From Crocinitomicaceae bacterium (lineage in GTDB: Bacteria > Bacteroidota > Bacteroidia > Flavobacteriales_D > CAJJDF01), in NCBI GenBank assembly GCA_024639505.1, contig JAHEIE010000005.1, forward strand, positions 1-34,269: a DNA stretch of 34,269 nucleotides. Direction: 5' to 3'. The notes beneath the pieces were generated by a model that did no database searches, had not been told where the DNA came from, and saw nothing but the letters and a program-made list of their open reading frames with translations. The position numbers and the translations under genes were made by a program. Below are positions 1 to 34,269 of this stretch, one piece after another. Numbering within the stretch: position 1 is the first letter of the stretch; each line of letters opens with the position of its first letter.

Positions 1-631
1 CTCCTCTGTCCAAATTTATACCTGCACCTTGCAGCAATAAAATGTGTTTGTCTGATGGCAATCCCAATTCGGCTCTCGATACATAATTCACTTTCTCTTT
101 TCTTCTTGGGATATTCCTCACAACTTTTACATCTACTCCATATTTCTCCTTGTAAGTATAAGCAATGGAATCACACACGGTATACACCGACTTTAATTTA
201 GGAAAAATAAATCGTTCAATTTTCAGCCAAATATTTTTAGAAAAAGATCCCTCTTTCAGTTCCGGAACTTCGGTGAAATATTCGTGAGAATCGTAAACCA
301 ATTCAGAACCTCTGAGTTTTGAAACCCAATAATTAGCCAACAAAGTATCTAAGTCATTGGACAATAAAACACCTTGTTTTTTGAACAAGAGATAAAAAAA
401 CAGTCTTAAATTCAATTCTGCATAAAACAAAGCTCCTTTTTTGAAGATCAATTTTATTCTTTTGGTTTGGTAATTCCTTGGTGACAATTCCAAACTATCT
501 GATAGTTTTCGGCCAACTAAAGTTACTTCAAACCCCATTGAAACAAGCGTGTTGCAAATTTTATCTACTCTCATATCCGAGAATAAATCATTAGAAACTG
601 ATACGAACACCCGATTGGCGGAATGAGACAT
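1..631 (-). CDS. Glycosyltransferase, GT4-like (partial, C-terminal part outside window)
   Basis: The frame opens at an ATG at 631 and stays open to the window edge, giving 210 N-terminal residues. No stop is seen, so the gene continues to the left. The visible part looks like the N-terminal Rossmann domain of a GT-B fold enzyme: an early VFVSVSNDLFSD stretch, NDLD at residues 92-95, the block YDSHEYFTEVPEL at 113-125 (typical of Bacteroidota group 4 glycosyltransferases), a VCDSIA segment near 152-157, VRNIP at 171-175 and LLQGAGINLDRG at the cut edge, where the linker to the donor-binding domain normally lies. Such enzymes transfer a sugar from a nucleotide-sugar in surface polysaccharide or glycoprotein synthesis; the substrate cannot be told. 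It lies 7 nt after the transporter gene upstream and is probably co-transcribed with it. Confidence 0.8.
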   Translation of the reverse strand, partial: MSHSANRVFVSVSNDLFSDMRVDKICNTLVSMGFEVTLVGRKLSDSLELSPRNYQTKRIKLIFKKGALFYAELNLRLFFYLLFKKQGVLLSNDLDTLLANYWVSKLRGSELVYDSHEYFTEVPELKEGSFSKNIWLKIERFIFPKLKSVYTVCDSIAYTYKEKYGVDVKVVRNIPRRKEKVNYVSRAELGLPSDKHILLLQGAGINLDRG

Positions 632-638
632 AATGGGC

Positions 639-1976
639 TTATTTAACTAGCTTTTCTACTTTATCCTTTGGTACAAAACTTAATAATACAAACGCGAGGA
701 TAAAAAATACTGCAATACATATTATGGAATTTCTCATGCTACCGGTAATCTGTTCCAAAAATCCGAACATAAACATTCCTACAACGATAGCCAGTTTCTC
801 GGTGACGTCATAAAAACTGAAATACGAGGATGTATCTTCGGTTGCTGGCAAGAATTTGGAGTAGGTAGAACGAGAAATGGATTGTACAGCTCCCATTACC
901 ATTCCTACCATTGCGGCAGTGAAATAAAATTCAACTGGAGTGACGATAAAGTAAGCCCAAACCACGATACAAATCCAAGCAAACAAAATTATTTGTAATG
1001 TTTTTATATTGCCAATTGCTTTGGAAACTCTCGCCATTCCCATTGCTCCCGGAATCGCAATAAGTTGTATCAACAAAATACTAATTATCAATCCCGATGA
1101 TTTGTCATCTTCTGATGGCCATGCAATTTCTTTGGCGGCAAAATAAACTGCCACAAGCATTACAGTTTGTACTCCAGTACTCAACATAAAAAAAGCAGGT
1201 AAAAATCTTTTTAATCGAATGTCTGCCATGAATTCTTTGTAAACCGATTTCAACTCTCTAAATCCATTTCCCAAAATATGGCTTGAAACAGTGTATTTAT
1301 CCCACGTATCTCTTATTCTGTAAAAGAAAACATGACTAAACCCAAACCACCAAATTCCAGTTAGTAAAAATCCTATTTGAGAAGCTTCTCCTTTAGTGAT
1401 ATCAAGTTTCTCGCTATTCATTACCAACATCAGACAAACAATCAACAACAAAACACTGCCGATATACCCCATCGAAAACCCTCCAGCACTTATTCGATCG
1501 TGGTCTTTTTTGTCCGCAATTTCTGGTAAATAGGCATTGTAAAAAACCAAACTTCCCCAAAATCCTATTAATGCAAAAAAGTAGAATAAAAATCCAAGCT
1601 CAATGCTTTCGTACTGAAAAAAATACAATCCCATGCATGAAAATGAACCGATGTAAGCAAAAATCCGCATGAACATTTTTTTTCGTCCAATATAATCAGC
1701 CACACCAGAAAGAATGGGAGAAATAATAGCTACTAACAAAAAACCAAGAGCTCCAACATAAGTAATTAATGAAGTATTGATCCACTCAAAACCAAATGCT
1801 TCTACCATAACTTGTTTATGTCCATTTACATAAACTTCCCTCCCATTTGTTTTGGTCATTCCTTCATAAAAAATCGGAAATATTGCCGAACTTATTACCA
1901 AATTATAAACTGAATTTGCCCAGTCGTACATCATCCAACCACGGATAGTTTTTTTGTTTCCTTTTTCTAAACTCAT
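639..1976 (-). CDS. MFS transporter, UMF1 / Atg22-like family
   Basis: This is a polytopic inner-membrane protein of 445 residues with about twelve hydrophobic segments. The N-terminus GWMMYDWANSVYN, followed by a hydrophobic helix ending in AIFP, is the hallmark of the UMF1 (unknown major facilitator 1) family, related to the fungal vacuolar effluxer Atg22. A short GRKKMF motif after the third helix resembles the MFS loop 2-3 signature. The longest open frame begins at 2012, but the 12 extra residues are not family-like and the ATG at 1976 directly precedes the conserved region, so I use 1976. The substrate is unknown; Atg22 exports amino acids, but that need not apply here. The glycosyltransferase gene follows after 7 nt. 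Confidence 0.85.
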   Translation of the reverse strand: MSLEKGNKKTIRGWMMYDWANSVYNLVISSAIFPIFYEGMTKTNGREVYVNGHKQVMVEAFGFEWINTSLITYVGALGFLLVAIISPILSGVADYIGRKKMFMRIFAYIGSFSCMGLYFFQYESIELGFLFYFFALIGFWGSLVFYNAYLPEIADKKDHDRISAGGFSMGYIGSVLLLIVCLMLVMNSEKLDITKGEASQIGFLLTGIWWFGFSHVFFYRIRDTWDKYTVSSHILGNGFRELKSVYKEFMADIRLKRFLPAFFMLSTGVQTVMLVAVYFAAKEIAWPSEDDKSSGLIISILLIQLIAIPGAMGMARVSKAIGNIKTLQIILFAWICIVVWAYFIVTPVEFYFTAAMVGMVMGAVQSISRSTYSKFLPATEDTSSYFSFYDVTEKLAIVVGMFMFGFLEQITGSMRNSIICIAVFFILAFVLLSFVPKDKVEKLVK

Positions 1977-2063
1977 TGCTAAATATAAAACTATTTTTGA
2001 TATTCCATTCAATCAAATTATTGAGTCGAACAAAAAATCATTAGCATTGCAATAATGATACTT

Positions 2064-2681
2064 TTAATGATCTTTGTCGGAATATTTCACACCCGCTTTG
2101 ATATAAGTTTGGAGTGAATTTTCTTTTGGGGGAATCGGACAAGAATATCCATCCGTGTAGGCGCAATATGGATTATACGCTTTATTAAAATCCAGAATAA
2201 GTTCATCGTTTTGGGGTATTTTTAAATCTAAATACCTTCCGCCTCCGTATGTCTCACCACCGTTGGTAAAATCATTGAATGGAAAAAATAAAAAATCTTC
2301 AAAACCTTCTTTTTTCACAAGTTCGATATTTTGGTACAATAAGATTTCGTGGTTGGTATCGCGCAATGTGAAGATTGCTTTTCCATACACTCTGTAAGTC
2401 GGTTTTCTGCTTGTTGACGTCTTCATTTTAATCACTCTTCCCTTTTCAATTTTTACAAATTTAGCCCTGATATAATAATTTGTATCTATTGAGAAAAAAG
2501 GCAAGGTCGTGAATTGATCTCTTGCTGCTTTGGTCAGCGGTGAATGAACAGAATCTTTGTATTGCGCGTTAATTTCATCTCTAAACTGCAAATTATCAGC
2601 AATCAAAAAATTCCATTTCTTTTGACTGAAACTGGAAAATGTGAGGGAGAAAAAAAGAATATAGTTTATTAATTTGAGCAT
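2064..2681 (-). CDS. DUF1684 family secreted protein
   Basis: This 205-residue protein has an N-terminal signal peptide (hydrophobic core about 5-16, likely cleavage after SFSQ near residue 20). The second half carries the DUF1684 signature: FFPFNDFTNGGETYGGGRYLDL, then LDFNKAYNPYCAYTDGYSCPIPPKEN, with two cysteines in a Tyr/Pro-rich motif. The biochemical role of DUF1684 is not established. Its start codon overlaps the stop of the upstream CocE-type hydrolase by one base (TAATG), so the two are translationally coupled and it is the last gene of the run. It is presumably periplasmic. No lipobox or T9SS tail is seen. Confidence 0.85.
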   Translation of the reverse strand: MLKLINYILFFSLTFSSFSQKKWNFLIADNLQFRDEINAQYKDSVHSPLTKAARDQFTTLPFFSIDTNYYIRAKFVKIEKGRVIKMKTSTSRKPTYRVYGKAIFTLRDTNHEILLYQNIELVKKEGFEDFLFFPFNDFTNGGETYGGGRYLDLKIPQNDELILDFNKAYNPYCAYTDGYSCPIPPKENSLQTYIKAGVKYSDKDH

Positions 2682-4561
2682 TATTGTTTAATTATTTTTT
2701 TACTGATTATTCCTTTTTCTGTTTTAATTAATAAAATATATACACCTTTTTGAAATTCTGAAATATCAAATGATCCTAAATTATCATATTTCAATTCAAG
2801 AAACTTACCAGATAAATCCATCAACTTTACCTCAAGGAATTTTTCAGCAGACTGAACATTAAAAATACCAGAACTAGGATTTGGATATACTGAAACTTTC
2901 TGCAATTCATAAGTTGAAATACTCGTATTTGTATTGTCAATTGGTAAAATCAATCTACTAGGAGTTGCACCACCTACGTGAACTTTATTTACCACAAATA
3001 ATGGATTCAAAACAGAATCTAAGTTGTTACCAGGATACATTTCGCCACCATTATTCATATTTCTGTTGTACCTGGGATAATTGCTACTAGTCACAATCAG
3101 TCGTAATTTATTTCCCGCTTTTATAGTAATTGCAGTACTTTGTAACTCGATACTCACCGGATATACCATTCCCGGTTGCATAAAAGCGGTATCGGTAATA
3201 CGAAATCCATTTCGGAATCTCATTCTTTGGATTCCATCCATAATAATCATTGAGCGACCATCTGGATATACCTCAGTTAATCGAACTGCAACATCAGTAT
3301 CTTTTCTGTCCGAACTGATATAAAAATGTGCCTCTGGTTTTCCTTTAATTTTTAAATCCTGAGAAGAAATAGAAGTTTCGAAAGTGACTAAATCAAATCG
3401 TGATTCTACTGCCGGCACCTGATCGTATGGGCCTTGAACCAAATCATTTCTCATGGTTGCCCCGCCAATGGTAGGCGAAGGAGAGTTAGGATTGTAAGAA
3501 AAAGTAAGGCTATCTCTTATCGATTGGCTCGTTTGAAGACTTCCATCAGCTTGAAGATAATAATTGGTTGGAGTGGTATAATTTACTGGCCATTGCGTAT
3601 CTTCTAGCCACTGCTCATCTCCCATTTGATAATACATAACAGGTAATTGTGCATTCCAATTGTTATTAATATTTCTCAAATGAAAATCAAAAAACTGCAT
3701 AGCAACTGAATCACTCACTCCCTCTCCGTTAGGATAACTGAGCTGTCCTTGATTAGATGAACCCACATAGGAAGTTCCATTTCCGCCATGAGTCCAAGGT
3801 CCCATCAACAAATGATGCTTTGTACCAGAAGGTAATACAGATTTTTTTGTGCACGTATCGTATTGAAAAATAGTAGATTCTGTATTGTGATCGTACCATC
3901 CTCCTATCATCAACATCGGAATCTGAATACTATCTGGATAAATAGAAAAGGATTCGATAAAGGACCAAGTTGCATTATAATAAGGATTGTTTGAAATTGT
4001 AGAGGTAATTCCAAATCCTAAAATATCCAATTGATCTATCAATTCGGTTCTCGCTGCACCTCCTGAATAATAATGTTCGTACATAAAATGAGGAGCAGCA
4101 ACCAGAGGAACAGCACAAGTAAGATGTGGAGGTTGTTTTTTAGCTGTTTCAAACTGTACACTTCCTAATGCCGAAGGGCCCCAAGTTCCAATTTTTCCTG
4201 TACTCCAAGATTGACTAGCTATCCACTCCACCAAATCATATCCATCCTGACCTGTCCCTAATCCTGGAATTGCTTTGGATAAATTTGAAAATCTTCCTCT
4301 CCAATCCATAATAACTACAGCATAATTACTCGAAGATAAATTTCTTTGTATTCCTAAAGGTAAGCCAAGTCTAAATCTATTCTTATCGTAAGGAGTCTGG
4401 ATTAAAATAACTGGGAATGAACTAGTAGAATTGGGTAAATAAACATCTACTTCTAGGCTATCTCCTTGCGAAGTTGGAAACATGACTTGTTGAGGAACCA
4501 AAACCTGAGATTGGGCAATTATCCCAAAAAACAATCCAGATATGAGTACAAAAATTTTCAT
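2681..4561 (-). CDS. Secreted CocE/NonD-type hydrolase (peptidase S15) with T9SS sorting domain
   Basis: The 626-residue protein has a signal peptide (1-19, ending AQSQ), an alpha/beta-hydrolase S15 catalytic domain, a C-terminal jelly-roll X-Pro dipeptidyl-peptidase-type domain (about 330-545), and a type A T9SS sorting domain (about 555-626, beginning SVYPNPSSGIFNV). The nucleophile is predicted as Ser130 in GTWGPSALG, with Asp224 in GGWYDHNT and His258 in GPWTHGG completing the triad seen in cocaine esterase and X-Pro peptidases. It therefore probably cleaves an ester, amide or Xaa-Pro bond outside the cell after T9SS export. It sits 3 nt after the DinB-like gene and overlaps the DUF1684 gene by 1 nt, in one long run with PorP- and PorE-like genes. 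The exact substrate cannot be read from sequence. Confidence 0.9.
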   Translation of the reverse strand: MKIFVLISGLFFGIIAQSQVLVPQQVMFPTSQGDSLEVDVYLPNSTSSFPVILIQTPYDKNRFRLGLPLGIQRNLSSSNYAVVIMDWRGRFSNLSKAIPGLGTGQDGYDLVEWIASQSWSTGKIGTWGPSALGSVQFETAKKQPPHLTCAVPLVAAPHFMYEHYYSGGAARTELIDQLDILGFGITSTISNNPYYNATWSFIESFSIYPDSIQIPMLMIGGWYDHNTESTIFQYDTCTKKSVLPSGTKHHLLMGPWTHGGNGTSYVGSSNQGQLSYPNGEGVSDSVAMQFFDFHLRNINNNWNAQLPVMYYQMGDEQWLEDTQWPVNYTTPTNYYLQADGSLQTSQSIRDSLTFSYNPNSPSPTIGGATMRNDLVQGPYDQVPAVESRFDLVTFETSISSQDLKIKGKPEAHFYISSDRKDTDVAVRLTEVYPDGRSMIIMDGIQRMRFRNGFRITDTAFMQPGMVYPVSIELQSTAITIKAGNKLRLIVTSSNYPRYNRNMNNGGEMYPGNNLDSVLNPLFVVNKVHVGGATPSRLILPIDNTNTSISTYELQKVSVYPNPSSGIFNVQSAEKFLEVKLMDLSGKFLELKYDNLGSFDISEFQKGVYILLIKTEKGIISKKIIKQ

Positions 4562-4564
4562 ATT

Positions 4565-5056
4565 TTACATTTTAGGGATGTACTTTTCCTCAATCACAGA
4601 CAAGTGATGCTGTGTGTGCCCTGCAATTATGTGAGCAATCATTTCCACTGATAATTCCTCGCCACTTGCCTGTCCTTTTCGTTTTAATGCCTCATTTGAC
4701 AATTGATTAAAAAACATAATTGTTGATCTATGAACCGCCACAAACTCTTTCAATAATTGATCTTTAAATTTACCATTTGCATTGGATTCTTGAGCGTACA
4801 AATCGTGGTCATATCCGGGCAGCTCTGTTTTGTCATTTCTCGCAAAACGCAAAGCACGATAAACAAATATGCGTTCGGTATCTATCAAATGTTGTGTTAA
4901 ATCTTTGATAGTCCATTTTCCTTCCTCGTAAGCAAAATTCATCTCTTCCTCAGAAAAAGATTGTATCAATTGAACCAAATGATTGTGGCTCTCGACCAAA
5001 GTTGTTTCAATATCTGAAGAGGTTGAAAGCTTAATATATCTGTCAAAATATGGCAT
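4565..5056 (-). CDS. DinB-fold protein (DinB/YfiT family)
   Basis: This 163-residue cytoplasmic protein has the four-helix DinB fold layout: a first helix with repeated hydrophobics, the motif KWTIKDLTQHLIDTERIF around residues 47-64, and HTQHH at 147-151. His56, His147 and His151 are in the positions of the metal-binding triad of DinB/YfiT-type enzymes. Family members include bacillithiol/mycothiol S-transferases and many uncharacterised metalloenzymes; a thiol-dependent transferase role is possible but not shown. It has no signal peptide, which is unusual in a run otherwise made of secreted or envelope proteins. Spacing is 3 nt to both neighbours. Confidence 0.85.
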   Translation of the reverse strand: MPYFDRYIKLSTSSDIETTLVESHNHLVQLIQSFSEEEMNFAYEEGKWTIKDLTQHLIDTERIFVYRALRFARNDKTELPGYDHDLYAQESNANGKFKDQLLKEFVAVHRSTIMFFNQLSNEALKRKGQASGEELSVEMIAHIIAGHTQHHLSVIEEKYIPKM

Positions 5057-5059
5057 ATT

Positions 5060-7297
5060 TTAGTTGTTTTCTATTATTTCAAAAATAACCACAAAGGTTT
5101 TTTCTTTGGGTTCTGAATTGGAAAACACGGTAATCTTTTTAGTTAATTCTCCAAAAAGTTCCTCCGTATTTATCTCCGCTTTTATCCTTCGTTTTTCTCC
5201 TTGCAGTATGGTAAACTCACCTTGTTCAATGACTGTGCAACTGCACGAACCTTCTACATTATAAACTTCGAGCGGAGCATTTCCTGTGTTTTCTATTTCA
5301 AATTCAACCTCAATTGGTTTTCCTTTTTTTCTTTTTCCCAGATTCAAAATCTCTTTATCAAAAGAAATGTGTGGCAAAGAGTCTGTTTTACTTTTCAAGT
5401 TTACTGATTGTATTTCAATTTTTCTTTCAAGAGCCGCTGCTCTACTGTACACCGAATTTCTTTTGTCATTCAGGTTATCGCTTACCAGTTTACTCGCAGT
5501 ATATTCTCCAAACGGCACTCTCTTTATTGTCAAATTATTATTGTTAAGATAAGGAAGAAATTTTCCTTCATCTATCTCCGACAGGTAATTAATCAAACTA
5601 GAAATTCTTCTTTCTGTCAAATTTACATTGTAATCCGTTTTAGCTAAAGGACTTGCAAATCCTTTCACTGTCAGCTCAACCTCTGTTCCTTTTTTTAGTT
5701 CCAAAAACAACAATTCGGTAAATAAAGCTAAATCTTTCACTCCTTTTTCCACATATTCCTTAAAAAAATCTTGAATATCAAGAATTGCTTCCTCTTCTTT
5801 TATACCCGTCATTCCTTTGGAATATTCTGTTTCATAATCAGGTAATAAAGCGATATAATCTTTGTACGTTGACAGATAATTGAGATTGGTTGTTGTGCTT
5901 GTTGTTTTGGGATTTGGTCTGTCGTTATGAAAATAAAGCGTCACAGGCAGGTAATCATTCAGTTGATCCAAAGTTTTAATTTCAATCTCAGTAGGTTCTA
6001 TTTCTTTCGGAAAAGTGACAGAATAAATGTCATTGCAGCAAGTAGATTGTTTGTTGATACTCAAATCTGCTCTGTTTGATGCTAAGTAATTTACTTCTTT
6101 TTGGTTATCCACAAAATAATACAAATCATTCCACCGTGAATTAATGGGAGCTCCCATATTTTTTGGTCTTGAGAACCTCAAAGGAGTTCCTTTTGAACTA
6201 AAAACATCAAACCCACCAAGCCCAGGATGCCAATCCGAACTAAAGAATAAACTTCCCGAATGAACATCATAAAAAGGAGTGACTTCGTTGTCAGGCGAAT
6301 TGATTGCATCTCCTACATTTATTGGGTTTTCGAATTCTTTATTCTCATTTTTTTTAGAATACCAAATGTCCATTCCTCCCATTCCTCCTTTTCTATCCGA
6401 TGAAAAAAACAAATATTCTTCTCCATTTATCTCACAGCTCATTGGCTGAGTTTCTGTAGACAAACCTTCATTAAGTTTTAATTTTTTAGGTTCTTTCCAT
6501 TTTCCGTTTTCATACTTAGAAACAAAAATATCACAAGGTGCATTTTTTCCACAACGAGTGAAATAAAACTCGGTTTTGGATTCATTAAAACAACCATTTG
6601 CAACCTGATATTGAGGAGAATTAATGACCATGGGTAAATCTCCTGATTGCATCCAAACTGAATCTTTGAGTTCAGCTTCGTACAGTTTGAAAGCATACAA
6701 TTCATCAAAAACCTCACCATTTTCGCCCATATTTTTGGCTCTTAAAGAAGCAAAAATCAATTTATCACCAAAAGAAATAGGACTAATTTCGGAAGCTCCA
6801 GAATTTACTCCATTACCCAAATTCACTACTTGTGCATCGTTTCTAAATTTCTCTGCCCTTCGCGCAAATGCCAAAGCCTTTATCTCTTGTTTTGCTTTTT
6901 TATTTTCGTACGAATTACTCTTTCTGTAAATCGTTTTTACTTGCTTCCAAGTTTTATAACTCTCGAGATAATCTCCATTTATTTTTTGCAAAGTAGCCAA
7001 CCAAAATACTGCTTTTGGATACTCTCTTCCTCCATCTTTTTTATATATTTTTTGATAATAATACAAAGCGCTAGGATATTCATTGGACAAACGAAGTGAT
7101 TGAGCATATCTAAACAGTACCTCTGTATCTAAAGAGTCGTAGGCTAAAGCGGTTTTGTAATGGACTGAAGCACAAACAAAATCATTTTTTTCAAAACATT
7201 TGTCGGCAATTTTAAGGTATTGATTCCTTGACTGACCCAATCCTGTGAGGGATAAAATAAAACTAAGAAAAACTGCTATGTACAAAGAATTTCTCAT
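5060..7297 (-). CDS. PorE-like TPR / beta-propeller / OmpA protein with C-terminal DUF1573 domain
   Basis: The 745-residue envelope protein has a signal peptide (1-22), TPR-like helices (about 25-150), a PD40-type propeller (about 165-430, blades marked by SSDRKGGMGGMDIW at 299-312 and SSDWHPGLGGFDVF at 353-366), an OmpA-like region (about 450-632, with GFASPLAKTDYN and LTERRISSL), and a DUF1573 Ig-like domain (about 643-742, with GSCSCT). The first three parts match the PorE-type protein that ties PorP and the T9SS to peptidoglycan. The extra C-terminal DUF1573 domain is not part of PorE as I know it. It overlaps porP/sprF by 4 nt (ATGA), so the two are coupled. It is probably a dedicated partner for the secreted protein at 8305-9984 rather than the core PorE. 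Confidence 0.85.
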   Translation of the reverse strand: MRNSLYIAVFLSFILSLTGLGQSRNQYLKIADKCFEKNDFVCASVHYKTALAYDSLDTEVLFRYAQSLRLSNEYPSALYYYQKIYKKDGGREYPKAVFWLATLQKINGDYLESYKTWKQVKTIYRKSNSYENKKAKQEIKALAFARRAEKFRNDAQVVNLGNGVNSGASEISPISFGDKLIFASLRAKNMGENGEVFDELYAFKLYEAELKDSVWMQSGDLPMVINSPQYQVANGCFNESKTEFYFTRCGKNAPCDIFVSKYENGKWKEPKKLKLNEGLSTETQPMSCEINGEEYLFFSSDRKGGMGGMDIWYSKKNENKEFENPINVGDAINSPDNEVTPFYDVHSGSLFFSSDWHPGLGGFDVFSSKGTPLRFSRPKNMGAPINSRWNDLYYFVDNQKEVNYLASNRADLSINKQSTCCNDIYSVTFPKEIEPTEIEIKTLDQLNDYLPVTLYFHNDRPNPKTTSTTTNLNYLSTYKDYIALLPDYETEYSKGMTGIKEEEAILDIQDFFKEYVEKGVKDLALFTELLFLELKKGTEVELTVKGFASPLAKTDYNVNLTERRISSLINYLSEIDEGKFLPYLNNNNLTIKRVPFGEYTASKLVSDNLNDKRNSVYSRAAALERKIEIQSVNLKSKTDSLPHISFDKEILNLGKRKKGKPIEVEFEIENTGNAPLEVYNVEGSCSCTVIEQGEFTILQGEKRRIKAEINTEELFGELTKKITVFSNSEPKEKTFVVIFEIIENN

Positions 7298-8301
7298 AAA
7301 TAATCAGGACATCTTTTAAATTTTTCTGAGGTTACTTTCAATTGCTTCAATATATAAATTGCCGAGAATTCAATTCCTCCTCTACCATTACTGGCTTGCC
7401 TTAGTGTAGATAAATTAATGTCGTAACTCAATCCAAAGTGCCAATTATTGTAGTCGTATTCGGCAGTAATAAATCCTGCATCTTTGGTTCTAAAAAACAA
7501 ACCAATGTAAGCTGCTTGCTTTGCTCCCACTGCATCGCTCAAAATATATTTCCCTCGAACCCCTAGAATGTACTCAAAATAAGTGCCTTGAGCCATAAAA
7601 AACATAGTAGGAACCAAATCAATTTCAGAAGAAACATCAAATTGATAACTTGCATTCGCCACAAATCTTCTGTCCAATTCTATGGCTTGATTATCAAAAT
7701 AGCTCTCGGTTGGTTTTGTCAAATTAAAGAGCCCAACTCCAAGCTTGAATTCATTCCTTTCATCTATTTTTTGTTGGAAACGAATCCCAGAATGTAGATT
7801 AAAAAAAGTTTGTCGATTGGATGAAAAACTCTCTCTGCTTGGCAATCCTTGCTGAAAAGAAAAACCATTGTATTGGGCATCAAATCTCAACTCATCATAA
7901 CTCAAGTTTTTATTCGTTATTCCAGACTGAATTCCTAGTGTAAGAAAACGATTGTCATTAATTTTTATTCTGTAACTTCCGCTAACATTCACAACAGTGG
8001 TGGTGAATTTTGAATCCCCAGTATTGTCATGATTAAAAACCGCACCAATTCCCAATCCATTAACCCCAAATGCATTATTTATATCGCCTGTCATGCTAAA
8101 TGTGGCAAAAGGAACGGTTACCGCATTCCACTGGTTTCGGTAGTTACCTGCAAATCTATAATCTCCATCAAACGAAGCTGTGTTTGCTGGGTTTAGCGTG
8201 AGTGGCGAATTGTAGAACTGAGAAAAATGTATATCCTGTCCGCAAACTAAAGTATAGCTCAAAAGAAACAACACAAACACTATGTATTTATCTCTTTTCA
8301 A
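7294..8301 (-). CDS. PorP/SprF family T9SS outer-membrane protein
   Basis: This 335-residue outer-membrane beta-barrel has a signal peptide ending VCGQ near residue 22. The start of the mature protein, DIHFSQFYNSPLTLNPANT, is the family signature, followed by FAGNYRNQW, and alternating amphipathic strands run to the end. PorP/SprF proteins act at the outer membrane in T9SS, and the core copy binds PorK/N/E; paralogues often sit beside a large secreted protein and help its surface attachment. Here it lies 3 nt after the T9SS-tailed LVIVD/Calx-beta gene and overlaps the PorE-like gene, the typical 'cargo-PorP-PorE-like' arrangement. Whether it is the core PorP or an accessory paralogue cannot be decided from this window; the context favours accessory. 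Confidence 0.93.
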   Translation of the reverse strand: MKRDKYIVFVLFLLSYTLVCGQDIHFSQFYNSPLTLNPANTASFDGDYRFAGNYRNQWNAVTVPFATFSMTGDINNAFGVNGLGIGAVFNHDNTGDSKFTTTVVNVSGSYRIKINDNRFLTLGIQSGITNKNLSYDELRFDAQYNGFSFQQGLPSRESFSSNRQTFFNLHSGIRFQQKIDERNEFKLGVGLFNLTKPTESYFDNQAIELDRRFVANASYQFDVSSEIDLVPTMFFMAQGTYFEYILGVRGKYILSDAVGAKQAAYIGLFFRTKDAGFITAEYDYNNWHFGLSYDINLSTLRQASNGRGGIEFSAIYILKQLKVTSEKFKRCPDYL

Positions 8302-8304
8302 AAA

Positions 8305-9984
8305 TTATTGAATTATTAATTTTTCCGTTTTGTTCTCGTAACGGACCAAATAAACTCCTTTGGGCAATCCTAAAGTTTCTAATCTGTTCGATTTATTTTC
8401 TTGAATTATCTTACCGCTTACATCCAACAAAGTAAACTGTGTACTTTCCGAAAAACGAACTTGTTCTCCTTCGCTCACTGGATTTGGAAACATAGAAATT
8501 CTTGAAATTGAATTTACCTCTACTCCCACCAGCTCATTGTCCTGAATAAATATAGTATCGCTAGAAATTGAACCAATTTTTCCGTTTGTTACGGTTTTTA
8601 TTGTAAAAATGATTGTTTCTGTTGGTTCTATATCCATATCATCAACTATAAACAAAGACAGACTATCGGATATTTTTCCACCAGAAAAAGAGAAAGTCTT
8701 CGGGTAAACAGAAGTTGAAGTGAAATCTTGATTTCTTTTTGCTGTGCTGTTTGCAGTATCAATATCTATTGTTACGGTTACCAAATCATCCAATTCATTA
8801 GATAAATTGAATGAAACATACTGCAATCCATCAGCCTCCGAATTTGAGAAACTAGCTTCATTAAAATTTACGATTGGAGGTGTCAAGTGCTCCAAAACAA
8901 ATAATCCTCTTCTTCTGTCCGAAGCTAAAATTTTTCCTGAACTCAATAAAGGATAAACTCCCCAACATCCTTCTCCACCTGCAGCATTAGGACCTCGGTA
9001 AGTATCGTAATACCCTATGTTTTTTACATTGTATTTATCAGAAATATCATACACCTGCACTCCATCATAATAGTAACTGATGTAAGCCAAATTTCCTTTT
9101 ATTATAGGATTGTGAGGAATTTGAAAATTATTAGGCAAAGCTGGACCTTCCAAATCTGTAACTTGAATGTTGGACATATCCGAAACATCCATAAATTTGG
9201 TTCTTTTTCCGTGAGTTTCATCACACATCACATAGGTTGTGTCATCATTCATCAAATACCCAGAATGATTATATCCTTGATCAGAATAGCTGGAAATCGA
9301 ACCTAAAACAATGGGGCTTGTTGGATTATTAAAATCTATAATGTGCATTGCATTTTCGTCATTGGTGTAGGCGATATTGTCCTTCACAAAAATATCATGA
9401 ACATATCCTACGAAAGAACTCCACCAGACTACATCATTTTGTAAATCAGTAATTAAAACGGGTGAAGAAGGGTTAGAAATATCTATTAATCTGAGTTCAT
9501 TAGATCCTATTTGTGTATTTCCACCACAAGAATAAAGAATATCATGAGCAGAATCAATGAAAATATTATGAGATCTTATAATTAAATTGGTACTGTCATA
9601 CACCACATGAACGGAATCTGGCAAAAAGGATAAATCTGCTATTTGCAAACTACTATTTGCCTGGTCGCAAACCATATACAAATATCCATTTCGCACATCA
9701 AAATCTCTGTGGGTTACATTTCCGCGGTATTGCCCTGGAACAAAATCTTTTTCTACTAAATTATTCGGATCAGAAACATCTATAATATGCGTTCCTTGCG
9801 TAGAACCCAAAACTGCATACTCCACTCCATTCATTTCGAATCCAAATACTTCGTTGTAGGTAAATCCCCCAGCATTGGATGGAATTGTCGTGTCATTCCA
9901 ATTCCCCAATAGTCGGAAGTTTTTACTTTGAGAAAAAGACCCCAGAGAAAAAAAAATAAAAAAAAAGAGTAACGTGCTTTTCAT
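8305..9984 (-). CDS. Secreted choice-of-anchor B protein: LVIVD propeller, Calx-beta, T9SS tail
   Basis: The 559-residue protein has a signal peptide (1-19, SFSQ) and a beta-propeller of LVIVD-like repeats (about 45-365) with recurring I-D-(V/I)-S-(D/N)-P motifs: HIIDVSDP at 66-73, LIDISNPSSP at 166-175, HIIDFNNPTSP at 214-224 and VYDISD at 311-316. A Calx-beta domain follows (about 370-485, DDMDIEPTETIIF and a FIQDNE end), then a type A T9SS sorting domain (about 495-559, MFPNPVSEGE and PKGVYLVRYENK). It should be exported by T9SS and fixed at or released from the cell surface. No catalytic residues are evident, so binding or adhesion is more likely than catalysis. It is the first gene of the run and a terminator lies just upstream, so its promoter should be in 9985-10015. 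Confidence 0.9.
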   Translation of the reverse strand: MKSTLLFFFIFFSLGSFSQSKNFRLLGNWNDTTIPSNAGGFTYNEVFGFEMNGVEYAVLGSTQGTHIIDVSDPNNLVEKDFVPGQYRGNVTHRDFDVRNGYLYMVCDQANSSLQIADLSFLPDSVHVVYDSTNLIIRSHNIFIDSAHDILYSCGGNTQIGSNELRLIDISNPSSPVLITDLQNDVVWWSSFVGYVHDIFVKDNIAYTNDENAMHIIDFNNPTSPIVLGSISSYSDQGYNHSGYLMNDDTTYVMCDETHGKRTKFMDVSDMSNIQVTDLEGPALPNNFQIPHNPIIKGNLAYISYYYDGVQVYDISDKYNVKNIGYYDTYRGPNAAGGEGCWGVYPLLSSGKILASDRRRGLFVLEHLTPPIVNFNEASFSNSEADGLQYVSFNLSNELDDLVTVTIDIDTANSTAKRNQDFTSTSVYPKTFSFSGGKISDSLSLFIVDDMDIEPTETIIFTIKTVTNGKIGSISSDTIFIQDNELVGVEVNSISRISMFPNPVSEGEQVRFSESTQFTLLDVSGKIIQENKSNRLETLGLPKGVYLVRYENKTEKLIIQ

Positions 9985-10015
9985 AAATACAAAAATTTAA
10001 TCCTTCTCTAAATTA

Positions 10016-10052
10016 CAAAAAAAAATTCCTTGTTTTTTAATTACCAAGGAAT
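10016..10052 (-). terminator. Rho-independent terminator after the DUF6438 gene
   Basis: Read on the minus strand there is an 8-bp perfect stem, ATTCCTTG paired with CAAGGAAT (plus-strand 10045-10052 and 10025-10032), a 12-nt A/T loop, and a run of at least eight U residues (10016-10024). It begins 27 nt after the stop of the DUF6438 gene and separates the yidC transcript from the T9SS run. Confidence 0.85.
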
Positions 10053-10078
10053 AGTTCTTTTCGATGCTATAAATAAAA

Positions 10079-10645
10079 TTATTCGGCTAGTTTCCACTTT
10101 ATTTTTTCGATTAAAACTTCAATCATTTTATTCACCTTTTTTATTCGGTCATCGCACTCATACCTACAGATAACTTTTTTCTCTTTCCCTTCTAAATTAA
10201 GGTAAGTAGTGGCGCTAGGTACATCAGAGACAAATTCACTGTCATACTTATCTTTGAGTGAAAAATATCCAACAGCAGAAGCTTCATTCAACAATTGATT
10301 AATATCTTCTTTGTTAATTTTCGCTTTGTATTTACCTAACCTAGCCACATTACTTAAACCATCGTATTGTGCTGTTCCATTTGCAAAGACCGTAAAATTA
10401 AATGAAGGACAAGCACCAAAACAAGAGGTTTTTGAAAGAGAAACTAAAATCAATTCAGCAAACTCTGGACTTTCCATATCTTTAGATTCAGCTGAGGCAT
10501 ATTTACTCGACTCTTTTTTAGATTTCTGCTCGTTGGTTTTTTTTACGATTTCTATCTCATTCGCCACACCTTGTTGTTTTTTTGATTTACATCCAAAACT
10601 AAATAAGACTGTTACTAAGATGATTGCATAAGTTATATTTCTCAT
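10079..10645 (-). CDS. DUF6438 domain lipoprotein
   Basis: This 188-residue protein begins with a lipoprotein signal peptide ending LFSFGC, so Cys19 should be lipidated. A low-complexity Lys/Glu/Ser linker runs to about residue 60. The rest matches DUF6438: LSKTSCFGACPSFNFTVFANG with its CxxxCP motif, an NVARLGKY strand, a helix with LLNEASAVGYFSL, KYDSEFVSDVPSATTY, and a C-terminal basic helix after RYECDDRIKK. The function of DUF6438 is unknown. It lies 49 nt after yidC on the same strand and is followed by a terminator, so it is probably the last gene of the yidC transcript. Confidence 0.85.
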   Translation of the reverse strand: MRNITYAIILVTVLFSFGCKSKKQQGVANEIEIVKKTNEQKSKKESSKYASAESKDMESPEFAELILVSLSKTSCFGACPSFNFTVFANGTAQYDGLSNVARLGKYKAKINKEDINQLLNEASAVGYFSLKDKYDSEFVSDVPSATTYLNLEGKEKKVICRYECDDRIKKVNKMIEVLIEKIKWKLAE

Positions 10646-10694
10646 AATAATAATATTATTTTTTTATTGATCGAAACAAAATAGATTCCACTTA

Positions 10695-12629
10695 TTACTT
10701 CTTCGATTTCTGAACAGCTTGTTGTTGCTTCATTGCCTCTTCCATTCTCTTTTGAAAAGCAGATTGTTTTTTAGGCTTTGTTTTGTTCAATTCGATGGTA
10801 GCTCTAATTTTATTTTCATCAATCATATACTTTTTTACCAATAGCATAAGTCCCATTGTTACAAGGTTTCCACACAAATAGTAGTATGTAAGACCTGCTG
10901 AGAAGCTATTCAGGAAGAATAACATCATCAGCGGCATCAGGTACATAATTACCTTCATATTTGGCATTCCTGGCTGAGACGGCATACTCATTTGGCTACT
11001 ATTCATTTTGGTATAGAAAATAGTAGAAATACACATCAATAAAGTGAATAAACTCACGTGATCTCCGTAGGCTGGGATATTAAAACCTAAATCATAAATT
11101 GATTCGTAAGTAGATAAATCTTCTGCCCAAAGGAAAGAACGCTGTCTTAAATCTATGTTGGAAGGGAAAAACTTAAAGACTGCTAAAAGAATTGGCATTT
11201 GAATAAAAATAGGCAAACATCCCGCCATTGGATTTACTCCTGACTTTCTGTAAAGCGCCATAGTTTCTCTTTGTTTTTCTGCCATGTCACCATCTTTAAA
11301 CTTTTCGTTTATTTTAGTGATTTCTGGTTTCAAAACTTTCATTTTTGCACTCGACTTATAGTTTTTATATGTCAATGGCAAGATAATCAATCGCACCGCC
11401 AAAGTTACAAGTAGAATAATAAGTCCCATTGCAAGTCCAAAATTGTTCAAGAAATTAAAAATTGGCTTAATCAACCACTTTGCTGTCCATCTAAAAATTC
11501 CCCAACCTAAATCAATAATATCTTCCATTTCATTCTCATGAGATGCTAAAATATCGTAATCATTTGGACCAAAAAAGAATGTCAAAGGAATACTAGTTCG
11601 GTTGTCTATTTCTGTTCCAACATTTAATTCTGCTTTGTATTCATCTGAGTAAGTACCAGTTTTTAATGGTCTAGAAAATACAGAACCTCCTTTTTCAAAT
11701 CCTTCTTTGGAGATTACAACACTCGAAAAGTAGCAATGTTTAAAAGCAACCCAATCCGTTTTAGATTCCAATTCTTCCGAATCTTCAGTCATTTCACTCA
11801 AGTAAGTTCTTCCATCGTCACTTGGTTTGTAAAACACACTACTCATTCTGCTCTGTCCTTCTGCTTCTTTTTCTGTAATCAGGGATTTCATTTCCCAGTT
11901 AAATTTCATCTCATCACCATCCACTATTCCTTCTAACCCTACAAAATCTATAGAATACTCTACGTTGTAATTTTCGGTTAACGAATAATTCATTTCAATA
12001 AAACTTCCTTCCTGACTAGTTTGTGCTCTCAATACAATTTTGTCATTCTCCTTTTTAATAGGAACAAAAAATAACTCATTCGTTTTGATATCTTTTGAGC
12101 TTTTCATTTCAAAATTGAAATACATGTCGCTGGAATCTTCATCAAACAATTGAAGTGGCTGAAGGATTGGCAAATCCTTTACAGGAATATCTTTCAAAGA
12201 ATCTTTGGCAACCATGTAACTTGTGTAATTCTGATATTTTTTCAGTTCAGTCTTCACAATTTTACCTCCTTTGCTTGCTATGGTAAGAATTAAGTCTTCA
12301 TTTTCGATAGTAAAATAATCATCGCTGCCTTGAGCGGCTGGAGCAAAAACATTATACTTTTGAGTTAAAACACTGTTGTTTTCAGCTAATTTTACTGCTG
12401 CAATCGAATCTCTTTCTTCTGAGGTTAATGTAGAATCTATTTCGGCTACATCTGGCTGAGAGTTTACTAAGGCCATCTTCTCTACTTTTGCAATGCTATC
12501 TGCCAAAAAAGCTTGTTCTTGTTGAATTCTTCTTTCGTTAAGTTCCTCTTCTGAGGGTTGATTCATTATTTGAAATGTGAATAATATTCCAATAATTAAT
12601 ACGATTCCTATCAGGGTATTTCTGTCCAT
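10695..12629 (-). CDS. yidC: Membrane protein insertase YidC
   Basis: YidC inserts inner-membrane proteins, alone or with SecYEG. The protein, 644 residues from the chosen start, has an N-terminal transmembrane helix (MDRNTLIGIVLIIGILF), a large periplasmic beta-sandwich domain (about 80-370), and the conserved C-terminal insertase core with the helix before LIILPLTYKNYKSSAKM, the AGCLPIFIQMPIL motif and further helices through SAGLTYYYLCGNLVT, ending in a Lys/Gln-rich tail. A longer open frame reaches 12758, but its first 43 residues are basic and non-conserved, MDRNT is the usual start in this phylum, and a promoter-like TATCTTTG lies at 12656-12663, inside the extra segment. The DUF6438 lipoprotein gene follows after 49 nt. 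Confidence 0.97.
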   Translation of the reverse strand: MDRNTLIGIVLIIGILFTFQIMNQPSEEELNERRIQQEQAFLADSIAKVEKMALVNSQPDVAEIDSTLTSEERDSIAAVKLAENNSVLTQKYNVFAPAAQGSDDYFTIENEDLILTIASKGGKIVKTELKKYQNYTSYMVAKDSLKDIPVKDLPILQPLQLFDEDSSDMYFNFEMKSSKDIKTNELFFVPIKKENDKIVLRAQTSQEGSFIEMNYSLTENYNVEYSIDFVGLEGIVDGDEMKFNWEMKSLITEKEAEGQSRMSSVFYKPSDDGRTYLSEMTEDSEELESKTDWVAFKHCYFSSVVISKEGFEKGGSVFSRPLKTGTYSDEYKAELNVGTEIDNRTSIPLTFFFGPNDYDILASHENEMEDIIDLGWGIFRWTAKWLIKPIFNFLNNFGLAMGLIILLVTLAVRLIILPLTYKNYKSSAKMKVLKPEITKINEKFKDGDMAEKQRETMALYRKSGVNPMAGCLPIFIQMPILLAVFKFFPSNIDLRQRSFLWAEDLSTYESIYDLGFNIPAYGDHVSLFTLLMCISTIFYTKMNSSQMSMPSQPGMPNMKVIMYLMPLMMLFFLNSFSAGLTYYYLCGNLVTMGLMLLVKKYMIDENKIRATIELNKTKPKKQSAFQKRMEEAMKQQQAVQKSKK

Positions 12630-12655
12630 GTTTGTTTTTGTTCTCTTATAAGTTT

Positions 12656-12663
12656 CAAAGATA
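12656..12663 (-). promoter_or_regulatory. Putative -7 element for yidC
   Basis: The minus strand reads TATCTTTG, an exact match to the Bacteroidetes -7 consensus TAnnTTTG, 26 nt before the yidC ATG at 12629. No clear -33 TTG is present at the usual 19-20 nt spacing. The position favours the shorter yidC start. Confidence 0.4.
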
Positions 12664-12768
12664 ATTTTTTTTACACTAATTCTTGTCCATTCTCTTATTT
12701 TTAAGCCTATACTATTGGCTAAGGGAGCAAGAATAAAAAAAACATGAGTTTTTTTCATAGCTTTAAGT

Positions 12769-12776
12769 TAAATTTG
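12769..12776 (+). promoter_or_regulatory. Putative -7 element before aroQ
   Basis: TAAATTTG matches the TAnnTTTG consensus, but it ends only 4 nt before the aroQ ATG. If used, the message would be nearly leaderless. No good -33 element is seen. Confidence 0.25.
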
Positions 12777-12780
12777 AACC

Positions 12781-13206
12781 ATGAAATTACTTATTCTTAA
12801 TGGTCCTAACCTAAACTTAGTAGGAACAAGAAATCCTAAAGTATATGGGAACACAAGTCTTGACCAATATTTGGAAAACCTGAAAAAGAGCTATGATTTT
12901 GAGAAATACCAATCTAACACAGAAGGTGAAATCATAAATAAGCTGCAAGATTCAGAAAAAGAAAATTTTGGTGGTATTATCTTAAATGCTGGAGGCTACA
13001 CACATACCTCAGTTGCAATTGCCGATGCTATAGAAGCCATTGCTGTTCCTGTTTTAGAAGTTCATATTTCCAATATATTTTCACGGGAAGAATTTAGAAA
13101 CAAATCTCTCATTGCACCGCATTGCATTGGGCATATTTCTGGTTTTGGATTATTGAGTTACGAATTAGCCATCAAGGCGTTTTTATCTATTTCACAACAA
13201 GTTTAA
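12781..13206 (+). CDS. aroQ: Type II 3-dehydroquinate dehydratase
   Basis: This enzyme dehydrates 3-dehydroquinate to 3-dehydroshikimate in the shikimate pathway. The 141-residue length is normal for the type II (dodecameric) enzyme. The N-terminus KLLILNGPNLNLVGTR is diagnostic; Tyr22 (VYG) matches the catalytic tyrosine, Arg17 lies in the flexible lid, NAGGYTHTSVAI (69-80) is the substrate loop, EVHISN (93-98) holds the catalytic histidine, and GHISGFG (117-123) is the C-terminal signature. The start is fixed by the conserved N-terminus. It is divergent from yidC (151 nt between starts) and precedes the hydroxyacyl-CoA dehydrogenase gene by 47 nt. Confidence 0.97.
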   Translation: MKLLILNGPNLNLVGTRNPKVYGNTSLDQYLENLKKSYDFEKYQSNTEGEIINKLQDSEKENFGGIILNAGGYTHTSVAIADAIEAIAVPVLEVHISNIFSREEFRNKSLIAPHCIGHISGFGLLSYELAIKAFLSISQQV

Positions 13207-13224
13207 AAATCAAAAGCAAATCTT

Positions 13225-13232
13225 TATATTTG
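13225..13232 (+). promoter_or_regulatory. Putative -7 element for the 3-hydroxybutyryl-CoA dehydrogenase gene
   Basis: TATATTTG matches TAnnTTTG exactly, with a TTT triplet about 20 nt upstream in place of the -33 TTG. It lies 21 nt before the ATG at 13254, just after the aroQ stop, and supports that start and an independent transcript. Confidence 0.5.
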
Positions 13233-13253
13233 CATACAAATCAATACCAAATT

Positions 13254-14144
13254 ATGAAAAAAATAGCCGTTATAGGAGCTGGAACTATGGGAAACGGAAT
13301 TGCCCATGTATTTGCACAATCAGGTTTTACAGTTTCCTTAATAGATATTTCTCAGAACTCGCTTGACAAAGCAGTTGCAACCATTACCAAAAACCTCGAC
13401 AGACTTCTTGCTAAAGAAAGAATATCTGAGGAAGTAAGAAACATCACACTTACAAACATTTCTACATTTACTGATATGGCTTCAGGTGTTAAAGGAGTAG
13501 ATTTAGTAGTAGAGGCAGCAACAGAAAACATTGATTTGAAACTTAAAATTTTCAAACAACTAGATGAATTGACTTCAGAGAATGTTATTCTAGCGTCTAA
13601 CACTTCTTCCATTTCTATCACTCAAATTGGTGCTGCTACTTCTCGTCCAGAAAAAGTAATAGGAATGCACTTTATGAATCCTGTACCTATAATGAAATTG
13701 GTAGAGATAATTAGAGGTTACGCAACGACAGACGAAGTAACTCAAACCATCATGGAAATGAGTAAAAAACTGGGGAAAACACCTGTTGAAGTGAACGATT
13801 ACCCTGGATTTATTGCCAACAGAATATTGATGCCAATGATAAACGAGGCAATTTATTCTTTGTATGAAAGTGTAGCTGGAGTAGAGGAAATTGACACGGT
13901 TATGAAGTTAGGAATGGCTCACCCGATGGGACCATTGCAACTAGCTGATTTTATAGGATTAGATGTTTGTTTATCTATCCTCAATGTACTTCACGATGGA
14001 TTTGGAAATCCTAAATATGCACCTTGTCCATTACTTGTGAATATGGTTATGGCAGGAAAATTAGGTGTTAAATCTGGAGAAGGATTCTATTCTTGGGGAC
14101 ACGGAACAAAAGAATTAATTGTTGCTAATAATTTTAAGAAATAA
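13254..14144 (+). CDS. 3-hydroxybutyryl-CoA dehydrogenase family protein
   Basis: The enzyme oxidises L-3-hydroxyacyl-CoA to 3-oxoacyl-CoA (or the reverse) with NAD(P); either fatty-acid or butanoate/PHB-type metabolism is possible. The 296-residue protein begins with a Rossmann motif, VIGAGTMGNGIA (residues 6-17), and an acidic residue at the end of the second strand (LIDIS, Asp31) suggests NAD. The catalytic region is present: SNTSSISITQI, GMHFMNPVP with the catalytic His, and NRILMPMINEA in the C-terminal helical domain with GPLQLADFIGLDV. A longer open frame starts inside aroQ at 13122 but lacks family similarity there, so the ATG at 13254 is used. The histidine kinase gene follows after 12 nt. 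Confidence 0.95.
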   Translation: MKKIAVIGAGTMGNGIAHVFAQSGFTVSLIDISQNSLDKAVATITKNLDRLLAKERISEEVRNITLTNISTFTDMASGVKGVDLVVEAATENIDLKLKIFKQLDELTSENVILASNTSSISITQIGAATSRPEKVIGMHFMNPVPIMKLVEIIRGYATTDEVTQTIMEMSKKLGKTPVEVNDYPGFIANRILMPMINEAIYSLYESVAGVEEIDTVMKLGMAHPMGPLQLADFIGLDVCLSILNVLHDGFGNPKYAPCPLLVNMVMAGKLGVKSGEGFYSWGHGTKELIVANNFKK

Positions 14145-14156
14145 AGACCTATTGCC

Positions 14157-15296
14157 ATGAGTGAAGTAGATCAATTAATTCAGGAAAATAAAGAACTTAA
14201 GGCAAAATTACGCGACAAAGAAATCCTATTTAACCATATTGTAGAATCTACTTTTTCCGGCTATTTTGATTGGAATATTAAAGAAAAAAAAGAATACTGG
14301 AGCCCTACATTAAAAAAAATGTTTGGCTACGAAAATCATGAACTTTACTCTTCCCCAATTACTTGGCAACGACTTATTTATCAGGAAGATTTACCTATAG
14401 TCTTTGATCAGATGGATGCACATATAAAATCGCGAGGTAAAATTCCATTCGATTGTAAAATGAGATTCCATCACAAACAAGGTTTTAGAGTTTGGATTTT
14501 TTGCCAAGTCAAAATTGTGGAATGGAATGAATTGGGAAGGCCTACAAGAATTGTTGGGTCTTTGACTGACATTACAGATATAAAAAATATTCAAGAAACT
14601 GAAGCATATGTTGAGCAGCTAGAAAGCAGAAATAAAGAATTGCAGCAATTTGCATATGTTGCCTCTCACGATTTACAGGAGCCTTTAAGAACCATTATTA
14701 GTTTTACCGAACATATGTCTGAGGAATACAAAGACAGATTGGATGAAACTGCAAAAACCTATTTGAAATACATCACTGGAGCGTCTCACAGAATGAGCGA
14801 ACTAGTAAAAGGACTATTGGATTATACACGAATAGGGAAAAACTTCAAAATCAAGAAAATAGACCCGAATAAAATATTGGAAGCAGTTTTACAAGATTTA
14901 CATAGCTTATTGGAAAATAAAAATGTGAAAATTGAAATTGAAAAGTTGCCAAAAATAAATGGACTAGAGACGGAAATCAGATCCGTTTTTATGAATCTGA
15001 TTTCTAATGCCGTAAAATATTCTAAAAAAGATGTTACTCCGATAATAAAAATTGGAGCAATTAAAGATGTGAATGTTGTAAAGTTCTTCGTTGAAGACAA
15101 CGGAATTGGAATTGAAAAAGCATATTTAAAAAGAATATTTTTAATTTTTCAAAGACTACATAATAAAAATGAATACGAAGGAACTGGAATTGGACTTGCT
15201 CATTGTCAAAAAATTATCGAGCTTCATGGCGGGAAAATATGGGCCGAATCAATTCCTAATTTAGGAAGTTCATTTTTTTTCACAATACCGGCTTAA
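14157..15296 (+). CDS. Soluble PAS-domain sensor histidine kinase
   Basis: The 379-residue kinase has no membrane segment or signal peptide, so it senses a cytoplasmic cue. Order of parts: short N-terminal coiled coil (5-25), PAS fold with PAC motif (about 25-145, VGSLTDITDIK), linker coiled coil (148-163), HisKA domain with the phospho-acceptor His171 in ASHDLQEPLR, and HATPase_c with the N box around NLISNAVKYS (280-289), DNGIGI (314-319) and GTGIGLAHC (342-350). It resembles the kinase class that pairs with single-domain regulators (HDLQEPLR type, as in phytochrome-like kinases), but no chromophore GAF/PHY domain is present. The response regulator gene lies 9 nt downstream. Confidence 0.93.
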   Translation: MSEVDQLIQENKELKAKLRDKEILFNHIVESTFSGYFDWNIKEKKEYWSPTLKKMFGYENHELYSSPITWQRLIYQEDLPIVFDQMDAHIKSRGKIPFDCKMRFHHKQGFRVWIFCQVKIVEWNELGRPTRIVGSLTDITDIKNIQETEAYVEQLESRNKELQQFAYVASHDLQEPLRTIISFTEHMSEEYKDRLDETAKTYLKYITGASHRMSELVKGLLDYTRIGKNFKIKKIDPNKILEAVLQDLHSLLENKNVKIEIEKLPKINGLETEIRSVFMNLISNAVKYSKKDVTPIIKIGAIKDVNVVKFFVEDNGIGIEKAYLKRIFLIFQRLHNKNEYEGTGIGLAHCQKIIELHGGKIWAESIPNLGSSFFFTIPA

Positions 15297-15305
15297 ACTA
15301 CACTT

Positions 15306-15716
15306 ATGATGAATACAAAACAAAACAGAATCTTATTGATTGATGACGATGAACCTACGAATTTCATGTCAAAAATAATTATTCAAAAGGCAGATGAAAA
15401 CAGCATACCTAGTGTGATGCAGAACCCAAAAAGCGCTTTGAATATTTTGAAAAACGAATCAATAAACATTGAAGAAATACCTGACCTAATCTTTTTGGAC
15501 ATTAACATGCCAAGTATGAATGGTTGGGATTTTTTAGATGAATACAAAGATTTAGAAATTCATAAAAGAAAAAATATATTGCTGTATATGCTCACTACTT
15601 CTATGAATGATGACGATGATGTAAAATCAAAAAAATACAGCTGTGTTAACGGTTTTATGGTTAAACCATTGACAGTAAAATCTTATAGTCAAATTGTAAA
15701 TAAGCATTTTAAATAA
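15306..15716 (+). CDS. Single-domain response regulator (CheY/Rcp1-like)
   Basis: This 136-residue receiver domain has no output domain. Asp13 and Asp14 form the acidic pocket (LIDDDEPT), Asp65 in LIFLDINMP is the predicted phosphorylation site, Thr98 (TTS) and Lys120 (MVKP) are the switch residues. It follows the PAS kinase by 9 nt and is presumably its partner. With no DNA-binding part, output must be by protein interaction or phosphotransfer. Two adjacent ATGs (15306, 15309) are possible starts; the difference is one residue. Confidence 0.95.
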   Translation: MMNTKQNRILLIDDDEPTNFMSKIIIQKADENSIPSVMQNPKSALNILKNESINIEEIPDLIFLDINMPSMNGWDFLDEYKDLEIHKRKNILLYMLTTSMNDDDDVKSKKYSCVNGFMVKPLTVKSYSQIVNKHFK

Positions 15717-15746
15717 TTATTTTTTAGAACTCGTAAATATTATTCC

Positions 15747-15754
15747 TAACTTTG
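15747..15754 (+). promoter_or_regulatory. Putative -7 element for the dihydroorotase-like gene
   Basis: TAACTTTG matches TAnnTTTG exactly and lies 16 nt before the ATG at 15771. The -33 position has TTT rather than TTG. It suggests that this gene is transcribed separately from the two-component pair. Confidence 0.45.
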
Positions 15755-15770
15755 ATAAATCAATAGAAAC

Positions 15771-17021
15771 ATGAAGAAAAATCAGCTTTTAAAATCAGCT
15801 CACATTGTAAACCCCTCTTCACCGTTTCATTCTCAAATCAAAGACATTCTCGTGGTTGATGGAGTCATCACCAAAATAGAAGACTCAATTCAATCCGAAC
15901 ATGATTTTGAAGTAATTGAACACAAAAATCTTCATGTATCGACTGGATGGATCGATGTAAAATCTAATTTAAGAGAACCGGGAGAAGAATGGAAAGAAAC
16001 TCTAAAATCAGGATCAGAAGCTGGAATTTCTGGCGGTTTCACTCATTTGATTATTTCTCCCAATACAAAGCAACCTCTTGATAGCAAAAACAGAATTGAA
16101 TACATAAAAGCTGCCTCTGCTAAATTGCCTATTTCGATTTCTGCCTTAGGAACTCTGAGCCATGAATTGAAGGGCGAAGAGCTTTCTGAAATGTATGAAA
16201 TGAGTATGGCTGGAGCTCTCGCTTTTTCGGATGATAAGCATGATGTAAGCACGGGACTTATGTCCAAAGCCTTACTTTACGCAAAAAATATTGACAAACT
16301 GATTGTTAGTTTCCCTAACGACAATTCTTTATCGAAAAGTGGACAAATAAACGAAGGAGAAACCAGTACCAGAATGGGATTGAAAGGAATACCTTCCTTA
16401 TCCGAAACACTGAGAATTGAAAGAGATTTGGCTTTGGCTGAATACCACAACTCACCTATTCACTTTTCATGTATTTCCTCGGAAAAAACGGTAGAATTAA
16501 TACGGATTGCCAAGAAAAAAGGAATGAAAGTAACCTGTGATGTGGCTGCTCATCAGTTATTTTTTACTGATAAAGATGCTAGAAGTTTCGACTCTCATTT
16601 TAAAGTTTTACCTCCATTCAGGGCTCAATCTGATATAGATTCCTTGATAAAAGGACTGAATGATGGAACTATCGATGCAATATGCTCAGACCACACACCA
16701 CATGACATCGAGGACAAAAAATTAGAATTTAATTTAGCCGAATTTGGTATCATTGGATTGGAAACAGCATTTGCTTCACTGGTAACGGTAACTTCAGGAA
16801 AATTAAGTTTAGAAACAATTATAAATAAATTCACTACTGGACCTAAAGCGATTTTTAGTTTGACCCAAAATGAAATTAAGGTAGGTGAAAAAGCTAATTT
16901 AACTTTGTTCGACCCCGAACGAAAATGGACATTTGAAAAGTCTGATATTCGTTCAAAATCGAAAAATACTCCTTTTGTAGGAACTCAATTCACAGGAAAA
17001 GCATTGGGAATTATTTGTTAA
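15771..17021 (+). CDS. Dihydroorotase family protein with degenerate metal site
   Basis: The 416-residue protein has the dihydroorotase/amidohydrolase layout: N-terminal beta-sandwich strand, TIM barrel, and C-terminal return (LTLFDPERKWTF). In active type I enzymes the motif is D-x-H-x-H-x-R-(D/E)-P-G. Here residues 62-71 read DVKSNLREPG, so both metal-binding histidines are replaced (Lys64, Asn66). The later HVS histidine is Cys234 (HFSCIS). His261 (AAHQL) and Asp307 (SDHTPH) remain. Flavobacterial proteins annotated PyrC often show a similarly altered first motif. It may be a non-catalytic partner of aspartate transcarbamoylase, like the inactive PyrC' of Pseudomonas, or use different chemistry. 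I leave the gene symbol empty because activity is doubtful. Confidence 0.88.
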   Translation: MKKNQLLKSAHIVNPSSPFHSQIKDILVVDGVITKIEDSIQSEHDFEVIEHKNLHVSTGWIDVKSNLREPGEEWKETLKSGSEAGISGGFTHLIISPNTKQPLDSKNRIEYIKAASAKLPISISALGTLSHELKGEELSEMYEMSMAGALAFSDDKHDVSTGLMSKALLYAKNIDKLIVSFPNDNSLSKSGQINEGETSTRMGLKGIPSLSETLRIERDLALAEYHNSPIHFSCISSEKTVELIRIAKKKGMKVTCDVAAHQLFFTDKDARSFDSHFKVLPPFRAQSDIDSLIKGLNDGTIDAICSDHTPHDIEDKKLEFNLAEFGIIGLETAFASLVTVTSGKLSLETIINKFTTGPKAIFSLTQNEIKVGEKANLTLFDPERKWTFEKSDIRSKSKNTPFVGTQFTGKALGIIC

Positions 17022-17062
17022 TTGAAGTATCCTTTGTTACTTTTAAAAAACTTACATAATCA

Positions 17063-18295
17063 ATGGCATTAAACGTTATTTGGATAGGATTTTTTTTAAT
17101 TGCCTTGGTGGTAGCACTCATCAAACTTATATTTTTTCAGGACTACGAAATTCTCAATGAAATAGTAAAAAGCTTATACAGCAATGCTGAAACAGGATTT
17201 ACGTTGTCTATCGGACTTACAGCAATTTTGGCATTTTGGCTAGGAATAATGAAAATTGGAGAAAACGGTGGAGCCATTAAGTTTTTATCCAAAATGGTGA
17301 GCCCTTTATTTACTCGATTATTTCCCGAAATACCTAAAAATCATCCAGCTTTGGGTTCTATGATGATGAATTTTTCGGCAAACATGCTGGGACTAGATAA
17401 TGCCGCAACTCCAATGGGATTAAAAGCAATGGGACAATTGCAAGAACTAAATCCTGAAAAAGAAACAGCATCCAATGCGCAAATTATGTTTTTGGTATTG
17501 AATACTTCAGGACTTACAATTATTCCCGTTTCGATTATTGCATTGAGAGCAAGTGGAGGTTCAGAAAACCCATCTATGGTTTTCTTGCCTATATTGTTGG
17601 CGACATTTGTTTCTAGTTTGTTTGGGTTGATTATAACCTCTATTTATCAAAAAATAAATTTGATTCAACCAGTGGTTCTTGCCTATATCGGTGGGCTAAC
17701 CGCTCTTATTGTTGCACTCTTTCTCTACCTCGGCACGTTAGACAAAGAAGGGTTAGAAATGGCTTCCAATTTAATTTCTAGCTCCATCATTTTGGGGATA
17801 ATTTTTGGTTTTATCATTCTGGCGGCAATCAAAAAAGTAAATGTCTACGAAAGTTTTATTGATGGAGCAAAAGAAGGTTTTGGTGTCGCTATCAAAATCA
17901 TTCCTTACCTTATTGCTATGCTTTGTGCAATTGGCGTTTTTCGGAGTGTGGGAGCAATGGATTATTTAGTCGATTTTTTTAGGTGGTTTTTTCAATTATT
18001 TGGGTTCGATACTCGATTTGTTGATGGACTTCCCACAGCATTTATGAAGCCACTTTCGGGAAGTGGAGCGCGAGGAATGATGGTAGAATCATGGGGAACA
18101 TTTGGAGTTGATTCCTTTGTAGGAAAACTTACCTCTATTTTTCAGGGAAGCACAGAAACTACTTTTTATGTTTTGGCAGTGTATTTTGGATCTGTAGGAA
18201 TTAAAAACACAAGATATGCTGCAACTGCCGGAATACTTGCAGATTTAGCTGGTGTTATTGCTGCCATTCTTATTACCTATTATTTCTTTGGATAA
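17063..18295 (+). CDS. Nucleoside recognition domain membrane protein (SpmA-SpmB-like fusion)
   Basis: This is a 410-residue polytopic membrane protein. The first half (about 1-190) resembles SpmA: an N-terminal helix, AFWLGIMKIGENGG, FPEIPKNHPALGSMMMNFSANMLGLDNAATPMGLKAM (split motif about 92-128) and LNTSGLTIIPVS. The second half (about 225-410) resembles SpmB: GAKEGFGVAIKIIPYLIAM, MKPLSGSGARGMM and a GSTETTFYVLAVYFGSVG motif. Both halves are Gate/nucleoside-recognition domains. In Bacillus the two are separate spore-maturation proteins; a fused form occurs in many non-sporulating bacteria, with unknown transport or membrane role. Its stop overlaps the start of the isochorismate synthase gene (TAATG), so the two are coupled. 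Confidence 0.92.
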   Translation: MALNVIWIGFFLIALVVALIKLIFFQDYEILNEIVKSLYSNAETGFTLSIGLTAILAFWLGIMKIGENGGAIKFLSKMVSPLFTRLFPEIPKNHPALGSMMMNFSANMLGLDNAATPMGLKAMGQLQELNPEKETASNAQIMFLVLNTSGLTIIPVSIIALRASGGSENPSMVFLPILLATFVSSLFGLIITSIYQKINLIQPVVLAYIGGLTALIVALFLYLGTLDKEGLEMASNLISSSIILGIIFGFIILAAIKKVNVYESFIDGAKEGFGVAIKIIPYLIAMLCAIGVFRSVGAMDYLVDFFRWFFQLFGFDTRFVDGLPTAFMKPLSGSGARGMMVESWGTFGVDSFVGKLTSIFQGSTETTFYVLAVYFGSVGIKNTRYAATAGILADLAGVIAAILITYYFFG

Positions 18296-19281
18296 TGATG
18301 AGTAAAAAATCTATAGCGGTTTATAGAATGCCCAAAGAACAAGACTTCTTTAGCTTGGAATCTGAATTGCCAATTCTCCAGGATGACAAGGATAAATCAA
18401 GTGGCTTTTATTTTTCTGATTTTGAAACAGGAACTCAATACTCTATCCGTGATTCACATCCCAAAACCAACAGTTGGCCTAATTTTGATCCTCATTTTAA
18501 TGAAACTTCAGAGTCCTCTGACCAAAATTATTACCTCGCAAAAATAAAAGAAATTTCTGAAAAGATAAGTGAAGGAGTTTTTACAAAAGTGGTTTTTTCT
18601 AAAATTAAAAACAGAGAAAAAAAGAATGGGTTTGAGTTGAAAAACACATTTCTTTCTTTGTGCAAAAAACACCCAAATGCTTTTGTTTATTGTATTTCTA
18701 CTCCCAAATTTGGAACTTGGATGGGCGCTACGCCTGAGCTTTTGATTGACACACAAAACTCAAAATTCAAGACTGTTTCTCTCGCAGGAACTAGAACCAA
18801 AGAAGTGGAATGGACAAAAAAGGAACGAAAAGAACAGCAAGTTGTTACTGATTTTATTACCCAAAATATTGCACCTTTTTGTACAAATATGAATGTGAGC
18901 AAGCCCCATGATTTGGATACGGGTTCTGTGATACATTTAAAATCTGACATTGAGGGTGAGCTAAAAAAAGAAAACTCAATTTGGGAAATAACTGATATAC
19001 TGCATCCGACTCCCGCAGTGTGCGGAATTCCTACTCAATTGGCAAAGAAATACATTTTACAAAACGAGAAGCACAAAAGAGAATTATACACAGGATTTAT
19101 TGGACCAATGAACCTCAATAACCACAGTAGTCTGTTTGTAAATCTGAGGTGTATGCAAATTGGAAAAAAAATGATCTCTCTTTATCTTGGAGGTGGAATT
19201 ATGGCCGATTCTATTCCGCAAAACGAATGGATAGAAACTGAAAACAAAGCTAAAACACTACTCTCTGTATTAACTGAGTAA
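18295..19281 (+). CDS. Isochorismate synthase (chorismate-binding enzyme)
   Basis: The enzyme isomerises chorismate to isochorismate, the first step to menaquinone (MenF role) or, less likely, a siderophore. The 328-residue protein is short for the family: the N-terminal part is reduced and the chorismate-binding domain covers about 80-325. Visible motifs are FTKVVFSK, GATPELLI, SLAGTR, HPTPAVCGIP (the family's substrate-binding HPTPAVxG motif), ELYTGFIGP and YLGGGIMADS. No other men gene is in the window. Its first ATG overlaps the preceding membrane-protein stop by one base; a second ATG follows at 18298. I prefer menF over entC because Bacteroidota use menaquinone, but sequence alone does not separate them. 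Confidence 0.88.
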   Translation: MMSKKSIAVYRMPKEQDFFSLESELPILQDDKDKSSGFYFSDFETGTQYSIRDSHPKTNSWPNFDPHFNETSESSDQNYYLAKIKEISEKISEGVFTKVVFSKIKNREKKNGFELKNTFLSLCKKHPNAFVYCISTPKFGTWMGATPELLIDTQNSKFKTVSLAGTRTKEVEWTKKERKEQQVVTDFITQNIAPFCTNMNVSKPHDLDTGSVIHLKSDIEGELKKENSIWEITDILHPTPAVCGIPTQLAKKYILQNEKHKRELYTGFIGPMNLNNHSSLFVNLRCMQIGKKMISLYLGGGIMADSIPQNEWIETENKAKTLLSVLTE

Positions 19282-19353
19282 TATAAAAAAGTCCTTTGCA
19301 CACTGTCATATTTTCCCTTTCGTATCGTTGGCAAGCCTTTTGTAATAAAACGA

Positions 19354-19384
19354 TTGTTAATCACGTTTAAATCAACTAAATTTA
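19354..19384 (+). promoter_or_regulatory. Putative -33/-7 promoter for the DUF4412-like gene
   Basis: TTG at 19354-19356 and TAAATTTA at 19377-19384 are separated by 20 nt, close to the Bacteroidetes pattern TTG-N19-TAnnTTTG (last base differs). It lies 25 nt before the ATG at 19410. The gap 19282-19409 holds no other clear feature; I see no strong terminator for the preceding gene. Confidence 0.45.
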
Positions 19385-19409
19385 ATTCAAACTATAAATT
19401 CTCTAAACA

Positions 19410-20060
19410 ATGAAACACATCATTCTTTCTCTTCTATTTCTATCATCCTTCCTTTTCTCAGGCGCATCAGTAGCTTTTGAAGGTGAAATAGATTTCAAGA
19501 TTTCCTACAAAAACTTACCAGAAGAAATGGGAATGTACAAAGCTATGCTCCCAAGAAAATCGAGGGTAATTATCAAAAACAATTGGAGTAAGATTGAACA
19601 AAATATGAGCCCATTGATGAAAATGGATATCATATTTAATTCTGAAACTAGCACTTCATTGATGCTTATTAATGCAATGGGGAAGAAAATTGCAGTGGAA
19701 ATGAATGATACCACAGAAAAAATTGATCCTTCTTTATTTACATTAACCCAAAAAGAAGACATAAAGATAATTGCAGGATACAAATGCAGAAAAAAAATCT
19801 TAACTGATACGGCAAATAACTCATACACTCTATGGGTTACGGATAAATTGCCGAGTTACAAAAACCAAAATTTACCCGACATTGATTTGGGTGGTTTTCC
19901 TATGGAATACAACATAGAAAATAACGGAATGAGCGTTAGAATGACAGCTTCTAAAGTTACTGAGAAATCAATTTCTGACGAAGAATTTACTATTCCAGAA
20001 GGTTACGAAAAGAAAACAGCCGAAGAAATGGGTGAACTCATGAAAGGTATGAAATTTTAG
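19410..20060 (+). CDS. Secreted DUF4412-like protein
   Basis: This 216-residue protein has a signal peptide (hydrophobic 4-17, cleavage near GASVA, residue 22). The body is mostly beta: an FEGEIDFKISY start, a long hydrophilic strand series, then GYKCRKKILTD, YTLWVTDKLP, GGFPMEYNIE, VRMTASKVTEKSISDEEFTIPEGY. This GYKC/W-V-T/GFPxEY/F-x-IPxGY series is shared by DUF4412 and GLPGLI-type exported proteins of Bacteroidota, whose function is unknown. It has no T9SS tail or lipobox, so it is likely periplasmic. It is convergent with the glycosyltransferase gene, with 4 nt between the two stops. Confidence 0.75.
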   Translation: MKHIILSLLFLSSFLFSGASVAFEGEIDFKISYKNLPEEMGMYKAMLPRKSRVIIKNNWSKIEQNMSPLMKMDIIFNSETSTSLMLINAMGKKIAVEMNDTTEKIDPSLFTLTQKEDIKIIAGYKCRKKILTDTANNSYTLWVTDKLPSYKNQNLPDIDLGGFPMEYNIENNGMSVRMTASKVTEKSISDEEFTIPEGYEKKTAEEMGELMKGMKF

Positions 20061-20064
20061 GTCT

Positions 20065-21063
20065 TTAAGACATAAAGAAAAAATCTACATTTGGCTTTAA
20101 ATAATTCGATTTTAAAGCCTTTATTATTTCATCAGCGGCCTTTCTGTTTCTAATTGCCACCAATATTTGAGGATTGGATTGAAAAGAAATATCCTCATCC
20201 GATTGTAAAATAATCCCATAAATTTCCTTTCCTATTTTATTTTTGTTGTTGGTAGCCCAATTAAATTCTATTTGTTGGTCTACTAAATAGGTTGCTAGCT
20301 CCTTGCCTTTTTTTCCTGCACCCCACAACTGAATAGGTCTTTTTTCATCCCGATGAATCTCAAAAAAATAGTTCATTTTTAAGGGAAGGAAAAAATTATC
20401 GGAGTAATTGGAATCGGTGCGCGAAGTTCGCGTTTGATAATCTCTCCAAAAATGAATAATCTCAGGAATTGAGGCTATTTTCATTTCATATTTCAACATC
20501 CTGAATGCCAACTCATAATCTTCGGGGTATAACTCTGCATCAAAACCACCCATTTTTTCAAAATCAGTTGTGTGCATCATCCAACTTGGCGATGGAATGA
20601 CACATTCCTTATATATTTCATTAAAATTGATTTCAGATAATGTTAGGCGATTCAACCATTCTTGGTAATAAAAATAACCCTCTCCTATTCCTTCTTCGCT
20701 GAAATACTCCACCAATCCTACAGCTACAAAACCTTCCCCTTTTTCTTGGAGTTTTGAAACCATCAGTTCTATTTTATGAGAACTCATTCTATCATCAGCG
20801 TCCATTCGTGTCACAAAATCTCCTGACGATTTGGAGTAAGCCAACTGAAGTGCAGGAATAATTCCTTTGCCTCTATTATTTTCTACCTTTATTCTGGAAT
20901 CTTGAACAGCGTATTGTTCTAACATAGCCAATGTGCTATCCGTAGAATGATCATTTACTATGATTACCTCCCAATCTGTATAGGTTTGATAAAGAATTGA
21001 ATCCATGCACTCAGTAAGAAATTGTTCTCCGTTACGAACAGGAATGAGGATGGATACTTTCAA
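20065..21063 (-). CDS. GT2 family glycosyltransferase with C-terminal nucleotide-binding-like domain
   Basis: The 332-residue protein has an N-terminal GT-A domain (1-225): VSILIPVRNGEQFL, EVIIVNDHSTDST, GDFVTRMDADDRM with the metal-binding DxD at the ADD triplet, a GGFDAELYPEDYELAFRM acceptor/base region (ED). The last 90 residues (about 243-332) are separate: RPIQLWGAGKKGKELATYL has a GxGxxG-like turn followed by a helix, as in Rossmann-type domains found on some surface-sugar enzymes. It probably adds a sugar to a surface glycan; donor and acceptor are unknown. It follows anmK by 51 nt on the same strand. Confidence 0.9.
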   Translation of the reverse strand: MKVSILIPVRNGEQFLTECMDSILYQTYTDWEVIIVNDHSTDSTLAMLEQYAVQDSRIKVENNRGKGIIPALQLAYSKSSGDFVTRMDADDRMSSHKIELMVSKLQEKGEGFVAVGLVEYFSEEGIGEGYFYYQEWLNRLTLSEINFNEIYKECVIPSPSWMMHTTDFEKMGGFDAELYPEDYELAFRMLKYEMKIASIPEIIHFWRDYQTRTSRTDSNYSDNFFLPLKMNYFFEIHRDEKRPIQLWGAGKKGKELATYLVDQQIEFNWATNNKNKIGKEIYGIILQSDEDISFQSNPQILVAIRNRKAADEIIKALKSNYLKPNVDFFFMS

Positions 21064-21114
21064 ATTACGATGTTTTTGTTTCCTAAAAGTAAGGAAGATT
21101 AAGCAAAGACAAAA

Positions 21115-22155
21115 TTATTCGACCAAAACTCCGCCAACAACATCCTCTTTTGCACCTGTAACCGAAGCCAAACAATTAGGGATATTTTCCATTTTTAACA
21201 CTCCTAAAAATGCAAAAATAAGAGCTTCCTTAAACTCAATTAATTCCTTGGATGCCTTTACAACATTTGCTTTGCTGTATTGTTTTATTTTTTCGATAAG
21301 AAATAAGTTGTAAGCTCCGCCTCCAGTAATTAGCAGAGTTGAATTCTCAGTCAATTTTTCTGCAATTTTTAATGCCAAATATTCTGTTACAGTTGCGATT
21401 TTTGTTTCTGCAATAGAAGGGCTTTTCTCTAATATTGGTAAAAAGAACTCGTTGTATTGCTCTATCCCTAAAGATTTTCCATCAAAATCAAGAGCTTGTA
21501 ACTTCCATAACAATTGAGGATTTATAACTCCTTGTGCTGCCAAATGTCCTTTGTCGTCATATTCGTAGCCCATTTCTAAGGCAAGTGGATTTAGCGCCAT
21601 GTTAGCAAAACAAACATCTTTGGCCTTTCTTATTCCATTTTCTTTGTATGAAATATTGGCAATTCCTCCAATATTCAAGCAGTAATCGAATTCAGAAAAT
21701 AAAAGTTCATCGCCAATTGGAACCAATGGAGCACCTTGACCTCCAGCCGCAACATCTGCACTTCTAAAATCATTGATTACTGGAAGACCTGCGGCTTTCT
21801 TAATCTCCTTGCCGCAAGCGATTTGCAACGTGAAATCTTCATCAGGTTTGTGAAAAATAGTGTGACCGTGAGAAGCAATAAAATCAATACATGTCAGTTT
21901 GTTTTCTTCAATAAATTGTTTTGTTTCATTCCCAAAATAAATGCCCAAATCGGTATCTAATTTAGTCAATTCTGAGTTGGATAAACGAAAAGTATTTTTC
22001 AATTTGGTTCTCCAATCTGATGAATACTCAACCATCTTAGAAGCAACAATATCGAAAGACCATTTTTCATTTTTAAAAATAAATTGGCAAAATGCAATGT
22101 CAAGGCCATCGCACGATGTTCCAGACATTAATCCAATGACGTTGTATGTTTTCAT
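21115..22155 (-). CDS. anmK: Anhydro-N-acetylmuramic acid kinase
   Basis: AnmK phosphorylates and opens 1,6-anhydro-MurNAc to MurNAc-6-phosphate in peptidoglycan recycling. The 346-residue protein starts with the family motif VIGLMSGTSCDGLDIA (residues 6-21) and contains SHGHTIFH, INDFRSADVAAGGQGAPLVP, LNIGGIANIS and LLITGGGAYN, all typical ASKHA-kinase elements of AnmK. Length is at the short end, as in other Bacteroidota. MurQ, the usual next enzyme, is not in the window. It follows marC by 43 nt; that gap contains two palindromes. Confidence 0.96.
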   Translation of the reverse strand: MKTYNVIGLMSGTSCDGLDIAFCQFIFKNEKWSFDIVASKMVEYSSDWRTKLKNTFRLSNSELTKLDTDLGIYFGNETKQFIEENKLTCIDFIASHGHTIFHKPDEDFTLQIACGKEIKKAAGLPVINDFRSADVAAGGQGAPLVPIGDELLFSEFDYCLNIGGIANISYKENGIRKAKDVCFANMALNPLALEMGYEYDDKGHLAAQGVINPQLLWKLQALDFDGKSLGIEQYNEFFLPILEKSPSIAETKIATVTEYLALKIAEKLTENSTLLITGGGAYNLFLIEKIKQYSKANVVKASKELIEFKEALIFAFLGVLKMENIPNCLASVTGAKEDVVGGVLVE

Positions 22156-22156
22156 G

Positions 22157-22189
22157 ACTCAAACTATTTGAGTAGAAAGTTACAACTTT
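22157..22189. repeat. Two adjacent palindromes between marC and anmK
   Basis: ACTCAAA-CTA-TTTGAGT (22157-22173) is a perfect 7-bp inverted repeat ending 1-2 nt from the anmK start. AAAGTT-AC-AACTTT (22176-22189) is a second perfect 6-bp inverted repeat beside it. Neither has a U-run that would make it a terminator. They could be an operator or a message 5' structure for anmK, or chance in A/T-rich DNA. Confidence 0.3.
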
Positions 22190-22198
22190 TACAAGAAA

Positions 22199-22834
22199 TT
22201 AGGAATTAAAGTTAATCTGAATTAGATTGATAACGGCCGAAACAACATACTCCACTCCTATGGAAATAACAACAAAACCAATAATTCTTGACAAAGCGTT
22301 AATTCCTGATGCGCCCAATTTTTTCACAATCAAAAAAGCAGATTTCAAGATTATATAAATCAAAACTGTTGTAGTTAACATTGAACCTAAAAAAATAAAG
22401 ATTTCAAGTGCATCAGTATAAGTTTGGTTGTAGGTAATGAGCAAAGATATAGTTCCTGGACCTGCAAGCATTGGAATTGCTAGTGGTATCAAAGTTATTT
22501 CAGATCGTTTTTTAATATCATCCTCTACTTTTTTCCTTTTCATTCCTTTATGCTCTGCAAATTTTCCTGTAAGAAGAGCAAATCCAGAAGAAGCAATAAT
22601 TAATCCTCCTGCAATTTTCAATGAATTGATACTAATACCGAAAAATACAAGTAAATATTTTCCGAAAAAAAACGAGATTAGTAATATTACAAATACGTTT
22701 AATGAAGTCCAAAAAGCAATTAATCCCTTTTCTTTTCTAGAATTTTCTTGGGTTAATCCAACAAAAACCGGAACAGTTCCTAATGGATTCATGATTGAGA
22801 ACAAAGCTCCGAATGAGAGAATAAATAATTCCAT
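22199..22834 (-). CDS. MarC family inner-membrane protein
   Basis: This 211-residue membrane protein has six predicted helices. The N-terminus with FSIMNPLGTVPVFVGLT and the middle PLAIPMLAGPGTISLLI are the paired MarC/NAAT signatures. The family was once linked to multiple antibiotic resistance, which later work did not support; some archaeal members are described as neutral amino acid transporters. The role here is unknown. It starts divergently from the PNGase F-like gene (179 nt between starts). Confidence 0.93.
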   Translation of the reverse strand: MELFILSFGALFSIMNPLGTVPVFVGLTQENSRKEKGLIAFWTSLNVFVILLISFFFGKYLLVFFGISINSLKIAGGLIIASSGFALLTGKFAEHKGMKRKKVEDDIKKRSEITLIPLAIPMLAGPGTISLLITYNQTYTDALEIFIFLGSMLTTTVLIYIILKSAFLIVKKLGASGINALSRIIGFVVISIGVEYVVSAVINLIQINFNS

Positions 22835-22987
22835 TTTATTTTTTTTGCAAAGGAACTTTTTATTTGTAAGATTATTCGAACCAAATGATTAACCCTATAT
22901 TAATAAATTGAAACCGCATTTTAATGAATGAAATTGGATTTTAAAAACAATTTACTCTCAGTGCTAATCAGAAACAATTGATTTCTT

Positions 22988-22995
22988 TATATTTG
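22988..22995 (+). promoter_or_regulatory. Putative -7 element for the PNGase F-like gene
   Basis: TATATTTG matches TAnnTTTG exactly, 18 nt before the ATG at 23014. No clear -33 TTG lies at the usual distance. This makes the upstream in-frame ATG at 22978 an unlikely start. The rest of 22835-22987 shows no further feature. Confidence 0.45.
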
Positions 22996-23013
22996 AATCA
23001 AACAAAACATATT

Positions 23014-24087
23014 ATGAAGAAGATTACTCTACTTATTTCAGTTCTAATTTTTACTCTTTTAGCCATAAATGGATGTAAAAAAAATGACGAAGAACCAAAA
23101 AATGAAAATAATACAGTTACACCTTGGGAAGGAGTTGAAGGAGAAATAAGAACTTTCAATACTTTTCAGAATGAAAGATTAGCTTTTGGAGGTGGACACA
23201 ATCAAGCTTCATTACAAACATTTACTCTTCATGACGAACCTAGAAATGTTCGGAACATAAAAATGTATATCAAACTGCATTGTCCTACAGGTGGTTGTAA
23301 CGCTTGGGATGTATTTGCCAACATAAAAGTAAAGGACGATGCTTCTGGATTGTACTATGAAATAGGACGATTTATTACACCTTATGGAGTTGATAATTCT
23401 GCTTATCCCGATGGTTATGAAATTGACGTGACTGATTTTAAATCTTTACTAACTGGAAATGCTGAGCTGAGAGCTTACATAGAAACATGGGGTACAGATG
23501 GCTGGGAAATTTCGGTCCGATTTGATTATACTTTAGGGAAACCTGACTACCAATATTATTCTGTGAATAAATTATTGAATTACGATACAAATTCTCTTGA
23601 AGGAGTACCTTATGGTGTGATGCACGGCAAAGATTTAACTCGTACGGTAACGATTCCATCTAATGCAAGTTCTACAAGTTTGAGAACAATAATCACAGGC
23701 TGGGGACACACAACACCAGCAGATCCTGGCAGCGGAAGGCCTTGTGCAGAATGGTGTTTTAGAACTCATAAAATAAAAATTGATGGTGGAGATAAATTCA
23801 ATCATGAAATGGGTGCTTTGGGATGTTCTGCAAATCCTACAAGTAACCAAGCAGGAAATTGGCAACCAGACCGAGCTGGATGGTGCCCAGGAATGGCAGT
23901 ACCAGTAAGAACGGATGTTTTTGATAATTCTAAAGCAGGGGAAACTTTTAATTTTGAATATTTTTACCAACCTTGGTCAAGCAATGGAGGAAGTACTTCG
24001 GGAACTGTAGGAGCTTACTACGCTACTTCTTGTTTTGTAATCGTAAAAAGTGACGAACCTATTTCTAAACCAACGGTTGTAGATTAA
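23014..24087 (+). CDS. PNGase F-like peptide-N(4)-(N-acetyl-beta-glucosaminyl)asparagine amidase, lipoprotein
   Basis: PNGase F cleaves the bond between asparagine and the first GlcNAc of N-glycans. The 357-residue protein follows the Elizabethkingia (Flavobacterium) meningosepticum enzyme over nearly its whole length: YEIGRFITPYGV, EIDVTDFKSLLTGN, CAEWCFRTH and a GNWQPDRAGWCPGMAVP block. Predicted catalytic residues are Asp99, Glu157 and Glu246, with the same spacing (58 and 89 residues) as Asp60, Glu118 and Glu206 of PNGase F (58 and 88). Three cysteine pairs match: 90/95, 244/248 and 271/291. Unlike the secreted enzyme, this one has a lipobox (LLAINGC, Cys21), so it should be membrane-anchored. 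The ATG at 23014 is used rather than 22978 because it begins the signal peptide. It stands alone between minus-strand genes. Confidence 0.95.
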   Translation: MKKITLLISVLIFTLLAINGCKKNDEEPKNENNTVTPWEGVEGEIRTFNTFQNERLAFGGGHNQASLQTFTLHDEPRNVRNIKMYIKLHCPTGGCNAWDVFANIKVKDDASGLYYEIGRFITPYGVDNSAYPDGYEIDVTDFKSLLTGNAELRAYIETWGTDGWEISVRFDYTLGKPDYQYYSVNKLLNYDTNSLEGVPYGVMHGKDLTRTVTIPSNASSTSLRTIITGWGHTTPADPGSGRPCAEWCFRTHKIKIDGGDKFNHEMGALGCSANPTSNQAGNWQPDRAGWCPGMAVPVRTDVFDNSKAGETFNFEYFYQPWSSNGGSTSGTVGAYYATSCFVIVKSDEPISKPTVVD

Positions 24088-24095
24088 CAAAAGAG

Positions 24096-24884
24096 CTAGT
24101 CCAGCACTATTAATTCTACTCTCCGGTTCCGGAAATCCATGATATTGCCGAACTTGGGTTGCGTATTATTGTACCCTTTGTAAGTGAGCATTTTTCGTGG
24201 CACCCCTCTTTCAGTAAAGTATTTGTAAACCACAAAAGCTCGTTCAATCGATAATTCCATTTGGTTTCCGCAGCAAATATGCCCTGCTATTTCAATAGAA
24301 AGATCGGAATTTTCAATGAATATGGGAATAACCTGATCCAAAATTTTGGTTGCACCGGGCAAAAAATGAGCAGTTCCTCCATAGAACTGAACAGCCGGTA
24401 GTTCTATGGTTCTTCCAACGATAAAATCCTCCTTTTTTACTTCAACTTTTGGAGTTTTCTTTTTTATTTCCTTGTTCTTTTTACTCGAATAATAAGCTTT
24501 CATACGAACCCTTCGATTCTTATGTTTTGTGGTGTCTGTATTTTCAAAAACAGGATCCTTTTCTCCTTGGGGTACTATAAAAAACAAAGAATCTGGCAGA
24601 GTTTCTGGATAAAAAGTTTTTAAATGATTTATTCGTTTTTGTGCTAATTCCAAGTTGAATGTTTCGCTACCGTCCGAGTCTGTGTAACCTATCATTTCAA
24701 TTTTAATCAATTCAAACTTGCCTAAAATCTTCGCAAATACTTTCGCTTTTTTTTGTTCTGCACTATCCAATTCAAAACTCCCCGATTCAAAATAAAAATC
24801 ACGAGTAAATTTCTTGGGATTCTTTTGCGAAAAAGATTGTCCACTGAACAATGTGATAATGCAAAGAATAAATAACTGTCTCAT
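24096..24884 (-). CDS. Envelope protein with two OmpA-like domains
   Basis: The protein (262 residues from the chosen ATG) has a signal peptide (MRQLFILCIITLFSGQSFSQ) and two OmpA C-terminal-like domains joined by a Lys-rich linker. The first (about 25-130) has DFYFESGSFELDS, IGYTDSDGSETFN and LAQKRINHL, keeping the Asp and Arg used to bind diaminopimelate. The second (about 155-262) has GHICCGN...LSIERA with the GHxCC variant, so the Asp is lost and the Arg kept, and it ends NRRVELIVLD. There is no barrel or TPR part. It may bridge peptidoglycan strands or bind peptidoglycan by one domain and a partner by the other. An alternative start at 24902 would add six residues before the signal peptide. 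It follows the J-domain gene by 43 nt. Confidence 0.85.
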   Translation of the reverse strand: MRQLFILCIITLFSGQSFSQKNPKKFTRDFYFESGSFELDSAEQKKAKVFAKILGKFELIKIEMIGYTDSDGSETFNLELAQKRINHLKTFYPETLPDSLFFIVPQGEKDPVFENTDTTKHKNRRVRMKAYYSSKKNKEIKKKTPKVEVKKEDFIVGRTIELPAVQFYGGTAHFLPGATKILDQVIPIFIENSDLSIEIAGHICCGNQMELSIERAFVVYKYFTERGVPRKMLTYKGYNNTQPKFGNIMDFRNRRVELIVLD

Positions 24885-24927
24885 ACCTTTACTAACGCTC
24901 AAATTCTGTTTTTGTTTTGAACTAACC

Positions 24928-25785
24928 TCATTTTTGTTTTAAAATTTGATAAGCTTCCGAAATTTCTTGGAATTGTTTTTTGGCAATTTCTTTATTTACA
25001 CCGTTCATTACTTTGTCGGGATGATATATTTTCGCTAAATCTCTGTATGCTTTTTTTACATCAGCAAAAGGCGAGTTATCAGGAATACCAAGAATTTCGT
25101 AGGCTCTGAACTTGCTCGATTTACTCGTGGTTGTTTTCTTGTTTGCTCCACCCGTTTGTGTCCATTTTCGACTTTCCCAAGCAAAATTTCTACGAGCCAA
25201 AATTGAGTTCAAAACATTGGGATGAACTCTAAGTTTTTGAGCAATTTCGCGTACAATTTCCTCTTCTTTTTTGGACATGAATTGATCAGCTACAGCAATT
25301 TTCACAATCACATCCAAAAGGACAGTTGCATTACTTGACTCAAAAACTTGATTTAATTTACCACATGCTTTCGATACCGAAATCGTATCATTATCCTTTA
25401 TTTTCTGAAAATACCTGTAAGCTCTTTTTGCTTTGTAATACCCAAACTGACTTTTGAGTGAACGAATCACCATTTTTTGATCCTTTACAGTGATTCTGTT
25501 GTCTGCTCTCGAAATTATTGCAATTAATTCTACAATAGGTTTCAACCAATAACGGGAAGAACTCATGGTAAAAAATGTAATAATTGCAGATAAAATTCCT
25601 GCACCAAAAATCGAACCCATTATTGCAGCACTCAATGATCGTTCGGGTGGTAAAAAAGGACCATTTACTTTATATTCAATCGGATAAAACAAAAACAAAC
25701 ACACCACAAAGGAAATTAAGTAATTTAAAGTTGATTTCTTTTTAAAAAAATCAACTATTGGAACTGTTGGCTTCTTGGAACTCAT
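24928..25785 (-). CDS. Membrane-anchored TerB-like / J-domain co-chaperone (DjlA-like)
   Basis: The 285-residue protein (from the ATG at 25785) has two N-terminal hydrophobic helices (about 19-36 and 50-74), a helical TerB-like region (about 80-190, with ELIAIISRADNRIT and VKIAVADQFMSKKEEEIV) and a C-terminal J domain (about 225-285) with an intact YHPDK motif. This is the DjlA architecture: the J domain would stimulate DnaK at the inner face of the membrane. A longer frame to 25902 is not used because its first 39 residues are unrelated and MSSKKP is a natural start. It is divergent from the acyl-CoA dehydrogenase gene (120 nt between starts). Confidence 0.88.
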   Translation of the reverse strand: MSSKKPTVPIVDFFKKKSTLNYLISFVVCLFLFYPIEYKVNGPFLPPERSLSAAIMGSIFGAGILSAIITFFTMSSSRYWLKPIVELIAIISRADNRITVKDQKMVIRSLKSQFGYYKAKRAYRYFQKIKDNDTISVSKACGKLNQVFESSNATVLLDVIVKIAVADQFMSKKEEEIVREIAQKLRVHPNVLNSILARRNFAWESRKWTQTGGANKKTTTSKSSKFRAYEILGIPDNSPFADVKKAYRDLAKIYHPDKVMNGVNKEIAKKQFQEISEAYQILKQK

Positions 25786-25877
25786 AAAACGAAAGTAAGA
25801 ATAAAATTGCATGAGAAAAAATGGGGAATAATCGGTATTTATATAAAATTGGACTTTACATTTAATGAACAAAACCG

Positions 25878-25885
25878 TACATTTG
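25878..25885 (+). promoter_or_regulatory. Putative -7 element for the acyl-CoA dehydrogenase gene
   Basis: TACATTTG matches TAnnTTTG, 20 nt before the ATG at 25906. A TTT triplet lies 20 nt upstream in place of TTG. It fits the shorter start for the gene. Confidence 0.45.
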
Positions 25886-25905
25886 GATCTGAAAAAAAAC
25901 AAACT

Positions 25906-27045
25906 ATGAATTTCGAATTATCAGAAGAACAATTGGCAGTACAACAAGCTGCTAGAGATTTTGCTCAAAACTCTTGTTTACCGGGAGTAATTGAGAGAGA
26001 CAGAGAACAAAGATTTCCTGCTGAACAAATTAAAGAACTGGGAGAATTAGGTTTCATGGGTATGATGACTAGTCCAGAAAACGGAGGAAGTGGAATGGAT
26101 ACTATTTCTTATGCCATTGCGATGGAGGAAATATCCAAAGTAGATGCGAGTACCTCTGTCGTAGTTTCTGTGAATAACTCATTGGTATGTTACGGTTTGG
26201 AGCAATATGGAAGTGAAGAACAAAAGAAAAAATATTTACAACCTCTTGCCAAAGGGGAAAAAATTGGAGCATTTTGTTTGTCTGAGCCAGAAGCTGGATC
26301 TGATGCAACATCGCAAAGAACTACTGCAATAGATATGGGTGACCATTATTTATTGAATGGAACTAAAAACTGGATTACAAACGGAAATTCTGCCTCTACT
26401 TACCTAGTAATTGCACAGACTGATGCTGACAAAGGTCACAGAGGAATTAATGCATTGATCGTAGAGAAAGGAATGCCTGGTTTTGAAGTTGGTGCAAAAG
26501 AGGATAAATTAGGAATTAGAGGAAGTGATACGCACACTCTTACATTTAATGATGTGAAAGTTCCGAAAGAAAATAGAATTGGAGCTGACGGATTTGGATT
26601 CAAATTTGCAATGTCTACACTTTCTGGAGGTAGAATTGGAATTGCTGCACAAGCCTTAGGAATTGCTGCAGGAGCTTATGAATTAGCGCTTAAATACTCG
26701 AAAGAAAGAGAAACTTTTGGAAAACCAATTCACAATCACCAAGCAATTGCCTTTAAATTGGCAGATATGGCAACAGAAATTGAAGCTGCACGTTTGTTGG
26801 TGTACAAAGCGGCTTGGTTGAAAGACCAAGGTATGGATTATACCGAGGCATCTGCAATGGCAAAACTATACGCGAGTAAAGTAGCTATGGAAGTAACAGT
26901 AGAGGCTGTTCAGGTTCACGGTGGATATGGGTTCGTAAAAGAATACCACGTAGAAAGATTGATGAGGGATGCAAAAATCACTCAGATTTATGAAGGGACG
27001 TCTGAAATTCAAAAAATTGTAATTTCTAGAAGTATTTTGAAATAA
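25906..27045 (+). CDS. Acyl-CoA dehydrogenase (short-chain/butyryl-CoA type)
   Basis: The flavoprotein makes the trans-2,3 double bond of acyl-CoA in beta-oxidation, passing electrons to ETF. The 379-residue protein starts MNFELSEEQLAVQQAARDFA, as family members do. It shows the FAD/substrate motifs AFCLSEPEAGSDA and NGTKNWITNG, a middle beta domain with LGIRGSDTHTLTFNDVKVP, the C-terminal helical domain with RETFGKPIHNHQAI and the VHGGYGF motif, and the catalytic Glu in IYEGTSEIQ near the end. This fits the short-chain/bcd subclass. The longer frame from 25807 has no conserved residues in its first 33. A terminator follows at 27123. With the hydroxyacyl-CoA dehydrogenase at 13254 it gives two beta-oxidation-type steps in the window, but not as one operon. 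Confidence 0.96.
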   Translation: MNFELSEEQLAVQQAARDFAQNSCLPGVIERDREQRFPAEQIKELGELGFMGMMTSPENGGSGMDTISYAIAMEEISKVDASTSVVVSVNNSLVCYGLEQYGSEEQKKKYLQPLAKGEKIGAFCLSEPEAGSDATSQRTTAIDMGDHYLLNGTKNWITNGNSASTYLVIAQTDADKGHRGINALIVEKGMPGFEVGAKEDKLGIRGSDTHTLTFNDVKVPKENRIGADGFGFKFAMSTLSGGRIGIAAQALGIAAGAYELALKYSKERETFGKPIHNHQAIAFKLADMATEIEAARLLVYKAAWLKDQGMDYTEASAMAKLYASKVAMEVTVEAVQVHGGYGFVKEYHVERLMRDAKITQIYEGTSEIQKIVISRSILK

Positions 27046-27059
27046 ACGTAAGGTTTGAT

Positions 27060-27110
27060 GCGTTAAACATCATTGTCGCTCTTGTGAAGGCAGAAATGAC
27101 AAACAATGAA
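27060..27110. repeat. Possible REP-like intergenic remnant
   Basis: Read on the minus strand, the segment contains TTTGTCATTTCTGCCTTC, like the first half of a common REP-type repeat (GTCATTTCTGCCTTC with complementary arm); the second arm is degraded. CATTGTC and GACAAACAATG flank it as an imperfect inverted repeat. Only this copy and a related one at 28911-28936 are seen in the window. Confidence 0.25.
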
Positions 27111-27122
27111 GATCTAAAAACA

Positions 27123-27149
27123 AAATCCCGAAAACTCGGGATTTTTTTA
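27123..27149 (+). terminator. Rho-independent terminator after the acyl-CoA dehydrogenase gene
   Basis: AAATCCCGA paired with TCGGGATTT (9 bp), loop AAAC, followed by a run of T residues (27142-27148). It lies about 80 nt after the acyl-CoA dehydrogenase stop and 30 nt before the LOG-family gene. The run of A bases on the upstream side is too interrupted to call it bidirectional. Confidence 0.9.
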
Positions 27150-27179
27150 TGACTAATAACTATTTAAAATCAGTATATC

Positions 27180-27869
27180 ATGGGAAGAAGAACAGAAAGT
27201 AAAGAATGGAATGAAATAAAAACAAACGACAGCTGGGCGATATTTAAAATAATGGCTGAATTTGTTGAAGGTTATGACAAATTAGCCAAAATTGGTCCTT
27301 GTGTTTCTGTATTTGGCTCTGCCAGAACTCCAGAAGACAACAAATACTACAAAATGGCCGAAGAAGTGTCTTATCTCCTAACCCAGAATAATTATGGAGT
27401 AATTACAGGTGGCGGACCAGGAATTATGGAAGCAGGAAATCGTGGAGCTCGAAGAGGAGCAGGAATTTCTGTAGGTTTGAATATTGAGCTTCCTTTTGAA
27501 CAAAGTTCAAATCCTTACATTGATGAAGACAAATTGATTGATTTTGAATATTTCTTTGTGAGAAAAGTAATGTTTGTGAAATATGCTCAAGGATTTATTG
27601 CACTTCCTGGTGGATTTGGAACTTTGGACGAATTGTTTGAAGCATTGACTCTCATACAAACAAAAAAGATTGGTAAGTTTCCTATTATATTGATGGGGAA
27701 AGAATATTGGGAAGGAATGATAGATTGGATTATTAATACAATGCTGGGCGAAGAGAAAAACATTAGTCCTGAGGATATGGATTTAATCCAGATGGTGGAT
27801 ACACCCCAGGAAGCTGTTGATATTATCAATAATTTTTACAACAACAATATGTTAAGACCGAATTTTTAA
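27180..27869 (+). CDS. LOG family protein (cytokinin riboside 5'-monophosphate phosphoribohydrolase-like, TIGR00730)
   Basis: The 229-residue Rossmann-fold protein carries both LOG signatures: GGGPGIMEAGNRGA (about residues 78-91) and PGGFGTLDELFEALTLIQT (about 142-160), with the catalytic Arg/Glu pair typical of nucleoside 5'-monophosphate N-glycosidases. In bacteria these release the base from nucleotides; older annotation as lysine decarboxylase is wrong. The N-terminal extension SWAIFKIMAEFVEGYDKL is typical of the longer LOG subgroup. Its stop overlaps the start of the next gene by one base (TAATG). Confidence 0.93.
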   Translation: MGRRTESKEWNEIKTNDSWAIFKIMAEFVEGYDKLAKIGPCVSVFGSARTPEDNKYYKMAEEVSYLLTQNNYGVITGGGPGIMEAGNRGARRGAGISVGLNIELPFEQSSNPYIDEDKLIDFEYFFVRKVMFVKYAQGFIALPGGFGTLDELFEALTLIQTKKIGKFPIILMGKEYWEGMIDWIINTMLGEEKNISPEDMDLIQMVDTPQEAVDIINNFYNNNMLRPNF

Positions 27870-28363
27870 TGAAAACCATCACAATAATAGCTTTGGTGTT
27901 GAGCTTTGCCTTTGAAGGTAAAGCTCAATCTTTTTGTGACACAATGTTTGGAGAAAACTTTAATCTAGAATTTGGCAGTGAATTAGGAAATGGAGTACTT
28001 AATTTTAATTCAGATACTTTGAATTTTTTTCAATATAAAGAATTAAAAAATTACAATTCGATTATTTTGAACTGTCAGGATTCAACTTTTTATGTTAAAA
28101 TGTTTTTCACTCATGATTCCTATATGGATGACGATGAGACTTCGTCAAACATTTATACATCCTGGAATAAAAACATGAATGATGGAAAATGGAAAATAGA
28201 TTCTGCAAAAAATATAATCAGTTTCAAACTTATTGACACTAGCAATTGGTATCACTTTAGAATCGATGTAAAAGGTAAGAAAAACGACAATCCATTTATA
28301 ATTCATACATCTACAGGAGACTATAGATATTTAATTAGACTAATTGCGGTATTAGAAAATTAA
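27869..28363 (+). CDS. Unknown secreted protein
   Basis: I do not recognise a family for this 164-residue protein. It has a signal peptide (hydrophobic 3-14, likely cleavage after GKAQ, residue 20). The mature part has alternating beta-like segments (VLNFNSDTLNFF, SIILNCQDSTFYVKMFF, HFRIDVKGKK, YRYLIRLIAVLEN), two cysteines (Cys23 and one near residue 69) and an acidic patch MDDDETS. It has no lipobox or T9SS tail, so it is probably periplasmic. It is translationally coupled to the LOG gene, and its stop codon overlaps the stop of the convergent gene. Confidence 0.7.
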   Translation: MKTITIIALVLSFAFEGKAQSFCDTMFGENFNLEFGSELGNGVLNFNSDTLNFFQYKELKNYNSIILNCQDSTFYVKMFFTHDSYMDDDETSSNIYTSWNKNMNDGKWKIDSAKNIISFKLIDTSNWYHFRIDVKGKKNDNPFIIHTSTGDYRYLIRLIAVLEN

Positions 28364-28851
28364 ATCCAACTTCCTTCAATTTGTCTTTCCCAATCTGTCA
28401 AAAATTCTTTCTTCGAAGTAATCAAACCATTGTAGAATAAAGTTGATTTAGAAATATCTCCTGAGGCTATTTTATTCCTCAATTCCATAAATGGTAAGGT
28501 TTCTATATTTTCATTTTGATTGATTGCAACGAGCATTCTATCCATTAATTTTACTGCCAGAATTTGCTCCAATTCTTTCATGAATTTCACCGAACTATCT
28601 TGCGCTCTACCACACATTGTGTCTCCCTCGGTATCAGCAAAAATGGCAACAAATCTATTCTTGATTACTTGGAAACAACCTTTTACCAATTTTCCATGAG
28701 AATCCCATTGAGATAAAAATCCTTGAACATATTTTTCAATATCTGCGAGTTGACTCTCTGTAAATTCTTGATTGCTTGTATAAACCCAAGCTTTTGCTTC
28801 GTTTGCAATTTCAGTAAAAGGTGCACCTAAATTTATTGTTGTTTCTGTCAT
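28360..28851 (-). CDS. Conserved Bacteroidota protein (often mislabelled ABC transporter ATPase)
   Basis: The 163-residue cytoplasmic protein belongs to a family I recognise from flavobacterial genomes: AKAWVYTSNQEFTESQLADIE, FLSQWDSHGKLVKGCF, NRFVAIF, a C-G-R-x-x-D-S-S-V-K-F segment and LMDRMLVAI. Database entries often call it 'ABC transporter ATPase', but there is no Walker A, Walker B or ABC signature, so that name is not supported. Function is unknown. It usually travels with the Fe-S proteins and amidase found upstream here, so it may serve the same pathway. It is separated from the CCG protein gene by 108 nt. Confidence 0.75.
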   Translation of the reverse strand: MTETTINLGAPFTEIANEAKAWVYTSNQEFTESQLADIEKYVQGFLSQWDSHGKLVKGCFQVIKNRFVAIFADTEGDTMCGRAQDSSVKFMKELEQILAVKLMDRMLVAINQNENIETLPFMELRNKIASGDISKSTLFYNGLITSKKEFLTDWERQIEGSWI

Positions 28852-28910
28852 TTATATTCTACTTTTTTATTCAGTCTAGCTCTTTCTTTTGGTAATAATC
28901 CTATGAAATA

Positions 28911-28936
28911 GTTTCAGGATCAAATCCGGAATGACA
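28911..28936. repeat. Possible REP-like hairpin
   Basis: The plus strand reads TTCAGGAT-CAA-ATCCGGAA followed by TGACA, a 7-of-8 paired stem resembling the widespread REP-type element TCCGGATCAAGTCCGGAATGACA. A 5-bp hairpin ACATT-TTTT-AATGT on the minus strand is next to it. The gap 28852-28959 has no other feature. Confidence 0.35.
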
Positions 28937-28959
28937 CATTAAAAAATGTACTTAATCAA

Positions 28960-29751
28960 TTACAAATCCTGAGCTTGAGCTATTAACTCTGCTATATCCA
29001 TGACATGAACAGAACTTTCTTTTTCTGCCAGTTTCACTCCATCAGTCATCATTGTATTACAAAAAGGACAGCCTGTAGCAATAATGTCCGGCTTCACCTC
29101 CATTGCATCTTCAGTTCTTTCTATGTTTATCTCTTTATTTCCTTTTTCCGCTTCTTTAAACATTTGAGCACCTCCCGCTCCACAACACAATCCTTTTGTT
29201 TTGCATCGTTTCATTTCTACTAGTTCCGCATCCAGTGTTTCAAGGACTTTTCTTGGTGCTTCGTACACATCGTTGGCTCTTCCTAAATAACAAGGATCGT
29301 GGAAAGTAATTTTTTTTCCTTTGAAGGGTTTCCCATCTTCAATCCTCAATTTACCCGAATCAATCAATTCTTGAATCAGTTGAGTATGATGAATTACCTC
29401 ATAATTCCCTCCCAATTCTGGGTATTCATTTTTTAGTGTATTAAAACAATGAGGACAACCAGTCACGATTTTACTCACCTTGTATTCATTCATCAACTGA
29501 ATGTTTTGCATTGCCTGCATTTGGAATAGAAATTCGTTTCCTGCTCTCTTTGCTGGGTCTCCTGAACAGGATTCCTCTGCACCTAGCACAGCGAATTTCA
29601 TCTCAACTTTATTCAAAATTTTCACTATGGCCTTTGTGATTTTTTTTGCTCTATCATCAAAACTTCCAGCGCATCCTACCCAAAACAAAATATCTGGCGT
29701 TTCCCCTTTGGCCAAATATTCGGCCATCGTATTTACTTTTATTCCACTCAT
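28960..29751 (-). CDS. (Fe-S)-binding protein with two CCG domains (HdrD/LldE-like)
   Basis: The 263-residue cytoplasmic protein has two cysteine-rich CCG domains as in heterodisulfide reductase HdrB/HdrD and LldE. Domain 1: WVGCAGSFD, then ESCSGDPAKR (the usual CC is reduced to SC) and TGCPHC. Domain 2: FHDPCYLGR, LCCGAGGAQMF, TGCPFCNTMM. Domain 2 keeps a full set and could bind the noncubane 4Fe-4S centre; domain 1 is less complete. With the membrane dicluster protein two genes upstream it could form a quinone-linked thiol/disulfide or lactate-type oxidoreductase. It starts 3 nt after the HAD-like gene. No flavin subunit is present. Confidence 0.92.
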   Translation of the reverse strand: MSGIKVNTMAEYLAKGETPDILFWVGCAGSFDDRAKKITKAIVKILNKVEMKFAVLGAEESCSGDPAKRAGNEFLFQMQAMQNIQLMNEYKVSKIVTGCPHCFNTLKNEYPELGGNYEVIHHTQLIQELIDSGKLRIEDGKPFKGKKITFHDPCYLGRANDVYEAPRKVLETLDAELVEMKRCKTKGLCCGAGGAQMFKEAEKGNKEINIERTEDAMEVKPDIIATGCPFCNTMMTDGVKLAEKESSVHVMDIAELIAQAQDL

Positions 29752-29754
29752 AAT

Positions 29755-30168
29755 TTATGACTTAAAAACTTGTATTTTTTCATTTGAATCTACCAAATCG
29801 GTAAATTTCCCAGTAAATCTTGTTGCTCTTACTATGTGATTATCAACCCAGTGGTAATTACCTCCTCTTGGTTTTCCAAATAATATTCCATGATATTTAA
29901 AACCATGTTTTGCCAACCATGTTTCTGTTACCTCTCTATTTTCTTCTACTCGCGAGGTAAAAAAAGTTATTATATGTCCCTCTTCATACCATTTATTTAG
30001 TGTCTCTAAAGCATCAGGATAAACTTTTGCTGTTTCCATTCTCTCTGGTTCTTCATTGGGAATATCATCACAAATAGTCCCGTCTATATCAATCATGTAA
30101 TTTTTTATTTCTTCGGGTAACACAGGGCTGATGTGATTTCCATCTACTATTTTATCTTGTAATTTCAT
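29755..30168 (-). CDS. Small HAD-like phosphatase-type protein
   Basis: The 137-residue protein carries the HAD motif I at YMIDIDGTICDD (DxDGT, about residues 24-35), motif II-like FFTSR (about 69-73), a WLAKHGFKYHGILFGKPRGG segment with the motif III lysine, and HWVDNHIVRA as a weak motif IV. It has no cap domain. Homologues in Flavobacteria are sometimes labelled 'phosphoheptose isomerase', which the sequence does not support. It lies between the two Fe-S genes (3 nt from the CCG gene, 87 nt from the dicluster gene); its link to them is unknown. Confidence 0.8.
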   Translation of the reverse strand: MKLQDKIVDGNHISPVLPEEIKNYMIDIDGTICDDIPNEEPERMETAKVYPDALETLNKWYEEGHIITFFTSRVEENREVTETWLAKHGFKYHGILFGKPRGGNYHWVDNHIVRATRFTGKFTDLVDSNEKIQVFKS

Positions 30169-30255
30169 ACTACTTATTTATATTTTTAATATATACTGTC
30201 TGAGGGATTAATTTGGCAAATAGCCTATAACTATAGGAACGAGTATTTTTTGTTT

Positions 30256-31572
30256 TTAATTCTCGTCCTTCCATTTCAGTCTATCTGCTTGGGCAAACTG
30301 CCATGGAGCTCCATTGTTTTCTATGTTACTGAACATTCCTGTTAATTCTGATGGTGCCTTGGACTCCTCCATTACCAAATATCTCCTTAAATCTACAATG
30401 ATTGATAATGGGTCAATATTCACTGGACAAGCTTCTACGCATGCATTACAGCTTGTACACGCCCATAATTCTTCTTCAGTAATATAATCGTGAACCAATG
30501 TTTTATTATCGTGTTTGTCTGCTCCATTATTTCTTTTGTAATCCCCCAATTCTACCATTCTATCTCTGGTATCCATCATTATTTTTCGAGGAGAAAGTAA
30601 CTTACCTGTTTGATTGGCAGGACATTCAGACGTACATCTTCCGCACTCGGTGCATGTGTATGCCTGAAGCAAACTGTTCCATGGTAAATCCGTTACATCT
30701 TTCACTCCAAATGTTTGTGGCTCACCCACAGGTTCTGCTGGTGCAGCATAAGGATCTGCTTCTGGGTCAAACATCATTTTCACTTCATTGGTAACGGCTT
30801 CCATGTTGGATAATCTGCCTTTTGCATCCAAATTGGAATACCACACATTAGGAAATGCTAAGAAAATATGAAAATGTTTGGAGTAAGGTAAGTAATTCAT
30901 AAAGGTAAGAACTATGGCTAAGTGTCCCCACCAACCTATTCTTTCAAATAAATGAAGAGTTTCTACATCCATTCCTCCAAATAAAAAGGGCCCATACCAT
31001 TGGCTCATCGCAAACCCATAACTTTCATTACCATTGGCAATATGCATGGCTTCATCGGCTCCGTTCATTGTGAAAATGAATAAAACCAAAAGGATCTCGA
31101 GGTACAAAATAATATTACCATCCAATTTTGGCCAACCTGTCATTTCATCTTTATGAAATCGCGGGAGTTTCAATAAATTTCTTCGAGCCAAAAAGGCAAA
31201 AGTAGCAACCAAAGCTAATACAGAAAGAACTTCAATAATACTGATAATTAATTTGTAAAAACCACCTAAATAAGGTTGAAAAATCCTGTGACTTTCAGTG
31301 ATTCCGTCAATTATTATTTCTATCAACTCTACCTGAGTCAAAATAAAAGCAACATAAATCACAAGGTGAAGTAATGCCGGAATTGGACGATGAAACATCT
31401 TCTTTTGTCCAAGTGCTACCAAGGTCATTACTTTCCATCTCTCTCCTTTTCGGTCGTTTATTTTTTTATCTCTTCCAAGATTTATATTGGCAATAACTTT
31501 CCTCACATTGAAAGCAAAGAAGCCAAAACCTACCGCAATTAATACAATAAACAAAATACTAGAAATTCCCAT
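30256..31572 (-). CDS. Membrane (Fe-S)-binding protein: HdrE/NarI-like helices plus 4Fe-4S dicluster domain
   Basis: The 438-residue protein has an N-terminal membrane part of about five to six helices (first at 5-24, others around 67-88, 106-128, 154-172, 212-230), resembling cytochrome b-like gamma subunits, with histidines in the helices that might bind haem. The soluble C-terminal part has two ferredoxin motifs: CTECGRCTSECP and CTSCNACVEACP, each with the CxxCxxCxxxCP pattern. Together this is an HdrE-HdrC-like fusion, proposed to pass electrons between quinone and the CCG protein encoded downstream. Physiological substrate is unknown. Confidence 0.92.
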   Translation of the reverse strand: MGISSILFIVLIAVGFGFFAFNVRKVIANINLGRDKKINDRKGERWKVMTLVALGQKKMFHRPIPALLHLVIYVAFILTQVELIEIIIDGITESHRIFQPYLGGFYKLIISIIEVLSVLALVATFAFLARRNLLKLPRFHKDEMTGWPKLDGNIILYLEILLVLFIFTMNGADEAMHIANGNESYGFAMSQWYGPFLFGGMDVETLHLFERIGWWGHLAIVLTFMNYLPYSKHFHIFLAFPNVWYSNLDAKGRLSNMEAVTNEVKMMFDPEADPYAAPAEPVGEPQTFGVKDVTDLPWNSLLQAYTCTECGRCTSECPANQTGKLLSPRKIMMDTRDRMVELGDYKRNNGADKHDNKTLVHDYITEEELWACTSCNACVEACPVNIDPLSIIVDLRRYLVMEESKAPSELTGMFSNIENNGAPWQFAQADRLKWKDEN

Positions 31573-31661
31573 AAAATAAGTGTGTAATTAGGTTGTGATA
31601 AAGATAGGCACTTTTTGAATAAATTATAAATGATACAGATTAATTAAGAATGGTTATAAAT

Positions 31662-31694
31662 AAAAAAAGCTACCTGAAAATTCAAGCAGCTTTT
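31662..31694 (-). terminator. Rho-independent terminator after mlaD-like gene
   Basis: On the minus strand, AAAAGCTGCTTGA pairs with TCAGGTAGCTTTT (13 bp with two G-U pairs) around the loop ATTT, and U residues run on past the stem (plus-strand A run 31662-31668). It lies about 20 nt after the MCE gene stop and ends the amidase-mlaD transcript. The rest of 31573-31714 is the leader of the Fe-S gene, with a weak -7-like TATCTTTA at 31599-31606. Confidence 0.85.
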
Positions 31695-31714
31695 GGTTTT
31701 GTAATCAGATGTTT

Positions 31715-32731
31715 TTATTTGGGTTGTTCATCCAATAATTTCTTCAATTTCTTTTCGTCAGTTGCATCTAGCTTCACCCCCTTATCTTTCCCTCCAAAAA
31801 CTGCAAACTGCAAGTATCTTTTTGGATGCGTCTTGATGTTGTTCACAAGCCTCTCGGTTTCCTGCAACATCGAGTTCATATTGTTCACAAGTTCATCACT
31901 GTAAATCAATTGATGAGCAGATCCATTTCCATTGTTAATCTCTTCCATCATTTTGGTCACCTCTGCCAACGCTGATTTCGTTTGCATTACGGTTCCTGCT
32001 ATGTCAGCGCCTTTTAGTGAATCTGAGAGATCAGAAAAATTATTCACCAAATTAGTGATCTTATCATTACTGGCTCTCACATTTTCTGTAATAAAAGTAA
32101 TGTTTTCTATAGTTTTTTTGATATCTGAAGAACTTCCCTTTACAACATTATCAACATCCTGGACGGTTGAGTTTAAAGTTGTAACTATTTGTCTCAGTGA
32201 ATACATCATTCTTCTCAGATTTTCACCGTCCGTTCCTAAAACAGTGTCAATACTAGCCAAAGATTTATTTAAATTGTTCAATAATACATTCACTTTTGTT
32301 TCAATAGGAACAATTTTCTGGGTAGCTAATTCAGTAATTCCAAACTTATAATCAGCGATAATCGTGTCCTTATCTTTCAATATTTTTTCACTTTTACCCA
32401 ACATAATTTGAATTGAACTTTCTCCCAAAACGGTAGTTTCAAGCTTGGCTTTAGAATCAATTGGAAAATCCAATTCAGACTCTGATATATTCAATACAGT
32501 AATCCAGTTTTTGTCTTCATCCAAAATATTATCTTGCACCACACCAATCTTGTTTCCTTTATAGTTTATACCCGATCCTGGAACTAATCCTTGAATGTTA
32601 TCGTAAGCCACATAAAACATTCTGTTTGAGCTAAATGCATTTATACCTTTCAAAAATTGTATTCCAAATAACAACAATGCGATTGCTACTATTACTGTTA
32701 ATCCAATTATAAATTCTTTTTTGTACTTCAA
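31715..32731 (-). CDS. MlaD/MCE family lipid-transport protein
   Basis: The 338-residue protein has one N-terminal transmembrane helix (about 7-28) and a single MCE domain (about 36-115: FYVAYDNIQGLVPGSGINYKG, IGVVQDN, ETTVLGESSIQIMLG). A long helical tail follows (about 130-330) and a basic end. MCE proteins form hexameric rings that move phospholipids between inner and outer membranes; the helical tail may form a tube. The MlaE permease and MlaF ATPase are not in the window. It follows the amidase gene by 12 nt and is ended by a terminator. Confidence 0.94.
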   Translation of the reverse strand: MKYKKEFIIGLTVIVAIALLLFGIQFLKGINAFSSNRMFYVAYDNIQGLVPGSGINYKGNKIGVVQDNILDEDKNWITVLNISESELDFPIDSKAKLETTVLGESSIQIMLGKSEKILKDKDTIIADYKFGITELATQKIVPIETKVNVLLNNLNKSLASIDTVLGTDGENLRRMMYSLRQIVTTLNSTVQDVDNVVKGSSSDIKKTIENITFITENVRASNDKITNLVNNFSDLSDSLKGADIAGTVMQTKSALAEVTKMMEEINNGNGSAHQLIYSDELVNNMNSMLQETERLVNNIKTHPKRYLQFAVFGGKDKGVKLDATDEKKLKKLLDEQPK

Positions 32732-32743
32732 ATCTTTTGATAT

Positions 32744-33835
32744 TTAGTTATTTCCTAGTTTTATTGCTTCCTTCAAATCTACTCTTTTTCCATCAACAAA
32801 CCCCATTAAAAAAGCATCTTTATACCCCTTGGCTTTCGCAGTTTTGAGCGATTGCTGAACAGAATTGTACGAAGAGGTATTTCCATAATAGTAACGGTAG
32901 TATTTTCCGTCTTTTTTAATCTCTACATCTCTTAATCCTTTAAAGTTATAAGATTTTGGCTCTATTTTATTTGTGGATGAAGCCAATTGTATCTTAAACT
33001 CAACTCGGGAACCACTCGTTGAAATTTCTTCTTTTTCAATTGATGAATTTGAGTTTTTTCGAATCTCATTGTATACCCTATCTCTTTTTTCTTTGTAAGT
33101 TTTAAAAGCTTCATAAATTGCTTTTGCCATTTTTTGCTGATTGGCAGAGCTTTTTAAAAAAGCGTTCTCTTTGGAATTTGTTAAAAATCCAGTCTCAATT
33201 AAAACACTAGGCATTGTTGTTTTATACAACACTACAAATCCAGCTTGCTTTACACCTCTGTCTTTTCTTCCAATTTTTTTAAATTCTTTTTGAATCTCAC
33301 TGGCAAAACTAATACTTTGGTTCAAATAGGCACTTAATTGCATGGTTCGAGCAATCAATTTTTCTGGTGTAATTTTTTGATAAGTTCTGCTGCTGTTTTC
33401 TTCTAGTTCAATTACAGAGTTCTCTCTTGCTGCTATTTCTTCTTGTTCGTCTGTTTTATGAAGTCCCAAAACATAGGTCTCAGTTCCATAAGGAGAAGAT
33501 TTCGCATTGGCATTGGCATGAATACAAATAAATAAATCTGCTTTTTTTGTGTTGGCTATTTTTGCTCTATTATCAAGAGTTACAAACTTATCTGTTTTTC
33601 TTGTATAGTCAACAGTTACATCTTTGTCATTGGCTTCTATTAGTTTACCCAGTTTCAGAGCAATGCTCAAAGCTATAGTCTTCTCTTTGCTTCCTGTCCC
33701 AGAACAACCATCATCATGACCACCATGCCCAGCATCAATCACTACAGTTTTAAATTTCTTACCTTGAGAATAAGAAGAGTTAAAAAAAAACAATGCTCCA
33801 CTCACAAGAAAGAGGATTCTAATTCGTTTGTGCAT
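32744..33835 (-). CDS. N-acetylmuramoyl-L-alanine amidase (Amidase_3) with SPOR-like C-terminus
   Basis: The enzyme cuts the bond between MurNAc and L-Ala in peptidoglycan during cell separation. The 363-residue protein (start at 33835) has a signal peptide (ending SSYSQ, about 24), an Amidase_3 domain (28-245) with zinc ligands His37 (DAGHGGHDDG), Glu51 (KEKTIAL) and His106 (CIHANA) and catalytic Glu214 (LIETGFLTN), and a C-terminal SPOR-like region (about 265-350: FKIQLASS, YRYYYGNTSSYNSVQQSLKTAKAKGYKDAF). A longer frame from 33874 adds 13 residues before the signal peptide and is less likely. It is divergent from the lptD-like gene, a common arrangement in Bacteroidota. Confidence 0.94.
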   Translation of the reverse strand: MHKRIRILFLVSGALFFFNSSYSQGKKFKTVVIDAGHGGHDDGCSGTGSKEKTIALSIALKLGKLIEANDKDVTVDYTRKTDKFVTLDNRAKIANTKKADLFICIHANANAKSSPYGTETYVLGLHKTDEQEEIAARENSVIELEENSSRTYQKITPEKLIARTMQLSAYLNQSISFASEIQKEFKKIGRKDRGVKQAGFVVLYKTTMPSVLIETGFLTNSKENAFLKSSANQQKMAKAIYEAFKTYKEKRDRVYNEIRKNSNSSIEKEEISTSGSRVEFKIQLASSTNKIEPKSYNFKGLRDVEIKKDGKYYRYYYGNTSSYNSVQQSLKTAKAKGYKDAFLMGFVDGKRVDLKEAIKLGNN

Positions 33836-33885
33836 AATTATGGGAGTTATCAGTGTCATTTTTTCTAAAAACATAGTTTTTCGAT

Positions 33886-33893
33886 TAACTTTG
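33886..33893 (+). promoter_or_regulatory. Putative -7 element for the lptD-like gene
   Basis: TAACTTTG matches TAnnTTTG exactly. It lies 15 nt before an ATG at 33908, which however opens only a six-codon frame ending at TAA (33926-33928). The same 72-nt gap must also hold the amidase promoter on the other strand. Confidence 0.4.
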
Positions 33894-33974
33894 CCTCAAT
33901 TTCTATTATGAGTACAAAACAAATTTAACATTATACCACTTAAGGACATATTCATACAAGTATTTTTTATTAGC

Positions 33975-34269
33975 TTGACATTGTTAATATTGTTGCTGCC
34001 AAGCTCCTTATTAGCGCAAGACACACTGCCTACTGAACCACCAAAAGTAAAAAGACTGATGGATGAGCCTGTGAAGTATGATGCTGTGGATTCTACAATT
34101 CTGGATGTGGTGGAGCAAAAAGTATACCTTTATAGCGGTGCAATTGTAAAATTTGGCGAAATTCAGCTAAAAGCAGGTTACATTGAATACGATTTTAAGA
34201 ATAAAAATGTGTGTGCATATCCCCGAAAAGACTCTTTAGGAAAAGATATTGAATTCCCTGAATTTACCG
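33975..34269 (+). CDS. LptD/OstA-like LPS-assembly outer-membrane protein (partial, start uncertain)
   Basis: The frame is open from 33912 to the window end. It encodes a hydrophobic signal segment (FFISLTLLILLLPSSLLAQ) and then VKYDAVDSTILDVVEQKVYLYSGA, a strand series with LKAGYIEYDF, and PRKDSLGKDIEFPEF, typical of the OstA-like N-terminal domain of Bacteroidota LptD, which places LPS in the outer membrane. No ATG is found in this frame before 34059, which would remove the signal peptide. Options are a TTG at 33975 (used here, giving a short signal peptide), or the ATG at 33908 with one base removed between 33908 and 33928 to join the frames. The latter would make a normal-length leader and fits the promoter. 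The gene continues beyond the window. Confidence 0.72.
   Translation, partial: MTLLILLLPSSLLAQDTLPTEPPKVKRLMDEPVKYDAVDSTILDVVEQKVYLYSGAIVKFGEIQLKAGYIEYDFKNKNVCAYPRKDSLGKDIEFPEFT

Follow-up and report, generated by a model that had tools for sequence, protein, structure and literature searches.

A PNGase F orthologue with a lipobox N-terminus in a Crocinitomicaceae bacterium

The PNGase locus

The window, the whole stretch of 34,269 nucleotides that was analysed, has an open reading frame running on the forward strand from ATG 23014 to the stop at 24087 and encoding a 357-residue PNGase F orthologue. An alternative TTG start at 22978, upstream of this ATG, would only lengthen the N-terminus. 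Compared with its two closest orthologues the gene has a dN of 0.19-0.23 and a dS of ~1.4; it is intact and under clear purifying selection. The features of the locus are as follows, with the evidence for each in brackets.

22835..23013, +, divergent intergenic region between marC and the PNGase gene, with a weak TANNTTTG -7-like box at 22988-22995 (sequence, box count, gene orientation)
23014..24087, +, PNGase F orthologue, predicted lipoprotein precursor, 357 aa (open reading frame, PDB sequence search, Pfam, alignment, structure model)
23014..23073, +, predicted signal peptide, residues 1-20, MKKITLLISVLIFTLLAING (sequence, N-termini of relatives; helix 3-18 in the model)
23074..23076, +, codon of the lipobox Cys21, followed by KKNDEEP, which resembles the Bacteroidota lipoprotein export signal (LES, PMC5080379) (sequence, N-termini of relatives)
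23143..23544, +, first jelly-roll domain, residues ~44-177, holding D99 and E157 (Pfam, AlphaFold2 model, structure match)
23308..23310, +, Asp99 codon, equivalent to PNGase F Asp60 (alignment)
23386..23388, +, Gly125 codon, at the PNGase F Trp86 position (alignment)
23482..23484, +, Glu157 codon, equivalent to PNGase F Glu118, the type I marker (alignment; PMC9522356)
23503..23505, +, Trp164 codon, at the PNGase F Arg125 position, invariably paired with Gly125 (alignment)
23545..24084, +, second jelly-roll domain, residues ~178-357, holding E246 (Pfam, AlphaFold2 model, structure match)
23749..23751, +, Glu246 codon, equivalent to PNGase F Glu206 (alignment)

As the earlier note had it, the gene is solitary, with marC divergent upstream and an OmpA-family gene convergent downstream. 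The promoter of its own that was also proposed follows from gene orientation only; a TANNTTTG box lies at 22988, and the window holds 60 such boxes against 50.7 +/- 6.7 expected, so that they are not clearly commoner than expected. It is common for PNGase genes to be orphans (PMC12381499).

The neighbourhood is partly kept in the two related loci L033 (anmK, the OmpA-family gene, the PNGase gene and a DnaJ-domain gene) and L034 (anmK on one side and an acyl-CoA dehydrogenase gene on the other), which suggests that the PNGase gene has long been resident at this locus. A TonB-dependent receptor and a DUF4249 lipoprotein divergently adjoin the PNGase gene in L034 (L034:6256-9492). L033 has an apparent DUF4249 gene fragment, and the window has marC at the corresponding place. 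The PNGase gene occurs in two of the four genomes of the genus. It was not found in the contigs of the other two, G001 and G003, a gap indistinguishable from missing assembly: the G003 contig breaks off near marC-anmK, and a search of G003 for the acyl-CoA dehydrogenase that flanks the gene on its other side gave no match.

Family membership and fold

The protein is an orthologue of PNGase F (PF09112/PF09113, EC 3.5.1.52). PNGase F is the top PDB-chain match (phmmer, E=4.8e-105, residues 48-356) at ~51% identity, and PF09113 and PF09112 are both found above their gathering scores (39.5 and 27.6 bits, cut-offs 25 and 22.4). Modelling with AlphaFold2 on 44 family sequences gave a mean pLDDT of 89 and the double jelly-roll fold of the PNGase F family. 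The model superimposes on 1PGS with a Z of 45.4 and an rmsd of 1.2 Å over 310 residues (TM 0.97, target-normalised). The likeness to PNGase F that the earlier note had seen by eye is thus borne out by search, domains and fold. BcsB and PHM also appeared among the PDB matches; functional kinship with them was rejected and the matches were taken as a shared common fold.

Catalytic residues and predicted type

Residues D99, E157 and E246 align to D60, E118 and E206 of PNGase F, and the near-identical fold match to 1PGS would put them in equivalent places. W59, D60, E118 and W120 (PNGase F numbering) are invariant in the 73 rows of the family alignment that cover them, and W191, E206 and R248 in 74 of 74. 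The cysteines C90-C95, C244-C248 and C271-C291 fall on the three PNGase F disulfide pairs C51-C56, C204-C208 and C231-C252, and all six are invariant in every row that covers them. Both the catalytic Asp/Glu/Glu and the three cysteine pairs of the earlier reading are therefore present and conserved, and the protein is predicted to release N-glycans. A caveat on function is that the PNGase F residues R61, W86 and R125 are not kept.

In type I PNGases the E118 position is acidic (Glu) and core alpha-1,3-fucose is not tolerated, and Gly at this position marks type II (PMC9522356). Glu157 thus predicts a type I PNGase that would not cleave glycans with core alpha-1,3-fucose. Such glycans are disfavoured as a substrate, with the altered W86 and R61 positions leaving some room for them.

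Pocket-edge subtypes

Four positions that surround the pocket covary, being A97/V100/G125/W164 here and E58/R61/W86/R125 in PNGase F. All 26 sequences with Gly at position 125 have Trp at 164, and all 47 with Trp at 125 have Tyr or Arg at 164. Val at the R61 position is found in 50 of 73 sequences. In PNGase F, Arg61 reportedly contributes to holding chitobiose (PMC12753239), so affinity could be altered where Val takes its place. A literature search on the role of Trp86 of PNGase F gave nothing usable.

In a tree built without these columns, the relatives need to have switched between Trp and Gly just twice, and a single origin is compatible with the data. Gly occupies the W86 position in five of five distant T9SS-type outgroups and, by the PDB search alignment, in the PNGase of Bacteroides fragilis (3KS7). 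The Gly/Trp pair is therefore probably the older arrangement and the W86/R125 edge of PNGase F the derived one, a polarity that is tentative given the long outgroup branches.

A relative from an uncultured Flaviramulus (L042), 57% identical, is a predicted lipoprotein of the same G125/W164 type. Its gene lies in a cluster, L042:4438-16167, of the order GH123-GH29-GH92-PNGase-DUF4838-EEP-GH29 (EEP, endonuclease/exonuclease/phosphatase family), which is likely a locus for the utilisation of fucosylated N-glycans. This company of GH92, GH29 and GH123 supports an N-glycan substrate for the subtype.

The lipobox N-terminus

Residues 1-21 read MKKITLLISVLIFTLLAING|C and are followed by KKNDEEP. The N-terminus is signal-peptidase-II-like, with the Cys placed after the h-region, as the earlier note described. 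Asn at -2 departs from the strictest SPII consensus; the layout is kept in the orthologues L033 and L034. On this sequence evidence the protein is probably lipidated.

The earlier note had also taken the lipobox to set this protein apart from PNGase F. That distinction does not hold. Close relatives, 72 in number, were collected from named genomes by an alignment-based contig search (a single-protein search gave 0). With the present protein included, 70 of the 73 sequences have a lipobox by a relaxed regular expression and two more by eye; the remaining one is a truncated, broken or partial frame. The Elizabethkingia genes with a lipobox are 97-99% identical to crystallised PNGase F. One of these, the E. 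miricola PNGase F gene (L079), starts with MKKLLILSVSAYLMAGIVS|CKGVD and agrees with 1PNF at 302 of 305 mature positions. The lipobox as the mark of a new variant was dropped, since all intact relatives share it. Because every intact close relative examined has one, Elizabethkingia included, the lipoprotein form appears to be the norm in the PNGase F subfamily. The soluble reagent PNGase F would then be better seen as a shed or processed product.

In L079, L080 and L103 the lipobox of the textbook PNGase F gene is at Cys20, and the crystallised chain (314 residues) begins 20 residues past this Cys.

In 56 of the 70 sequences, two or more of the residues at +3 to +6 from the Cys are acidic. Surface export signals are known for lipoproteins of Capnocytophaga, Bacteroides and Flavobacterium (PMC5080379), and the acidic residues resemble these, which makes surface exposure likely. 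CKKNDEE is an inexact match to the Capnocytophaga C-X-K-(D/E)2. The envelope location given in the earlier note thus agrees with the lipobox and the LES-like residues, which point to the envelope or the cell surface.

Proposed role

The overall best explanation, in which we have good confidence, is a PNGase F family protein held in the outer membrane as a lipoprotein and most likely outward-facing. The enzyme would sit lipid-anchored in the outer membrane and deglycosylate foreign glycoproteins such as algal or animal debris. The unmasked proteins would then become open to surface proteolysis and peptide uptake, and glycan feeding would not be the purpose. That the benefit lies in unmasking foreign glycoproteins for proteases is put at about an even chance. 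Unmasking is favoured over glycan feeding because none of the glycan-dismantling enzymes searched for was detected. The source genome is a draft of 119 contigs, 97.5% complete, and the search covered seven families, so that another glycan route could have escaped it; GH92, GH18, GH20, GH29, GH130, SusD and STT3 gave no match there and did give matches in control genomes. The wider picture, in which flavobacterial PNGase Fs are generally surface lipoproteins, the soluble Elizabethkingia enzyme is shed by proteolysis and the anchored enzyme of lineages like this one serves protein feeding, is less likely than not.

Two alternatives retain some weight. Released N-glycans could be imported and degraded, as in Bacteroides PULs, where PNGases have such a role (PMC9522356), and the L042 cluster shows a relative in that kind of company. 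The solitary gene and the undetected GH and SusD families argue against it, and nutritional use is considered unlikely here. Equally improbable is a periplasm-facing lipoprotein whose substrates are imported glycopeptides. Two Bacteroides PNGases are predicted to be periplasmic (PMC9522356) and the motif after Cys21 is LES-like, not an exact LES, but most relatives have the acidic residues after the Cys, and a surface location is described as typical of prokaryotic PNGases (PMC12381499).

An outward-facing active enzyme is also preferred to a catalytically dead homologue or one of altered specificity. The R61V, W86G and R125W differences in the pocket would suit such a protein, but the close family keeps all three catalytic acids without exception, and the B. 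fragilis enzyme 3KS7, which likewise has Gly at the W86 position, is active (PMC9522356); we give this explanation little credence. Housekeeping on the bacterium's own N-glycoproteins, as the earlier note had allowed, can be set aside as very improbable: the partly conserved chromosomal place outside any glycan locus would fit it, but no STT3/PglB-type oligosaccharyltransferase was found in the genome, which makes own N-glycoproteins unlikely substrates, and the gene is present in just half of the genus genomes, with the reservation about assembly given above. General protein glycosylation in Bacteroidota is O-linked and not a substrate of PNGase, which also counts against it.

Comparison with known PNGases

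The predicted lipid anchor of this marine flavobacterial PNGase is not unusual, as its intact close relatives appear to share it. Even the gene of textbook PNGase F seems to bear a lipobox, and the native form of that enzyme may be a cell-surface lipoprotein. The W86/R125 edge of PNGase F looks derived beside the G/W pair of the present protein and distant relatives. The lipobox and the pocket edge could help to select PNGases that prefer other glycans.

The closest known system is PNGase F of Elizabethkingia (EMTypeI, 1PNF/1PGS), which shares the fold (Z 45), the catalytic acids, the six cysteines, the single-domain size, the residues W59, W120, W191, H193 and R248, and a lipobox N-terminus in the gene. 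It differs in sequence (~51% identity) and around the pocket, where R61, W86, R125 and E58 are replaced by V100, G125, W164 and A97. The marine flavobacterial and Kordia relatives (L035-L041 and others) share the G125/W164 subtype and the lipobox; the Kordia-type proteins differ in an extra N-terminal region that brings them to ~570 aa in total. In Kordia and several marine flavobacteria the extra ~100-250 residues, possibly Ig-like, precede the catalytic domain.

The PNGase BF0811 of Bacteroides fragilis (3KS7, group 1) shares the fold and has Gly at the W86 position and an acidic residue (Asp) at the E118 position, but is only ~20% identical and has a predicted type I signal sequence and an extra beta-twist insert. 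PNGase F-II (4R4X) and the Bacteroides massiliensis PNGase (7ZGN) share the catalytic core of two jelly rolls. In these enzymes the E118 position is Gly, the N-terminus carries a bowl domain, and core alpha-1,3-fucose is tolerated, whereas the present protein has Glu at this position and no bowl domain. PNGaseL of Flavobacterium akiainvivens is likewise a flavobacterial member of the PNGase F superfamily; it reportedly leaves the cell through the T9SS and has a C-terminal module and an open pocket, in contrast to the predicted lipoprotein without a T9SS tail described here.

A further type of protein is widespread in the order, occurring in most of 100 related genomes. It is a T9SS-sorted protein of ~1000-1200 aa with LamG and N-glycanase_C domains, present in the source genome as C53 (L002:436-3477, -). 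Its PNGase part seemingly lacks the Trp-Asp and Glu-Thr-Trp motifs, and it may be a non-catalytic, glycan-binding relative.
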